From assembly GCA_903918755.1 (NCBI GenBank), contig CAIXFN010000058.1, positions 1 through 62,153 of the forward strand: a stretch of 62,153 nucleotides of DNA. Direction: 5' to 3'. Positions 1 to 62,153 of this stretch are shown in pieces. The position numbers and the translations under genes were made by a program. Within the stretch, counting starts at the first letter, position 1; every line of letters begins with the position of its first letter. The DNA comes from an uncultured Pedosphaera sp. Lineage in GTDB: Bacteria > Verrucomicrobiota > Verrucomicrobiia > Limisphaerales > Pedosphaeraceae. The notes under the pieces are model-generated. The model worked only from the letters and a program-made list of their open reading frames with translations, made no database searches and was not told the origin of the DNA.

Positions 1-16
1 AATTACAGAAAGAGTT

Positions 17-259
17 TTACACCGGCAGGGAATCGACGTGCAGCAGTTGGAGCAGCTTCTTTTCAAGGTGCCAGAGGTCCCGGAGGGTGTCCTCGGGGAT
101 GTTGAAAGTGCGTAGCGCCACGATGGAGCGCAGGCAGGCGAGGTAGGCGTCGGTGTAGGCAGCGCCAGCCACTGCCGGCAACTCGAACCGTGCCTGCAAG
201 CCACTGACGTAAACGGCAGAACGGTTCAACGCCTTACAAATGTCGCCCAGTGTGTGCAT
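17..259 (-). CDS. Small helix-turn-helix protein, last gene of the restriction operon
   Basis: This 80-residue protein starts with MHTLGDICKALNRSAVYVSG, which fits a MerR/excisionase-type N-terminal helix-turn-helix. It is followed by a leucine-rich helical C-terminus (LRDLWHLEKKLLQLL) that could dimerise. The ATG at 259 is preferred because it lies 7 bp after the stop of the Res-like gene; an upstream alternative at 337 would overlap that gene. It is probably the DNA-binding regulator or an accessory subunit of the operon. No effector domain is visible. The exact family is not recognised. Confidence 0.6.
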   Translation of the reverse strand: MHTLGDICKALNRSAVYVSGLQARFELPAVAGAAYTDAYLACLRSIVALRTFNIPEDTLRDLWHLEKKLLQLLHVDSLPV

Positions 260-266
260 GGCTGAA

Positions 267-3200
267 TCAACCGCCCATTGCCTTTCGGAGCAGTTTACCA
301 ATGTACGTGGCCCTGTCCTCATTTTGGAAGAGGACATTGCGCGATTCTAAATCCTCCTTGCTCATGGGCAGGCCGGTCCCGGGCGTAAGCCAATCAGGCA
401 CTTCGCGAAAGCGCGTGGTAGCGATGATGAAGGAATTCAGGATTACCGCCGGATCGGCAAGGCGCTGCTCTAGGGTCTTGACGGTGCGAAAGAATGAAAT
501 TTTGGGGTCGTCTGCCCCGTCCAAGTTGCGCAAGCCCTTTGGGTCCACAAAGGACACAAATTGACGGCCACCTACCAGCAGCCAGAGAATGAAGTCGGGG
601 TAAAAATTGCCCGCCTCGAAAAAGCCGATGCCCTTCCCGCGACTCAAATTGCGGAGCAGGTAAAGTTCTTTATCCGCGAAAAAGGCCCGGTTGTGCTCGT
701 AAAAGTGTTCCAGGTCCCCAACAAAATCTCGCTCCCCGTCGTTCAAAGCAACTGGTCGAACATCGATCACATCGCTTTTAAGATAAATCAGCGGTTGGTA
801 GAGGTGCTGGCCAAAGCAGATGGATCGAAAATTGGACCATTCCACAGCTTTCAACTCGCGTTGCGCCACGGCTTCCTTGACCTCGGTCAGCTTGGCGATG
901 ATTTCCTTTTCGGACTCATTGATCATGAACCGGTATTCGCTGACAAAATTCTGATCTCCTTCGCCGAGAATCTCGTAGCGCAATTGGGGTGCTTCCCATG
1001 CGGCCTTTTTCGTTTTGAAGAACAGATCGCAGTATTTTCTCAACAGCGCCACGGCGATCTCCTGCCACCGAAAGACCCGGTCAAAGCGGGTGATTTCCAA
1101 CTCTTGCGGCGGGATGTACAGCGTATACCACCCGGGGTCCTGGAGCAAGGCGAGGCAGGCTCCCGCTTCCAGATTGAGATTGAACCAAGAGCGCTCGTTT
1201 TTGAATGTCTGCATCTCGCGGTCGATGGCCGGCCAATCGAAAAAGGCCAGATGCTGGGCCGAAAGAACTCCCTCGTGCCGAGGGGCAATTTCCGCCGTGG
1301 CCGACAAGCCGGGCGCGATCCGGCTCTGGATTTTTGGATACCAATCCACAGTCACCCGACGATCCCCCATATCATCATCCGGCAGACCGAGGGCGGGTTT
1401 GGGTCCCTGGCGCTTGAAATCCAGTTCCGGCGGCAACCGCAGAATCTTCAGCGGCTGGCCCCCGAGGTTTTTGAACGTGGGCAGGATAAACTCAATCCGG
1501 TTTTCGTTGGTGGCCAATCCTTCCTCTTCCAGGTATTCCTTGAATTGCTGCATGAACTGGGCGCGGACCCCGAACACATTAAGCGTTTCCAGCAAATTGA
1601 TATGGTCGGGCTTGAGCGGGCGAGCCTCGTCCACGAAGCCGCTCCGCTTAAGGCCAAACTGGTACCCCTTCAAGCGGACACCACGACCAAACAACTGGAT
1701 TATTTGGGACCCTTCAGTCTGCCCCACATTGAGCAATCCCATGGTGCTGACCCGCCAACTGCTCCAACCTTCCGTGAATTTCTTGGAGCCAATCAGAAGA
1801 TTGATGGTCGAGCCCTTTTCGTTGATTTCGGCAAAAAGCGATTGGGAAAAAGGCCGGTCGGAAACCTTGAGCAAAGCGGGGTGCTTGTCGCACAGATCGC
1901 GGAGTTTGGAAGCGTCGCCGACATTGATGACGCCGAACGGTTCGTTGTGTTCCCCGAGCCGGAGGGCGATCTCGCCGTCGCTGCCGGTCAAATGATCCAC
2001 ATGCAGGGCCGCGACGACGGTCGCATTGAACACGGTTTTGAGGATGTCCGTGAAAATTTCGGCGGGTGTCAGCCGACTCTCAATCAGATACGGATAGGCC
2101 CCGCGAAAAATGTCGCTGCCACTGGTACTGAGCAGGCCGGTATTACCAGACAAGAGGCGCTCAATCCGGGCAACGGAGTCCGCGCCGCCCTGGATAAACT
2201 CCGCGAGGAACAGCAAAACATCCACCACGTCAGAAACGTCCTGGCGGCCCTCGGTGCGAACGGCCGTCACCTTGCTCCCCACCAGAATCCACAGCGGGCG
2301 CTCGATGAGGAACGGGCGGAACGCGCTTTCCTCGCAGGCGTAAAGCACAACCTGCTGGTAAAAGGCGAGCAAACAGGCCGTGAGGTACAGTCGCCGGGTA
2401 TCCTCATTGCGGTCGTCCGCGAGATTCAGGATGCGGTAATCTTTACCGAAGCCATCGCGGTAAAAATACTTGTAGGAATAATCAAACAGCACGCACTTGG
2501 CGTATTCCTCCGTCAGTTCCGGTTTGTTGGCCGCTTTCAGCGCCTGGCTAAAGGTGGCCGAATACTCAAACGAAAAGCCTTGGTCACACAAACGGTCACG
2601 GTTGCTTTTCCATTTGAACCCGCCCGCTCCCCGGTGGCCCTCATCCACCAGCACCAGATTGTTGCTCTCGAAAGCGTCCACGGCCACGGTTTTGTCGCCA
2701 CTGTCCTCGGACAGTTTGGTGACTTCCAGAATCTCCACCGAATGACCTGCGAACAGGCTGGTGCTTTCTTTGACGAAGATTTCCGCCTCAATACCGCTTA
2801 ATGCGAACTCAGCCAGATGCTGCCGGGAAAGCCCTTCGTTGGGCGTCAGCAGAATGGTCCGGTTCAGTTCGCGCTCCCGGCCATGCTGCCGCAGATAGTG
2901 CCGATATTGCAGCAAATTGACGTGCATAAGCAGCGTCTTGCCGGAACCGGTGGCGCTCCAAAATGCGAGTTTCCGTAATTCCTCGCGCCGGTAGGGGCGC
3001 AACGCATCCCGCCCCGGGTTGGCGACGTTAAAGCTGGCAACGTGCGCGTTGAGGTCGGCCAGCAATCGCTCGGGGTCCGAAAAATACCTGTCGAGGTAGA
3101 TTTCAGCGAAAAGCAGACCCAAATATTGGAAGTACTTCCAGCGCAACGGCTCGCCCCGTCGGGCGCTGATCGCCTGCGTGTGGCGAACGATGTTCTGGTC

Positions 3201-3458
3201 GTAGTTTAACAACGCATCCCGGTTCAAATGCTGGCGCTCAAACAGGCGGTTGGCGATGACATGATGGAAGCGGGATATGTTGTTCTCATCGACCCCTTCG
3301 TATGCGGTGTCGTGAAGCCCTTCCGTTAGAGGAACGAAAGAATCCGTTTCAAAGAGCCCCAGCAACCACTGATTCAAGACGAGCCGCTGGTCAAAGCGGA
3401 GCGCCGGGCCTGGAGGGCGACGGGCGCGACGGTTGGTGGTGGGCGCGGCGGGGGGCAT
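267..3458 (-). CDS. Type III restriction Res-like DEAD/DEAH helicase-nuclease
   Basis: This 1063-residue protein has the layout of a type III restriction subunit. A Walker A motif ATGSGKT lies near residue 168, a DEGH box near residue 269, and a motif VI-like segment (QIIQLFGRGVRLKG) marks the second RecA-like domain. Near residues 950-970, FYPDF followed after about 17 residues by VDPKG matches the PD-(D/E)xK nuclease pattern found at the end of Res subunits. It likely translocates on and cleaves DNA that lacks the modification made by the methyltransferase encoded at 5324-8419. It is separated from the AlbA_2 gene upstream by 149 bp, the only large gap in the operon, so it may have its own promoter. 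No frame disruption is seen. Confidence 0.9.
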   Translation of the reverse strand: MPPAAPTTNRRARRPPGPALRFDQRLVLNQWLLGLFETDSFVPLTEGLHDTAYEGVDENNISRFHHVIANRLFERQHLNRDALLNYDQNIVRHTQAISARRGEPLRWKYFQYLGLLFAEIYLDRYFSDPERLLADLNAHVASFNVANPGRDALRPYRREELRKLAFWSATGSGKTLLMHVNLLQYRHYLRQHGRERELNRTILLTPNEGLSRQHLAEFALSGIEAEIFVKESTSLFAGHSVEILEVTKLSEDSGDKTVAVDAFESNNLVLVDEGHRGAGGFKWKSNRDRLCDQGFSFEYSATFSQALKAANKPELTEEYAKCVLFDYSYKYFYRDGFGKDYRILNLADDRNEDTRRLYLTACLLAFYQQVVLYACEESAFRPFLIERPLWILVGSKVTAVRTEGRQDVSDVVDVLLFLAEFIQGGADSVARIERLLSGNTGLLSTSGSDIFRGAYPYLIESRLTPAEIFTDILKTVFNATVVAALHVDHLTGSDGEIALRLGEHNEPFGVINVGDASKLRDLCDKHPALLKVSDRPFSQSLFAEINEKGSTINLLIGSKKFTEGWSSWRVSTMGLLNVGQTEGSQIIQLFGRGVRLKGYQFGLKRSGFVDEARPLKPDHINLLETLNVFGVRAQFMQQFKEYLEEEGLATNENRIEFILPTFKNLGGQPLKILRLPPELDFKRQGPKPALGLPDDDMGDRRVTVDWYPKIQSRIAPGLSATAEIAPRHEGVLSAQHLAFFDWPAIDREMQTFKNERSWFNLNLEAGACLALLQDPGWYTLYIPPQELEITRFDRVFRWQEIAVALLRKYCDLFFKTKKAAWEAPQLRYEILGEGDQNFVSEYRFMINESEKEIIAKLTEVKEAVAQRELKAVEWSNFRSICFGQHLYQPLIYLKSDVIDVRPVALNDGERDFVGDLEHFYEHNRAFFADKELYLLRNLSRGKGIGFFEAGNFYPDFILWLLVGGRQFVSFVDPKGLRNLDGADDPKISFFRTVKTLEQRLADPAVILNSFIIATTRFREVPDWLTPGTGLPMSKEDLESRNVLFQNEDRATYIGKLLRKAMGG

Positions 3459-3556
3459 GCTTTTAATTTTTAGCTAATTCTGACTTCTTCCAGCGTCTTT
3501 TCACTCGAACAAGCAATAATTTGGAATTTTGGGAAAATTACCATAGTTATGGAAGG

Positions 3557-3606
3557 TTCCCCATATCGTTTTGGGCGGCACCCCATAAATGCCCAAATCA
3601 CCCCAT
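3557..3606. promoter_or_regulatory. Direct repeats, possible operator before the Res-like gene
   Basis: In the gap between the AlbA_2 and Res-like genes the octamer CACCCCAT occurs at 3579-3586 and 3599-3606. A CCCCAT core lies at 3559-3564, giving spacing of 20-22 bp, about two helical turns. On the coding strand the unit reads ATGGGGTG. A related 13-mer lies at 11588-11600, in the region in front of the first operon gene. Binding by the small HTH protein of the operon is inference. Confidence 0.35.
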
Positions 3607-3607
3607 T

Positions 3608-5302
3608 TCAAGGCTTTAATTCATACCAACTTCCGCGCTTTTCGCCGTGTTTCAACAAGCGTCCGTCCTGTGTCAGTTTTTTTAACAACATCTTGGCTTG
3701 CTCCGGTTTGACGCGACAGAGATCGGCGACTTCCCGCCGGGTGATGCGGCCATTTTTTCCAAGGTATTGGAGCACCATTTGTTCACGCTGAATGGGTTCA
3801 AACCCGCGCTGACGGACATAAGCTGGCTTCTGGCCAGTATCGCGATAAAGGCTCGCTGAAAGGTGGTAATCGCGGGCTTTGCCAGCGCCGCGAGCTTCGA
3901 TGAGTCCCTTTTCCAGCAACCGATGGACAACGGTTCTGGCCTCGGTTTCAGATTTTTGGGTCAGTGCGGCAGCTTCCGCCGTGGTGAGGCTGCGCTCGTA
4001 CCAAAGCTGGTTTAGCACCAGCAATTCGTCCAGCGACAAGGCGCGTCCCTCCTGGCTTTCCGTAGCGACGAGCCGGACGAAATCGAGATTCGCTTGCCCG
4101 CCGGGCAAAACGAGCACCACATCGGTTTGCGTGCTGCGGTCATAAATAGGCGCAGGGCGTCCGTTGCGCAACTGTTCTTCAAAAAGCGTATCAATTCCGC
4201 GAGCGGTGCGATCCACCAGACCGGCACGTTTGAAAGCGTCCGCCAGCAACAGATTGCGCGGGCGCGGGGGCGTGGTGAGTAGGTTCCCCAAATTGACGCC
4301 TTCGGGGAAACCGCCGGGGTTGGAAATTTCCAAGGATTCTGCGTGCCACTGAATATGGACTGCCCCCATGCGGGTATAATCCCGGTGAACCAGCGAATTG
4401 GAAATGGCTTCGCGGAAAATGCGCTCGGTGTAAAGTGGCACAGGCACGCGCAGCATTCCCACCATGATTTCCTCCTCACGGTTGAGTGCGGCCAACCGCC
4501 CCCGCAGTTCCTCCATGGTGCGTAACAATGGCCAATGGAAAAACTCGTTTGGGCCGAGTTGCCCACTCGTGATCACTTGAAACGCGACCTCATGCGTGGG
4601 CAGCCACCGCCGCAAGGCATCCTCTTTGCCGAAAAGCAACAAGCCTAACACACGGATGGCGGTTTCCGGCCCATTCATTTCCACCGCACCCAACGCCTTC
4701 GCCAGTTCCACGTCCGGCAGTCCCAAAAGATTTACGTCCCCGCGCCCACGGCTTTCCTGCACGTTACGGCGGAAACGCTGAAACTCCAGTGGATCAAGGT
4801 CATCCCATGAAGCGCCGCGCACGACGAAGGTGGAATAATCCTGCATCTGGCGTTCGGCCACCATGCCTTGCATCTCATGAAAAGGAAATGGCACGCACTC
4901 TGGCACGCCCCGGCCTCCCATGGCCCGGCGCACATACTTGGCATCTGACGTGCCAACGGGTGCTCGCGACGGAGGCACTTCAACGACGAGAATTTGCTTC
5001 CCCCGCACCGTCAACAACTCCGACCGGCAAGATTGCGAGGGGCGGGTGCGGTTGGCGATGAGGGCCTGCAACTGATAAACATCCGTTTTCCCGCCGGGGT
5101 GGCGCGGTCGAGCGCCGGAGACACTTCGATCGTCTTCCACGCCGACCAGCAAATAGGCGGGATTGTTGCCGGGACGATTGCATAGGCAAACCACGGCTTC
5201 CACGAGGGCGTTGTCATTTAGAGAAGCATTGGCCTCCCCTTTGAACTCCACGTCCATCGTTTCACCAGCGGCAATCAATTTTTCAACCTGTTCCGGCGTC
5301 AT
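3608..5302 (-). CDS. Schlafen AlbA_2 / ATP-binding domain protein of the restriction operon
   Basis: This 564-residue protein begins with an AlbA_2 (Schlafen-type divergent AAA-4) domain over about residues 1-150, with VEFKGE and YLLVGVEDD as typical segments. A GHKL-like HATPase_c_4 region follows around residues 300-400, with the family-typical FREAISNSLVHRDY and ISNPGGFPEGV. The C-terminal 130 residues look like two winged helices (TTAEAAALTQKSE and ITRREVADLC). Such proteins are common in defence operons and are usually called putative DNA-binding or ATP-binding proteins; their exact role is unsettled. The gene starts 21 bp after the methyltransferase stop, so the two are probably co-transcribed. 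Confidence 0.85.
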   Translation of the reverse strand: MTPEQVEKLIAAGETMDVEFKGEANASLNDNALVEAVVCLCNRPGNNPAYLLVGVEDDRSVSGARPRHPGGKTDVYQLQALIANRTRPSQSCRSELLTVRGKQILVVEVPPSRAPVGTSDAKYVRRAMGGRGVPECVPFPFHEMQGMVAERQMQDYSTFVVRGASWDDLDPLEFQRFRRNVQESRGRGDVNLLGLPDVELAKALGAVEMNGPETAIRVLGLLLFGKEDALRRWLPTHEVAFQVITSGQLGPNEFFHWPLLRTMEELRGRLAALNREEEIMVGMLRVPVPLYTERIFREAISNSLVHRDYTRMGAVHIQWHAESLEISNPGGFPEGVNLGNLLTTPPRPRNLLLADAFKRAGLVDRTARGIDTLFEEQLRNGRPAPIYDRSTQTDVVLVLPGGQANLDFVRLVATESQEGRALSLDELLVLNQLWYERSLTTAEAAALTQKSETEARTVVHRLLEKGLIEARGAGKARDYHLSASLYRDTGQKPAYVRQRGFEPIQREQMVLQYLGKNGRITRREVADLCRVKPEQAKMLLKKLTQDGRLLKHGEKRGSWYELKP

Positions 5303-5323
5303 GGTTTTACGGTAGGGGTTGCC

Positions 5324-8300
5324 TCACACATCCCGCACATCAAACATCAGTCGTTGGAACTCGTCCTCAATGCGGCGGACTTTCCACGTTTCATCAAGGC
5401 GCTTGAGGTTTTCAAGGTTGTTGTCTCCGTTCACATAGACCAGTGCGAATTCGAGGTCTTTGGTGTTGTAGCCCTGCTTTTGGAAAAAGGCGTCCAGGGC
5501 GGCATTGGGATTTTCCGCGACGTTTCGCCAGATGATCAGGGTCTTTTCCCCGGCAGGATTCACGCCGGTGATGACTTTGAACCCGCGAATGCTGTCCATG
5601 TGCCCCACGCGCAGCCCAAGCAAATAATTGAACGTCTCCACCAGGTCCACGTTCATGGCACGCGATTCGCCCACGCTGCCGGTGGCGATTTTTAGCTGGT
5701 AGGAGAACGGGGTTGCGAACTGCGCCACTGCCAGCAACGACGCGCTCCCGGCGCTTTCCACGTCCAGTTGGTAGTGCAGCAGGTAATCCTCGCGCAAGGG
5801 GGCGTGCTGGCGCAGCAGGTCGTCCTGCGCCTCCGTGCGTTTAAATTCCAGATTGTTCAAGGCGTCCTCGTAGGATTCGAGACGGAGATATTTGAACAGG
5901 TGGCTGGAACCTTCCCGCGAGACGGGTTTGCCTGCCCGCCAATTGTTTGAGTAAATCAACTTCTGTATCCGTGGTTTGAGCACGGCGTCAAAGTGCCCGC
6001 CCATTTCCATTAGCAGATATTTGCGGTTTCCCTTGTCTTCTCGGTTGAGATCAATAACCGCGTGCCCGGTTGTTCCGGAGCCGCCGAAAAAATCCATGCA
6101 CCAGCTTTCTGGTGGTGCGGCCATCTCCAAAATACGGCGCACGAAACTAAGTGGTTTTGGAAATCCAAAATCCAGGCCCATGCCGGGAAGGATTGTTTTC
6201 GTATCAACTTGAGTGTCATCAAACATTACCGACTGCGGCGTCATGTTCTCATACTCATCAAGATAGTTCTTAACTCCAGGCACAGTCGTTTCATCTTCAC
6301 CAAAATGAAAACCCGTCGGCTTTCGCGCCGCAATCTCGTCAGTTTTTTCTTGGCCAAACCTCCAATTGTCGGAGATTTTGCACTTCTTTTTTGTTACGGG
6401 GTGAATAAGGACAACATCGGGATACACTGTTGCACCTTCACTTTGGAGCGTGCGGTTTGGATTCCCAGATCGATATACGCCCTTTTCATCAAACTCGGTA
6501 TAGTGGTCGAATGCCTTGAACATCGGGATTTTGGAAATCTCGCGCAAATTCTGCCTCTTCTCTTCATCGGTCAGTTGCATCTTTAGCAGAGCCTTGGTGC
6601 GTTTCTTAAATTCATCGACGTACGGTTTCTTTATCGCCCATTTGTCTGCCCGAGCGCTCGCAGCCGGGTTCTTAATGCTCACGATGCAGTAGTCATGAGT
6701 AGTCGAGAGAAACTGAGACCAACTCTTGGTTGATGGATTAACCCGCACGATGGTCGCCTCCGGGCTGCATCCAAACTGCAATGCTTGTAGCTCCGCCAAT
6801 CGTACATACTCGTGGTCGTCCACGCTGGTAAATAGCGCACCGCCATTGGTCAGCATTGCCGATGCTCGCGCCAAGCGGGACTCCATCATAGCCAGCCACG
6901 ACGAATGCGGGTAAGTATCTTTGTAACAGAAACCATCGCTGCCGGTATTGTACGGCGGGTCAATGTAAATGCATTGCACTTGCTCTCGATAGCGTGCTTG
7001 CAATAAACTAAGCGCGTGGAAATTCTCACCGTAGATCAATAGGCCATCCAAGGCCGCGTCCAGCGTTGCTGCACCTCCAAAAATCTTGTTGTCGGCCAGC
7101 AAATGTTCCTTGAACTCCGACGGAAACAATTTCGTGTCCAGCACCAGAAAACGATTCGCTTTTAGAAACGCCACACTTAGCGGGCTGGTGTAACCGGGAG
7201 TTGCGAGGTCACCTGCAATCTCATTAATGGCAAAAAGTTTCACCCACTCCGCCCGCTGGGCGTCGTTGGCGGCGATCTCTGGGTAAAGCGCTTCCGCCAC
7301 GCGGTCGAGCGTTACGCAATAATTCGTCTCCACCACAAATTTCTTTTTGAGCCAGAGCTTTTTCTGGAAATTTTCCAACTGCTCCAAAAAATCAATGATC
7401 TTACGCGCAATACTTCGGATCGCCTTGATTTTGGCGAGGTATTGCTCTACCCGTGAAGCGGTTTCGGCCTCGATGTCGTCGAGGTGCATGATCTCGTTTT
7501 TGATGTAGAAATCGAGTTCCCGCCGGAGAAATCCGCCGATGTCCTTGTGGATGAAATAATCGAAACTGTTGCGGGCGGTGTAATCTTCCAGGTGTTTTTC
7601 CAGCAGGGTGCGACCGGGGTTTTTCTCGGTGGGGACCAACCGAGCCAAAGAGGGCGCCCAACTCGCGAATCCGGGCGAACCCAGAACGGCAACGCAGGCA
7701 AGCGTGGTCAACTCGCCCTGCTTGCGCTTTTCCGGGTCAGGCCGATATTCGAACCGGATGACCAGTTCCCCCGCACTCTCGAACACCGGACCGGTGGAGC
7801 ACAGAATGAAGCGGCGTTCCTGGCCGGCGATAGGTTTATTGTTGTCCGCTTCGGTGTCCGCCTCCACGAGCTTGAAATGCACCCGCCGCGCATCCGACAG
7901 CTTGAACGTGTAGTCCCGCAAAAACTCGCTGGTCTTGATGTAATATTGGTCGGCGTTGGCCCAATGGAGTTTTACCTCTTCGCCTTCGTAGGGAATGGCG
8001 TACACCCCGGCCTTGTAGCGCCGCAAAGCGAGAAAATCCCCGTCCTGATAATAGCGGCGGAAGAAGTTCGTCAAATCCGAAAAAACCTCGTTCTCCAGTG
8101 CAACCGGGTCCCCCTGGAGGTCAATTTGGGTCTGCAACTCGCGGACTTTAGGCGTTTGCTCCGCCTGCTCGCGGGTCAAGCCCATGCCCTGGCCAGCAGC
8201 GATCACCCTGGCCTTTTCCGCTTCAAGCGCTGCCCGGGCACCAGAATCCACCCGAGCCAAACTCTGCCGCACTTGGGGCAGGAGGTCATTGTCCAAGAAC

Positions 8301-8419
8301 TTCGTCACTTCGGCCCGCTTGGCGTTCATCACGCGATAGATGCCGAAATCGAGATCGGCCTGGTCGAGCATGAACAGTTCCGCCAGCAGGTCTTTCAGTT
8401 TATCCAAATTGGCGCTCAT
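5324..8419 (-). CDS. Site-specific DNA adenine methyltransferase, beta class (Mod-like)
   Basis: This 1031-residue protein carries DPPY near residue 486 and FGGSGTT near residue 775. Motif IV before motif I is the beta-class N6-adenine/N4-cytosine order used by type III Mod enzymes. The roughly 480-residue N-terminal extension, helical and charged, is much longer than in ordinary Mod proteins. The segment between the motifs (about residues 530-760) is the expected target recognition domain. It is encoded by DNA of about 40-50% GC in the lines counted, while flanking parts are about 55-70%. It presumably methylates host DNA so that the Res-like nuclease spares it. It starts 22 bp downstream of the SNF2 helicase gene. 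Confidence 0.9.
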
Positions 8420-8441
8420 GTGGTCATTTTGCGGCGCTGTT

Positions 8442-11333
8442 TTACACGACTTGCCAGCGAATGGAAAACAAATGCTCGCTGGTGGTCTGCTGGCTCAGCC
8501 GCTTTTCCAACCGGCCAATGAGGAGGTCGCGCTTGGCTTTGATCTGGTCCTCCACGTCAAATATCCGCTGACGCTGGCCGCGCTGCACCTTTTCAAGCTC
8601 CTGAATTTGACTTTGAAGGGTGTGCTGATCGTCCAAGGTCGGGGCAAGCCGGGTCTGGCGATTGAGCGCCTTGATCTGCGCCTTGGTGTCGGCCAGTTCC
8701 TTTTCGACCGCCAGAACCATGTCGTCCGCCCAATGTTCGAGACGCTCACGTTCCAATTGAAAGACCTTGCTGTTGGCCTCCAACGCCCGGGCGACGGCCG
8801 ATTGAGCATGCCGCTTGGCCTCCTGGTTCAGACGGTCCGGTATCGGGGCTTCCTCGGGTAAGCCAACTACAGCAGCACCGCACCGGAAAAGCTTTTCGCA
8901 CGTTTCCTGATCCAAGGAAATCCCGGCATCGGTGATGGCGGAGAATAAGAGGTGCTCCTCCAGCTCGAAAGATTGTATGGCGAGCTTTTGCAGCATTAAC
9001 CACCCCGTTTGGCCTTTCAGGGGTTCAAGGGAGGAAATGCGGGTAGCGTGGCCGGTGAGATCAAAACTGACGGTGGCCAAGGGCGTAGGACATTGGCGGG
9101 CGGTGTCCAGGACAAATTCCCCGAGCGGATGGGAGAGGCGGTAAAGGAATTCCCCGGGCACATTGGGCTGGGTCTTGGAGATGAGGTGGTAACGACCGGA
9201 GCGGAATTCCGATTTGGGCGGGGCGTGCAGTTCAAACGCCAGCATTCCGCAGTCAAACGCCGCCTGATCGCGGAGCAAATATCGGGTAACGGCCCAAAAA
9301 AGGCGACCAACTCGATCAAGTTGCTCGCGGGTGCGGTCCAGTTGAAATTTAAGGCGGGCATGAACATCCTCATCAAAATGCTCCAAGAGCGCACGCTGGG
9401 TCTGGTCCAACCGGGCGCGGATGCTTTCATCCATGTCTTTTTGGAGCTTTTGGAAGGCGGCGGCAATCTCCCCGGCGGTACGGCAGGTCTGGTAGATGGC
9501 AAGGATGCGCTTCTCGAAATCCATCCCGGATTCAATCGACCCGAGGACCTCATCGGACGCGCCAAAAATGCCATTGAACAAATTGAATTTTTCCCCAAGC
9601 AATTCCAATACCCGGCGGTCGGCCTCGTTGCGCTCGTTAAGGAAATTGATGACCACCACATCATGCTTCTGACCATACCGGTGGCAGCGTCCGATGCGTT
9701 GCTCAATCCGCTGTGGGTTCCAGGGCAAATCATAATTGATGACCAGCGAGCAGAATTGCAGATTCACCCCCTCCGCAGCGGCCTCGGTCGCAATCATGAT
9801 GCTGGCATGGTCGCGGAAATGCTCAATGATGGCCGTACGGATGTCCACCGGACGGGAGCCGGACACGCGCCCGGACCACGAATTGGTGGCGAGCCAGCTT
9901 TCATAAACGGATTTGGAATCCGGGTCGGTATTCGTGCCATTGAAGAGGACTATTTTGCCTCCGTAACCGTTGGCGGACAAGAACGACCGGAGGTATTCCT
10001 GAGTGCGGCGGGATTCGGTGAAAATGAGCGCCTTTTGGCCGGCCCCCATTTTCAGCATTTCCGAAAAGCCTATTTCGAGGGCGTTCAGCAGCGAACGCGA
10101 CTTGGTGTCAATACCAATACCCCTTGCCCAAGCGATGTAGCCTTCAAGCTCACTGATTTCAGACGCGAGATTGGCGGGATCGGGCTTCCGAGGCACATTG
10201 GGCGCACTCTCAGTTGCCGGTCCGTCAGGCAGGTCTGGCAAGGCGAGCAATTCATCGAGGTACTCGGCTTCCAGTTCCTCATCGCTAATGAGCGCTTCGG
10301 CAATTTCATCCCCGGGAGGCTGCCCATCGCGGATTTTTTGCAGCCGGTCTTTCATCGTGTCCAAGGTGCCGGCAATGGCGTGACTGGAGGAAGCGAGCAA
10401 CTTGCGCAGAATCAGCGTGGTGAGGGAGCGTTGCTGAACGGGAATGGAAAACGTGTCCTCGCGCAGCAGAAACCCCGAAACGGATTCATAAAGCTTGTGT
10501 TCGTCGTCGGTGGGACGGAACGGGCGGGTGATGAGTCGCCGCTCGGTGTATTGCACGTATTCGGTGACTTGATTGCGAAGGGTGCGTTTGGTGAACCCAG
10601 CCAAACGGGCACGGAGTTCTTTCAAGTCGCTGTCCTGGCGCATGTATTGCGACCGGAAAGAAGTCACATCCCCGAAAAGGTGATCGTCGATAATCGTGGA
10701 AAGCCCGAACAGTTCCAGCAAGGAATTCTGCAAAGGAGTGGCGGTGAGCAGGATTTTGCGGCGATCTTCCAAGGCCCAACGCAGGCGCTGACCCATCTGA
10801 TTGCTGGGGCGATAGGCGTTCCGCAATTTGTGCGCTTCGTCAATAACCACCAAATCCCAAGGGACAGCGCGAACATCGCCCTGCATGGCGCTGGCAAAAT
10901 TGATGGACGTGATGACGATGCGCTCCGCTAGAAAGGGGGCGGGATTCCCGTCGCGCTGGCTTTTGCGAAAAGCAGCGGCATCTATTACGGTCGTCGGCAG
11001 GTTGAACTTTTCCTCCAGTTCCAAGCTCCATTGTTTCCGGAGCGAGGCCGGGCAAATGACTAGCAAATGGCGGCGACGCTCGGCCCAAAGCTGGCACAGC
11101 ACGAGACCTGCCTCAATGGTCTTGCCCAAACCCACCTCATCCGCCAGCAGCACGCCTTTGCTCAAGGGGGATTTCAAGGCAAAGAGCGCCGCGTCAATCT
11201 GGTGGGGATTCAGGTCCACCGTGGCGTTGAACAACGACGCTGAGAGACGATCCACATCGGCCGATGGGCGTTGCAGTGTCAAGTCATGAGCGAAATAACG
11301 GGCATGGTACGCGGTGACTCCCTCGTGACTCAT
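8442..11333 (-). CDS. SNF2/RapA-family helicase, first gene of the restriction operon
   Basis: This 963-residue protein has a Walker A motif GLGKT at residues 68-72, a DEAH box at about 165-168, SAT-like LTATPLQNS, and the helicase C-terminal motif RIGRCHRYGQ. These define a SNF2/RapA-type double-stranded DNA translocase. The last 100 residues are a charged coiled coil (LEHWADDMVLAVEKEL onwards). It shares with DISARM DrmD the pairing of a SNF2 helicase with an adenine methyltransferase, but no drmA, drmB or drmC gene is present. It is the promoter-proximal gene of the operon and faces a 382-bp intergenic region. Confidence 0.88.
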   Translation of the reverse strand: MSHEGVTAYHARYFAHDLTLQRPSADVDRLSASLFNATVDLNPHQIDAALFALKSPLSKGVLLADEVGLGKTIEAGLVLCQLWAERRRHLLVICPASLRKQWSLELEEKFNLPTTVIDAAAFRKSQRDGNPAPFLAERIVITSINFASAMQGDVRAVPWDLVVIDEAHKLRNAYRPSNQMGQRLRWALEDRRKILLTATPLQNSLLELFGLSTIIDDHLFGDVTSFRSQYMRQDSDLKELRARLAGFTKRTLRNQVTEYVQYTERRLITRPFRPTDDEHKLYESVSGFLLREDTFSIPVQQRSLTTLILRKLLASSSHAIAGTLDTMKDRLQKIRDGQPPGDEIAEALISDEELEAEYLDELLALPDLPDGPATESAPNVPRKPDPANLASEISELEGYIAWARGIGIDTKSRSLLNALEIGFSEMLKMGAGQKALIFTESRRTQEYLRSFLSANGYGGKIVLFNGTNTDPDSKSVYESWLATNSWSGRVSGSRPVDIRTAIIEHFRDHASIMIATEAAAEGVNLQFCSLVINYDLPWNPQRIEQRIGRCHRYGQKHDVVVINFLNERNEADRRVLELLGEKFNLFNGIFGASDEVLGSIESGMDFEKRILAIYQTCRTAGEIAAAFQKLQKDMDESIRARLDQTQRALLEHFDEDVHARLKFQLDRTREQLDRVGRLFWAVTRYLLRDQAAFDCGMLAFELHAPPKSEFRSGRYHLISKTQPNVPGEFLYRLSHPLGEFVLDTARQCPTPLATVSFDLTGHATRISSLEPLKGQTGWLMLQKLAIQSFELEEHLLFSAITDAGISLDQETCEKLFRCGAAVVGLPEEAPIPDRLNQEAKRHAQSAVARALEANSKVFQLERERLEHWADDMVLAVEKELADTKAQIKALNRQTRLAPTLDDQHTLQSQIQELEKVQRGQRQRIFDVEDQIKAKRDLLIGRLEKRLSQQTTSEHLFSIRWQVV

Positions 11334-11715
11334 GCTGTTTCCTCCGTTGTCACGAGCGCGAAATGAACCCTTTGACCGAGGCCATTCAACTTCATCTCAT
11401 CAGGTGCTTTCAACTTGTGGATTGGACCGGACTTGTGATAACCGGAAGGGGTAATTCTAACAAGATTTTGTTTGGGACCCGTCCAATTTTTGAAGCCGAG
11501 CAGGATTCGGGGACGAAACCGGGACCGGTGATTCGAGCGGACAAAGTCAGGGGGGCTGAAATCGCCTCGGGCGGATGGATGGAGCGAATGGGGTCATTTG
11601 CTGGTATTTTTGGGAGGTATCCGAACCGACTGTTCAGTAAAGTCAATTCGTTTAGCAATTTGAGTGAACTTGTGGTAGGGGAAAGGGACAGTTGCGACAA
11701 GCGAACCATGACGGT
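11334..11715. promoter_or_regulatory. Divergent intergenic region of the island
   Basis: These 382 bp separate the minus-strand restriction operon from the plus-strand replication/mobility genes and must contain promoters for at least the operon. The segment is AT-richer on its right side. A 13-mer at 11588-11600 (ATGGGGTCATTTG) resembles the repeat unit in front of the Res-like gene. Open frames here have no recognisable protein character, and no confident -35/-10 pair was picked. Confidence 0.4.
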
Positions 11716-12720
11716 ATGCGAAACCCCAACAAAGTGAGTGCGGCAAAGGATGGTCCCCCACCGCAAGAGTGGCTTTTTGATAGCAGCTCACTGCCGGATG
11801 AAGATGTCGTGGCGGCTTATTTTTGGGAATTCGGTCTTGACACACCTGACGTAATCGAGGCCGTCGAGTTGGCCAGAGAAAAGGCCCGGCGATACGAAGG
11901 CAGGAATGTCGAGGCATACATGAAATGGATATTAGAAAACCCTTTCCCAGCGGATTTCGGCCAGTGGGGAGAATGGGGGAAACGAAGCCTGGCAGCCAAT
12001 CCTGACTACGACCTGACTACGAAGTTGGATTATGACACGCATTTTTTGGTAGAGTGGCAAGAATTCCCCAAGTCCCATTGGCTGGCCATCCCGGCGTCGA
12101 TTCGTCGTGACGCCAAACGGATGCGCCCGGTCGTTGACAAAGCTGGCCGTTGGCGCGAACCGTTGAACGAGGCTTACCATCGGGCGGATATGGAGGCGCG
12201 GGAATTTGACTCTGACTCGGCTCTCTTTTTTAAAACCCAGTTCGGAATCGGCTGCCATACATGGATTCCTGATTACGCTCTTGATGAAAACACAAAAGTG
12301 CAATGGTGGCGAGAATGGGCCGAGACAACCAAATCGAAAGGAGGCATGGCATCGGCAGATAGATGGGAAGAATATCGTCTGTTTCAGATAAATTGGGCAC
12401 GCAGCGACCGGAGGCTGAAAGACGACTTTGCGAAATGGCTAAAGGAGAACCGCCCTGATGACAGGCAGGCACTTTACAATGCAGAAGCATCAGCCAGCCG
12501 TAGAACCTCCCACCGAGATTTGTTGAAGGCATTGGGCGCGTTCCGACTGCTTCGACACTTCGCAGGAGACTGGCAACAGGCGGCGGGATTCAGCGTACTT
12601 TTTCGGAGGAACGGTAAGGGTATCCCATCCCCTCTGTACGCCGAGCAAAGCGAGTGGCGGGATGCTGAAAAGCGGGCAAAACAGGCTTTGGAGCAGTTTT
12701 CCACGAAGGTTTTTGGGTGA
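11716..12720 (+). CDS. Hypothetical island protein, aromatic-rich
   Basis: This 334-residue soluble protein has no domain I recognise. It is rich in tryptophan and charged residues (EWLFDSSSL, WQEFPKSHWLAIPASIRRDA, WWREWAETTKS) and has no signal peptide or membrane segment. An ATG start at 11716 is preferred over an in-frame TTG at 11692; neither has a strong ribosome binding site. It is the first gene of the plus-strand set that continues with an excisionase-like HTH protein, a primase and a helicase. A role in replication or maintenance of the element is plausible but only from position. Confidence 0.7.
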   Translation: MRNPNKVSAAKDGPPPQEWLFDSSSLPDEDVVAAYFWEFGLDTPDVIEAVELAREKARRYEGRNVEAYMKWILENPFPADFGQWGEWGKRSLAANPDYDLTTKLDYDTHFLVEWQEFPKSHWLAIPASIRRDAKRMRPVVDKAGRWREPLNEAYHRADMEAREFDSDSALFFKTQFGIGCHTWIPDYALDENTKVQWWREWAETTKSKGGMASADRWEEYRLFQINWARSDRRLKDDFAKWLKENRPDDRQALYNAEASASRRTSHRDLLKALGAFRLLRHFAGDWQQAAGFSVLFRRNGKGIPSPLYAEQSEWRDAEKRAKQALEQFSTKVFG

Positions 12721-12747
12721 TCCACCCAACCACCGATTCAGATTTCA

Positions 12748-13038
12748 ATGTCCGTGCTGAAATGCGGACAGATGAATACGAATCACATATTGAAGTCACA
12801 AATCGGGACTCTGCCGGATTCCCACAATAGCACGAACCAGCCCTTGGCTGGCCTTCCCCACCAGCACCCCGCCGCCAATGGCGGATTACTGAGCCGGGCG
12901 CAAGTGGCGCAACAACTAGGTGTCTGCCCGCACACGGTGGCGCGGAACAAGGACTTGCGACCGCTCAAATTCAACCAAAGGCTGATCCGATACCGGGCGG
13001 AGGACGTGCAACGGTACATCGAGTCAGCCATTGTTTGA
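12748..13038 (+). CDS. Excisionase-like helix-turn-helix protein
   Basis: The protein is 96 residues long, or 88 if it starts at the ATG at 12772. Its C-terminal half, LLSRAQVAQQLGVCPHTVAR then RLIRYRAEDVQRYIES, is the HTH_17/excisionase-type winged helix seen in small DNA-binding proteins of integrative elements. The N-terminal 40 residues look disordered. It precedes the primase gene by 24 bp. It could be the recombination directionality factor for the island integrase or a regulator of the replication genes. Confidence 0.75.
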   Translation: MSVLKCGQMNTNHILKSQIGTLPDSHNSTNQPLAGLPHQHPAANGGLLSRAQVAQQLGVCPHTVARNKDLRPLKFNQRLIRYRAEDVQRYIESAIV

Positions 13039-13062
13039 TCGCGAGGGGAAACCGGCAAAGGA

Positions 13063-14064
13063 ATGAAAGCCCTCACAATGCTTGCAACCATGGAACTCGC
13101 CCGCCGTTATTTGGCGAAGTGTCCGCCGGCCATTAGTGGACAGGGAGGGCATGATGCCACCTTTCACGTTGCTTCGGTGCTGGTGAACGGGTTCACGCTC
13201 GGGGAGCAGGATGCTTTGACACTGCTGCGGGAGTGGAATGCCGGTTGCCAACCGCCATGGTCGGAGGCTGAATTGGCGCATAAGGTCCGCTCCGCCGCAA
13301 ATGCGCAGACATCCAAGCCGCGCGGCTGGATGCTGGCGGAGAATCCCAAGTACGCAAAACAGCCAACCCTGGCACCGCCCCGAGTGCTGGAGGCGTCTGC
13401 TCCCATTCAAAAGCCAGATCGCAGCGGCTTTAATTCCGGCGACGCTGCAAGGATTGCCACTTTGGCTCGATTGCGACCCTATCACTGGGAAGGGCTCGCA
13501 TTGGCACAAAAGCGCGGGCTCTTGGTGTTTGGCGATTGGTACGGCTTGGAGTGCTACGGCGTCACGGACCGAACCGGCTCGGTGCTGGAATTGCGAAGGG
13601 TGGATGAAAAGCTCTTTCCTAAAACCGAGAAGTTGGATGCGCGAAAATCTCACGCAGTCCGGGGGAGTCGCAAATCCTGGCCGGTGGGAATTCTTGAGGC
13701 GAAGGACTTCCCTTGCATCGCGCTGGTGGAGGGAATTCCTGATTTTTTGGAGGCGCATTACGTGACGCTTTGGGAAGACCTTGAACAACGGTGTGCGCCA
13801 GTGGCCATGCTGTCCGCGTGTCCGGCCATCGCTGAGGAAGCACTGCCGCACTTTGCAGGTAAACGAGTGCGCGTTTTTCCGCACCTAGACAAGGCTGGGC
13901 TGCAAGGCGCTGCAAAATGGGTGGCGCAACTTCGCGAGGCGGGCGCAGCCAAAGTGGACATCTTTGATTTCAGTCGATACAGGCAGCCCGATGGGGCCAT
14001 GGTAACCGACCTTTACGAGGCTCTGCACGCGGATTGCAAGCTTCCGGAGAGGATGCTGCCATGA
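13063..14064 (+). CDS. TOPRIM-domain primase-like protein
   Basis: The 333-residue protein begins with a PriCT-like primase C-terminal segment (residues 10-90, including PPWSEAELAHKVRSA). It ends with a TOPRIM-like domain in which VEGIPDFLE supplies the acidic residue and VFPHLDKAGLQGA takes the place of the usual DxD. The start could be the ATG at 13063, 13078 or 13090; AAGGA at 13057 lies close to the first. Its stop overlaps the next start as ATGA, so it is translationally coupled to the RepA-like helicase. Together they form a primase-helicase module of the kind used by satellites, plasmids and integrative elements. Confidence 0.72.
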   Translation: MKALTMLATMELARRYLAKCPPAISGQGGHDATFHVASVLVNGFTLGEQDALTLLREWNAGCQPPWSEAELAHKVRSAANAQTSKPRGWMLAENPKYAKQPTLAPPRVLEASAPIQKPDRSGFNSGDAARIATLARLRPYHWEGLALAQKRGLLVFGDWYGLECYGVTDRTGSVLELRRVDEKLFPKTEKLDARKSHAVRGSRKSWPVGILEAKDFPCIALVEGIPDFLEAHYVTLWEDLEQRCAPVAMLSACPAIAEEALPHFAGKRVRVFPHLDKAGLQGAAKWVAQLREAGAAKVDIFDFSRYRQPDGAMVTDLYEALHADCKLPERMLP

Positions 14065-15332
14065 GCCAGGTGATGGATATTCACGATATTGCAGCGGTGC
14101 AGTCTGGCGACATCAAGGCTGCCTTACCGAGACGAAAACTCACCGCGAGAACGCCCGACGAATTATTGGGGATGGCATTTGATGATTCGGATCGCCTGCT
14201 CGGGGACCGTTTGCTGGCGAAGGGGCAAGCTCTGACAATTCTGGCCTCGGGAGGAACCGGCAAATCACGGTTACTTTTGATGCTCGCGGTGTGCATGATC
14301 ACGGGCCGCAAATTCCTGGATTTCGAAACGAACGCTCGCGGACTGAAGTGGTTGATTATCCAAACGGAAAACAGCAATCGCAGGTTGCAATCCGATTTCA
14401 GGTCGCTTAGAGCGTGGACCAGCCCGGAAGATTGGCCCATGGTGGAACAGTGCCTGGTCATTCACACGCTCGAAACTGACGAGGATGGCATGGTGGACCT
14501 GGGGAATATGGAGAATCTCAATGCGGTCGGAGACCTGATCGCGGAGCACAAGCCCGACATAGTTGCCTTTGATCCACTCGGGGACTTTGGGATCGGCAAT
14601 CTGGACAAGGACGAAGACATGCGCTCAACCTGTCGGGCAATTTCAAGCATCGGTAAGAAGGGGAAGCCAGACCGGGCTATCGTTGTCTTGCATCACTCTT
14701 TGACGGGCAAGCAAGGGGCCTTTCGGGCAACGGGATTCGACCGGGGCAGCTTTGGCCGCAATTCCAAAGTTCTGCAAGCCTGGACCCGAGGTCAAATCAA
14801 CATCACGGCGATAGACCCCGACAGCAATGCGCGTTTGCTTTTCGCGTGCGGAAAATGCTCAAACGGGAAGGAGTTCGAGACCTTCGCCAGCCTGCTGAAT
14901 CCCGAAACAATGATTTATGAATTGCAGCCAGATTTCGACGTTGGCGCATGGCAATCCCAAATGGCAAACAGCAAGAAGCCCAATCCACTGCGCGAACCCA
15001 CAGATGACGAATTCCTGGCATTGCTCCCAGTAACCGTACCAGAGGACAATCCACGCGCCGGAGTGGTCAATACCGACCAGCTTAAGGCGGCATTTCGCAA
15101 AAAGGGATTCGCTAAAGAATTATTGAGGGAAATTCGCGGGTGCCTCAACGGGAAAGGTATCATTCGCGAGACTAAAGGCCCCTTAAACAATGAAACGCTT
15201 TGTGGACGTCCAGAGATGGTGGCCCGATACGAGAAGTGGCGTGCGGCTATTAAAGCGCAACCAGTGCAGACCGATTTGCCAGAGTCTTCCCCCAGACCAA
15301 AGCGCAAAGCAAAAAAATCGCCTGCTGATTGA
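14061..15332 (+). CDS. RepA-like RecA-fold helicase (AAA_25)
   Basis: This 423-residue protein has a Walker A motif GGTGKS near residue 70 (LASGGTGKSRLLLMLA) and a Walker B-like strand IVAFDPLGDF, followed by IVVLHHS. This is the layout of hexameric RepA/AAA_25 replicative helicases carried by plasmids and prophages. The C-terminal 100 residues are basic (SSPRPKRKAKKSPAD). The ATG at 14061 overlaps the stop of the primase gene. It is followed within 4 bp by the iteron-like repeats, which suggests replication functions are clustered. Confidence 0.8.
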   Translation: MSQVMDIHDIAAVQSGDIKAALPRRKLTARTPDELLGMAFDDSDRLLGDRLLAKGQALTILASGGTGKSRLLLMLAVCMITGRKFLDFETNARGLKWLIIQTENSNRRLQSDFRSLRAWTSPEDWPMVEQCLVIHTLETDEDGMVDLGNMENLNAVGDLIAEHKPDIVAFDPLGDFGIGNLDKDEDMRSTCRAISSIGKKGKPDRAIVVLHHSLTGKQGAFRATGFDRGSFGRNSKVLQAWTRGQINITAIDPDSNARLLFACGKCSNGKEFETFASLLNPETMIYELQPDFDVGAWQSQMANSKKPNPLREPTDDEFLALLPVTVPEDNPRAGVVNTDQLKAAFRKKGFAKELLREIRGCLNGKGIIRETKGPLNNETLCGRPEMVARYEKWRAAIKAQPVQTDLPESSPRPKRKAKKSPAD

Positions 15333-15335
15333 TCC

Positions 15336-15436
15336 GGTTGTCTTGGGTTGTCTTGGGTTGTCCTGGGACATCCAGACAACCGCCCACTCGGTCACAGGCC
15401 GGTTGGTTGTCCACCACCCTTTAGGGTGGGACAACC
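15336..15436. repeat. Iteron-like GGTTGTC cluster, candidate origin
   Basis: Three tandem 10-bp units (GGTTGTCTTG, twice, then GGTTGTCCTG) occupy 15336-15365. The inverted core GACAACC occurs at 15375-15381. A hairpin with arms starting at GGTTGTCC (15405) and ending at GGACAACC (15436) follows, with a TT loop and a 2-nt bulge. In total the 7-mer appears six times in about 100 bp, in both orientations, directly after a helicase gene. The pattern fits an iteron origin. The hairpin could instead be a terminator, but no T-run follows it. Confidence 0.55.
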
Positions 15437-15736
15437 GACGGACGACCGAGCACGAAGAAATTCTCCCATTGGAAAATCTTGATCATCGGACAAGCGAACG
15501 GAATCCGACATGCCCCTGCTAAACCATGGTAAAAGCACAACGAAAAGTAGGATTTTCCGTCCACGGACTGGCGATTTTGGTAGATTTCGCCTGAATTTGC
15601 CGCAACTTTTCCGCTTCCCGCTTGTCGCACTTGTAAACTGCCGCTCGCAAATGTTCATTTGGCCAATTGGACATCGCTCGCCGTGCCCTTGCAAAACGGC
15701 CTGAACGGTGCGAGTTCTCCCGTGAAGGAAAAATTT
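15437..15736. other. Non-coding stretch after the repeat cluster
   Basis: These 300 bp hold no gene I can support. Open frames here have the composition of antisense shadows. The stretch is lower in GC than the gene that follows and probably contains the promoter for the gene at 15737. Confidence 0.4.
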
Positions 15737-16702
15737 ATGAGTGCCACCATGACGGCTCCGAAACCCACGAACGAACCCAGCCAACGGCGGGTGACGACGA
15801 ATCGGCGCAATGCCCGGAAGTCCACCGGGCCACGGTCGGCCAAGGGCAAGGCGGCGGTGGCAATGAATGCGCTGGGGCATGGAATTCTGGCACTGTGCCC
15901 GGTGATCGACGGGCTGGAGTCCCTGGCGGAATGGAAGCGCTTTCGTCGGGAGATGGTGACCGGGATGGCTCCGGTGGGCGCGGTGGAATGGGCGCTGGTG
16001 GAACGGATCGGCCTGGCGGTCTGGCGGCTGCGGCGTACGGTGCGGTACGAAACCGAGCAAATTCGGCTGGCGCAGGAAGGGGCGATGGCGCACGTCGGCT
16101 CGCGTGTTTTGGAAGCCGAGCGGAGTGGAGCCGTCGGGGAGGTCCAGGAAGCGCTTGCGAATGGGGAATTCTGGGAATCGGTGAGCAAGGGGTTTGAAAG
16201 ACTCGCGCATGCCAAGGATGACGAGGAGATTTCCGATGACCATGCTTGGTGGTTCGTGTCAGGAGCATACGAGCAACTCGGGCTTGGGAAAGGGGATGCA
16301 TTTGACACCTATTGGGACCAACTTCCCAAGCCGCCGTCATGGACTATGGGCTGGGTTCGCCAGAGGGTTCAAAGCCTGGCCGAGGCCAACGGCAAGACCC
16401 TGCAATCGTTATCGGCAGCGATGGAACAGGACAGCGCGATAGAAGCAGCCGAGGGAATCGCCAAGGCGACCGAGGTCAAGCGTTCGCTCGATGCGTACCA
16501 GCGAAGCAATTTGCTGCCGGATGAAGGGACGCTTGAAAAAGTGATGCGGTATGAGGCGCACTTGTCCCGCCAGTTTCACCGCGACCTGCATGAACTTCAA
16601 CGGCTGCAAGCGATGCGCCATGGGCTGCCGGTCTCGCTCCCGGTGGCGATTGACGTGGAGGCTTCCCGCTACTCGCCGGACTGCCCGGCAACCGGGGGTT
16701 GA
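15737..16702 (+). CDS. Hypothetical protein with NARKSTGP-type N-terminal motif
   Basis: This 321-residue protein carries near its N-terminus RRNARKSTGPRSAKGKAA followed by AMNALGHGI. I know this signature from a large family of uncharacterised bacterial proteins frequent in Verrucomicrobiota, Acidobacteriota and Planctomycetota. The rest is helical and charged without enzyme motifs. The ATG at 15737 has GAAGGA upstream and is preferred over the in-frame ATG at 15659. The basic N-terminus followed by a conserved N-H-G pattern suggests nucleic-acid contact, but the function is unknown. Confidence 0.75.
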   Translation: MSATMTAPKPTNEPSQRRVTTNRRNARKSTGPRSAKGKAAVAMNALGHGILALCPVIDGLESLAEWKRFRREMVTGMAPVGAVEWALVERIGLAVWRLRRTVRYETEQIRLAQEGAMAHVGSRVLEAERSGAVGEVQEALANGEFWESVSKGFERLAHAKDDEEISDDHAWWFVSGAYEQLGLGKGDAFDTYWDQLPKPPSWTMGWVRQRVQSLAEANGKTLQSLSAAMEQDSAIEAAEGIAKATEVKRSLDAYQRSNLLPDEGTLEKVMRYEAHLSRQFHRDLHELQRLQAMRHGLPVSLPVAIDVEASRYSPDCPATGG

Positions 16703-16734
16703 TTGGCTTTGTTTGGCAATTTTGACCGGCGGAG

Positions 16735-16929
16735 GTGAAGCGGGACGCGCTGGGCGAGCGGCTAAAGGGTGCGCTGGTGGATTGGGATTGCCGGGAGGTT
16801 GGCGGAATGACCCACCCGCTACTGGCCGTGCTGGAAGGAATTTTTCGGGAGTATCGGGCCGGCGCAGGTGACCTCGGGGCGACGCCCATTGGGGCAATCC
16901 TGCCATGTAATTTTGGCTCCCCGGCCTAG
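16735..16929 (+). CDS. Possible small hypothetical protein
   Basis: A GTG-initiated frame of 64 codons reads VKRDALGERLKGALVDWDCR and continues with a plausible amphipathic helix (LLAVLEGIFREY). GGCGGAG lies immediately before the GTG, which is close for a ribosome binding site. It sits between the NARKSTGP-type gene and the convergent integrase gene. Nothing in it is recognisable, and it may be spurious. Confidence 0.3.
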   Translation: MKRDALGERLKGALVDWDCREVGGMTHPLLAVLEGIFREYRAGAGDLGATPIGAILPCNFGSPA

Positions 16930-17016
16930 CGCCCCTCCCCTCCCCTACCCGCCGGGCGGTCGGGGAAGCGGGGGGTTGCGCGGCGCTTCAGGGCTCGCGC
17001 TCCGGGTGCCGGCTGG

Positions 17017-18589
17017 TCAAGCCGCCACGGCGGGGGCGGGGGCTGGCGCGGGAGTGGGTTCGGCGGGGGCTTCGGGTTTGGCCTCCGGCTTGGCTTGGGG
17101 CGCGGCCTCGGGGGCTTTCATGAGGTTCGTAATGCTGAGGAAGGCGGGCTGTTTTTTGTCGAGGTAGTATTCGCGGGTCAAATTGATGCTGCTATGGCGC
17201 AGGGCGACGCTGGCGGCGAAAATTCCCGCTTGGTGGCAGATTTGGGAGCCGAATTCCTTCCGGAGGGCGTGCAGGGCGTTCCGGGAGGACAGTCCTTTGC
17301 CGCGCAGCCATTTCACGACTTCCTTGAACTGGCGATTGCACCGGTAGTGGTGATTTTTCACGGATTCCGGCCGGGGTGCCACGGGGGAGGCAATGACGAA
17401 GGGGGAACCGTGGCCGGGCTGGGGCAGGTAGCCTCTCAGGATTTCGAGCAGGCCGGGGTCAACGTCAATGTCGGCTTCGGATTCGGCGGACTTGGTGCTG
17501 CCGTGCTCGGTAGTTTCCACGCGGATGGCGTTCCGGCTCCAGAGGATATTCTTCCATTGCAGCTTGTCGATTTCATCCCGGCGCAGGCCGGCACCGAGGG
17601 CGAGCAGGATGATCTTAAAGAGCTCCGGGCGGGGGGTGCGCTGCGGTGCCTCGGCTTCCTTTTCGTCGGCTGGGTCGGGCTGGGCGGTGGCTTTGGCTTT
17701 GGCCGTGCGTTTGGCTTTCGCCTTGCCCTTGCCTTTGGCTTTGCCTTCGGCGGCGTCCGTGGTGGTGTCGGCGGCGGTTGGCGGTTGGCTTTGGATGCCG
17801 TCCGCGAGTTCGCGCTTGGCGGCGACCAGGATCAAGGCGGGGTCGATTTCCGACTTGTATCGGGACTTGCCGGCGTCCGGAAGTTCCACGCCTTCAAAGG
17901 GCAACGGCGAAGGGAGGCGCAGGGTGAGGTGTTTGCGGATTCCCGCGCTGAATAGCGCCTTGCTGGATAGCAGGACGCTGCGGGCGGTGACGCTCGCGTG
18001 TTTCAATTGGAGGGGGTTCCCGCTGGCGGCTTTTAGCTGGCGGACTTTCCAATCGTTCACGCGCTCCGGGGTGAGGCGGTCAAGGCGGATGGCGGAGACC
18101 TTTTCCAGCCATGCCTTGTGGCCCCCGTTCACGTAATCATGCTTCCCCTTCCCGCCATCGATTCCGAAAATGCCGGCGACCAGTGACCGGAACTTTTTGG
18201 AGTAGATTTCAAAGGTGACCGGCTTTAATCCGCTGACGGCTTTGACCTGCTCCAGGTATTCGCCGATGGTGGCACCATCCTTTATGACCTCCATTCCCGG
18301 TTTGAATTTGGCGAGGGTGGCCCCCCAACCATAGATGCACGTAGATGTCCCGGGCCTTGGTGGCGGCGGTGGCTTTGTTCGCGGTGTCGAGATTGAACCA
18401 AGCCTCCCGGCCAAGGTGCGTGAGACGGACTTGCCAAGTCGGGATTTCCACGGTTTGACCGCCCGACTCGTACGAACGCTTTTTGAGCCGACTGGGCCAA
18501 TAGTCTTGGTGAGTCTTGGGCAGGCGGGAGATTTTTTCTGTCCGGTTCTGTCCGGTTTCTGTCCGGTCTTGGTTGTTCTGAGTTGCCAT
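17017..18589 (-). CDS. Tyrosine recombinase/integrase, interrupted by a frameshift
   Basis: Read from 18589, the N-terminus (about 90 residues, WQVRLTHLGREAWFNLDT then TKARDIYVHLWLG) is in one frame. The remainder to 17017 is in another. Removing one base from the run of six G (plus-strand C at 18321-18326) joins them as HLWLGATLAKFKPG, giving about 523 residues. The catalytic domain shows GAGLRRDEIDKLQW (Arg), HALRKEFGS (HxxR) and LRHSSINLTREYYLD (His and nucleophilic Tyr). A Lys/Ala low-complexity insert precedes the catalytic domain, and the C-terminus is Pro/Ala-rich. The gene faces the att fragment, as expected for the island integrase. The frameshift may be real, programmed or a sequencing error. 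Confidence 0.85.
18321..18326 (-). other. Six-G run, site of integrase frameshift
   Basis: The coding strand has six G between the two open frames of the integrase. Five G would restore one continuous reading frame. Both flanking frames retain integrase-like sequence up to this point, so the break is recent or only apparent. Confidence 0.7.
18537..18567. repeat. Three TCTGTCCGGT repeats, candidate integrase arm sites
   Basis: The 10-mer TCTGTCCGGT is repeated at 18537-18546, 18547-18556 and 18558-18567, inside the first codons of the integrase gene and about 150 bp from the att core. Tyrosine integrases bind short direct repeats flanking the core, so these could be arm sites. They also encode the repetitive DRTETGQNRTE peptide. 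A further CTGTCCGGT lies at 18849-18857. Confidence 0.45.
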
Positions 18590-18716
18590 GAAGTGTTCCT
18601 TTGTTCGGGGGTGATCCAGTCGTTTTTGCGCTTGTTTACTCGGTTTTTAGCTATATTTGACGGGGCAATGATTGAACTGAAAGGAATTTATCGCGGGAGT
18701 TCGGAACTGTCAATAT
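18590..18716. promoter_or_regulatory. Integrase promoter region
   Basis: These 127 bp between the integrase start and the att fragment are AT-rich, with runs of T, and should contain the integrase promoter. No protein-coding frame is supported. Confidence 0.35.
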
Positions 18717-18766
18717 AAGGACTGAAAATCCTTGTGTCGCCGGTTCAATTCCGGCTCCAGCCACCA
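18717..18766 (+). other. 3' half of tRNA-Phe(GAA), att site of the island
   Basis: The sequence folds as an anticodon arm AAGGA-CTGAAAA-TCCTT (anticodon GAA), a GTGTC variable loop, and a T arm GCCGG-TTCAATT-CCGGC. It ends with acceptor strand TCCAGCC, discriminator A and encoded CCA. The matching 5' acceptor strand GGCTGGA and the D arm are absent upstream, so this is a partial gene. Such 3' halves mark one end of elements that integrate into the anticodon-to-3' part of tRNA genes. The intact copy should be at the other island end. Confidence 0.85.
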
Positions 18767-18958
18767 CTTCTTCTAAACTTCACGGTATCAAAAGTTTCAA
18801 CCACTTCTAAAGCACTCGGAATCGCGCTCATTTTTTCAAAAAACTTCCCTGTCCGGTTTGTGTCCGTCTTTTTAAGTTCTGAAGCGGTCCGGCGGTGCTC
18901 CCGGGGTGGTTTGAATGGGCGGAGGGAAGGAAAAGCTGTCGGCAGTTCACCTGACACC
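18767..18958. other. Non-coding stretch to the right of the att site
   Basis: No gene is supported in these 192 bp. The stretch is AT-rich at first and includes CTGTCCGGT at 18849-18857, matching the repeats in the integrase start. It could be a scar of an earlier integration at the same tRNA. Confidence 0.4.
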
Positions 18959-19567
18959 TTAATTCCGGCCACCTGGTGTCGGTCCGCCACCGTGTTCCTC
19001 AAAACTGAAATTCAAAGCATCCCGCTCTCCCAACTGATAAATCCGGCAAAGCACATCCTTGGTAAGCGCTGTGATGAACTGTCCGTCAGACGGTAGGAAG
19101 AATCCGAGACACCTAATCGCGTCTGAAACATTGCCGTTCCCACCGAGATAATCATGCGATGGGGCAAGTTTACGTTCGGAAAAAAAATGCCGCACGGCTC
19201 GCTCAAGCTCTGGCGCGGAACGCCAATCGACCAAAAGCGTGAACTCGGGAACGTCGCCGCGCTTCCAAAGACTTACGGCAACGTGCTGATTTGGCGTTGC
19301 GATGAGGACAGAACAGAAACTCGCAGATGACTGGAGCAATCGGGAGACGTAGGGCTCGATGTGAGAGAAAGCATCCGAGCCAAAGCTGTCCGTCTTGGGA
19401 ATGGCAACCCAGTGCTCATTCGTCGCTTGACCATTCTCATCAATGGTAACCACCCGCATTTTGGTAGCACGAGGTGTGCGTATCGCGGTCAAAACTTTAT
19501 CACAAACAGTCTGGTGCGCGCGTCGAAACCAACCACCGGCAAACCTTGAAAACCATGCGTTTCCCAT
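18959..19567 (-). CDS. Hypothetical protein
   Basis: This 202-residue soluble protein has no recognised domain. A start at the internal ATG at 19459 (MRVVTIDENGQATNEHWVAI) would give 166 residues and is equally likely; neither start has a clear ribosome binding site. Its sequence has alternating strands and helices (VLIATPNQHVAVSLWK, FTLLVDWRSAPELERAVRHF). It lies just outside the att site. Confidence 0.6.
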   Translation of the reverse strand: MGNAWFSRFAGGWFRRAHQTVCDKVLTAIRTPRATKMRVVTIDENGQATNEHWVAIPKTDSFGSDAFSHIEPYVSRLLQSSASFCSVLIATPNQHVAVSLWKRGDVPEFTLLVDWRSAPELERAVRHFFSERKLAPSHDYLGGNGNVSDAIRCLGFFLPSDGQFITALTKDVLCRIYQLGERDALNFSFEEHGGGPTPGGRN

Positions 19568-20104
19568 ACGGCTTGAACCGCATCATAAGCAAGTAGACCC
19601 GGAAAACAAGCCATTCGGGGATGCCGCCGATTCCCTGCTGCATATTTGGCGGAGCCAGTCCCTCAGGGCTCGGGGCGCTCCCCCGCCACGGCGGGGGCGG
19701 GTTGGGGCAAGGCGGGCTGCACACCTCTCATTGGCAGGCCCTCGCCACCGCCACCGCCACCGCCTTCTTCACCCTCGCCGTGATCACCTCGCTTGCCTGG
19801 CGGGGCGCTTCGCCAACGGTCCCCTCGAATTCGTCCTCCGTAAAGCAGGGTAACCGGCGATAGCCCCATCCCCTCCCCGAACGACCTTCGATGACCAGCT
19901 CCCGGCAAACACGTCGCCACCTCTGTCCCAAAACCACACGCCCCACTCAAAAATTGTAGGAGCCAACGTGAGGCGGCTCTCACTTTCTCCCCGCCCCCCC
20001 GTCCGCGATGCGCACGCTGTCCCATGGCAATTATTCCTCGCTGGCTGGGCAAACATCGTCAATGGACAAGCGGAAAACAACCTACTACCCCGCCCCTTTC
20101 CACT
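19568..20104. other. 537-bp non-coding region with short repeats
   Basis: I see no gene here. The region contains a GC palindrome (CCCCCGCC-AC-GGCGGGGG around 19680-19697), a CCACCG microsatellite near 19743-19764, and a small hairpin GAGCC...GGCTC at about 19960-19979. The 19-mer at 19683-19701 is identical to 17022-17040 at the 3' end of the integrase gene. Confidence 0.45.
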
Positions 20105-21109
20105 TCAACTCCCCAGCTTCACCCGCGCCAGGTAAATACCCGTCCGGCCTTCATGGGTCGAATAATAGCTCACCCAGAGTTCTCCCTCATAAACCACCAT
20201 CCCGGGATAGCTGCAATCCCCACCGCTGGGGAGAATCAAATCCGCTTGCACGGCTCCCGTGACCAAATCCATCCGCCCCACAAACGTTTTGCTGTCGGCC
20301 CATTTGTCATTCCGATACTGGTGCCCACTCGCGATCATCCCGCCACCGTCCAAAATCAGGAAATTCGGCCCCCCAATTTGCATCCCCGCAGGAACCCAAT
20401 GCCAATCCCGGTAGGGCGCCGAACTGCGCCCCACCCAGGCCTGCCTATCCCCGGCATCGCGACGCAGCAGCGCCACGCAATCACCATTTGGCAGAAACCG
20501 GAGGGTCGCCTCGTTGGGTTGGCCGGGCACCTCAAGCTTCGTCACCAACTGGTAATCGCGCCCATCATCGCTCTTCAACAGCTTGATGCCGGTGTCCGTG
20601 TAAGCAATTCCATAAGCGTGCCCACGATGCCATGTAACCCGCCACAGCCAGTCGCCTTCTGCGGCAACTCTTTGCGACGGTGTCCAATGCCGGCCATCGG
20701 TTGAAAAAGCCACGCGCGGCTGCCGCCCCCGGAGTTTGCCCCCCTCGTAAACCGAACCCCCAGCCAGCAGCATGAGCCGCTGATCCGGCGTGATGGAAAG
20801 CTTCGGATCACGCAAATCTACGCCTGTTTCCTCCAGCAAAGCAGCAGACTCCCATTTCGTTCCGTCAGCCGAAATCAAAAGCCGGATATTCCCATTCCCC
20901 CGCCCCACGTGCCCGTCGCTCTCGCGAAACGTGCAAAACCATTTACCCTGATAACGAATCAGATCCGTGAAAGCATTGTGCGGCGCGGCATCCCAGATCT
21001 TCCCGCTCGCAATCAGCGCCAGCGGCGCCAAGACCACCGGCGGGTTGACGCGACTCTGACAACCCGCCGTCAGTAACACGAGAATCGCAAGACTTTTGAA
21101 GAGGTTCAT
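20105..21109 (-). CDS. Sialidase/BNR-type lipoprotein
   Basis: This 334-residue protein begins with a lipoprotein signal peptide ending LTAGC, so the mature protein would be lipid-anchored. It contains repeated Asp-box-like turns (SADGTKWESA, STDGRHWTPS, SDDGRDYQL), as in six-bladed exo-sialidase or BNR-fold proteins. The segment FRESDGHVG also fits. A glycan-hydrolase or glycan-binding role at the cell envelope is likely, but catalytic residues cannot be assigned with confidence. It lies 9 bp downstream of mutL on the same strand. Confidence 0.75.
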   Translation of the reverse strand: MNLFKSLAILVLLTAGCQSRVNPPVVLAPLALIASGKIWDAAPHNAFTDLIRYQGKWFCTFRESDGHVGRGNGNIRLLISADGTKWESAALLEETGVDLRDPKLSITPDQRLMLLAGGSVYEGGKLRGRQPRVAFSTDGRHWTPSQRVAAEGDWLWRVTWHRGHAYGIAYTDTGIKLLKSDDGRDYQLVTKLEVPGQPNEATLRFLPNGDCVALLRRDAGDRQAWVGRSSAPYRDWHWVPAGMQIGGPNFLILDGGGMIASGHQYRNDKWADSKTFVGRMDLVTGAVQADLILPSGGDCSYPGMVVYEGELWVSYYSTHEGRTGIYLARVKLGS

Positions 21110-21118
21110 TCCTAAGAC

Positions 21119-23170
21119 TCACTGCGTCCGCCCAAATTTCTTTTCCAATTCCCGGAAATTCATCTCGATCAAAGTCGGACGGCCGTGGGGACAGGTGTAG
21201 GGCATGGCGCAGTGGCGCAGATCCTGGACGAGGTTTTCGAGTTCGGGGCCGGTGAGCGGGTCGTTGGCCTTGACGGCGTGACGGCAGACCGTCTTGGCAA
21301 TGGTATGTTCGCCCAACCGCAGGGAGTTCACCGATTCGCCGGCGGACTTCAATTCATCCACCAGTTCGAGCACGAACCGGCGGGCATCCGGGACCTTCAC
21401 AAAGGGCGGCAGGGAATCCAGCAGGAAAGTGCGCTCCCCAAATTCGCTCAAGCCCACACCCAGTCGCGTCAGTCCGGGCAATTGCTCCCGGAGAAAATGG
21501 GCATCGCGAACGGAGAGTTCCACCGTTTCCGGGAGCAGCAGACGTTGCGAGGCGGCGTTGCCCTGCTCTTCCAGACGGTTGAGCATTTGTTCGAACAGGA
21601 TGCGCTCGTGGGCGGCATGTTGATCCAGCAGCACCAGGCCGCGATCCGACTCGAGCACCACATAGAGCCGCCCAATCACGCCCACCAAACGCAGCGGCAC
21701 TTTGAGCAACGGCACCGGGCCGGTGAAAACTGCCGGTGGCGGGGCGGTCACCGGCGGCGGACTGGGGCGGGGAGTTACTTCTGGATCCGCCGGCATGGAT
21801 GCGGGAGGAACCTCCGGTTCGACGGCATTGCGCACCGGCCAACCAGCCGGCGGCTCCGGGGCCACCACCGCGCCAACGGGCGTAAACCGGGGCAAATCCG
21901 GCGTGCTGGCCGGCGGTGCCGCAGGCACGGATGCCACCGTCCGTGGAAGTTCGGTCGCCGCTGCGGGTGAACTGATCGGTGAGTGGCTCAACCCGGTGGC
22001 TGGCGGTCGGGAAATGCTTGCGCCCGGAATCGGTCCCTCCGGCTCCGCGGAATGAAACTTGAGCAACGTTTCACGAACGGCCTGCGCGACCATCCGCCGG
22101 ACCAGGCCCTCCTGATGAAATTTGACCTCGCGCTTGGAGGGATGAATGTTGACATCCACCGCCGCCGGATTGATCTCCAGAAAGAGACAGCACACCGGGT
22201 ACCGCCCTTTCATCAATGCCGTGTGGTAGCCCTCCAACAGGGCGAAATTCAAGCCCCGGTTATCCACCGGGCGACGGTTGACAAAAAGGTGCTGGTCTTC
22301 CCGCGTCGAACGGGAAACCCCGGGCGCGCCAATGAATCCCCAGACGCGGAATTCATTGCTGGCGGGTGCGGTCGCCGGGGCGGCGTCAGCCCCCGGGGTT
22401 TCGTGAAATTCGGGCGCCAGATCAGGCTCGACGGCGCTGGCCGGCTCAGGCATGTCCACAACGTAATCCACCGCCAGCAACTTTTGATCCCCGCCCTGCA
22501 AGGCCCGCAACCGCTCGCGCAAGGCGACCAATCGCGTGGCCTGGTCATCGCCGCCGGGCACGGCGGGCAATTGCCAGATCATCCGACCGTCCTTTAAAAG
22601 GTTGAACGCCACCCGCGGGTGCGCCAGGGCCGCCAGGGTGAGATAATGCTGGATATGCGCCGCCTCGGTCTCCTCACTGCGCAGAAATTTCCGCCGGGCC
22701 GGCAGGTTGAAAAAGATCTGCCGCACCTCCACGCTGGTGCCGCCCGCGCCGGCGGCGGCTTTCACTTCCACGATCCGGCCACCTTGAATGAGAATCTGGA
22801 CGCCTTCCGGGGAATCGCCGTCCCGCTCCCGGGTCGTGAGGGTAAACCGGCTGACACTGGCGATGCTCGGTAGCGCCTCGCCGCGGAAGCCCATGGTCTG
22901 GATCGCGCTCAAATCCTCCGCGCGGCGGATTTTGCTCGTGGCATGCCGCTCGAGGCACAGCAGCGCGTCATCGCGGCTCATCCCCAGGCCATCATCCGTG
23001 ACCCGCACCAGGCTGCGTCCTCCCGCCTGGATTTCCACGGTGATCCGCATCGCTTCCGCGTCCAGGGAGTTTTCCACCAATTCCTTCACGACACTGGCGG
23101 GGCGCTCGACCACTTCACCGGCCGCGATCTGGTTCGCGACCTGCTCGGGCAGCAATCGGATGCGGTTCAT
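21119..23170 (-). CDS. mutL: DNA mismatch repair protein MutL
   Basis: This 683-residue protein has the GHKL ATPase motifs at its N-terminus: AAGEVVERPASVVKELVENS, DDGLGM, RHATSK and GFRGEALPSI. A proline-rich linker (about residues 350-480) leads to the C-terminal domain. DQHAAHERILFE there matches the DQHAx2Ex4E endonuclease motif, and CPHGRP is the matching C-terminal zinc-site motif. It is therefore predicted to be a nicking-competent MutL as in bacteria without MutH. The start at 23170 (MNRIRLLPEQ) is the canonical one; longer upstream frames lack MutL sequence. Confidence 0.95.
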   Translation of the reverse strand: MNRIRLLPEQVANQIAAGEVVERPASVVKELVENSLDAEAMRITVEIQAGGRSLVRVTDDGLGMSRDDALLCLERHATSKIRRAEDLSAIQTMGFRGEALPSIASVSRFTLTTRERDGDSPEGVQILIQGGRIVEVKAAAGAGGTSVEVRQIFFNLPARRKFLRSEETEAAHIQHYLTLAALAHPRVAFNLLKDGRMIWQLPAVPGGDDQATRLVALRERLRALQGGDQKLLAVDYVVDMPEPASAVEPDLAPEFHETPGADAAPATAPASNEFRVWGFIGAPGVSRSTREDQHLFVNRRPVDNRGLNFALLEGYHTALMKGRYPVCCLFLEINPAAVDVNIHPSKREVKFHQEGLVRRMVAQAVRETLLKFHSAEPEGPIPGASISRPPATGLSHSPISSPAAATELPRTVASVPAAPPASTPDLPRFTPVGAVVAPEPPAGWPVRNAVEPEVPPASMPADPEVTPRPSPPPVTAPPPAVFTGPVPLLKVPLRLVGVIGRLYVVLESDRGLVLLDQHAAHERILFEQMLNRLEEQGNAASQRLLLPETVELSVRDAHFLREQLPGLTRLGVGLSEFGERTFLLDSLPPFVKVPDARRFVLELVDELKSAGESVNSLRLGEHTIAKTVCRHAVKANDPLTGPELENLVQDLRHCAMPYTCPHGRPTLIEMNFRELEKKFGRTQ

Positions 23171-23216
23171 GTCGCGGGGCGGGATGGCAGAGTCATGTTC
23201 GGAAGCAATCCGCCGG

Positions 23217-24323
23217 TCAGGCGGAATGATGGATGGGCAGGCTGAAATAGAACAGCGCCCCCCGACCGGGGAGATTGCGGGCGGAAATGGTGCCGCCGTG
23301 ATCTTCCACAATCTTCTTGCTGATGGACAACCCCAGACCAGTCCCATGCGCCTTGCCGTAGGTCGCAAAGGCCGCGAACAAGCCGTCGGCAATTTCCGGG
23401 GCGATCCCCGAGCCGGTATCCTCGATTTCCGTGACCACCTGGGCGCCATCCTGATGAAACCGCAGGAAGATCTTGCCGCCCTTGGGCATGGCATCCGTGG
23501 CGTTGTGGAACAAATTATAAAAGACCCGCCGCAACCGCTTCGGGTTCAGCAACAATTTGACTTCGGGCGCCGGCGTCTCCACCTCCACCGTGGCGGAGCG
23601 TAATTCCAGTTCCGGCCGGATTTCCTCCAGCAACAGGCGCACAAAGACCCGATAATCCGTGGGGGCCAGCACAAAGGCCGTGTGCGATCCCTGGGTGAAT
23701 TCCAAGATTTCATTCACCAACTCGCTGATCCGCTCGACTTGCTTGGAAATTCGCGTCCGGGCCAGCTTGCGCGACTCCACTGTACTGTTTTCCATCCCCG
23801 CCATCTCCGAGGTGATGCTGATGATGTTCAAGGGATTCTTGAGGTCATGCACGATGGAGCGGGCAAAGCGCCCCACCAGGGTCAACCGCTCGGTTTGCAG
23901 GACTTCCCGGACGTATTGCCGGTTGAATTCCCGCAGGCGGTTGCTGATCTCGCGGACCAGTCCCAGCGAGAATTGGGGCGAGCTTCCCGCCAGTCGCAAC
24001 ATCGCGTCGCGGGGAATGAAATGGACGCTGGTATCCACTTTGGCCAACGCGGTGGCTGACCGGGGTTTTTCCTCGAGCACCGCCATTTCCCCAAAAACTT
24101 CCCCGGGGCCCACTTCCGAAAACACGTGCCGGACATTATTGCTGATCAGGCAGGAAATCTGCACCAGGCCGGCCCCCACTACATAGAGGCCATCCCCAGT
24201 GTCGCCTTCGCGGAAAATCTCCACCCCGGCGGCCACTTGCCGCACTTGTACCGACTGGCCCAAAGCCTCCAATTCGCCCGGGGAAAGCGGTCGGAAAAGC
24301 GGACATGCGCCAAGTTCTATCAT
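23217..24323 (-). CDS. Cytosolic histidine kinase with cyclic-nucleotide-binding-type domain
   Basis: The first 115 residues of this 368-residue protein form a cNMP-binding/CRP-like fold (FREGDTGDGLYVVGAG, PGEVFGEMAVLEEKPRSATA). A HisKA dimerisation domain follows with phospho-acceptor His159 in SIVHDLKNPL. An HATPase_c domain has N box HNATDAM, G1 DTGSGI and G2 GTGLGL. There is no membrane segment, so the signal is intracellular. No response regulator is adjacent; the closest is the NtrC-type protein at 43115-44569. It lies between priA and mutL with short gaps on the same strand. Confidence 0.88.
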   Translation of the reverse strand: MIELGACPLFRPLSPGELEALGQSVQVRQVAAGVEIFREGDTGDGLYVVGAGLVQISCLISNNVRHVFSEVGPGEVFGEMAVLEEKPRSATALAKVDTSVHFIPRDAMLRLAGSSPQFSLGLVREISNRLREFNRQYVREVLQTERLTLVGRFARSIVHDLKNPLNIISITSEMAGMENSTVESRKLARTRISKQVERISELVNEILEFTQGSHTAFVLAPTDYRVFVRLLLEEIRPELELRSATVEVETPAPEVKLLLNPKRLRRVFYNLFHNATDAMPKGGKIFLRFHQDGAQVVTEIEDTGSGIAPEIADGLFAAFATYGKAHGTGLGLSISKKIVEDHGGTISARNLPGRGALFYFSLPIHHSA

Positions 24324-24386
24324 CGGGCCACTCTAGCCAAACCGCCCCCGCCGTAAAGCAAACAGTTCCCCGCCCGCAGGCAGCGG

Positions 24387-26651
24387 TCAGGACATGTTCA
24401 CGGGATCAATGTCAATCGCCAGCGTGACATCGTCCGGCAGGGTCAGAGTGGAAACCAATCGGGCCAGCCGTTGGCTCACCACGGACATCTGCCGTGCGCG
24501 CAGCATCAACTGGTAGCGAAAATAGGTTTCCGCGCGGGCCAGCGGGGCCGCCCCAGGCCCGGCCAGGACCAAGTCCTTGATGTCCCCCAGTGCCCGCTCG
24601 AGTTCCTTGCGCAGATAATCCGCCGAGAGACTGACCTTCTCCTCATTGCGCCCCTTCAACGTCAGCAGGGCGGCGCGACTGAACGGGGGATATTTCAACT
24701 GCTCGCGGAATTCCAATTCCTGCTCGTAAAAGCCACCAAAATCATGGCGCCGCGCAAACTGGATGGCCGGGTGGAAGGGCGTGAAAGCCTGCACAAAAAC
24801 TTCCCCTTCAATGTCCCCCCGCCCGGCCCGCCCGGCCACCTGCGTGAGCAACTGAAACGTCCGCTCCGCCGCGCGGAAATCCGGCATGTGCAACGCCAGA
24901 TCGGCGTAAATGATCCCCACCAAGGTGACATTCGGAAAATGCAGCCCTTTGGCAATCATTTGGGTGCCCACCAGAATGTCGATTTTACCCACGCGAAAAT
25001 CCCCCAGAATGCGGCGAAAATCATCCTTCCGCTTCAGCGCATCCGAATCCATCCGGCGGATTCGGGCGTCAGGGAAAAGTTTGATCAGCGTGTCCTCGAC
25101 GCGTTCCGTTCCGATCCCGGCAAACCGGATCTGGGGATTGCCGCACTCCGGCTTCGGACACACCCCCGGAACGGGGGCGCAATAACCGCAGACGTGGCAA
25201 GCCAGCTTTTGATCCCGCCGGTGATAGGTCAGGGAAACACTGCAATTCGGGCATTCCGCCACGTAGCCGCACACCGGGCATTGCAGGGAAGTTGAATAAC
25301 CGCGCCGGTTCAGGAAAAGGATGGTTTGCTCCTTCCGTTCGAGGCGCTGTTGCATGGCCTCTTTCAGTTGGGGGGAGAAAATGGGAATCCCTTTTCCTCC
25401 GCGCACCGTCTGGCGCATGTCCACAATGCGCACGTGGGGCATCTTCTGGTCATCCACCCGTTCCGGCATCTCCAGCAGTTGATATTTGCCCCGCCGGCAG
25501 TTGTAAAAACTCTCCAGGGAAGGCGTGGCGGAACCCAGCACCACGGTGGCGCCTTCCATCCGACCGCGCACCACCGCCACATCCCGCGCATGATAACGCG
25601 GGGCCTCCTCCTGCTTGTAGGTGTGCTCGTGCTCCTCGTCCACGATGATGAGTCCCAAGGGCTCCACGGGCGCAAAGATGGCCGAGCGCGCCCCAATGAC
25701 AATCCGCGCCCGGCCCTGCCGGATTTTGTGCCACTCATCATGGCGCTCGCCCGCGGAAAGATGACTGTGCAACACCGCCACGAGCGTTTGCAGTGGTCCG
25801 GAACTAAACCGGGCTTTGAAACGTTCCACGGTTTGGGGCGTTAACGAAATCTCCGGCACCAACACAATCCCCCCTTTGCCTTGGGCGAGGGTATGCGCGA
25901 GGGCCTGCAAATAAACCTCGGTCTTCCCGCTGCCGGTCACGCCGTGGAGGAGAAAAACCCGGCTCACTCCGGCTTCCGCGGGGGCTCCCGGTTCGCGCGC
26001 CGCCGCCTCTGCCACCTCCGCTTCCAGCGCCGCCTTGATGCGGTCCAAAGCCTTGGCTTGCTGGGGATTCATCACCAGCGGTTGGGTCGGCAGGATCTGC
26101 TCGCGCGAATAAGGATCGCGCTCGGAAATCTCGTTGGCGATCACGACCAAGCCCTTGTCTTCCAAATGCCGCACGGTGGCGCTGGTCGTCGCCGCCAGCT
26201 CGAGCAACTCCTGCAGCGGCAGTTCCCGCCGTTCTTCGATGATCTGCCAGACTTCCTGTTGTCGTTTGGGCAGTTTGGGAATTTCTCCCGTCACCGCCAC
26301 GGCGCGCACATAAAGCCGTTCCCGCCAACCAGCCTCCTCCTTGCGCACGGCCTCGGGCAGCACGCTCTTGAGCGCGGTCTCGGGCGCACAACAGTAATAC
26401 TCTCCAATCCAGCGCGCCAGTCGCAACACTTTGGGGGTGATGAGGGATTGTTCGCCGATGACCTTGCAGATCGCTTTTAAATTGGGATGGTCGGATTCCT
26501 CGGCGACCGCGGTCACGCAGCCCAGCACCTTGCGGGCGCCAAACGGCACTTGCACCCGGGTCCCCACCTCGACCCGTCCCGCCAGCTCCGGCGGAATGAA
26601 ATAATCAAATTCCCGACGGAGCGCGATCTCCAGAGTGACACGCGCAATCAT
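24387..26651 (-). CDS. priA: Primosomal replication helicase PriA
   Basis: This 754-residue protein restarts stalled replication forks. It has the N-terminal 3'-DNA-binding domain (VTLEIALRREFDYFIPPEL), Walker A GVTGSGKTEVYLQAL, a DEEH box, the zinc-binding cysteines (CPVCGYVAECPNC, CHVCGYCAPVPGVC) and a helicase C domain (LVGTQMIAKGLHFPNVTLVG). The ATG at 26651 is chosen because PriA homology begins there; the longer frame to 26813 overlaps the upstream hydrolase gene. Confidence 0.95.
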   Translation of the reverse strand: MIARVTLEIALRREFDYFIPPELAGRVEVGTRVQVPFGARKVLGCVTAVAEESDHPNLKAICKVIGEQSLITPKVLRLARWIGEYYCCAPETALKSVLPEAVRKEEAGWRERLYVRAVAVTGEIPKLPKRQQEVWQIIEERRELPLQELLELAATTSATVRHLEDKGLVVIANEISERDPYSREQILPTQPLVMNPQQAKALDRIKAALEAEVAEAAAREPGAPAEAGVSRVFLLHGVTGSGKTEVYLQALAHTLAQGKGGIVLVPEISLTPQTVERFKARFSSGPLQTLVAVLHSHLSAGERHDEWHKIRQGRARIVIGARSAIFAPVEPLGLIIVDEEHEHTYKQEEAPRYHARDVAVVRGRMEGATVVLGSATPSLESFYNCRRGKYQLLEMPERVDDQKMPHVRIVDMRQTVRGGKGIPIFSPQLKEAMQQRLERKEQTILFLNRRGYSTSLQCPVCGYVAECPNCSVSLTYHRRDQKLACHVCGYCAPVPGVCPKPECGNPQIRFAGIGTERVEDTLIKLFPDARIRRMDSDALKRKDDFRRILGDFRVGKIDILVGTQMIAKGLHFPNVTLVGIIYADLALHMPDFRAAERTFQLLTQVAGRAGRGDIEGEVFVQAFTPFHPAIQFARRHDFGGFYEQELEFREQLKYPPFSRAALLTLKGRNEEKVSLSADYLRKELERALGDIKDLVLAGPGAAPLARAETYFRYQLMLRARQMSVVSQRLARLVSTLTLPDDVTLAIDIDPVNMS

Positions 26652-26721
26652 CCCTGAAATTAAGGTCCAAGCGGCAAATGTAAATCCGCAAAGCGGCCCC
26701 GCTGCGAGCCGGCCAACCCGG

Positions 26722-27636
26722 CTATTTGACGGTCGGTGGGGTGGTAATTTGCCGCAGTTGGCTGGTCTGTAGAAACTCTGCAAACGCCCGGTGCTTGACC
26801 GGAACCTCGTCATGCTCCAGCGGCGTGTGAATAAATATCAACCGGTTCGCCCGCAAATCCGCCTTCCGCAGGTCCGCCTCCTCCCGGGCCAAAAACGGCG
26901 TTCCCGCCCGACGCAACTCCGCCTCCAATTGCTCCGTTTCCACTTTGGTCCCGCCGTGGTCTGTAAAAATATCGATGAAACGAGCCCGGGCATCCGACTC
27001 GAACCACGCCTGAAATTTCGGGGTCCGACCGTAGAGGGCATCGTACAGCCAGACCTCGTGGATATGCTGGGTCAGCCCGCCCACCGCCAGGATCGAGGAA
27101 ATCACGGCGTAGCCCCCACTGTGACCAGCCAGCGCGATCTCCCCGATCTCCCCGCTGCCCAACAAGTGCTGCTCCCGCAGGGAGGCCAGAATCTCCTGCA
27201 TGAAACGTTGAAATCCGCCCGCATCCTCCAGCTTGCCGCCAAACGAATCCGGGGCGTCATAGGGGCCTTGCGGGACGATCAGGATGGCGTTGCGTCCGCC
27301 CGCCACAAATTGTGGCAACAAGTCATAATGCTCCAGCACGCGTGCCACATGATTGTGCCAGCCGTGGAAGTGCACCACGAAGTCGGTGGGCCCATTCGTC
27401 GAAAAGCCAGCCGGAAGGAAAACGGCCACGGTGTTATCCCGGTAATGGACGGCCGCGTCGAAAAGTTTGCCATCGTAGCTGTGCCCCTCTGCCCGCGCGG
27501 GATGGGGAAACGGCGCCGTTGCCAGCTGCAGCCATAAAAGGTTGCCGGCGGCGGCCTCATTGGTCGCCGCCCCGGATTCGGGAACGGATAGCAGCAAACT
27601 CAGGAGCAACAGCCAGCCGGGCAACTTTTCCATCAT
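26722..27636 (-). CDS. Exported alpha/beta hydrolase
   Basis: This 304-residue protein has an N-terminal signal peptide (GWLLLLSLLLSVPESGAA). Its alpha/beta-hydrolase core shows VVHFHGWHNH near the oxyanion strand and the nucleophile elbow GHSGG. Family resemblance is to poly(hydroxyalkanoate)-depolymerase or esterase-like secreted hydrolases, but the substrate cannot be told. Two adjacent Met codons at the start are equivalent. It lies 70 bp upstream of priA on the same strand. Confidence 0.8.
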   Translation of the reverse strand: MMEKLPGWLLLLSLLLSVPESGAATNEAAAGNLLWLQLATAPFPHPARAEGHSYDGKLFDAAVHYRDNTVAVFLPAGFSTNGPTDFVVHFHGWHNHVARVLEHYDLLPQFVAGGRNAILIVPQGPYDAPDSFGGKLEDAGGFQRFMQEILASLREQHLLGSGEIGEIALAGHSGGYAVISSILAVGGLTQHIHEVWLYDALYGRTPKFQAWFESDARARFIDIFTDHGGTKVETEQLEAELRRAGTPFLAREEADLRKADLRANRLIFIHTPLEHDEVPVKHRAFAEFLQTSQLRQITTPPTVK

Positions 27637-27714
27637 GGTTTCAGAGCTTGGACCACCGTGGCCCGGAGGAAAAGTGAATTTTGCCGTCCCCCAGGGGCCC
27701 GCGACCGCCGCAAC

Positions 27715-28647
27715 TTATTGGAAGGCGCTAATCACGGGTTGCCCGTCCCAATCAGCGGGGCGGGGCAAATCCAACAGCCATAAAACCGTGGCCGCGGTGT
27801 CATAAGTAGTCACCGGGGCGGTGATAGTAAATCCTTGTTTCACTCCCTTACCCCAGGCAATCCAGGGAATAATCATGTCCTCCGGAATATCCAGCCCGTG
27901 CGTTTTGCGATGGCCACCGTGATCCGCCGACACAAGCACCACGGTGTCGCCCGCCATCCCTGCCTCCCGGATGGCCTGGAGGATAATCCCCAAAGCCGCA
28001 TCCAAGTCCGCAAACGCCTTTTGCTGCTCCGGGGACCCCCAACCGAAAAGATGGCCCACGTCATCGGGGTCCGTAAAATGGATGAAGCAAAGCACGGGTT
28101 TCTTTTCCTTGAGGTATGCCGCCGCGTGCGGGGCCAGGAATTTGGCGAGCACGGTCGGTTCATCATCCTTGGCCGGGGAATCCCCCACCGTCTTGGTGAC
28201 AATCGCCGAATTGGTCGCCGGGAAAACAAAATCATCCACGGTTCCCGGCTGCACCAGATGGCGGAACTTCTCCTTGCCCACGAACATGGCGGTCGAAAAA
28301 CCGGCGGCTTTGGCCAAGGCGAAAACCGTCGGAACCGTTACCACGCCCCGCTCGGGTTGCCAGGAATTCCAGGAAACGTGGTGCTTCGCAGGCCCGACCC
28401 CGGTGAGCATGGAAGTGTGGGATGGCAGCGTCTTGCTGGGAAAAATAGTGCGGGCCTCCCACGTGTGCGCCCCTTCCGCCAGGACGGCCTGCAAATTGGG
28501 CATTTTGCTCTCCTGGATCACGGCGGGCTTGCCCCCGTCCAGGCTGATTACCACGACATGATTTACCCGCGGGGCGGCGGCAGCGGTCAGGGTTACCCAG
28601 CCGATGAGGGCGGGCAGCAGGAGGCGAACTACATAGCGATACATCAT
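27715..28647 (-). CDS. Exported type I phosphodiesterase/nucleotide pyrophosphatase
   Basis: The 310-residue protein carries a signal peptide (MYRYVVRLLLPALIGWVTLT). It shows the alkaline-phosphatase-superfamily NPP motifs: metal ligand in VISLDGGK, nucleophilic Thr in FPSKTLPSHTSML, FTDPDDVGH and SADHGGHRKTHG. It probably hydrolyses phosphodiester or nucleotide bonds in the periplasm. The start is one of two adjacent ATGs at 28647/28644, directly before the signal peptide. The gene follows the kinase-WD40 gene with a gap of about 125 bp. Confidence 0.85.
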   Translation of the reverse strand: MMYRYVVRLLLPALIGWVTLTAAAAPRVNHVVVISLDGGKPAVIQESKMPNLQAVLAEGAHTWEARTIFPSKTLPSHTSMLTGVGPAKHHVSWNSWQPERGVVTVPTVFALAKAAGFSTAMFVGKEKFRHLVQPGTVDDFVFPATNSAIVTKTVGDSPAKDDEPTVLAKFLAPHAAAYLKEKKPVLCFIHFTDPDDVGHLFGWGSPEQQKAFADLDAALGIILQAIREAGMAGDTVVLVSADHGGHRKTHGLDIPEDMIIPWIAWGKGVKQGFTITAPVTTYDTAATVLWLLDLPRPADWDGQPVISAFQ

Positions 28648-28772
28648 CGCGGCAAGAATCGGCTCAAATAGCCCGCCCGACAAGCTTCCTGAGGTTACGA
28701 AAGTGCAACAATTTTCGCCCGCTGCCTGCACTAGTCTGGCACCTTCGCACTTACCGACCGGTCCGCCCAGCC

Positions 28773-31700
28773 TCACGGAGCGGAACTGGCAGGCGCCGCT
28801 TTCGCCGCTTCGGCCGCCTTGATCTCTGCCGCGCGACGGGCCCGTTGCACCGCCGCCGCAATCATCGGGTCATCCGGTCCCTTGGCGCGCAGGCCTTCCA
28901 AGACTGGCAGGTCCAAATTGTCAAACACCATGGGATCATCCGGCCGACTCTGGTGAAGATGCCAAACGTGAAAAGTGACTGCCGCGGCATCCGCTTCCTT
29001 CCGCGCCTGTGCGATCACCATCCGATCCCATTCCTCCACCGCTTCGGGAGTAACCCGGAACTGCTCGGGATAGGCGGACCGAAGGCGCTGCCACACCTCA
29101 GCCAGGGAATTGGTCCGCACGGTATTCATCTCCAAGCCCTCGGGCGCGATGGCATCGCCGGATAACAATCGAGCCAAATCCATCAGGTCAACCACGGGCC
29201 GATTTTCTTCCGGCAGGGTCCAGACCGTCGTCTCGCCACCGGCGGCGCCAATGGTTACAATTTTCTTCGTGCCGGGAACAAAACTTGCCCGGACGATGCG
29301 ATGAATATGCCGGAGGGGCGGAGTCAGGGGGTCGCCGGAATCTGCCGCCCAAAGCCGGGCCGAGTAATCATTGCCGGCGGTCAGCACCATCCGTGCCGGG
29401 GCATCAAAGATGGCGGTCTTGACTTGATCCCGATGTTTCAGTGCCCGGCCCAGCACTTTGAAATCTCGCAAATCCCAAATCTTGGCGACCCGATCCTCCC
29501 CGGCGGTGACCACCCGCGTGCCGTCGGAACTGAGGTCCGAGAAAATGACACCGTCATCATGAAACATACGGGGTCCGACGGGCGCCCCGGTGGCCACATC
29601 CCACATTTGGGCATAGCACTTGGTCGCGGCTTCGTCGTAACAACAGGTGATTACCCGGCGGTCATCCCGGCTGAAAGTGGCGAATGCGGTTAACACCATT
29701 ACCCCGGCGACATTTTGAATGAGAGGCGGGCAGACGGCCCGGCCAGTGCCGGTTTCCCAAATCCGCACCTCGTTTTGGTCGGCGGTAATCAATTTGCTGC
29801 CATCGAAACTGAAGGTGGTGATCGCGGTATCAGTCGAATGCGGCAAGTCCAGCATTTCCCGCCCGCTAGCCACTTCCCAGAGGCGCACATGATCATGGGC
29901 CACGGTCGCCAGCAAGCGGCCATCGTCGCTGACTTCCGCCCGGAGCACCGGTTCCGTCGGACGGATGCCAGACCCGATTGCTTGACCGGATTTCACCTCC
30001 CACACCTGGAGATTGGTCCGTTGCTCGGACCTGATCCCCTCATCCAAACAAGTGCCCAGGACAAAGTCACCCGACCGGTTAAATTTGGCATTCTGAATTC
30101 CTACCGCCCGCCACTGCGAAACGGGCTGATCAGCGATGGCGTCAAAGACCTGGATGGTCTGGTTGGTAAGAATGAGATAACGAAGCGCGTCCGGCGCCTG
30201 GATCCGGGCCAGGGGCCGGGCGGCCAGCCGACCGCCAGCCAGGTCCCAATGCCGGACCGTTCCATCCCAACAACTCGTAAACAAACCATGGCCATCCGGA
30301 CTGAATACGGCGCAGAATACTGCCGAGTTGTGATTCAGCACCGGTACCAACTCCCAGGGTTCAAAAGTATGGGCCGACCAGAGGCGAACCGTACGATCCC
30401 AACTTCCCGTCACAATCATCCGCCCATCCGGACTGAATTCGGCCCAATTAATCCCCTCCTCGTGGCTCAACCCAGAGGACAACCTGATTCCGTTCGTGGC
30501 ATTCCAGACCCAGGCCTTCTTGTCAAAACCGCACGTCACCAACAGCTGGTCATCGGGGCTGAAGGCGGCGTGAGTAATCCAACTAATACCGGGAAGAATC
30601 AACAAATTAGTTCCGTTATGGGCATCCCATACCCGGGCGGTACCATCCTGGCTGGCCGTGACAATCAACTTGCCGTCGTGGCTGAAGTCGCTAAAGAGAA
30701 CCGGACCGGCGTGATCCAGGACAAATTCGGTGCGTTTTTGTGCCAGATTCCAAACACTGGCGTTGTTGCTATCGCAGGAAATAACCACCCGCCGGCTGTC
30801 GGGGCTGAACCGGACGCTATGGACCGTGTTCAAGGAATACGGCAGCAGGGCCCGCACCCGGCGGGTTTTAACCTCCCAAATCGTCACCGCGTTCGTCCCG
30901 AACTTTTTCCCAACGGTAGTCGCGGCCAACTCGCCATCGGGACTGAATGCTCCGGCGGGACAGAAGCCCTGCGCGGCAAATTCCGGACCGACCTGAATTC
31001 CGGCGCTCAGGGAATGGCAGGTGGCGTCCTCTCCTTCCGGCAGCGCGAGCAGCCTCGTTCCATCCGGGCTGATGGCCAGTTGGTCAACGGGGCCCCGCTC
31101 CTGCCAGAATTCGATCAACTTGGGACACTGCTCCAAAACCGCGCCGACCCGCAACCGGTCCAACTCGGCGCGCTTCCCATCCCGTTCGTCCGTCCGCAGG
31201 GCTTCCGTAAAGTAGGTCAGCGCGCCCGGATTATCGCCCGCTGCCATCGCGGCATTACCGTAGGCAACATTGGCGCCCACATGGCGTTGCCGCTCCTCGC
31301 CGCGCCGGCGGATTTCGTTGTAGATCGGATAAAGCACCGCCGCCAGCACGAAGGTCAATGCCCCGGCGAAGATCGCCAACTTCTTAAGCCGGCCCAAGTT
31401 CCGCTCCAGAGAAAGCAGGCGCTTGACCGATTTTCCGTTCGCCAGCACCAGGAGGTGGGCATGCATCTCCCAGGCGGTTTGATAACGATTGAAGGGATCG
31501 CGGGCACACGCCTGGAGCGTCACCTCGTTCAGTTCGAGCAACCGCTCCACTTCTGTTTCGGCATCGTAGGCGGTGGGCAACTCGGGAAACGCCAGCCGAT
31601 CATTCCCCGTGCTGGCTTCATACAGCACTTTGCCCAGGGCATAGACATCCGCCTGCGGTTTCCCGGGCCCCTCCGGCGGCACGTAACCTTCCGTGCCGAC

Positions 31701-32309
31701 AAAGGAAAGATTATCACCTACGGTCGTCACCAAGCCGATATCAGCCAGCTTGGGCACCCCATTCACAAAAATGATATTGGACGGCTTGATGTCCCGATGC
31801 ACCAGTTTGTGCCGGTGCAGTTCCGCCAGCGCGAGGCTGAGCGCCAATCCCAAGCGCAGGCATTCCGCCAGGGGCAGGGGTTTGCCGGCCGGCAACACAT
31901 CCCGCAGCGTTTTGGCAGCATAGATCGCCGGCTGGATGGTCTGGCCGGAAGTTTGATCATCCCCCAGCTCCATCACATAATAAAAGTAACCTCCCGGCTC
32001 ATTGATCCCGACCTGCAGCACATCCACAAAACCCTCATGCGAACGGGAAATCGGTTCAAACTGACGGATACCCGATAACTCGCGCAGGTAGGGAACGTCA
32101 TCCTGGAAATTCGCCCGGTAAACGATCTTTACCGCGCGATACTGCCCCATGGAATTGCGGGCCAACCAAACGCGGCCGTAACTGCCTTTGCCGATGCATC
32201 GCAGGAGCTCGTGATCGGGAATGGGAACTGGCTGGGCATCGTCGGGTGAGGCGCCCCGGTTACCCGGTGGCGAATCGCCGGGATTTCCACGATTGGTTGG
32301 CGTACTCAT
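28773..32309 (-). CDS. Ser/Thr protein kinase with C-terminal WD40 propeller
   Basis: This 1178-residue protein has an N-terminal kinase domain with GKGSYG at 40-45, catalytic Lys61, HRDIKPSN from 171 and ADIG at 189-192, where DIG replaces the usual DFG. A single transmembrane helix spans about 311-329. Residues about 400-1080 contain many WD40 repeats (SPDGTRLLAL, SHDGKLIVTASQDGTARVWD, SPDGRMIVTGSWDRTVRLW), and the tail is Ala-rich. The propeller would lie on the far side of the membrane from the kinase and may sense a ligand. Upstream on the same strand lie a glycosyltransferase, two small ORFs and an ECF sigma factor. Confidence 0.93.
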   Translation of the reverse strand: MSTPTNRGNPGDSPPGNRGASPDDAQPVPIPDHELLRCIGKGSYGRVWLARNSMGQYRAVKIVYRANFQDDVPYLRELSGIRQFEPISRSHEGFVDVLQVGINEPGGYFYYVMELGDDQTSGQTIQPAIYAAKTLRDVLPAGKPLPLAECLRLGLALSLALAELHRHKLVHRDIKPSNIIFVNGVPKLADIGLVTTVGDNLSFVGTEGYVPPEGPGKPQADVYALGKVLYEASTGNDRLAFPELPTAYDAETEVERLLELNEVTLQACARDPFNRYQTAWEMHAHLLVLANGKSVKRLLSLERNLGRLKKLAIFAGALTFVLAAVLYPIYNEIRRRGEERQRHVGANVAYGNAAMAAGDNPGALTYFTEALRTDERDGKRAELDRLRVGAVLEQCPKLIEFWQERGPVDQLAISPDGTRLLALPEGEDATCHSLSAGIQVGPEFAAQGFCPAGAFSPDGELAATTVGKKFGTNAVTIWEVKTRRVRALLPYSLNTVHSVRFSPDSRRVVISCDSNNASVWNLAQKRTEFVLDHAGPVLFSDFSHDGKLIVTASQDGTARVWDAHNGTNLLILPGISWITHAAFSPDDQLLVTCGFDKKAWVWNATNGIRLSSGLSHEEGINWAEFSPDGRMIVTGSWDRTVRLWSAHTFEPWELVPVLNHNSAVFCAVFSPDGHGLFTSCWDGTVRHWDLAGGRLAARPLARIQAPDALRYLILTNQTIQVFDAIADQPVSQWRAVGIQNAKFNRSGDFVLGTCLDEGIRSEQRTNLQVWEVKSGQAIGSGIRPTEPVLRAEVSDDGRLLATVAHDHVRLWEVASGREMLDLPHSTDTAITTFSFDGSKLITADQNEVRIWETGTGRAVCPPLIQNVAGVMVLTAFATFSRDDRRVITCCYDEAATKCYAQMWDVATGAPVGPRMFHDDGVIFSDLSSDGTRVVTAGEDRVAKIWDLRDFKVLGRALKHRDQVKTAIFDAPARMVLTAGNDYSARLWAADSGDPLTPPLRHIHRIVRASFVPGTKKIVTIGAAGGETTVWTLPEENRPVVDLMDLARLLSGDAIAPEGLEMNTVRTNSLAEVWQRLRSAYPEQFRVTPEAVEEWDRMVIAQARKEADAAAVTFHVWHLHQSRPDDPMVFDNLDLPVLEGLRAKGPDDPMIAAAVQRARRAAEIKAAEAAKAAPASSAP

Positions 32310-32427
32310 GCGAGTGAATTACGTCCCATGGTAACCTGTAGCCTTTTGGGATCCGGCTTTCGATGACTCCCATGGTATTCGTCTGGAGCTTAACAACCTG
32401 ACCTAACCACGCAAGCCTTTCTCCGAC

Positions 32428-34959
32428 TCAAGCACGCCAATCCGGTCGAAAATCGACCGCCGCGCCGAAGGAACCCGCCGCTTCTTTCGTTCCCGCTAAT
32501 GGCCGCACCAGCGAAGGGGCGTGATAGGGCACGAATCCTTTCGCCAGTCGGGACAACTTCACCAGGCGACGCCCCACTGGGCCGGTCATCCGCGGCCAGC
32601 ATTTTGCGCCCTGACCAACCGTTTCCCGGGCCACCAGAAAGGCACTCAAGGGGGAATCAGGAACCGCTGCGGGGTCCACCCAGCGGGCCTGGTTAGCCAG
32701 GTCGCAAGCCACCTCCTGGACCCCCGGGTTGTACAGACTGGCGAGCCGGATCGATCCGCTCCGCAAAAGCGGCCAGGCCAGTAATACTTCCGGCAGGTTT
32801 GGATGCACCTCCAGATCTCCGCTCAACCACAGCAAATAATCGGTCCCGCGTTCGTGACTGGCCCGGAGTGCGGCGGTGACCGCGCTTTCCGCCACCACGC
32901 ACCCCACTGCCCCAAATCCCTTCATTTTCCGCAATTGCTCGACCATTAACCCGGCTCGGGAAGAAGGTCCCTCGCCTCCCACCACCAAGGCTTCCAACCG
33001 CGGCGGCCAATGGGTTGGTGGTTGGGCCGGGGGAGCGCAGATCCCCCGCCTCAGGGCATGCGCCTTGCCCCCATCCCAAGCGGACCGGAGTTCCTCCAGG
33101 AAGCGCCGGGCCTGGGCTTCCTCCCGGAAGTCTGGAATCAAGGGATTCAGCTCGAAAAGGTCCCACTTGGCCATATTACGGTGCTGAAAGACGCGTCGGC
33201 CCTCGAAATCGTGCTGGCACATGGCACCCGGCAGCGCTTTGACCGGATGGGGAATCAGCGAAAAGGGCTGCCGGAGTTTGCGGAAAGCCAGTTGGAAGGT
33301 GTCTTTATCCCCATGGAGGTGGCGGTAGTAAAAATCGGAGTTTTCATTGAACCAAAGCGCCAGCCGCAAGACTTTTTCACACCGACGCTTGTCCCACAGC
33401 ATCTGCCCGCTCTCGATTTCCTGGGCGGGCTGCCGCAAACCACAACTCCGCCAGACGGGCGCGGCCTTTTGGTCCAGCCCCCGCAGGTAATCCGGCCACA
33501 AGATTGCGCCCGTCTTTTGATATTGCGCGGCGGCAAACAAATACTCCGGATTGCGCACCGGAAAATTATCGGCATCCAGGAAGAGCACCTCGCGGAATTG
33601 GGAATGCAAAATCGCGAATGCCTTCAACTCCCACCCGGCCAAATGGCGGACGGGATGCCGCCGGCGGAGTTTGCAAGCATCGACACATTCGACACCGAAG
33701 GGCCGAAGCAGGTCCGCCATGGCGGGATCCATTTCCTTGGGGCCCAAATGCCAAATTTCCACGGGCAGGCGGCAACCCAGGGAACGCAACTGGCGAATAC
33801 CGACCCAGGCATTGGTCAAATATCGAATTCCCCCGGCACAGATTACAATTCCCCGCCCCGCATACTCACCGGCCGCTGCCGGAAGTTGCCGGACAAATTC
33901 ATCGAGTGCCAGCCCGGCGCTCTGGAAGTTCAGTGGTTGCTTGTCGAAGGGGTTGCCCGCCGTGGCGATAACCGCCCGGGCCGCCGCGACCTGCTCCTCC
34001 GTCGTCAAGTATTGCAGTGCTCCACCGGCAAAGTAGAGCTCAATCCGCCGTGCCACCTCGGCTGGTGTGATCATTCCGAGGCAGCGCGGAAGCCCGCCGA
34101 CGACATCTTCGCACCGATGCCGGACGTGGTCCCGCGGATCGCCATCCCGCAGCGGCACCACCCGATCTTTCCAACATCCCCCGGAGGCACCGCAAGCCAG
34201 CGCCCCGTTGGTGTGGATAAATTGGTGGTTGGGATAGGCTTCCCAGTGGGCGGGTTCCCGCCCCCCGGCCACCACCACACAAGGGCGGTGGGAGGGGCAA
34301 CCAGGCCGGGTCTCCACGGCCGCGCACAGGTGCATCAAAGCAGTGACCGAGCAAAGGACCCCCTGGGCATGGTGGACCAAGCGCACCAGTTGGCGCAGAT
34401 CGGTTTTCCCCCGAAGATCGATCACCCCCGACAACCGGGGATGATGATGCCCCAGTTCGCCCACCTGCACGAACTGAATCCGCCCGCGAAAATGATCCAC
34501 CACCTCCTGATAGCGCCGGGTCTCCCACCATTTAATCGTGACATCGTACTTCCCCCCCGCCGCCACGATCCAAAACGGAATCTCCCGGCCGGCCACTTCA
34601 TGAACTTGGGAATACCAGGCCTTTTCTTCCGCCGAAAGATGAATGTCCCCGCGAAACACGGAGGGACAGACATTTACTTTCAGCCGCTCACTTAAGAACT
34701 GGGCAAAACCGTGCAGGCAGTGGTGCGGCGTCTCGTTGGAATCATTGATCAGCGGGTAGTTACAATCCAACTCCTCCACCGACGGGTCAGCATCCTCAAG
34801 CTTGACCAGGTGCGGATTATGCTCCAGCAATTCATCGCAACGGGTCCGGACATCGGTCAGAAACTGGCCGGGGTAACTGCGGTGCAAATCCCGCACGGCC
34901 GCCGTCAAAATGACGATGTCACCCGGCGAATAGCCACATCGCAAAATCAGTTTCTTCAT
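32428..34959 (-). CDS. Multidomain glycosyltransferase (GT9-like plus Mnn1-like plus GT-A-like)
   Basis: The 843-residue protein combines three parts. Residues 1-330 resemble ADP-heptose/GT9 transferases (LILRCGYSPGDIVILTAAVR) and include a Cys-rich segment ACGASGGCWKDR. Residues about 370-640 resemble alpha-mannosyltransferases of the Mnn1 type, with a DxD in VLFLDADNFPV near residue 456. The last 180 residues resemble a further GT-A domain (YLLWLSGDLEVHPNLPEVLL). There is no membrane segment. The ATG at 34959 is preferred because GT9 homology starts there. It probably builds an unusual surface or protein-linked glycan. Confidence 0.8.
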   Translation of the reverse strand: MKKLILRCGYSPGDIVILTAAVRDLHRSYPGQFLTDVRTRCDELLEHNPHLVKLEDADPSVEELDCNYPLINDSNETPHHCLHGFAQFLSERLKVNVCPSVFRGDIHLSAEEKAWYSQVHEVAGREIPFWIVAAGGKYDVTIKWWETRRYQEVVDHFRGRIQFVQVGELGHHHPRLSGVIDLRGKTDLRQLVRLVHHAQGVLCSVTALMHLCAAVETRPGCPSHRPCVVVAGGREPAHWEAYPNHQFIHTNGALACGASGGCWKDRVVPLRDGDPRDHVRHRCEDVVGGLPRCLGMITPAEVARRIELYFAGGALQYLTTEEQVAAARAVIATAGNPFDKQPLNFQSAGLALDEFVRQLPAAAGEYAGRGIVICAGGIRYLTNAWVGIRQLRSLGCRLPVEIWHLGPKEMDPAMADLLRPFGVECVDACKLRRRHPVRHLAGWELKAFAILHSQFREVLFLDADNFPVRNPEYLFAAAQYQKTGAILWPDYLRGLDQKAAPVWRSCGLRQPAQEIESGQMLWDKRRCEKVLRLALWFNENSDFYYRHLHGDKDTFQLAFRKLRQPFSLIPHPVKALPGAMCQHDFEGRRVFQHRNMAKWDLFELNPLIPDFREEAQARRFLEELRSAWDGGKAHALRRGICAPPAQPPTHWPPRLEALVVGGEGPSSRAGLMVEQLRKMKGFGAVGCVVAESAVTAALRASHERGTDYLLWLSGDLEVHPNLPEVLLAWPLLRSGSIRLASLYNPGVQEVACDLANQARWVDPAAVPDSPLSAFLVARETVGQGAKCWPRMTGPVGRRLVKLSRLAKGFVPYHAPSLVRPLAGTKEAAGSFGAAVDFRPDWRA

Positions 34960-35082
34960 TTTCGGGCCACTGCCCCAGCTAGCCGGGTCGGCGCACAAAT
35001 GGATGCCAAAAGGCACCGGATTTTGGTCCGGGGATAAACTGGCTCAAGACGGCCAGGCCAGCTTGCCGTGACGCGACCGGGA

Positions 35083-35244
35083 TCAACTGGAGGAGCCCGA
35101 GGGGCTCTTGGTAGGGCTCTTGGAAGGGCTGCTGGAGGGATTGGCGGGAGCGGCCAGGGTCAGGCGCCGGGGTAGCCGGGCCGGCCGCGGGCTGAAGCCC
35201 GGGCGAATATTGGATTTGGTTTGCGGGAGGGATTTGGCGGTCAT
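35083..35244 (-). CDS. Possible 53-residue basic Ser/Pro-rich protein
   Basis: An ATG frame at 35244 reads MTAKSLPQTKSNIRPGFSPR and ends in a repetitive SPSKSPTKSPSGSSS tail. No Shine-Dalgarno site is seen. It lies between the 55-codon ORF and the glycosyltransferase gene on the same strand. The composition is low-complexity, so it may be spurious. Confidence 0.35.
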   Translation of the reverse strand: MTAKSLPQTKSNIRPGFSPRPARLPRRLTLAAPANPSSSPSKSPTKSPSGSSS

Positions 35245-35365
35245 TTCTGTTTTAGATAGTGGTGGATAATTAATTACCCGAAAGATTGGGTTCAGGAAGG
35301 CAAAATGTGGAGTTCATTGCCCCCATAAAAACCCAGCCCGAATTGTCGCTCAAAAGAGCTCAGAT

Positions 35366-35533
35366 TCAAGCGATCGACTTTTCGTGGCGCAGTTTCGCCG
35401 ACAATTTCCGCAGAATACTCCGACGGGCGGCCATCAATTCCGAACGGGTGGGGCGGGTAGCCTCATCCATTTGCCTGATTTGGCGGAAGAGTGAAAAATT
35501 GAGACGGTAATCCTGGAATTTGAGCTTATTCAT
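35366..35533 (-). CDS. Possible 55-residue basic helical protein downstream of the sigma factor
   Basis: The frame begins MNKLKFQDYRLNFSLFRQIR at 35533, 35 bp after the sigma factor stop on the same strand, and ends at a TGA at 35366. It is predicted helical and strongly basic (SILRKLSAKLRHEKSIA). No membrane helix is present, so it does not look like a classic anti-sigma anchor. It may be a small partner of the sigma factor; function unknown. Confidence 0.45.
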   Translation of the reverse strand: MNKLKFQDYRLNFSLFRQIRQMDEATRPTRSELMAARRSILRKLSAKLRHEKSIA

Positions 35534-35568
35534 CTGAAAAAATCTGGCTGTCTATTGTCGGCCCAACT

Positions 35569-36210
35569 CTAGACATACTTTTTGCGGAGTCGCACCAATT
35601 CCCTTTGAATCAGCAAGCCAATCCGGTGCTTCTCCACATAAATCCGCGCCCGGCTGACTTTTAATAGCCGGGCGATCCTCGCCGGCGGCCACTGTTTCCT
35701 TACATTGAGGTCAAAGATCTGAAAGCGCTTGGAATCGACCTGCCGTTTGACCCGGTCAATGGCCTGTTCCAATAGATTCATCTCAAACTCGGAGTTCCAA
35801 CGCTCTTCCAACTCGCAAACCGGATCGGGAATCTCCTCGGAGCCTTTGGCAAAATCGCTGGCGGCATCTTCGAAACCCTTGGGATAAAGGCGCTTCCGCT
35901 TACGAAATTCATCCCGGATCCGCCAACGCGTGAGTTTGAAAAGCCAGGTCCGGAAAGTGCCCTTCTCTTTGGAATAAGCCCCGATCGTTCGGGCGGCCTC
36001 CGCGATGGTCTCCAGCGCCACGTCTTCCGCTTCCACCGGCGACAATCCGGATTTCAAGGCGAACAAGTAAATGAGTTTCCAATAGATATCAAAAAAAAGC
36101 TGCCAACCCGCTTCGTCTCCCCCCGCCGCCAGGCGCGTGATCAGGGAAGTACGGGTTCGGTCCAGGTCAATTGCCCCGTCCGCTTTTTCAGGTTTGTCCG
36201 CCACAATCAT
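35569..36210 (-). CDS. ECF-family RNA polymerase sigma factor
   Basis: This 213-residue protein has sigma region 2 (FFDIYWKLIYLFALKSGLSP, AEDVALETI, FRTWLFKLTRWRIRDEFRKR) and region 4 (WPPARIARLLKVSRARIYVE). The ATG at 36210 is preferred over a TTG at 36234, because AAGGG lies 6 nt before it and the promoter-like repeat ends just upstream. No anti-sigma gene with a membrane helix is adjacent. The downstream Ser/Thr kinase at 28773-32309 may be its regulatory partner, as in other Verrucomicrobia sigma-kinase pairs, though it is not immediately adjacent. Confidence 0.88.
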   Translation of the reverse strand: MIVADKPEKADGAIDLDRTRTSLITRLAAGGDEAGWQLFFDIYWKLIYLFALKSGLSPVEAEDVALETIAEAARTIGAYSKEKGTFRTWLFKLTRWRIRDEFRKRKRLYPKGFEDAASDFAKGSEEIPDPVCELEERWNSEFEMNLLEQAIDRVKRQVDSKRFQIFDLNVRKQWPPARIARLLKVSRARIYVEKHRIGLLIQRELVRLRKKYV

Positions 36211-36220
36211 GCTCGCCCTT

Positions 36221-36327
36221 ATATATACGAACAATCACGGGCACTTCTTTCAAAAAATTTTATTTTCGCATTTTTTCCATTCCTCTGCAGATTTTTGAAA
36301 GAAGTGGTCCGGCCATTACGTATATAT
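36221..36327. promoter_or_regulatory. Co-centred inverted repeat: two divergent ECF-type promoters
   Basis: Outer arms of 9 bp (36221-36229 and 36319-36327, CGTATATAT) and inner arms of 15 bp (36242-36256 and 36292-36306, TTTTTGAAAGAAGTG) are perfect inverted copies around the same centre at 36274. Each outer/inner pair is separated by 12 unmatched bases. Read outward, each half is TGAAAG-N17-CGTATA, close to the ECF (SigW-like) promoter pattern. The left copy ends 10 nt before the sigma factor ATG; the right copy points to the small unit at 36331-36488. Confidence 0.65.
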
Positions 36328-36330
36328 CGG

Positions 36331-36488
36331 TGAAAGCCAGATTCGTAATGTTCGGCGGAAGGAGGTCGCCGTAAGGAAAGTGACGGACTGGTCGCGCCCG
36401 GCGCATGGAATTTAGGCTGAGAAACGGCCAGGTTGAGGTGGGGGGATTGGCTGTCGCAAGCTAACACTTGCGGCAGCTTCTTGTTTTA
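36331..36488 (+). ncRNA. Candidate small RNA divergent from the sigma factor
   Basis: A transcript starting about 7 nt after the right-hand CGTATA and ending at the terminator would be about 155 nt. Only very short frames of 8-19 codons occur in it, although GGAAGGAGGT (36358-36367) is a strong ribosome-binding-like or anti-anti-SD sequence. Promoter-like and terminator elements at both ends support an independent small RNA or a tiny peptide mRNA. Exact ends are inferred. Confidence 0.5.
36450..36488 (+). terminator. Intrinsic terminator of the small divergent unit
   Basis: An 11-bp stem GCTGTCGCAAG / CTTGCGGCAGC (one G-U pair) with a 6-nt loop CTAACA is followed by TTCTTGTTTTA. This is the clearest terminator in the left part of the window, and no gene ends here, which points to a short transcript from the divergent promoter. 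Confidence 0.75.
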
Positions 36489-36664
36489 CACCATCGATAA
36501 AGGATTGAGGTTCTTTCCCGCCCATGCCATCGCCAACCCGTTACCACAGGACCGAAATCCTGCTGCATGACACTCCGTTAGCCACCCCGATGGCCATCCG
36601 CCGGACCAGGCATTTTCCCCACCTTTTCGCTTGCCGGAGTCCCGGGATTGGGGATTCTGGTGGC
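36489..36664. other. Intergenic, upstream of the ThuA-like gene
   Basis: These 176 bp contain an in-frame upstream extension of the ThuA-like gene (ATG at 36524). The extension has no protein character and would displace the signal peptide. The promoter of the ThuA-like gene is probably here; no consensus boxes were picked. Confidence 0.35.
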
Positions 36665-37429
36665 ATGACCAAACGGCTCTCCGCCCTCATCGTTGCCCTG
36701 CTTTTTTTGCTCCCCCACCGGGCACCGGCTGACGTCTTGATCGTTGCCGACGAATTTCCCGCCATGGAAGTGCTCCGAAATCAACTCCGGGAGGATGAAC
36801 GCCTGACCAGCCAACTCGTGCGCCAGGATCAACTCCCCCAAAGATTGTACGCCTATTCGGCGGTGGTGGTTTATATCCACAAAGCGCTCGGCTCTCCGGC
36901 CGAAAAGGCGTTTATTCACTACGCCGAAGGCGGCGGAAAACTGGTGGTGCTGCACCATTCCATCAGTTCGGGCAAACGCACGAATGACCAGTGGTTTCAA
37001 TTTCTCGGAGTCGCCCTGCCTACCGGTGAATTCAGCCAGGGCGGCTACCAGTGGATTGAACCCGCCACTCTGGACATCCTCAACCTGAATCCTGACCATT
37101 TCATCACCACCAACGGGGTTCATTATCCCAAACAGATTCGGTTCCTCGCCGCCGCCCCGTCGACGGGTTGGACGAATCTGCCGGCTTTCACCCTGCCGGA
37201 CAGCGAAGTTTATTTGAACCACCAGCACAAAAGTCCCCACACCCTTCTGCTCGGCCTGAATTACCGGGATCCCAAAACCGGCCTCGACTACCAGCAGACC
37301 ACCGCCGGCTGGATCAAACCGGCCGGCCGGGGTTGGGTCATCTACCTCATGGCCGGCCATCGCCGGGAAGACTTTGAGGACCCCGCGTACTCGCGTATTG
37401 TTCGCAACGCGGTGATTTTCCAGCCCTGA
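36665..37429 (+). CDS. Exported ThuA-like (trehalose utilisation family) protein
   Basis: The 254-residue protein starts with a signal peptide (MTKRLSALIVALLFLLPHR) and has the ThuA/GATase1-like fold. The segments YSAVVVYIHKAL, GGGKLVVLHHSISSGK and the closing GWVIYLMAGHRREDF are family-typical. ThuA-like proteins in Verrucomicrobia and Planctomycetes are linked to sugar metabolism, but their reaction is not established. The ATG at 36665 is chosen because it begins the signal peptide. Confidence 0.8.
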   Translation: MTKRLSALIVALLFLLPHRAPADVLIVADEFPAMEVLRNQLREDERLTSQLVRQDQLPQRLYAYSAVVVYIHKALGSPAEKAFIHYAEGGGKLVVLHHSISSGKRTNDQWFQFLGVALPTGEFSQGGYQWIEPATLDILNLNPDHFITTNGVHYPKQIRFLAAAPSTGWTNLPAFTLPDSEVYLNHQHKSPHTLLLGLNYRDPKTGLDYQQTTAGWIKPAGRGWVIYLMAGHRREDFEDPAYSRIVRNAVIFQP

Positions 37430-37524
37430 TCCCCGGGGGGAGGCGCTGCTCACCATTTTTGCTTCGGATGATTGGCCAAGATTGCGGGTTGCGGCCCGCA
37501 CCCGGGGACGGTTATGGTTAGGCC

Positions 37525-38811
37525 ATGATTTCTCGGGCTAAATCGGAACAATTATTTGCGGCCGCTTTGAAATTGATTCCTGGCGGGGTGAATTCCCCTG
37601 TGCGGGCGTTTCGCGCCGTGGGCGGACAACCCTTCTTCGTGGATCGGGCGCAAGGAGCGCGCGTGTGGGATGTGGACGGCAATGAATACGTGGATTACGT
37701 AGGCACGTGGGGTCCGGCCATCCTGGGCCACGCCCCCCCGGGAGTGATTTCCGCCATCCAGCAAGCCGCCGCGCGGGGCACCAGTTTTGGCATCCCGAAT
37801 CCCTTGGAAGTCCGCATGGCCAGCCTGATCTGCTCCACGGTTCCCAGTGTGCAGAAAGTCCGCATGTGCAGTTCCGGCACCGAAGCCACCATGTCTGCCA
37901 TCCGGCTCGCCCGCGGCTTCACCAAGCGCGACAAAATTCTTAAATTCGATGGCTGTTATCATGGCCATGCGGATTCTCTCCTCGTCAAGGCGGGCTCCGG
38001 GGCGTTGACCTTCGGCCATCCCGACAGTGCCGGTGTGCCGGCCGCCTTCACCGAGCATACCGTAGTGGTGCCTTTTAATGATGAGGAAGCGGTCTCGGCC
38101 GCCTTCGCGGCCAACGCCGGAGCGATGGCCGGCATTATCGTTGAACCGGTGCCCGGGAACGCCGGGCTGTACCCGCCCAAGCCGGGTTTTCTCGAATTTT
38201 TGCGCCGGCTCACCCGCGAGACCGGGGCGTTGCTCATTTTTGACGAAGTGATGACCGGCTTCCGACTCGCCCGCGGGGGCGCCCAGGAACGTTACGGGAT
38301 CACCCCGGACTTGACCTGCTTCGGCAAGATCATTGGCGGAGGTTTGCCGGTGGGAGCCTTCGGTGGCCGGGCGGAGATCATGGATTGCCTTGCCCCCCTG
38401 GGCCCGGTCTATCAGGCCGGCACCTTGAGTGGCAATCCCGTGGCCATGGCGGCGGGGATCGCCGCCCTCGAAGAATTGTTCGCCGGGAATTCTTACGAAA
38501 AGCTGGAAGCCGCTGGAGCCCAATTGGAAGCGGGGCTGAGTGCCGCCGCCAACGCTGCCGGCATACCGGTCCAGTTCAATCGCGTGGGCTCCATGTTTTG
38601 CGGTTATTTTGCAACCCAGCCGATCCACAATTTGGCCGACGCCATGCTCAGCGATCGCGCGCGCTTTGCGAAGTATTTTCACGGCATGCTGAACCAGGGT
38701 GTTTATTTGGCGCCTTCCCAATTCGAGGCCGGCTTCATTTCGCTGGCCCACACGGAAGCGGATATCGAAGCCACTGTCCGGGCCGCTGCCTCGGTTATGA
38801 AAACCCTATGA
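37525..38811 (+). CDS. hemL: Glutamate-1-semialdehyde 2,1-aminomutase
   Basis: This 428-residue PLP enzyme makes 5-aminolevulinate for haem synthesis by the C5 pathway. Diagnostic segments are GGVNSPVRAFRAVGGQPFF, SSGTEATMSAIRLARGFT, IFDEVMTGFR and FGKIIGGGLPVGAFGG, with the PLP-binding Lys in FGKIIGG. Full length and uninterrupted. It is followed by ruvX, truA and trmL on the same strand, a compact housekeeping cluster. Confidence 0.97.
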   Translation: MISRAKSEQLFAAALKLIPGGVNSPVRAFRAVGGQPFFVDRAQGARVWDVDGNEYVDYVGTWGPAILGHAPPGVISAIQQAAARGTSFGIPNPLEVRMASLICSTVPSVQKVRMCSSGTEATMSAIRLARGFTKRDKILKFDGCYHGHADSLLVKAGSGALTFGHPDSAGVPAAFTEHTVVVPFNDEEAVSAAFAANAGAMAGIIVEPVPGNAGLYPPKPGFLEFLRRLTRETGALLIFDEVMTGFRLARGGAQERYGITPDLTCFGKIIGGGLPVGAFGGRAEIMDCLAPLGPVYQAGTLSGNPVAMAAGIAALEELFAGNSYEKLEAAGAQLEAGLSAAANAAGIPVQFNRVGSMFCGYFATQPIHNLADAMLSDRARFAKYFHGMLNQGVYLAPSQFEAGFISLAHTEADIEATVRAAASVMKTL

Positions 38812-38868
38812 TCTCAACCGCATATTTTCCGGGTGCTACAGCGGCCCCCGCCTCCCTTCACTGACTGC

Positions 38869-39285
38869 ATGAGAATACTCGGCATTGATCATGGAACCAA
38901 GCGAATGGGCCTCGCGGTCAGCGATGAGCTGGGCATGCTCGCCCATCCGCTGGAATTCGTCCCGGCCGAACCGTTCGCCGCTTTCCTGACCCGCCTCCAG
39001 GAGGTGATCCGCACCAAGGAAGTCGAACTGATCATCGTGGGCTTACCTCGTAACATGGACGGCAGCTACGGTCCGGCGGCCATAAAAGTGCGGGAATTTG
39101 TCGCGGCCCTCGCCCTGGCCGTCGCCCCTCCCATCAAGACCTGGGACGAGCGGCTGAGTTCCGCCCAGGCCAACCGCGTGCTCATCGCCGCAAATGTCCG
39201 CCGTGATCGGCGCAAGGAAGTAGTCGACAAAATGGCCGCCGCCATCATTTTGCAAAGCTATCTCGACAGCCTGCCCCCGGCGTAG
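38869..39285 (+). CDS. ruvX: RuvX/YqgF-type Holliday junction resolvase / pre-16S rRNA nuclease
   Basis: This 138-residue protein has the RNase-H-like YqgF fold: ILGIDHGTKRMGLAVSD at the start, IIVGLPRNMDGSYGPAA in the middle and DERLSSAQANRVL with DKMAAAIILQSYLD at the end. These carry the expected acidic residues. It is thought to process 16S rRNA 5' ends. The ATG at 38869 gives the canonical N-terminus. Confidence 0.93.
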   Translation: MRILGIDHGTKRMGLAVSDELGMLAHPLEFVPAEPFAAFLTRLQEVIRTKEVELIIVGLPRNMDGSYGPAAIKVREFVAALALAVAPPIKTWDERLSSAQANRVLIAANVRRDRRKEVVDKMAAAIILQSYLDSLPPA

Positions 39286-39294
39286 CGCACCCGT

Positions 39295-40110
39295 GTGGAC
39301 CCGCTGAAATTCAAGCTGATCATTGCCTACGACGGCACCGCGTACGCCGGGTGGCAGGTGCAGACGAGCGGAATCGGGGTGCAGCAACGGGTCGAGGAAG
39401 CCCTCCAAAAAATCTTCCCGGGCGTCCGGCGCGTGCACAGTTCCAGTCGCACGGACACCGGCGTGCATGCGCTGGGAATGGTGGCCCATGTGGAGATTCC
39501 CCGCGCAGAATTCAAAATGCCGGTGGCCAAACTGGCCCTGGCCCTGAACGCCCATCTGCCGGAAGATATCCGGATCCAATCCGCCCAGCGCTGTGCGGCC
39601 GGCTTTCATGCGCGTTTTGATGCGGCCGGCAAGGAATATCGTTACCTGGTTTGGAATCACCCAGCCATGAATCCCCTCCTCCGTCACCGCGCCTGGCAGG
39701 TGCCCCGCCCCTTGGATCTCGCCGCCATGCGGGAGGCGGCCCAACTCTTTGTGGGCCGGCATGATTTCAAGTCGTTCGCCGGGACCCGATCCTACGAGAT
39801 GGAATCGACCGTACGCACCGTGACCAAATGCACGATCAAGCGGCGGGGTCCCGAGCTGACTTTCACCATCGTGGGTGATGGTTTTCTCTATAAAATGTGC
39901 CGCGGCGTGGTCGGAACCCTGGTCCAGATCGGCGAAGGCAAAATCGCCGCCCAGGAGCTGTCACAGATCCTGGCCGGCCGGGATCGCCGGCTGGCGGGGA
40001 TGACCGCGCCCGCCCACGGCCTCGTGCTGTGGCGGGTTTTTTACGGTAAACCAAACGCCGTCCGCACCCCCGAGGAGACTCCGCATGCCGCTGAACATCG
40101 TTCTGGTTGA
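39295..40110 (+). CDS. truA: tRNA pseudouridine(38-40) synthase TruA
   Basis: The 271-residue protein starts at a GTG, 9 bp after ruvX. It has the TruA hallmarks: LIIAYDGTAYAGWQVQ, the catalytic Asp in HSSSRTDTGVHALG and FHARFDAAGKEYRYLVWN. It modifies the anticodon stem of many tRNAs. Its 3' end overlaps the trmL start by 26 bp, indicating translational coupling. Confidence 0.95.
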   Translation: MDPLKFKLIIAYDGTAYAGWQVQTSGIGVQQRVEEALQKIFPGVRRVHSSSRTDTGVHALGMVAHVEIPRAEFKMPVAKLALALNAHLPEDIRIQSAQRCAAGFHARFDAAGKEYRYLVWNHPAMNPLLRHRAWQVPRPLDLAAMREAAQLFVGRHDFKSFAGTRSYEMESTVRTVTKCTIKRRGPELTFTIVGDGFLYKMCRGVVGTLVQIGEGKIAAQELSQILAGRDRRLAGMTAPAHGLVLWRVFYGKPNAVRTPEETPHAAEHRSG

Positions 40111-40558
40111 ACCGGAAATCCCGCCCAATACGGGGAATATCGCGCGGCTCTGCGCCGCGACCAAAACCCGGCTGCACCTGGTGGAACCGCTGGGGTTTGA
40201 ATTGGGGGACAAGCAACTCAAACGGGCGGGCATGGATTACTGGGAACAGGTCGATTGGCGGCGCTGGCCGAGTTGGAGCGCTTTTCGCACCGCCCTCCCC
40301 CATGGGGCCCGGCTTTGGTTCGTCGAGTCGGCCGGACCACGAATTTATAGCGAGGCGAACTTCGCCGCCGACGATTATCTGGTGTTCGGTCGCGAAACCG
40401 CTGGTTTACCGGTGGCCTTACTGCAGGAGAATTCCGCGCACTGGCTCCGGTTGCCGATGTTCAACCCCGCCTCCCGCTCCCTCAATCTTTCGAATTGCGT
40501 CGCTGCGGTATTGTTTGAAGCTCTCCGGCAGCAGGGCTTTCCCGGCGAAGTGCACTGA
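40085..40558 (+). CDS. trmL: tRNA (cytidine/uridine-34 2'-O)-methyltransferase TrmL
   Basis: This 157-residue SPOUT methyltransferase shows IVLVEPEIPPNTGNIARLCA at the start, YLVFGRETAGLP in the middle and the knot motif SLNLSNCVAAVLFEALRQ at the end. It methylates the wobble ribose of tRNA-Leu species in known cases. It begins inside truA, so the two anticodon-region modification enzymes are co-expressed. Confidence 0.95.
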   Translation: MPLNIVLVEPEIPPNTGNIARLCAATKTRLHLVEPLGFELGDKQLKRAGMDYWEQVDWRRWPSWSAFRTALPHGARLWFVESAGPRIYSEANFAADDYLVFGRETAGLPVALLQENSAHWLRLPMFNPASRSLNLSNCVAAVLFEALRQQGFPGEVH

Positions 40559-40593
40559 ATTGCCCCGCCGGCGCTCCCCCCCGAGGCGAATCC

Positions 40594-41085
40594 TCAAAGT
40601 TTGGCTTCGGCTTCCTGCATCAGCGTCTGGACCCTTGCTTCGCTTTCGACCGACAGCAGTGCTTTGCGCAATTTCGGATCCCGGAGCAGGCGACTGATGC
40701 GGGCCAGCATCGCCAGATGTTGGGTGACCGTGGGAGCCACCAGCAGAAAAAAGAGCTGGGCGGGCGCACCATCGATCGCCCCAAACGAAATCCCTTCGGC
40801 GTGCCGGCCAAAGACCAGGATGGGATGATCCACCAAACCAACCAGGGCATTGCGCGCATGGGGCAAGGCGATTCCGTCGCCAATCCCGGTGCTATGCAAT
40901 CGCTCCCGTTCCTCCAAGGCCTGCAGCAGGGTCCGCCGCGCCTCGGGATTGGCGGCAATTTCCGCGATCTGTCCCACCAACTCGGCCAGAACCGCCTCGC
41001 GCGAATTGGCGGTCAGTTGCAGGTTGATGGCGGAGATTGGCAGCAGCTCACTTAAACTCACGAAGGGTTTGGCGGAACTATTCAT
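40594..41085 (-). CDS. PtsN-like PTS EIIA-type protein
   Basis: The 163-residue protein has the EIIA-fructose/PtsN fold with the phospho-accepting His in GDGIALPHARNAL and the following segment PILVFGRHAEGISFGAIDG. It is likely a regulatory phosphocarrier (nitrogen PTS type) and not a sugar transporter component, since no EIIB/EIIC genes are nearby. It converges with trmL. Confidence 0.85.
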   Translation of the reverse strand: MNSSAKPFVSLSELLPISAINLQLTANSREAVLAELVGQIAEIAANPEARRTLLQALEERERLHSTGIGDGIALPHARNALVGLVDHPILVFGRHAEGISFGAIDGAPAQLFFLLVAPTVTQHLAMLARISRLLRDPKLRKALLSVESEARVQTLMQEAEAKL

Positions 41086-41176
41086 CGGTCGGCATCTTAC
41101 GGGGGATCGGTTGGAATTGAAGGAAAATGTTTACCCCGAAAACTCCCCGGGGAACGAATGGACAACCCACTGGGGC

Positions 41177-42208
41177 TTAATCCCGCGCCCCGTGCTGCTT
41201 GAGCAACTCCACCACCTCGGTGTGCTCGTTGGAACCCGCGTAAAACAAAGGGGATTTGCCACTGTAATCCTTGGCATTGGGATCCGCCCGGCGGTTGAGC
41301 AGCAGTTCCACGACTGCCAGTTGGCCGGAAATGGCCGCCATCAGCAACGGCACCCGGCCGGGATAATTCTTGCGATTGATATCCGCCCGGTGGTCCAACA
41401 GCAGCTCCACGATATGCGCGTGGCCCACGCGGGCTGCGATATGCAAAGCGGTTACCCCGTGTTTGTCGAAGGCATCCACCCGCGCGCCTCGCTCCAGCAG
41501 CAAGGTCGCAATCTCCCGGTGACCGGAAATCGCGGCGTGATGCAGCGCTGTCCAGCCTCCCCGGTCGGCCGCATTCACTTCGGCCTGGTTGTCGATCAGG
41601 ATGGCTGCTACCGCTCTTTGGCCATACGAAGCCGCCGCGAATAATGGGGTGGCCCCAATCTTGTCCCGGGCATTGACATCCCCACCCCGGGTCAGGAGCA
41701 ATTTCACCACGGTGCAATGACCGTAGTTCGCGGCCTGGTAAATCGGCGTCTGGCCTTTGCCCTCGCGGGCGTTGACGTCGGCCCCTTTGCTCAGCAGCAG
41801 GTCCACCACATCCCGGTGCCCAAAATTCGCGGCCAGATGCAGCGGACTGATCTGCCAGCGGTTGGCGCCGTTGACATCCGCGCCCTTGGACAACAAAAAT
41901 TCCACCACCTCCCGGAAGCCGTAATAAGCCGCCATTTGCAGGGGAGTCTGGGCCTTTTCGTCCTGGGTATTGACGTTCGCCCCGTGCGCCACGAGGATTT
42001 TGACCACCTCCACCGACCCGCCGCGCGCGGCGAGCTGCAACGCGGTGCGCTGCTTTTCATCCAGGGCATCCACGAGCGTCGGATCCGCCTGCAACAACGC
42101 CTTCGTTGCCTCGGCGTTCCGCTTGACGGCGGCTTCATGGAGTTCTCGCGCTGTTTTGTTCACTCGTAAATCCAGTCCATTAATAAGGATTGCCGCCCCG
42201 CTCCGCAA
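41177..42208 (-). CDS. Ankyrin-repeat protein
   Basis: This 343-residue protein consists of about nine ankyrin repeats, for example TALQLAARGGSVEVVKILVA, ISPLHLAANFGHRDVVDLLL and TALHHAAISGHREIATLLLE. There is no signal peptide and no enzyme domain. It is a protein-interaction scaffold of unknown partner. It starts 5 bp after the GT2 gene on the same strand and is probably co-transcribed with it. Confidence 0.9.
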   Translation of the reverse strand: MRSGAAILINGLDLRVNKTARELHEAAVKRNAEATKALLQADPTLVDALDEKQRTALQLAARGGSVEVVKILVAHGANVNTQDEKAQTPLQMAAYYGFREVVEFLLSKGADVNGANRWQISPLHLAANFGHRDVVDLLLSKGADVNAREGKGQTPIYQAANYGHCTVVKLLLTRGGDVNARDKIGATPLFAAASYGQRAVAAILIDNQAEVNAADRGGWTALHHAAISGHREIATLLLERGARVDAFDKHGVTALHIAARVGHAHIVELLLDHRADINRKNYPGRVPLLMAAISGQLAVVELLLNRRADPNAKDYSGKSPLFYAGSNEHTEVVELLKQHGARD

Positions 42209-42213
42209 CTCCT

Positions 42214-43077
42214 TTAGTGAATTGCTTTGCCGGCTTTCGGAGTCGGCTCCCGGCTTCCCGGTCCCGGCCGGGGGCGGGGGGCGCGTAACTTCCGGTAAAT
42301 CCAGGTCTCAAATGGCCCCATGGGCTTCCGCAACCAGGGATAAAAGGGCGAATAAATCAGCCATAATCTCACGACGGACAAAAACATGACCAGCGAGGAC
42401 CGGATCAACGTTTGCGTCACCTTGGACCCGATCTTGTCGGTCCACTCCGTGGGCTCTTCGCGAATGGTGAAACCACCCCGCTTCAGCGAATACAGGAGGT
42501 TTACATCAAATGCCAGGTCAGCGGTGAGCAGGCTGTCGTGGATCTTCTCCACCGCGTGGCGATGCATCACCTTGGCGGGGCATTGCGTGTCCTTGATGTT
42601 CATCCAAAACAAGGATTGCACAATCAAATGGAAGCAGCGGCTCACGAACCGCCGGGACCAGGGCTGGCTCTGATGCAGGACCGCCCCCGGCAGCCAGCGT
42701 GAACCGATGACGCAGTCCGTTTCCCGGCACAATTCCACCAGTTTCAGAAAGGCCGGCGCCCCGGTGGCCCCGTCCGCATCCACATACCCGATCAGGTCGG
42801 CCAGCGGGGCCAGTTTCAGGCCTTCAATCAAAGCGCCCCCTTTGCCAATGGGATCCTTGAATTCCAGGGCACTCACACACGGGTATTGGCGGGCCACGCG
42901 CTCCACCACGCCCAGGGTGTTGTCCCGGCAGCCGTTCAGCACCACCACCAACTGAAACTTTCCCGGGTAATGCGCCGGAAAGTACTGCGCGTATTCGAGG
43001 AGCACGGGTTCAATCCGCTCTTCCTCATTATACGCGGGAATCAGGATCAATAAACTGGGGGCAGTCGGGACCACCAT
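42214..43077 (-). CDS. GT2 glycosyltransferase (dolichyl-phosphate sugar synthase-like)
   Basis: The 287-residue protein has the GT-A fold of family 2: LLILIPAYNEEERIEPVLLE, VVLNGCRDNT, GYVDADGATGAPAFLKL with the metal-binding DxD, and IGSRWLPGA. A hydrophobic C-terminal helix (LIRSSLVMFLSVVRLWLIYS) probably binds the membrane. It would transfer a sugar to a lipid carrier. The ATG at 43077 is chosen because GT2 homology starts there; it lies 38 bp after the NtrC-type gene. Confidence 0.88.
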   Translation of the reverse strand: MVVPTAPSLLILIPAYNEEERIEPVLLEYAQYFPAHYPGKFQLVVVLNGCRDNTLGVVERVARQYPCVSALEFKDPIGKGGALIEGLKLAPLADLIGYVDADGATGAPAFLKLVELCRETDCVIGSRWLPGAVLHQSQPWSRRFVSRCFHLIVQSLFWMNIKDTQCPAKVMHRHAVEKIHDSLLTADLAFDVNLLYSLKRGGFTIREEPTEWTDKIGSKVTQTLIRSSLVMFLSVVRLWLIYSPFYPWLRKPMGPFETWIYRKLRAPRPRPGPGSREPTPKAGKAIH

Positions 43078-43114
43078 AGGCTGGGCGGGCAAGTTCACCG
43101 GCGGCGGGAGGCCG

Positions 43115-44569
43115 TCAGGTAATGTTAAGTTCCTTTTTGATCCCGAATTTTTCGACCCGCTTGCGCAATGTTGCGCGGGTGATTCCCAGGAGCTTGGCGG
43201 CATGCACCTGATTTCCCCGCGTCTCCTGCAAGGCATGAATGATCAATTCCCGCTCCACGGCCGGAATCACCTTGAGCTTGGGATCCTGCCGCGCCCAGCG
43301 GAAGAGCGAACGCACGGCGACGCCCCATTCGGTCAATGTGTTCTCGGCGCCCGGAACTGCCGGGGCTCCCACCACCGGCACCCCGCCCGGCGGGCCGGCG
43401 GGATCGGTGATTTCCGGCGGCAGGTCCGCGGGCAGGATCACATTTCCTTTGGCCACCACCACCGCCCGCTGCATCGCATTTTCCAATTCCCGGACGTTGC
43501 CCGGCCAATGGTAACCTTCCAGCAGCTTGATGACCGCCGCGGAAATGGACTTCGGGGTGCTGTTCTGATCCCGCGCCAGTTTCTTGAGAAAATAATTAAC
43601 CAGCAGGTGGATGTCTTCCGGTCGCTCGCGCAAGGCAGGCAACTGAATCCGCACCACGTTCAGCCGGTAAAAAAGATCCTCCCGGAATTGCTTGGCCGCC
43701 ACCGCCTGTTCGAGTGGTTTATTGGTGGCCGCGATCACCCGCACGTCCACTTGGATCGGTTGATTCCCCCCCACCCGCTCGAACGTACCCGATTGCAACA
43801 CCCGCAAAATCTTGGTTTGCGTGGCCGGGGTCATGTCGCCGATTTCATCCAGGAAAATCGTCCCCTGGTGGCACTGTTCGAACCGGCCGATCCGTTGGGC
43901 GGACGCCCCCGTGAAGGCCCCCTTTTCGTAACCAAAGAGTTCGCTCTCCAGCAACTGTTCGGGAATCGCCGCGCAATTGATGGCCAGGAACGGTTTGCCA
44001 CTCCGTTCGCTGTGATGATAAACCGCCCGGGCGACCAACTCTTTGCCGGTACCACTTTCACCGGTGATCAGGGCGGTGGCATCCGAACTGGCCAACTGCC
44101 CGATCAACTTGAAAACCCGTTGCATGGGTTCGCTCCGGCCCACGATTCCGAGTTCGTAATCCTCGGTCTCGAGCAAAGGCTCATAGGATACCACCTGCTT
44201 CATATCCCGCGCCGTCTTCAAAGCCCCCGCGATGATCTCCTTGAGCTTGGGCACATCGAAGGGTTTGAGCATGTAATCGTAGGCCCCCAACTTCATCGCC
44301 TCGATGGCCGTCTGCGTCGTGCCATAGGCCGTCATCAGGATCACGAGGAGCTTGGAATCCATCTGCCGGATGCGGCGCAGCGTTTCCAGGCCCGTCATGC
44401 CCCCCATGCGGACGTCCATGATCACCAGGTCCGGCTTGAGTTTCGGAATGATCCGCAGCCCTTCCTCCCCGCTCGCCGCGGTGGTCAGCTCGATTTCCGG
44501 GGAATCGAATATCCGGCGGAACGAATACTGCACGTCCGCCTCATCATCGATGAGTAATAACTTTGCCAT
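43115..44569 (-). CDS. Sigma-54-dependent NtrC-family response regulator
   Basis: This 484-residue regulator has a receiver domain with phospho-acceptor Asp52 (LVIMDVRMGGMTG). Its AAA+ domain has Walker A GESGTGKE and the sigma-54 contact motif GAFTGA. A Fis-type HTH (AAKLLGITRATLRKRVEKFG) closes the protein. It activates RpoN-dependent promoters. No kinase gene is adjacent. The same-strand GT2 and ankyrin genes follow closely. Confidence 0.95.
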   Translation of the reverse strand: MAKLLLIDDEADVQYSFRRIFDSPEIELTTAASGEEGLRIIPKLKPDLVIMDVRMGGMTGLETLRRIRQMDSKLLVILMTAYGTTQTAIEAMKLGAYDYMLKPFDVPKLKEIIAGALKTARDMKQVVSYEPLLETEDYELGIVGRSEPMQRVFKLIGQLASSDATALITGESGTGKELVARAVYHHSERSGKPFLAINCAAIPEQLLESELFGYEKGAFTGASAQRIGRFEQCHQGTIFLDEIGDMTPATQTKILRVLQSGTFERVGGNQPIQVDVRVIAATNKPLEQAVAAKQFREDLFYRLNVVRIQLPALRERPEDIHLLVNYFLKKLARDQNSTPKSISAAVIKLLEGYHWPGNVRELENAMQRAVVVAKGNVILPADLPPEITDPAGPPGGVPVVGAPAVPGAENTLTEWGVAVRSLFRWARQDPKLKVIPAVERELIIHALQETRGNQVHAAKLLGITRATLRKRVEKFGIKKELNIT

Positions 44570-44657
44570 GTCTGGAGGAAATCTTCATGGACTCCGCCAG
44601 AAAGTCGAATGAAATCACTTTGCCCACCTCCGGTCCCGGGCCGGCCCCAATGCCCCG

Positions 44658-46895
44658 TCACTGGGGTGGTGGGCTGTCCGGCAGGCGCCGGTAGCGGAAC
44701 GACACCGCCTCGGTATTGGGGTCCATAGCCGTGAATTCCAGGACTCCGCGTAACCCCGCAGCGGTGCAAAAAAACCATTCCCGGGAGCCCCCGTTCGGCC
44801 CCGGATTGACCGCCAGGGTGGTGATCGGCGAATTGGTCGCCCCCAGTGTGGGCGCGGACGCGCCGATCACCTGCGCGATCGCCTGTGGATCCTCTGTGCT
44901 AAACAAGTCGCGCTCCCCGCCACCGGTCTGGGTGATCGCCACCCCATCCAGCAGGCAGACGGCGTTGGAACTTTCCACGATCAGGCTGGCCCCGGATTGG
45001 CGAAGCAAATCCCGAACGCGATCCACCTCCGGCCGGTCACCAACCGCCTCCCCCAGCAACGCCCGCCAATTCGGCGTCTGGTGCATAAACCGGATTACCG
45101 CGTCAGGCGGCGTCACAAACCGGCCGTTCGCCAGGTCAAAAAAATTGCTCTCCGGCGCCCCGACCGGGAAGATTTGGAATTCCATCGTAGGCGATACCAA
45201 TTCGGGGCTGGGATTCAGCTGCACGGAGGAAAGTTCCGGACCATTCCCCCGCCGGATTCCCACGAAAGAAAGCACCACCAATCCGACCAGGAGGATCCCC
45301 AGCATCAAAAAGATCCCCACCACAATCGCGATCACGCGACCAAGATTGCCGCGAGTCCGTTGCGGTTCCACCGGGCGGGAGGACGAGGCAATTCCCGCGT
45401 CGGCGGCACGGGGAAGCCGGGAGCGCAGCCAGCGCCAAAGCACAAAAGCTACCGCCGAATCCACCAGGATGGCCAGAATGATCGCGACCATCGGAGTCAC
45501 AATTCCGGCCCCTTGCGGCCCCAATATCCGGCGCAGCAGGGCATACAAGAGTAAACCCAGGCCAATATCCAGTCCCAGCAAGGGAAACACCACGGTCTCG
45601 GCCAGGGCCAATCCCGCCCCCCGCAACCGCCCGCGGGAGCGTTGCACGCGGATCAGGCCGACCAAACCCGCCGCCGTGCCGATCACTCCGGGGGCGAGCA
45701 AAAGCAATCCTCCCAGCAATACCCAGGGACGCCCCATCCAGGGATTGGGTCGGAACAACAAGCTAATACTGACGAATAGGGATCCCCAAAGGGCCACAAA
45801 TTCATAAGCGGCGGTGATGGCCACCAAACGGGAAAACCGGGAACCGGCCGGTTCAACTGGCGGCGGCGAAACAGGCGGGGGCTTGGGGGCTGCGGGGGGA
45901 ACGGAGGCTCCGGGATCGCCGAGACCCCCGGGACCGCTGGCAATGGTCTCCACCCGGGAGCGCACCTGGCTGGCCTGCTGGTAGCGGCGATCCGGCTCTT
46001 TTTCCAATGCCCGCATCACGACTTCATCCAGCCGGAGGTCGAGCCGGACCAGTTCCGACGGCAGGGCAAACCGGCCCAACGGCAATTGCCCGGTCAACAT
46101 TTCATAAAAAACCACCCCGAGAGAATAAATATCCGCGCGATGGTCCACTGAGGCCGGTTTTTCCACCTGCTCCGGGGCCATGTAGTGGGGGGTGCCCATG
46201 ACCTGTTGCTGGCCGGTGAGCGGCTCCCGCCCGGCCGCCTCACCCAAGATCTTGGCAATTCCAAAATCCGCAATTTTCACGCGGCCCTGTTTGTCCACCA
46301 GGATGTTCTCCGGTTTGATGTCCCGATGCACAATTCCCTGGGTATGGGCGAACTGGAGGGCCTCGCAGATCGGTGGCACGATGGCCAACGCCTGGGTGGG
46401 CGTCAGGGTCGTGGTTTGCAACAATTGGCGCAGGTTCGTGCCATCCACCAATTCCATCAGCAGGTAAAACAGTCCCCCGCTTTCCCCAAAATCATAAACC
46501 GTGACAATGTTGGGATGGTTCAGCCGCGCCAGCGCCCGGGCCTCGCGCTGAAAGCGTTCGGCAAAATGGGCATCGTTCTCCTTGTCCCGGGTGAGGATTT
46601 TCAGGGCCACCAAACGATCCAGCAGCGGTTGGCGGGCCTTGTAAACAACCCCCATCCCGCCCCGCCCCAGGCATTCCAGTATCTCCAGTTGCGGAAAATG
46701 CGGGGCGATTTCCGCAATGCCTGGTGGGGTGCGGGGATCCGGCGGGCTCACCTGCGTCCCCCCCGGTCCGACCTCGCCGGTGGGCGGGCGGAGGTGGAGT
46801 TGCAGCAGACAGCGAGGGCAAAGGCCTTCCGGCGCATCCGATGCGAGCGTTGCGCCACATTGCGAGCATGGGTAAGCGGACGGTTGATCGTTCAT
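44658..46895 (-). CDS. Membrane Ser/Thr protein kinase with zinc-ribbon N-terminus
   Basis: The 745-residue protein has an N-terminal zinc ribbon (Cys10, 13, 26, 29: CSQCGATLA, LCPRCLL). A complete kinase domain follows, with GRGGMGVVYKA, Lys99, HRDIKPEN from 190 and DFG at 210. About five transmembrane segments lie between roughly residues 355 and 560, followed by a C-terminal extracytoplasmic domain of about 190 residues. It starts 41 bp after the ECF sigma factor stop, the sigma-kinase pairing typical of Verrucomicrobia and Planctomycetes. The kinase may activate the sigma factor by phosphorylation. Confidence 0.93.
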   Translation of the reverse strand: MNDQPSAYPCSQCGATLASDAPEGLCPRCLLQLHLRPPTGEVGPGGTQVSPPDPRTPPGIAEIAPHFPQLEILECLGRGGMGVVYKARQPLLDRLVALKILTRDKENDAHFAERFQREARALARLNHPNIVTVYDFGESGGLFYLLMELVDGTNLRQLLQTTTLTPTQALAIVPPICEALQFAHTQGIVHRDIKPENILVDKQGRVKIADFGIAKILGEAAGREPLTGQQQVMGTPHYMAPEQVEKPASVDHRADIYSLGVVFYEMLTGQLPLGRFALPSELVRLDLRLDEVVMRALEKEPDRRYQQASQVRSRVETIASGPGGLGDPGASVPPAAPKPPPVSPPPVEPAGSRFSRLVAITAAYEFVALWGSLFVSISLLFRPNPWMGRPWVLLGGLLLLAPGVIGTAAGLVGLIRVQRSRGRLRGAGLALAETVVFPLLGLDIGLGLLLYALLRRILGPQGAGIVTPMVAIILAILVDSAVAFVLWRWLRSRLPRAADAGIASSSRPVEPQRTRGNLGRVIAIVVGIFLMLGILLVGLVVLSFVGIRRGNGPELSSVQLNPSPELVSPTMEFQIFPVGAPESNFFDLANGRFVTPPDAVIRFMHQTPNWRALLGEAVGDRPEVDRVRDLLRQSGASLIVESSNAVCLLDGVAITQTGGGERDLFSTEDPQAIAQVIGASAPTLGATNSPITTLAVNPGPNGGSREWFFCTAAGLRGVLEFTAMDPNTEAVSFRYRRLPDSPPPQ

Positions 46896-46936
46896 TACCA
46901 GTTAAATAAGCAACGCCAACCACTTGTTACCAAAAA

Positions 46937-47704
46937 TCATCCCCCCGCCGGCGTTTCCGGCGCACTCAGGGAGGAAATCAAATGCCGCACCTCCTCATCA
47001 ATATCTTCCGGGCGCGCCACGGTGTGGGCAATGATCTCGCGGAAGATCTCCCGGTAGCGCCGCCGCAACCGGTGAACCGCCACCCGCAACGCCCCTTCGG
47101 TCACGCCCAAAGCCGCGGCGATTCCGGATTGATCGACTCCGGCCGGGCCCGCCGTCAGGAATGCCTTCAGTTGCTCGAATTCGGCGGCCTTGCCGGCGCC
47201 CGTAAATTCCTCCCGTAACCGGCCGAGGGTGGCGTCGAGCAGGGTCAACGCCCAACGCCGGTCGTAAACCGAATCGGCGGCCAGTTCTACCGCTGGTTCC
47301 CCTTGATAGCGGGTCTCCGCGGTCGCGGTGTCCAGGGGCAGCAGCACCTGCCCCGCCCCGCGCTTCTGCGCGCGCACCCGGTCCCATTCGTTGGCCAGAA
47401 AACGCTTCATGGCCACGAGCAAAAAAGTGCGAAACCGTCCTTTTTCCCGGGCTACGGTCTTCAAATAATCCTTCGCCAACAGCCGCGCAAAAAATTCCTG
47501 GGTCAAATCCTGCGCATCATGCGGCGCGTGCCCCTGTCGCCGCACATAAACATACAGCGGGTACCAATAGGTGCGGCAAAGCTCTTCCAACGCCGCCGCC
47601 GCCGCGGCCGAATCCGGTTCCCGGGCGGAGAGCACCACCGTCCAATGCGTGGTGACAAACCAGGGTCGCGCCGGGCGCGCATCAAGCTGGCTGGTGGCAC
47701 TCAT
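46937..47704 (-). CDS. ECF-family sigma factor paired with a Ser/Thr kinase
   Basis: This 255-residue sigma factor shows region 2 (YWYPLYVYVRRQGHAPHDAQ, DLTQEFFARLLAKD, GRFRTFLLVAMKRFLANEWD) and region 4 (QSGIAAALGVTEGALRVAVH, RLRRRYREIF). It belongs to the ECF type with a WFxTTHWTVVL N-terminus that accompanies Ser/Thr kinases and lacks a standard anti-sigma gene. It follows the monooxygenase gene by 21 bp and precedes the kinase gene by 41 bp. Confidence 0.92.
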   Translation of the reverse strand: MSATSQLDARPARPWFVTTHWTVVLSAREPDSAAAAAALEELCRTYWYPLYVYVRRQGHAPHDAQDLTQEFFARLLAKDYLKTVAREKGRFRTFLLVAMKRFLANEWDRVRAQKRGAGQVLLPLDTATAETRYQGEPAVELAADSVYDRRWALTLLDATLGRLREEFTGAGKAAEFEQLKAFLTAGPAGVDQSGIAAALGVTEGALRVAVHRLRRRYREIFREIIAHTVARPEDIDEEVRHLISSLSAPETPAGG

Positions 47705-47725
47705 GGAACGGCCCGGGCGAAATGC

Positions 47726-48037
47726 TTAGGCCACCTTTTCCGCCAGCATGATCTTGGGCGGCTCCGCCAGCAAACCGTCCGCCTGCGCCCGGAAGGCCTG
47801 CAAGTGCGGGCTGGCCAGGTGCGCGTCCAGATGGGCTTTGCTGGTCCAATTTTCGTGAAAGACAAACGTGGCGGGATCGTCCAGGTCTTGGTGCAATTCG
47901 TAGTTCAGACACCCCGCCTCCCGGTGCGTGGGCGCGACCATGGCCACGAGGGCGTTTTTCAAGTCGGTCACTTTGCCGGCTTTGGCCCGGATAATGGCCG
48001 TGACGATTAAAGAGGGTTGATTGGGTTCAGATTTCAT
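47726..48037 (-). CDS. Antibiotic-biosynthesis-monooxygenase-type protein (YgiN-like)
   Basis: This 103-residue ferredoxin-like fold protein has the ABM family layout: [40 protein letters not shown] and [20 protein letters not shown]. Members include quinol monooxygenases. It is likely a cofactor-free oxygenase acting on quinols or similar small molecules. The start at 48037 fits the family length. It lies directly upstream of the ECF sigma factor on the same strand. Confidence 0.88.
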
Positions 48038-48092
48038 GGTGGTTCGGAATTGGCAGCCCCAGCGGGGACCGCCCCGCCGAAAAAGCCATGGG

Positions 48093-48461
48093 TTAAAAAG
48101 TATTGAAAGTGTCCTCCTGGGAAGACGTGTGCTGGCGGTAGCCCGGAAAGGCATGAAATTCCCGGCTCCAGATCCAGGTCCCGTTAAACCCGCCCTGAAC
48201 GCTCCCGGTGTAGACGCCCTCAAAATTGATCCGGTCATGCTCGCGTTTGACCCGGATGGTGAACGGCCCGGTTTGGTTTCGCCCGCTGCCGGCGAACTGG
48301 TCGCGCCCCTCCGCCGTCAATTCCAATGCCTCGGCGTGCAGTTGTCGCCGAAAATGGGCGGTGATTTCCTCCCGACTGGCCGCGGCGTTGCCTTCGTGCA
48401 CCGAAATGCATCCCCCCACCATCACGAGCGGGGAAAAGGCGATAAGTGGCAGCCAGCGCAT
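48093..48461 (-). CDS. Small lipoprotein, hypothetical
   Basis: The 122-residue protein begins with a lipoprotein signal ([18 protein letters not shown]) and ends without a recognised domain. A short beta-rich stretch ([20 protein letters not shown]) suggests a small envelope protein. It is the first gene of the minus-strand set lipoprotein, monooxygenase, sigma factor, kinase. The ATG at 48461 fits the signal peptide better than one at 48479. Confidence 0.7.
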
Positions 48462-48710
48462 GCCGGAACGCTGGCACAATCAACGGAGAATGAAAAGGAA
48501 AACCCGACCGGACGAACGGTGGCGGGAACCCCAGATCTGCGGGAATCCGACTCCCATTGCCCCGCTGCCATTTTGCCGGATTCTGCCACCAGAGTTGCGG
48601 TGATTCCATTTTCAGCGCATCTTCTGCGCGCTGGTGGAACGACTCCGGTATGCGACAGCGCGGAATGGTCCCGACTGTACCAACCGGCTGGAACTCCCGG
48701 CTTATATTTT
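48462..48710. promoter_or_regulatory. Divergent promoter region between lipoprotein and reductase genes
   Basis: These 249 bp separate the minus-strand sigma/kinase set from the plus-strand reductase/exporter set. No gene is supported. No confident promoter box was identified. Confidence 0.4.
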
Positions 48711-49700
<990 letters not shown>

Positions 49701-49703
49701 GTC

Positions 49704-50666
49704 ATGAAAGCCATTCGCGTACGCCAATTCGGCGGTCCGGAAGTCTTGCAACTCGAGGAACTGCCGGCCCTGAATCCCGGTCCGGGACAGGTCCTCGTCC
49801 GGATTCACGTCGCCGGGGTCAATCCGGTGGATACCTACATCCGTTCCGGTGCCTACGCCGCGAAACCGGAATTGCCCTACACCCCCGGCAAGGACGCTGG
49901 CGGAACTGTGGCCGCCCTCGGCGCCGGCGTGGCGGGTTGGTCGGTGGGCGACCGGGTTTACGTGGGCGACAGCTTGACCGGCACTTATGCGGATTATGCG
50001 TTGTGCCTGCCCGCCCAGATTCATCCGCTGCCAGCGTCCCTGACTTTTGCCGAGGGGGCGGCGGTAAACATACCTTACGCCACCGCCTTCCGCGCGCTCT
50101 TCCAGCGCGCGCGCGCCCAGGCGGGCGAAACCGTTCTGATCCACGGCGCCACCGGCGGAGTGGGTCTCGCGGCCGTCCAATTGGCGCGGGCCGCGGGATT
50201 GACCGTCATCGGCACCGGCGGCAGCGACGCGGGACGCAATTTGGTGGCGGCCGTGGGAGCGCACCAGGTGCTGGATCATCGCGCCCCGAATTATCTGGCC
50301 GAGTTGTTGACGCTCACCGGGGGACGCGGCGTTGACATCATTCTGGAAATGTTGGCGAACGTGAACCTGGGCCGGGATCTCACCGTGTTGGCGCGCCACG
50401 GCCGGGTGGCGGTGATTGGCAGTCGCGGCACGGTGGAACTCAACCCGCGGGATGCCATGGCACGGGATGCGGACATCCTCGGGGTGATGCTGGGCAACGC
50501 CTCGGCCACTGAGTTGGCCGCCATCCATGCCGCGCTCGGCGCCGGACTGGCCAATGGAACCTTGCTTCCGGTGGTAGGCCGCGAGTTTAGCCTGGCTGAA
50601 GCGCCCTTGGCGCATCAGACCGTCATGGAGCCGGGGGCTTTGGGCAAGATCGTGCTCCAAACCTGA
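49704..50666 (+). CDS. NADPH:quinone reductase-type zinc-independent oxidoreductase
   Basis: This 320-residue MDR-family enzyme resembles Qor. It has an N-terminal GroES-like domain (FGGPEVLQLEELP, PYTPGKDAGGTVAALGAGV) and a Rossmann domain with IHGATGGVGLAAVQLARAAG. The structural zinc cysteines of alcohol dehydrogenases are absent. It starts 3 bp after the aldo/keto reductase stop and ends 1 bp before the MFS gene, so all three are co-translated. Likely substrates are quinones or enals. Confidence 0.92.
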   Translation: MKAIRVRQFGGPEVLQLEELPALNPGPGQVLVRIHVAGVNPVDTYIRSGAYAAKPELPYTPGKDAGGTVAALGAGVAGWSVGDRVYVGDSLTGTYADYALCLPAQIHPLPASLTFAEGAAVNIPYATAFRALFQRARAQAGETVLIHGATGGVGLAAVQLARAAGLTVIGTGGSDAGRNLVAAVGAHQVLDHRAPNYLAELLTLTGGRGVDIILEMLANVNLGRDLTVLARHGRVAVIGSRGTVELNPRDAMARDADILGVMLGNASATELAAIHAALGAGLANGTLLPVVGREFSLAEAPLAHQTVMEPGALGKIVLQT

Positions 50667-50667
50667 T

Positions 50668-51939
50668 ATGAGCACCTCCCATCACGATCACGTGGGCGGC
50701 CGGCCCTGGACCCAGGCCCGGGAAAAATGGCTCTTGTTGACCCTGGCGGCCATCCAGTTTACCGCGATGTTGGACTTCCTGATCATCATGCCGCTGGGAC
50801 CGCAGTACATGCGGGTTTTTCACATCAAACCGGGGCAGTTCGGTTTGATGGTCTCGGCGTACGCCATCAGTGCGGGGGTTGCCGGCGTGGTGGCGAGCTT
50901 GTTCCTGGACCGGCTTGATCGGCGGCCCGCCCTGCTCTGGTTGTACTTCGGCTTCGTCGTTGGCACCCTGCTCTGCGCCCTCGCCAACACCTATCCGCTA
51001 TTGGTGATTGCCCGCGTGATTGCCGGGGCGTTTGGTGGGGTGACCGGGGCTTTGATTCTGGCCATTATTGGGGACATGATCCCGGTGGAACGGCGCGGGG
51101 CGGCCATGGGCATGGTGATGTCCTCCTTTTCGGTGGCCTCCATCTGCGGGGTGCCGATCGGCTTGCGGCTGGCCTCGGATTTTGACTGGCACATGCCCTT
51201 TTACGCGCTTTCGGGGCTGAGTCTGTTGGTTTTGGTGGCCACCGCCGCGGTGCTGCCTTCCCTGCGACGGCATTTGCACCACACCCGTGAAGGCGGAGCC
51301 GCGCGCCAACTGCTCAATGTCATCAAGCATCGCAACCATCAGCGTTCGTTCCTGTTCATGGCGGTCCTGACGTTCATGGCCTTCTGCATGATTCCCTATA
51401 TCAGCCCCTACATGGTGGCCAATGTGGGCTTGCGGGAAAATCAATTGCTCTACATTTACGCCATCGGCGGATTATTCACCGTTTTCACCATGAACTGGGT
51501 CGGGCGCTGGGCGGACCGCTCCGGCAAACTCCGGGTGTTTCAAATCTGCGCGCTCTCCACCGTGGTCCCTATCGTCGTGCTCACCAATCTGCCGCCCGTA
51601 CCCCTGGTGGTCGCGGTCAGCGTCACCACCATTTTCATGATTGCCATGTCCAGCCGCATGGTCCCCGCCATGGCGTTGATGACGGTCGTGGTGGAACCGC
51701 GCTACCGGGGCAGTTTCATGAGCCTGAACTCGTCGGTGCAACAATTTGCCGCGGGCCTGGCATCGCTTTTCAGCGGGTTCATCCTGGGGCAATCGGACAC
51801 CGGCCAGATCACTCATTATTTTATCACGGGGCTGTGCGCAGTGGCCCTCGCCGTCTGGAGCATTTTCATCGCCCGCTCACTGCGCGTGGTGGAGGAAACT
51901 AAAGTGGTTGGCGAACCGCTGGCGGTTGAGGCCATCTGA
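50668..51939 (+). CDS. MFS transporter
   Basis: This 423-residue protein has about twelve hydrophobic segments and MFS family features, such as LFLDRLDRRPALLWL in the first cytoplasmic loop and GRWADRSGKLRVFQI in the second half. It is probably a drug/metabolite:H+ antiporter exporter. It overlaps functionally with the preceding reductases: reduced or conjugated products could be exported. The start ATG lies 1 bp after the oxidoreductase stop. Confidence 0.9.
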   Translation: MSTSHHDHVGGRPWTQAREKWLLLTLAAIQFTAMLDFLIIMPLGPQYMRVFHIKPGQFGLMVSAYAISAGVAGVVASLFLDRLDRRPALLWLYFGFVVGTLLCALANTYPLLVIARVIAGAFGGVTGALILAIIGDMIPVERRGAAMGMVMSSFSVASICGVPIGLRLASDFDWHMPFYALSGLSLLVLVATAAVLPSLRRHLHHTREGGAARQLLNVIKHRNHQRSFLFMAVLTFMAFCMIPYISPYMVANVGLRENQLLYIYAIGGLFTVFTMNWVGRWADRSGKLRVFQICALSTVVPIVVLTNLPPVPLVVAVSVTTIFMIAMSSRMVPAMALMTVVVEPRYRGSFMSLNSSVQQFAAGLASLFSGFILGQSDTGQITHYFITGLCAVALAVWSIFIARSLRVVEETKVVGEPLAVEAI

Positions 51940-51952
51940 TCCCCCACTCCCG

Positions 51953-52249
51953 CTATTTTTTTATTTGATCCTCGGACCGCGGCGAACCGCCGGTGGGCCG
52001 GCCGGCTTTCATCAAATATCGCGCGGCGGAACACAGGCCGGAAAAATGGAAACCGGGATCGACGTAGTGCTCGATCACGTAAAAGGCAAAATAGTACGCC
52101 CGGCAAAAGGACCAGATGCACAACGCCAGGAGCAGGCCGACCTTCAGCGTGGGTTGCTCCAGCACCAGCAGCAGACCGGAAAATAGCCCCAAAAATACGA
52201 ACAACAGCCCCTTGAGCTTGATGACTCGCGGGTTGGTGAGATCGCTCAT
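51953..52249 (-). CDS. Small membrane protein, hypothetical
   Basis: The 98-residue protein has two adjacent hydrophobic segments (LLFVFLGLFSGLLLVLEQ, GLLLALCIWSFCRAYYFAFY) and a basic C-terminus ending DQIKK. No domain is recognised. It lies 25 bp downstream of the pseudouridine synthase gene on the same strand and is probably co-transcribed with it. The start is taken as MSDLTNPRVIKL. Confidence 0.65.
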   Translation of the reverse strand: MSDLTNPRVIKLKGLLFVFLGLFSGLLLVLEQPTLKVGLLLALCIWSFCRAYYFAFYVIEHYVDPGFHFSGLCSAARYLMKAGRPTGGSPRSEDQIKK

Positions 52250-52274
52250 AATATTCTTTCCTCGCGTAAATCCA

Positions 52275-53039
52275 TCATGTGTCGGGCTGATCGGTAACCC
52301 CGGATGCGCTGCCTGCACTTTCCGCGAGCCGGAAAAAATCGACCAGCCAGGATTCGGGCTCCGCGCGAAATTCCCATCGCTCCCCCTGCCATTCAAAAAC
52401 CACTTCGCCCGCATGCAGGGCATGGTAGGGAAGGATCAGCCGGCGTCGTTGTTCGTCGGTCAGGCGGTCTTCCACCAGGGCCAGATATAAATCATCGTCC
52501 CCGCCATACAATTTGTCGCCCACGATCGGGTGCCCCAGATGGGCCAGGTGAATGCGAATCTGGTGTTTGCGCCCGGTTCGGGGCCGGACGAGCAGTCGGG
52601 TGAACTTCCCTTCGGCGCGCTGAAAACGGTGCCCCACTTCGTACTCCGTTTGCGCCGCCGCCCCATCGCTGCGGACACAATCCTTGATCGCCACCCGGGA
52701 AGTGAGGTCCTTGCCCAACGGCGCGTCAATGATTCCTTGTTCTTCCGCCACCCAGCCATGGACTAGCGCCACGTAATCTTTCCGCACCTCCCGCGCTTCC
52801 CAAATCCGGCGCACGGCCCGCGCCGCCGTGGGGGTTTTTGCGACCAGCACGAGCCCGCTCGTTTCCCGATCCAGGCGGTTGATGAGTTGCGGTTCCCCGA
52901 CCGTCCCCAAGTGCAACCGGACGCGGCTGATGAGGCTGGAATACACATCGCCCTTGGTGGGATGGCAGACCAGTCCCGCCGGTTTGTTCACCACCAGCAA
53001 GTCCCGGTCCTCATGCACCACTTGAAATAGTTTTTCCAC
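52275..53039 (-). CDS. RluA-family pseudouridine synthase
   Basis: This 254-residue protein has the RluA catalytic motif INRLDRETSGLVLVAKT (Asp in RLD), a preceding LLVVNKPAGLVCHPT and a C-terminal RPRTGRKHQIRIHLAHLGHP. It isomerises uridine in rRNA or tRNA; the exact site (RluA, RluC, RluD or TruC class) cannot be fixed from sequence alone. No S4 domain is present. Confidence 0.92.
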   Translation of the reverse strand: MEKLFQVVHEDRDLLVVNKPAGLVCHPTKGDVYSSLISRVRLHLGTVGEPQLINRLDRETSGLVLVAKTPTAARAVRRIWEAREVRKDYVALVHGWVAEEQGIIDAPLGKDLTSRVAIKDCVRSDGAAAQTEYEVGHRFQRAEGKFTRLLVRPRTGRKHQIRIHLAHLGHPIVGDKLYGGDDDLYLALVEDRLTDEQRRRLILPYHALHAGEVVFEWQGERWEFRAEPESWLVDFFRLAESAGSASGVTDQPDT

Positions 53040-53129
53040 GGAATCCCGTCAGGATAATCGGCTCCCCCCCGGAAAACCCAGCCAATTCCCCCGCTTGTCT
53101 TTACCTCCCCAAGCCGTAATATTGCACCC

Positions 53130-53741
53130 GTGAAGGCAAAACTATTACTGCCCATCATCTTGATGGTGGTATTCGCGATTTCGCGGTACCCCGGGCTGAT
53201 GCCGTCGAATTTCAGCGCAACCTATGCCCTGATGTTCTGCGCTGGGGTTTATTTTCCCGGGCGATTGGCTTGGTGGCTGCCGGTCGCCACCATGTTCGTC
53301 ACGGACCTCCTCCTGAATGGCCTCTATTATCACGTCAGCCTGGTCGTCCCGGAAACCCTGGGCAATTACGCGGTTTACGCCTTGCTCGTCTGGCTGGGCC
53401 GCCGGTTCAGTGCCCGTTCGCCCTTCCTGGCCTTGCTGGGCGGTGGCATCCTGGGCGCCCTTTTGTTCTACTTCGTCACCAACACGATTTCGTGGTTGTC
53501 CGATCCCGCCTACGCCAAGACGCTCGCCGGATGGATCATTGCCCTGACCAAGGGATCCGCTGGCTGGCCGCAGACCTGGGAATTTTTCCGGAACTCGATG
53601 CTCAGCACCGGCTTGTTCACCGGCCTGTTTGCCGGGGCGATGAAACTGCTGGAAGCCGCCGAACCCGCGGAAGCGGAAGCGAAGGCCGAAGAACCCGCCG
53701 GCGAAAAATCCGAGGAGCAGCCCGAAGAGGCCAAAGCCTGA
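53130..53741 (+). CDS. Membrane protein of the DUF6580 type
   Basis: The 203-residue protein, starting at a GTG, has five or so transmembrane segments (LLLPIILMVVFAISRYPG, TYALMFCAGVYFPGRLAWWL, FLALLGGGILGALLFYFVTN). It has an acidic Glu/Ala-rich cytoplasmic tail. The fold resembles the substrate-capture component of ECF vitamin transporters, and I recognise it as DUF6580-like. Substrate unknown. No ECF ATPase gene is nearby. Confidence 0.75.
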   Translation: MKAKLLLPIILMVVFAISRYPGLMPSNFSATYALMFCAGVYFPGRLAWWLPVATMFVTDLLLNGLYYHVSLVVPETLGNYAVYALLVWLGRRFSARSPFLALLGGGILGALLFYFVTNTISWLSDPAYAKTLAGWIIALTKGSAGWPQTWEFFRNSMLSTGLFTGLFAGAMKLLEAAEPAEAEAKAEEPAGEKSEEQPEEAKA

Positions 53742-53778
53742 CTGCCCGCCCCCGGTCGTACCAGGCAACCGCTCCATC

Positions 53779-54243
53779 ATGAAAATCGGCCTCATCTCGG
53801 ACACCCATAATTTTCTGGATCCCCGCGTGCCGGATTTGTTTGCCGGTGTCGATCACATCCTGCACGCCGGCGACATCGGCCAACCCTGGGTGATTTTCGA
53901 TTTGGAAAGCATCGCCCCCGTCACCGCCGTGCTGGGCAACAACGACGCGGGCATGTCTTTCAAGGAAACTGAAATCCTGACCCTGTCCGGCCGCAAGTTT
54001 CTCGTGCACCACATCGTGGACCTGCACCGGCCCGGCCAGGCCATTCGCCAGCGCATTGGCCGGGAGCAGCCGCAGGTCGTCATTTTTGGCCACACCCACA
54101 AAGCCTGTAATCAAACGATCGACGGCACCCTCTTTCTCAACCCGGGTTACTCGGGCAAACCGCGCTTGAATCTTGAGCGCAGCGTCGCCGTCTTGCATTG
54201 CGACCCCGGCGGCATTCGCGTGGAGTTTCATCCCCTGAGTTGA
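53779..54243 (+). CDS. YfcE-type metallophosphoesterase
   Basis: This 154-residue protein has the calcineurin-like metal-binding motifs IGLISDTHNF, ILHAGDIG, LGNNDAG, FLVHHI and IFGHTHKA. It is the short YfcE/MJ0936 type that hydrolyses phosphodiesters in vitro. It follows the membrane protein gene by 37 bp. Confidence 0.92.
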   Translation: MKIGLISDTHNFLDPRVPDLFAGVDHILHAGDIGQPWVIFDLESIAPVTAVLGNNDAGMSFKETEILTLSGRKFLVHHIVDLHRPGQAIRQRIGREQPQVVIFGHTHKACNQTIDGTLFLNPGYSGKPRLNLERSVAVLHCDPGGIRVEFHPLS

Positions 54244-54308
54244 GCGCCCGGGAGCGTGGGTTGCATGCTTGATCCGGACGGGGGTTTTCAGTATTCACCT
54301 CCGCACCT

Positions 54309-55613
54309 ATGCATATCACCGACCTCCGGATCCATGCCATCGCCATCGCCGATCCGCCGCTGCGCAGCTCTTACGGCCTGCATTCGCCGTACGCCCTGCG
54401 CACGATTGTGGAACTGGAGAGCGACGCCGGTGTCATCGGGATCACGGAGACTTACGGCGGCGATGCGCAAGTCCGGCAATTGGAGGCCCTGCGCCCGCAA
54501 ATCATCGGCGCCAATCCCTACCGGCTCACCGGCCTGCTCTCGCCCATGGTGGAAGGCCAGGGCAGCGGCGACGCCCGCTCGCAACTGCATTACGTTCCCG
54601 GCGAGAATCCCCTGGACGCCACGACCCGCACCTACGCCGCCATCGAGGTGGCCTGCCTGGATTTGATCGGCAAAACCGTGGGCCAGCCGTTGTGCGATTT
54701 GATCGGTGGACGCGTGCGGGATGAGGTGCCCTTCTCCGCCTATCCCTTTTACAAGCACGCCGGTGGCGGGGGCGAGGGATCCGACGCCCGGCCCGATGAA
54801 TATGGCGAAGCGCTCTCGCCGGAAAGCCTGGTGCGGCAGGTTCAACAAATGCGCGCGCAGTATGGTTTTGGCTCCATCAAGTTTAAAGCCGGCGTGCTGG
54901 ACCCGGAAATTGAGATCGAAACCGTCAAGCAACTGTATCGCGCGCTGGGCCCCAATGTGCCGCTGCGGATCGATCCCAATTCCGCCTGGACCGTGGCCAC
55001 CGCGGTGCGGGTCGGCCGGGAACTGGCTGAGGAATTGGGGCGCGGTGGTTACCTGGAGGATCCGGTGGCCGGTCTTGAAAACATGGCCGCGGTCCGCCGG
55101 CAATTGGTGGCGGAAGGCATCACCACTCCCCTGGCCAGCAATGTGGCCGTGACCTCCTTCGCCGATCTTCCCCTCTCCATCAAGTTGGATGCAGTTCAGA
55201 TCATCCTTTGCGATCACCATTACTGGGGCGGCCCCCGCCAGGTCCAGCAATTGGCCCGTCTGGCCAAAACTTTTGGTTTGGGTCTCTCCATGCACTCGAA
55301 CAGTCACCTCGGCGTTTCCCTGATGGGCATGGCCCATGTGGCGGCCGCCACCCCGCATCTGACTTACGCCTGCGACACCCACTATCCGTGGCAATCGGCG
55401 CAGGACGAAGTGGTGCAGGGCGGCCGGGTTCCGATCGTGAATGGTTGCGTGCGCATCCCGGACCGGCCGGGCCTGGGGGTGGAGTTGGACTATGACCAAC
55501 TAGCCCGTGGCCGTGAACGCTATGCCCAATGCCTTTACCGCAAGCGCGACGATGAAGCCGAAATGCGCCGACATGTGGACCCCAATTGGCGGCGCGTCCT
55601 GCCGCGCTGGTAG
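54309..55613 (+). CDS. gudD: Glucarate dehydratase (enolase superfamily)
   Basis: This 434-residue protein converts D-glucarate to 5-keto-4-deoxyglucarate. It has the enolase-superfamily barrel: K-x-K in SIKFKAGVLDPE, metal ligands in LRIDPNSAW, LEDPVAG and LASNVAVTS, and the catalytic His in SMHSNSHLGVSL. It precedes kdgD, the enzyme of the next step, by 64 bp on the same strand. Confidence 0.92.
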   Translation: MHITDLRIHAIAIADPPLRSSYGLHSPYALRTIVELESDAGVIGITETYGGDAQVRQLEALRPQIIGANPYRLTGLLSPMVEGQGSGDARSQLHYVPGENPLDATTRTYAAIEVACLDLIGKTVGQPLCDLIGGRVRDEVPFSAYPFYKHAGGGGEGSDARPDEYGEALSPESLVRQVQQMRAQYGFGSIKFKAGVLDPEIEIETVKQLYRALGPNVPLRIDPNSAWTVATAVRVGRELAEELGRGGYLEDPVAGLENMAAVRRQLVAEGITTPLASNVAVTSFADLPLSIKLDAVQIILCDHHYWGGPRQVQQLARLAKTFGLGLSMHSNSHLGVSLMGMAHVAAATPHLTYACDTHYPWQSAQDEVVQGGRVPIVNGCVRIPDRPGLGVELDYDQLARGRERYAQCLYRKRDDEAEMRRHVDPNWRRVLPRW

Positions 55614-55677
55614 TCCGTCCCCTCGATTCTGACAATTGGCTTGCTCCACCAAACACCCAGCATTCACTCTAACCCTT

Positions 55678-56589
55678 ATGGCCACTTCACCGACTGAACT
55701 TCGCGCCCGGTTAAACGGGGTCATCTCCTTTCCCGTCACGCCGTTCAAAGCGGACCTCTCGCTGGATCTCGACGGCTTGCGCGCCAATCTCCGCTCCCTC
55801 CTCCGGCATCCGGTGAGCGCCGTGGTGGCCGCCGCCGGCACCGGGGAGTTGTACTCCCTCTCGCCCGACGAGCATCAAGCCGTGGTCCGGGCCACCGTGG
55901 AGGAAGTCAATGGCCGGGTCCCCGTGCTGGCGGGCACCGGGTTCAACCCGCCCATTGCCGCCGAGCTCGCCCGCGCCGCCGCCGTCGCCGGGGTGGATGG
56001 GATTCTGGCTTTTCCGCCGTATTATCCGGGTCCGGACGACGAGGGAACCATTGCCTATTACCGGGGCATTGCGGCGGCCACGCCCCTCGGGTTGTTGATT
56101 TACAGTCGCGACTGGTTCAATCCCGCCCCCGCGCTGGTCGAACGACTCGCGGAACAAATCCCCAACTTGATCGCCTGGAAAGACGGCCAGGGCGACCTCC
56201 GCCGCTACCAGATGATCCGCCAGCGGATCGGCAATCGCCTGCACTGGATCGGTGGCGTGGGCGACGATCTGGTGCCCGGCTATTACTCCATGGGGATCCG
56301 GACCTACACTTCCAGCATCGCGAACGTGGCACCCCGCCTGTCCTTGCGCTTGCATGAACTGGCGGCGGCGGGAGCCGCGCCGGAATTGGCCGCCCTGATG
56401 GATTCGTTGGTGATCCCGCTGTACGCCTTTCGCGCCCGGCGCAAGGGCTACGAAGTCTCCGTCATGAAGTCCATGATGGACCTGATCGGCCTCCGCGGCG
56501 GTCCGGTCCGCCCCCCGCTGGTGGATTTGCGACCGGAGGAAATCCCCGCGCTGCGGGCGCTGCTGGAACCTTGGGCTGCCTGGTTGTAA
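55678..56589 (+). CDS. kdgD: 5-dehydro-4-deoxyglucarate dehydratase
   Basis: The 303-residue DapA-family enzyme converts 5-keto-4-deoxyglucarate to 2,5-dioxovalerate. It has the family motif AAGTGELYSLSPDEH, the Tyr of LLIYSRDWFN and the Schiff-base Lys in AWKDGQGD. The ATG at 55678 gives the usual length. Together with gudD it forms a two-step glucarate route. No 2,5-dioxovalerate dehydrogenase or glucarate transporter gene is adjacent. Confidence 0.92.
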   Translation: MATSPTELRARLNGVISFPVTPFKADLSLDLDGLRANLRSLLRHPVSAVVAAAGTGELYSLSPDEHQAVVRATVEEVNGRVPVLAGTGFNPPIAAELARAAAVAGVDGILAFPPYYPGPDDEGTIAYYRGIAAATPLGLLIYSRDWFNPAPALVERLAEQIPNLIAWKDGQGDLRRYQMIRQRIGNRLHWIGGVGDDLVPGYYSMGIRTYTSSIANVAPRLSLRLHELAAAGAAPELAALMDSLVIPLYAFRARRKGYEVSVMKSMMDLIGLRGGPVRPPLVDLRPEEIPALRALLEPWAAWL

Positions 56590-56595
56590 GGAAAA

Positions 56596-57711
56596 CTAGG
56601 GCTTCGTCGCTTTGACGGCCGGATGCGCCACCAAACCGGCCAAAACCTGCTGCAATTGCGCCTGCGCCTCGGGATTAGGCGGCAATGGTTGGGCTTGCAA
56701 GGCGGGGAGCAACTTGTCCCACACCACGTTGAGTTCAGCTTGCATGTCGCCGGTTTCTGCCGTGATGGCCACGACCGCGTCCTGGTCCGGCATCACGACA
56801 CAAAACTGGCCGTTCGCCCCATCGCCCCGGAACGCGCCATGGCGGCAGCGCCAGAATTGGAACCCGTAGCCCTGTTCCCAATCGCTTTGCGGATTACTGC
56901 CATTGCCCACCTGCCGCGAAGTGGCGGCGGCCACCCAGTCCGCCGGCACCAATTGCTTCCCCTGCCATTGCCCCTTCTGGAGATAAAGCTGGCCGAACTT
57001 GGCGATGTCCTCCGTCCGGATATACAATCCCCACCCGCCAAAATTCACTCCCTGCGGGCTGGCTCCCCAAGCCGGATTTTCAATCCCCAGCGGCTCAAAC
57101 AACCGCGGCCGGAGATATTCGAGCACCGGCTGGCCGGTGACTTTTTGCACGATGGCCGAAAGCATGTAAGAGCCGGGCGTATTGTAGAGGAAATGGGTGC
57201 CCGGTTTATGCGGGACGGGGTGGGCCAAAAAGGTCCGGCTCCAGGGCACGTCCCCCGAGTCCCGGATTTTGGCCTCCACTTCCTGGCCACTATTCATCGT
57301 CAGCAAATCGCGGACCCGCATGGCCTTGAGGTTTTTGGCGGGTTGGGCGGGGGCGTCCTCCGGGAAAAATTTCAGCACCTCATCGTCGAGGCTCAATTTG
57401 CCGGCGGCAATCGCCAACCCGACCGCGGTGGAGGTAAAGCTCTTGCTCAACGAATGCATGACGTGGGGTTTGTCCGCCGCCTCCGGTTTCCACCACCCCT
57501 CCGCGACCACCTGGCCATGCCGCACCAGCATGAAACTATGCAGGGTGTTAACCTGTTTATCCGCCGCCTCCACAAAACTCTGGATGCCGGCGGACGAAAC
57601 CCCCTGCGCCTCCGGGGTGCTCCGGGGCAGGGCCAGTCCCGCCGCGTGGGCGGTCACGGTGGTCAGGGCCAGCAACAGCAGGAACCGGGGAGCAGCGATA
57701 AATGGGTGCAT
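56596..57711 (-). CDS. Exported serine beta-lactamase-like hydrolase
   Basis: The 371-residue protein has a signal peptide (FLLLLALTTVTAHA) and a class C beta-lactamase/esterase fold. The SxxK motif lies in HSLSKSFTSTAVG and the second motif in FLYNTPGSYMLSAI. It may be an esterase, D-alanyl-aminopeptidase or lactamase; the substrate is unknown. It converges with kdgD, 6 bp between stops. Confidence 0.85.
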   Translation of the reverse strand: MHPFIAAPRFLLLLALTTVTAHAAGLALPRSTPEAQGVSSAGIQSFVEAADKQVNTLHSFMLVRHGQVVAEGWWKPEAADKPHVMHSLSKSFTSTAVGLAIAAGKLSLDDEVLKFFPEDAPAQPAKNLKAMRVRDLLTMNSGQEVEAKIRDSGDVPWSRTFLAHPVPHKPGTHFLYNTPGSYMLSAIVQKVTGQPVLEYLRPRLFEPLGIENPAWGASPQGVNFGGWGLYIRTEDIAKFGQLYLQKGQWQGKQLVPADWVAAATSRQVGNGSNPQSDWEQGYGFQFWRCRHGAFRGDGANGQFCVVMPDQDAVVAITAETGDMQAELNVVWDKLLPALQAQPLPPNPEAQAQLQQVLAGLVAHPAVKATKP

Positions 57712-57893
57712 AAAAAGGAAAGTTGGCGCCTCAGATCAGGACGAACATTCGGGAATTCAGGGTTGTTGATATTCATCTTGCGAGGGGGCCGGGCCAAAGT
57801 AAAGCCAGTTCAGCCTCCCCCAACCGGCCGACGGAGGCACCTCCAAGGGATTATACCCCCGATTTGGCCAACCAAACCGCCTGCGGAAAATGC

Positions 57894-57922
57894 TTTACAC
57901 CCCCGCTCACTCCCCGTAAAGT
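57894..57922 (+). promoter_or_regulatory. Sigma-70-like promoter for rpsO
   Basis: TTTACA at 57894-57899 and TAAAGT at 57917-57922 are spaced by 17 bp. The -10 box ends 43 bp before the rpsO start. This is close to the consensus and is the likely rpsO(-pnp) promoter. Confidence 0.5.
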
Positions 57923-57965
57923 CGTTTCCCTGTAACAAAAAAGACGATTGAACAGTAGATAGATT

Positions 57966-58223
57966 ATGGAAGCAAAAGCGAAGATGATCGCGGATTTCAA
58001 ACTGCACGAGCGGGACACCGGTTCGGCCGACGTCCAAATCGCGCTGTTGACCCAGCGCATCAACCACCTGACCGAGCACCTGCAGAAAAACGTCAAGGAC
58101 CACAGCTCCCGCCGGGGATTGTTGATCATGGTCGGCCAACGCCGCCGTTTGTTGGATTATCTGCATACCACGGACACGGACCGTTATTCGACGATTACGA
58201 AGAAGCTCAAGCTGCGCAAGTAG
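57966..58223 (+). CDS. rpsO: Ribosomal protein S15
   Basis: This 85-residue protein is a standard S15 ([40 protein letters not shown]). It binds the 16S central domain. It is followed by pnp, the order found in many bacteria, where S15 often represses its own mRNA. Confidence 0.97.
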
Positions 58224-58298
58224 CCCCCGGGGAGTGCGGCTTTCCCTGTTTTTTTCGGGTGGCCGACTTTCTACTTCTTTCCTTCTCCCCCTCATTTG

Positions 58299-58327
58299 AC
58301 CGAACCAGCAAGCGCGGCCAGTTCGGT
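58299..58327 (+). promoter_or_regulatory. Hairpin in the pnp leader
   Basis: ACCGAAC (58299-58305) and GTTCGGT (58321-58327) form a 7-bp stem with a 15-nt loop in the 227-bp gap before pnp. In enterobacteria a leader stem lets RNase III and PNPase control pnp mRNA; a similar role here is inference. Confidence 0.4.
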
Positions 58328-58450
58328 TCCCGAGGTGAAATATCCGCGCAAAAAATCTCCCTTGCCCTTGGGTAATTTCAATCAGACTCCTGCCGCCAGG
58401 GGTTTCATTGAAGTTCCTCGGTGGCGATGGAGGCATCCTAGGAAACTCAT

Positions 58451-60766
58451 ATGTCAGAAAAAATAATCGCCCAATTGGGCGACAAGCAGATTTTAATCGA
58501 AACCGGCAAACTCGCCAAGCAGGCGGACGGTGCCGTGACGGTGCAACTCGGTGAAACGATCGTCCTCGTGGCCGCCGTGGCCGCCACCAAGGCCAAACCC
58601 GGCCAGGACTTCTTCCCGCTCACCGTTGATTACCGCGAAAAAGCCGCCGCCGCCGGCAAATTCCCCGGGGGCTATTTCAAGCGCGAAGGCCGCCCGACCG
58701 AGAAGGAAATCCTCACCTGCCGCCTCACGGACCGCCCCATCCGCCCGCTTTTCCCCAAAGGTTGGTATAACGAAGTTCAGGTCCAGACCGTGGTGCTGAG
58801 CGCCGACGGCGAGAACGATCCCGACATTCTCAGCATCATTGGCGCCTCGGCGGCCCTGAGCGTGAGCGACATCCCCTGGGACGGCCCGCTGGGTGCGCTG
58901 CGCATCGGCCGGGTTGGCGGCAAATTCATTGCCAATCCCACCCATGCCGAAATGGCGGACAGCGATGTGGACATCATCTACGTCGGCAACACCCAGGACA
59001 TCGTGATGTTCGAAGGTGCGGCCAAGGAAATCAGCGAGGCTGATTTTGAAGCCGCGCTGCAATTTGGCCATGAATGCTGCCAGCCGCTGATCAAGGCCCA
59101 GCAGGAATTGACGGCCCGCGCCGGGAAAGCCAAGCGCGCCATCACTTTGAACATCGTTCCCGCGGAAATCCTGGCGGAAGCCAAAGCTCTCGCCGGTGAT
59201 CGCATTGTCCAAGCCTTGCTGACCCCGGGCAAACTCGCCCGCGAAGGCAAAGCCAATGCCATTTTCGCCGAAATCGGCACCAAACTCGTCGCGAAATTCG
59301 GCGCCGACAAGGTGACCGAATTCGTGCTGAAGGACGCGCAGTATTATATCCAGAAGGAAGCCGTCCGCGGCCTGATCCTCAATGAGGGCAAACGGCTCGA
59401 CGGTCGCGGTTTTGACACCGTCCGGGCGATTTCCAGCGAAGTCGGGATTCTCCCCCGCGCGCATGGTTCCGCCATCTTCACCCGCGGCGAAACCCAGGCC
59501 GTGACACTGGCCACGCTGGGCACCAATGAGGACGCCCAGGAATTCGATTCCTACACCGGCGGCAGCAACGAGAAGAAGTTCATCCTGCACTACAACTTCC
59601 CCAACTTCTCCGTGGGCGAAACCGGTCGTATCACCGGTCCCGGCCGCCGCGAAATCGGCCACGGCGCCCTCGCGGAACGCTCCATTGAGCCCATGATTCC
59701 CCTCGCCACGTTCCCCTACGCGGTGCGCGTGACCAGCGAGATCATGGAATCCAACGGTTCCACCTCCATGGCCTCCGTCTGCGGCGGCACCCTGGCGCTG
59801 CTCGATGCCGGCGTGCCCATGATCCGACCGGTGGGCGGCATCAGCATCGGCATCTGCGCCGAGCATGATGACGAACACACCATCAACCGGTATCAATTGC
59901 TGACCGACATCATCGGTTGGGAAGATGCGTTCTGCGACATGGATTGCAAGATCGCCGGCACCGAGAAGGGCATCACCGGATTCCAATTGGACCTGAAGCT
60001 GCGCGGCCTGCCCCACAAGCTCATGTCCGAAGCGTTGGTCAAGGCCCACACAGCGCGGCTGTTCATCCTGGCGGAAATGGCCAAGACCTTGGCTGAACCG
60101 CGCAAGGAAATGAGCAAGTACGCTCCGCGGATCATCACCCTGAAGATCAATCCGGAGAAGATTGGCGCCCTGATCGGGCCGGGTGGTAAGAACATCAAAC
60201 GCCTCGTCGAGGAATCGGGTTGCGAAATCAACATCGAAGACGACGGCACCGTCAACATTTACTCCGTGTCCGCCGAGGGCATGAAGATCGCCCGGGACGC
60301 CATCGAGGGCATGACGGCGGAAGCGGAAATCGGCAAGATTTACCGCGGTCGCGTCGTGACCATCAAGGAATTCGGCGCGTTTGTGGAATTCCTCCCCGGC
60401 CGCGACGGTTTGGTGCACATCAGCGAACTGGCGAATTTCCGCGTCAAATTGACCGAGGACATCGTCAAGATCGGCGACGAAATCTGGGTGAAATGCCTCG
60501 GCGTGGACGAAAAGGGCCGCGTCAAACTTTCCCGCCGTGCGGCCATGGCCGAACGGGATGCGGAAATGGGCGGCACCCCGGTCGAACAACCGGTGGTCGG
60601 CACCCAACCCGATGTGGGCGGCCAACCGGAAGACGGCGGCCGGCCGGATCGTGGTGAACGCCCTGAACGTGGCGGGGATCGCGGTGGTGACCGTGGCGGG
60701 CGCGGCGGAGATCGCGGTGGCCGTGGCGGTGGTGGTGGTGGTCGCGGACCGGCTCCCCGGAACTGA
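58451..60766 (+). CDS. pnp: Polyribonucleotide nucleotidyltransferase (PNPase) with RG-rich tail
   Basis: This 771-residue protein has two RNase PH-like domains ([38 protein letters not shown]). The KH domain has [20 protein letters not shown]. The S1 domain has [20 protein letters not shown]. The last 50 residues are an unusual Gly/Arg/Asp tail ([20 protein letters not shown]). It degrades RNA 3' to 5' and is the degradosome exonuclease. AGGA lies 7 nt before the ATG. Confidence 0.97.
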
Positions 60767-60790
60767 TCCCATCAGCTCCCAATAATTCCA

Positions 60791-60818
60791 GGCGGACCAG
60801 CAATGGTCCGCCTTTTTT
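60791..60818 (+). terminator. Intrinsic terminator of rpsO-pnp
   Basis: A perfect 9-bp stem GGCGGACCA / TGGTCCGCC closes a GCAA loop and is followed by six T. It lies 25 bp after the pnp stop. Confidence 0.93.
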
Positions 60819-61164
60819 ATTACCCTCCGGCTCGCGCTGAGCCCGCCATCTGGCGTTTTAAACCCGCCTTCCAGCTCCGGCGGGGCGACATCTCAATGAC
60901 ATTGCCCCAGGAAAACTCAAATTCCCGGTGAGGCGGCGAAATTCATTGATCCTCGTTCCGCCGCCACCTCCGGACGGGAAGCACCAGCCCACGAAGGAAG
61001 GCCGAGCAATTCTGTCCATGGGGCGCGGGTCTCTGCCCCGGGAAGGCGTCGAAGCTGAGTCGGTGGTGCCCCCCGGAGCCAGTCGTCAAAATTCCCACCG
61101 GCCCGGCCTACCCTGCATAGTTTTTGAGCGACGCAGGGCAGGCCGGGTCGGTGGAATCTTCGCT
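60819..61164. other. Intergenic with long imperfect inverted repeat
   Basis: No gene is supported in these 346 bp. Besides the hairpin listed separately, a GAGGCGGCG...CGCCGCC pair lies at about 60930-60970. Confidence 0.45.
61095..61154. repeat. 22-bp inverted repeat, possible terminator of the PfkB-family gene
   Basis: Arms at 61095-61116 and 61133-61154 pair over 22 bp with two mismatches that are G-U-compatible on one strand. The 16-nt loop contains TTTTT. It lies 10 bp after the stop of the minus-strand sugar kinase gene, and AATTTT follows on that strand, so it may terminate it. It could also be a dispersed REP-like element. Confidence 0.55.
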
Positions 61165-62153
61165 TTAAACTCCCGTCACCAAGGGCGTGCGCAGCCCGAA
61201 TTTTTTGGCCAGCGCCAGCGCTGCTTTCAAGGATTTGACACCGTTCGTGCAGGTGGGATGGGACAGCGAGGCGGCGGCCACGCAAACTCCGGTCAAGAGG
61301 CTCCGTCCCAGATCCCAGCCTTCATGCAGCCCGAGCAAAACCCCGGCGCAAAAGGCATCTCCCGCCCCGGCAGTCCCGCCGATATACCCTACCGGGAGGT
61401 CGAGGGACGATTGCCAGGTATCCTCCCCTTTACGGTTCCGGGCAAAGCCGCCTTCCGGGAAATGGATCACCACCAATTCGCGCACCCCACATTGCAAGAG
61501 CGCCCCGGCGGCATGACGCACCGCCGTGGTATCCAGCCGGCCATCGGCATGGCGCAGGTTGAAGCCGGTGGTCTTACCCGCCTCAATCTCATTCAGGATG
61601 CAATAGTCCACGTGCTTCAACGCGGGGGTGACGATCCGGGCAAAGCGGTCACTGTCCTCGCTCACCACATCGATGCTGGTCTTCAATCCGGCCGCCTGCG
61701 CCGAAGCCAGGAGCCGGGCCGCGCGGGTGCCATACTTGGCATCCGGTTCATCCAGCGCGTCCAGCAGCAACAGGTAGCCCAGGTGAAAGATCCGCGCCTT
61801 GCTCCGGCTGAAATCCAGCCCCGTCCCCCGCCAAAGCGCATTGGCCCCGCGGGCATGGAAAAACGTCCGATGCCCCCCTTCCCGTTCCGTCATCACATCC
61901 GTGTAAGAGGTTGGCGCTTTGGGGTTTACATTAAGAAAATGCGTATCGATGCCCCGGGCCTGGCAGTCGGCCAGGATTTCCCGCCCCAGCGGATCGTCCC
62001 CCACCATCCCGGCGGCGGACAACGGAAAGGGCGCCCCGAGCCGCACCAGATCCACCAGCACATTGTAGGGCGACCCACCGGTTCCCTGCGACTGACTCCG
62101 GATATTGGCCAGATGCCCCCGTTGCGGATAGACATCCACCATTTTGACTTGAT
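61165..62153 (-). CDS. PfkB-family carbohydrate kinase (5' end outside window)
   Basis: At least 325 residues of a ribokinase/PfkB-family sugar kinase are present, with GTGGSPYNVLVDLVRLGAPF near the N-terminus and the catalytic-base motif GGTAGAGDAFCAGVLLGL near the C-terminus. The usual first strand (VxGxxxxD) is missing and the frame stays open to the window edge, so the gene is cut here. The phosphorylated sugar cannot be told from sequence. Confidence 0.88.
   Translation of the reverse strand, partial: QVKMVDVYPQRGHLANIRSQSQGTGGSPYNVLVDLVRLGAPFPLSAAGMVGDDPLGREILADCQARGIDTHFLNVNPKAPTSYTDVMTEREGGHRTFFHARGANALWRGTGLDFSRSKARIFHLGYLLLLDALDEPDAKYGTRAARLLASAQAAGLKTSIDVVSEDSDRFARIVTPALKHVDYCILNEIEAGKTTGFNLRHADGRLDTTAVRHAAGALLQCGVRELVVIHFPEGGFARNRKGEDTWQSSLDLPVGYIGGTAGAGDAFCAGVLLGLHEGWDLGRSLLTGVCVAAASLSHPTCTNGVKSLKAALALAKKFGLRTPLVTGV

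Follow-up and report, generated by a model that had tools for sequence, protein, structure and literature searches.

The window analysed here, a stretch of 62,153 nucleotides from an uncultured Pedosphaera sp., carries two predicted ECF-type promoters that face apart in front of an ECF sigma factor gene; 41 bases separate their TTGAAAGA elements. We consider it likely that they form a divergent pair serving the adjoining sigma factor, one site directing the sigma mRNA and the other a short terminated RNA. On the minus strand, the sigma mRNA would have a leader of approximately 8-10 nt if transcription starts 6-8 nt after the -10 element, and the transcript would probably cover a cassette of a small protein, a glycosyltransferase, and a kinase. 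By using its own promoter, the sigma factor would be subject to positive autoregulation. On the plus strand, an RNA of approximately 155 nt would end at an intrinsic terminator (36449-36488). The output of one sigma factor would then comprise both proteins and an RNA. The features are listed in Table 1.

Table 1. Predicted features around the divergent promoter pair (positions in the window).
Feature	Position	Strand	Basis
ECF-type promoter of the sigma gene, TTGAAAGA-N16-CGTATATA	36222..36253	minus	Exact match; such a site in 7/7 family cassettes
Divergent ECF-type promoter, TTGAAAGA-N16-CGTATATA	36295..36326	plus	Exact match; divergent partners in relatives
ECF sigma factor, 213 aa	35569..36210	minus	TIGR02937, Pfam Sigma70_r2; SigW best solved relative
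Small basic protein, 55 aa, C-terminal motif like KRxILKKLSxRIR	35366..35533	minus	No Pfam match
Glycosyltransferase (Mannosyl_trans3 and GT9 matches)	32428..35016	minus	Conserved neighbour of the sigma gene
Ser/Thr protein kinase with WD40 repeats	28773..32309	minus	Conserved in the cassette
Predicted short RNA	36331..36485	plus	Start estimated approximately 9 nt after CGTA; end at the U-rich stretch
Purine-rich tract GAGGTGGGGGGATT	36435..36448	plus	Directly 5' of the hairpin
Terminator hairpin, then TCTTGTTTTA	36449..36478	plus	Terminator scan; pair counts on 8 homologues

The paired sites form a nested inverted repeat. Its outer arms, 36221-36229 (ATATATACG) and 36319-36327, and its inner arms, 36242-36256 (CACTTCTTTCAAAAA) and 36292-36306, are exact reverse complements in a script comparison. 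Both pairs are centred at 36274, and 12 bases separate the outer arm from the inner arm on each side. The arms, the centre, and the spacing had all been described in a first-pass annotation of this DNA, and the script reproduced each of them. A repeat search of 35900-36700 at default settings reported no repeat, so the arms are established by the script comparison. The common centre and the equal spacing add no evidence, because promoters of equal length facing apart always share a centre. Both halves, when read away from the centre, take the ECF-type promoter form TTGAAAGA-N16-CGTATATA, or TTTTTGAAAGA-N16-CGTATATA when extended by the T-tract. The window's genome (7,194,820 bases in 118 contigs) contains three exact matches to the extended form and one with a single mismatch, and the reversed control matched once when up to three mismatches were allowed. 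The halves described here account for two of the exact matches. The third precedes a 184-aa ORF with a signal-peptide-like start (judged by eye; L004) by approximately 260 nt, and the one-mismatch copy precedes a 101-aa ORF (L003) by approximately 100 nt.

An ECF-type site precedes the sigma gene in all seven cassettes of the family, with a 16-base spacer in six and a 15-base spacer in G003. The first-pass annotation had read the halves as SigW-like ECF promoters and proposed a search upstream of orthologous sigma genes, which turned out positive for all seven family cassettes; the reading also agrees with SigW (5wuq) being the best solved relative of the sigma factor. Its suggestion of autoregulation is supported by the placement of an own-type site before each of these sigma genes. 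Its almost leaderless mRNA is in keeping with the sigma start codon (36210-36208, minus strand), which lies 10 bases beyond the left arm and points to a short leader. No sigma-70 promoter was found near the sigma gene at the scan threshold. We regard the left site as very probably the sigma factor's own promoter.

The same motif appears elsewhere in the family. With TTGAAAGA-N16-CGTA as the query, seven of the eight family genomes yielded 56 matches in all, compared with two matches of the reversed control. The numbers per genome were 3 in the window's own (G000), 2 in G003, 12 in G002, 7 in G004, 8 in G006, 13 in G007, 11 in G005, and none in G001, so that the window's genome has only three exact sites compared with 7-13 in five other members. 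In a set of 57 sites (by our reckoning the 56 family sites and one from G023), columns outside the search pattern were also informative, namely the T-tract before the -35 element, T/A just before CGTA, and T/A-rich positions after it. In the fetched loci, 17 of 54 sites fell within ORFs of at least 100 aa, compared with 1531 of 1800 random points, and a same-strand ORF start followed within 400 nt for 32 of 54 sites, compared with 301 of 1800. Eighteen downstream proteins, chosen by hand, were run against Pfam. Three were hybrid histidine kinases with receiver domains, three were AraC-type regulators, and six had other domains (two lectin-like, one RHS/Ig, a subtilase, an S1/P1 nuclease, and a 3-keto-disaccharide hydrolase); the remaining six had no Pfam match at the thresholds used. 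The promoter, autoregulation, and regulon readings are well supported by comparison of sequences. The adjoining sigma factor, rather than a paralogue, is the presumed user of the sites; counting against this assignment, the window's genome contains four matches to the sigma factor at E 1e-10 or better, and related sigma genes have the same -35 element. As a separate observation, one ECF-type site (L107:929-956, plus strand) is located approximately 430 nt upstream of a long ORF (1388-4999, plus strand) that reads as Cas9-like, with RuvC-like and HNH-like motifs recognised by eye.

The sigma factor scored 60 bits against TIGR02937 (cut-off 42.9) and 38.5 bits against Sigma70_r2 (cut-off 24), and Sigma70_r2 was matched in all nine members. 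The Pfam region 4 models each reached E 0.05 in only one of the nine. The ECF profile aligned up to residue 198 of the sigma factor, and SigW aligned up to position 203 of a profile of nine orthologues, for which it was the best solved relative over both domains. The cassette of sigma factor, small protein, glycosyltransferase, and kinase is kept in G002-G007, which belong to the same family as the window; neither the cassette nor the sites were found in G001, an assembly of 870 contigs from the window's genus. The 15 named relatives reached through the glycosyltransferase are metagenome assemblies, 14 of them labelled Verrucomicrobia, Verrucomicrobiales, or Pedosphaera and one labelled 'bacterium'. 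Among 20 regions upstream of glycosyltransferases, nine contained a recognised sigma gene, and three others were shorter than 900 bases at a contig end.

Between the sigma and glycosyltransferase genes there is a small basic protein of 55-69 aa in eight aligned sequences, which have in common a C-terminal motif like that in Table 1; in addition to the window, its loci are on L065, L066, L067, L068, L069, L070, L164, L165, and L211. It may regulate the sigma factor. None of the conserved neighbours (the small protein, the glycosyltransferase, and the WD40 kinase) was recognised as an anti-sigma gene. In four family genomes, a further ECF-type site is located directly behind the kinase gene of the cassette (L066:15943, L067:15410, L069:16511, and L070:2738), and in G004 this site heads a hybrid histidine kinase gene.

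The divergent arrangement is also found in relatives. An exact divergent partner is present within 90 bases in G002, G004, G005, and G006 and in two genomes of another family, G076 and G105. The facing TTGAAAGA elements are 41 bases apart in the window, 77 in G005, 73 in G006, 78 in G004, 71 in G002, 88 in G105, and 66 in G076. The 41-base stretches around the sites have an identity of 0.60 within a genome compared with 0.56 between genomes. Hence the claim of the first-pass annotation that the inverted repeat has been kept as a whole does not hold; in these comparisons, the promoter pair is conserved and the palindrome is not. Because the spacing varies and the likeness within genomes is small, we rejected the repeat as an operator or conserved unit. 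A version of this idea, in which the left site alone functions as a promoter, and the right site and the inverted repeat either serve a dimeric regulator as operator or arose by chance duplication, could appeal to the palindrome, a typical target of a dimeric protein, and to the TTTTTGAAAGAAGTG that both window halves carry beyond the -35 core. We consider it very improbable, given the range of the gap, the single, non-palindromic sites that precede many other genes, and the terminator found behind all six of the close divergent partners outside the window's genome.

In the divergent-promoter model, the right-hand site leads to a terminated RNA. Of the nine exact divergent partner sites in front of sigma genes, seven are followed by a terminator, five in the family and two in the other family. 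In these seven, a tract rich in purines, a hairpin resembling GCUGCUGC, and a U-rich end follow 155-247 nt on; the distance from CGTA to the terminator is 155-238 nt in G000, G002, G004, G005, and G006 and 246-247 nt in G076 and G105. The U-runs are weak in G004, G076, and G105. No terminator was found behind the far divergent site of G003 (approximately 340 bases from the sigma site, towards an HTH-type ORF), the divergent site of the second sigma copy in G076, the N15 site of the second G105 copy, or the one-mismatch site in G155. The nearer N15 site of G003 leads to a short hairpin without a clean U-run, and G007 has the sigma site and no divergent site. Terminators within 330 nt were found for 8 of the 56 family sites compared with 84 of 2506 random intergenic points (p = 0.0007), and in a wider set for 11 of 101 sites compared with 10 of 600 random points. 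In the window alone, the generic terminator scan was not above chance (one found, 1.9 expected). On this evidence, the right site is likely to give rise to a short terminated RNA.

The conserved part of this predicted RNA is its 3' end. The tract before the hairpin reads GAGGTGGGGGG in the window, GAGGCGGGG in G005, GGGGTGGGGAA in G006, and GAGGTGGGGGAA in G004, and 11 of 13 RNA-like units have at least 10 purines in 14 positions (an uncontrolled count). The stem starts with GCUGCUGC or a sequence near it. In its exact form, the combination GCTGCTGC-N6..20-GCAGCAGC has one occurrence in each of the G002, G005, and G006 genomes, at the RNA locus; it occurs twice in G004, once at the RNA locus, and twice in G031, both times at other places. 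It is absent from G000, G003, G007, G076, and G105, where the stems differ. In the hairpins of eight homologues, 94% of the cells are paired and 7 of 13 pairs have changed on both sides, a result reached by none of 500 shuffles, although these counts lean towards structure because the hairpins were picked for complementarity. Upstream of the 3' part, the RNAs are hardly alike (48% mean column identity).

The covariance model match at 36435-36485 is one of the model's own training sequences. Across 293 genomes, the model found no new member, returning the eight training loci, an antisense copy of one of them, and, in G167, a terminator of ordinary appearance that follows a different gene; within the five genomes of the G076 family, only known members were found. 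No ORF common to these RNAs across families was seen, while short ORFs exist. An encoded peptide was therefore discarded as a candidate, the close relatives G076 and G105 sharing one such ORF. A search of 36150-36800 against Rfam at E up to 1 gave no match at the gathering score, and mir-3167 (23.7 bits, gathering score 86) was dismissed as a chance match on the inverted repeat. The first-pass annotation did not mention the conserved terminated RNA that is predicted for the right-hand promoter.

Similar units occur away from the divergent arrangement. G031 has one with its own site behind a same-strand sigma gene, and G007 has two compact units elsewhere, with a GAGGTAGG tract within 78-89 nt of the site and a strong terminator. 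On contig L091 of G007, three ECF-type sites lie in a row within approximately 760 bases (4815-5700, minus strand), and two of them head compact RNA-like units with a near-identical terminator stem (GGCCAGTCTCA). Short tandem repeats (CGGAAGGTAT-like) are present near the RNA-like units at L091:4040-4340.

The likeliest product of the right-hand promoter is a small RNA dependent on the sigma factor, and a terminated leader is the main rival. In the leader reading, the promoter would drive the ThuA-like gene (36524/36665-37429) through a long leader, with the hairpin as an attenuator and no free small RNA. The next likely gene is indeed co-directional in all eight genomes in which such a hairpin adjoins a sigma gene (G000, G002, G004, G005, G006, G031, G076, and G105); in G076, G105, and G031 it starts with a receiver domain (judged by eye), a class that occurs behind other sites too, and the one-mismatch divergent site of G155 leads to a receiver-domain gene without a terminator. 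However, the genes downstream differ within the family (ThuA-like, different glycosyltransferases, and a membrane-like protein) while the tract and hairpin stay, and for the two G007 units, the nearest 900 nt contain no 100-aa ORF on the same strand. We therefore regard the leader as rather unlikely. The small RNA would represent a new ECF-sigma-dependent family in Verrucomicrobiota, encoded back to back with its sigma gene, with a purine-rich GAGGYGGGGA tract before the terminator and an independent evolutionary origin. We propose this only tentatively, at somewhat short of an even chance, because a receiver-domain gene follows in three genomes and the next likely gene is co-directional in eight; an action of the RNA in trans would likewise be conjectural.

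Among related sigma genes of the order, the two promoter elements behave differently. With at most one mismatch allowed, TTGAAAGA-N15..17-CG was found upstream of 16 of 22 glycosyltransferase-linked sigma genes (0.35 expected from shuffles) and 10 of 18 unlinked related ones (0.26 expected). Four of the 22 (G026, G076, G105, and G155) had been chosen through a motif scan, and excluding them leaves 12 of 18. G001 (contig end) and the second G076 copy were left out of this survey, and G047 was moved to the linked set. The second G105 copy, one of the 16 linked matches, lacks a proper -10 element. Eight of the ten unlinked matches have CGTT, CGAT, CGAA, CGCT, or CGGA, and two have CGTA. In these sequences, the -35 element is common to the related sigma genes and the -10 element is variable. 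Loci with TGAAAGA kept and the -10 element altered (L115, L118, L124, L125, L128, L129, L130, and L131) form a natural series for -10 specificity. In G172, the -35 element is altered in both facing promoters, and the two are alike (by eye). An order-wide scan with TTGAAAGA-N16-CGTAT gave matches in 45 of 293 genomes, compared with six reversed-control matches.

Verrucomicrobiota have many ECF sigma factors, and to our knowledge little is known of their signals and promoters. The present analysis supplies one verrucomicrobial sigma factor with a promoter motif of low background, with 7-13 predicted sites in five family genomes and three in the window's. The genes predicted downstream include hybrid histidine kinases, AraC-type regulators, and proteins with extracellular-type domains, and the sigma factor is also given a candidate regulatory RNA. 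The related sigma genes illustrate how a -35 element may be retained while the -10 element changes. Literature searches on Pedosphaera sigma factors and on Verrucomicrobia small noncoding RNA returned no title bearing on the element.

The SigW-type consensus of Bacillus consists of a TGAAA -35 element, a spacer of 16-17 bases, and a CGTA -10 element. The window resembles autoregulated ECF systems of this type in its promoter layout and in the own-type site adjoining the sigma gene. In contrast to them, its -35 element is TTGAAAGA with a preceding T-tract, and the conserved neighbours are the small protein, the glycosyltransferase, and the WD40 kinase. The Ser/Thr kinase gene of the cassette recalls ECF43, ECF59, and the former ECF60, which the sections of PMC8103513 drawn on here describe as ECF sigma factors linked to Ser/Thr kinases, with the acidic residues of the DAED motif replaced by non-charged ones. 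Unlike in those groups, the acidic residues are kept in all nine sequences here (EAED in the window, and EAQD in seven and ESQD in one of the other eight; motif placed by eye). Measured against that description, this is evidence against the phosphorylation switch of ECF43/ECF59, and we rejected kinase-dependent activation of the ECF43 type. A short RNA behind an ECF-type promoter, providing an RNA arm for the sigma factor, has counterparts in MicA, RybB, and MicL of the E. coli RpoE response, as named in the same sections (PMC8103513), and in GsrN of Caulobacter sigma-T, which has an intrinsic terminator according to the part of PMC5869019 used here. Likeness to these RNAs was judged through Rfam, where the predicted RNA had no match. 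In contrast to the RpoE and sigma-T RNAs as described in these sources, the RNA is here predicted to be encoded divergently from the sigma gene itself. If the prediction is correct, this sigma factor would act partly through a small RNA, as RpoE does in E. coli, by an arrangement of independent evolutionary origin.
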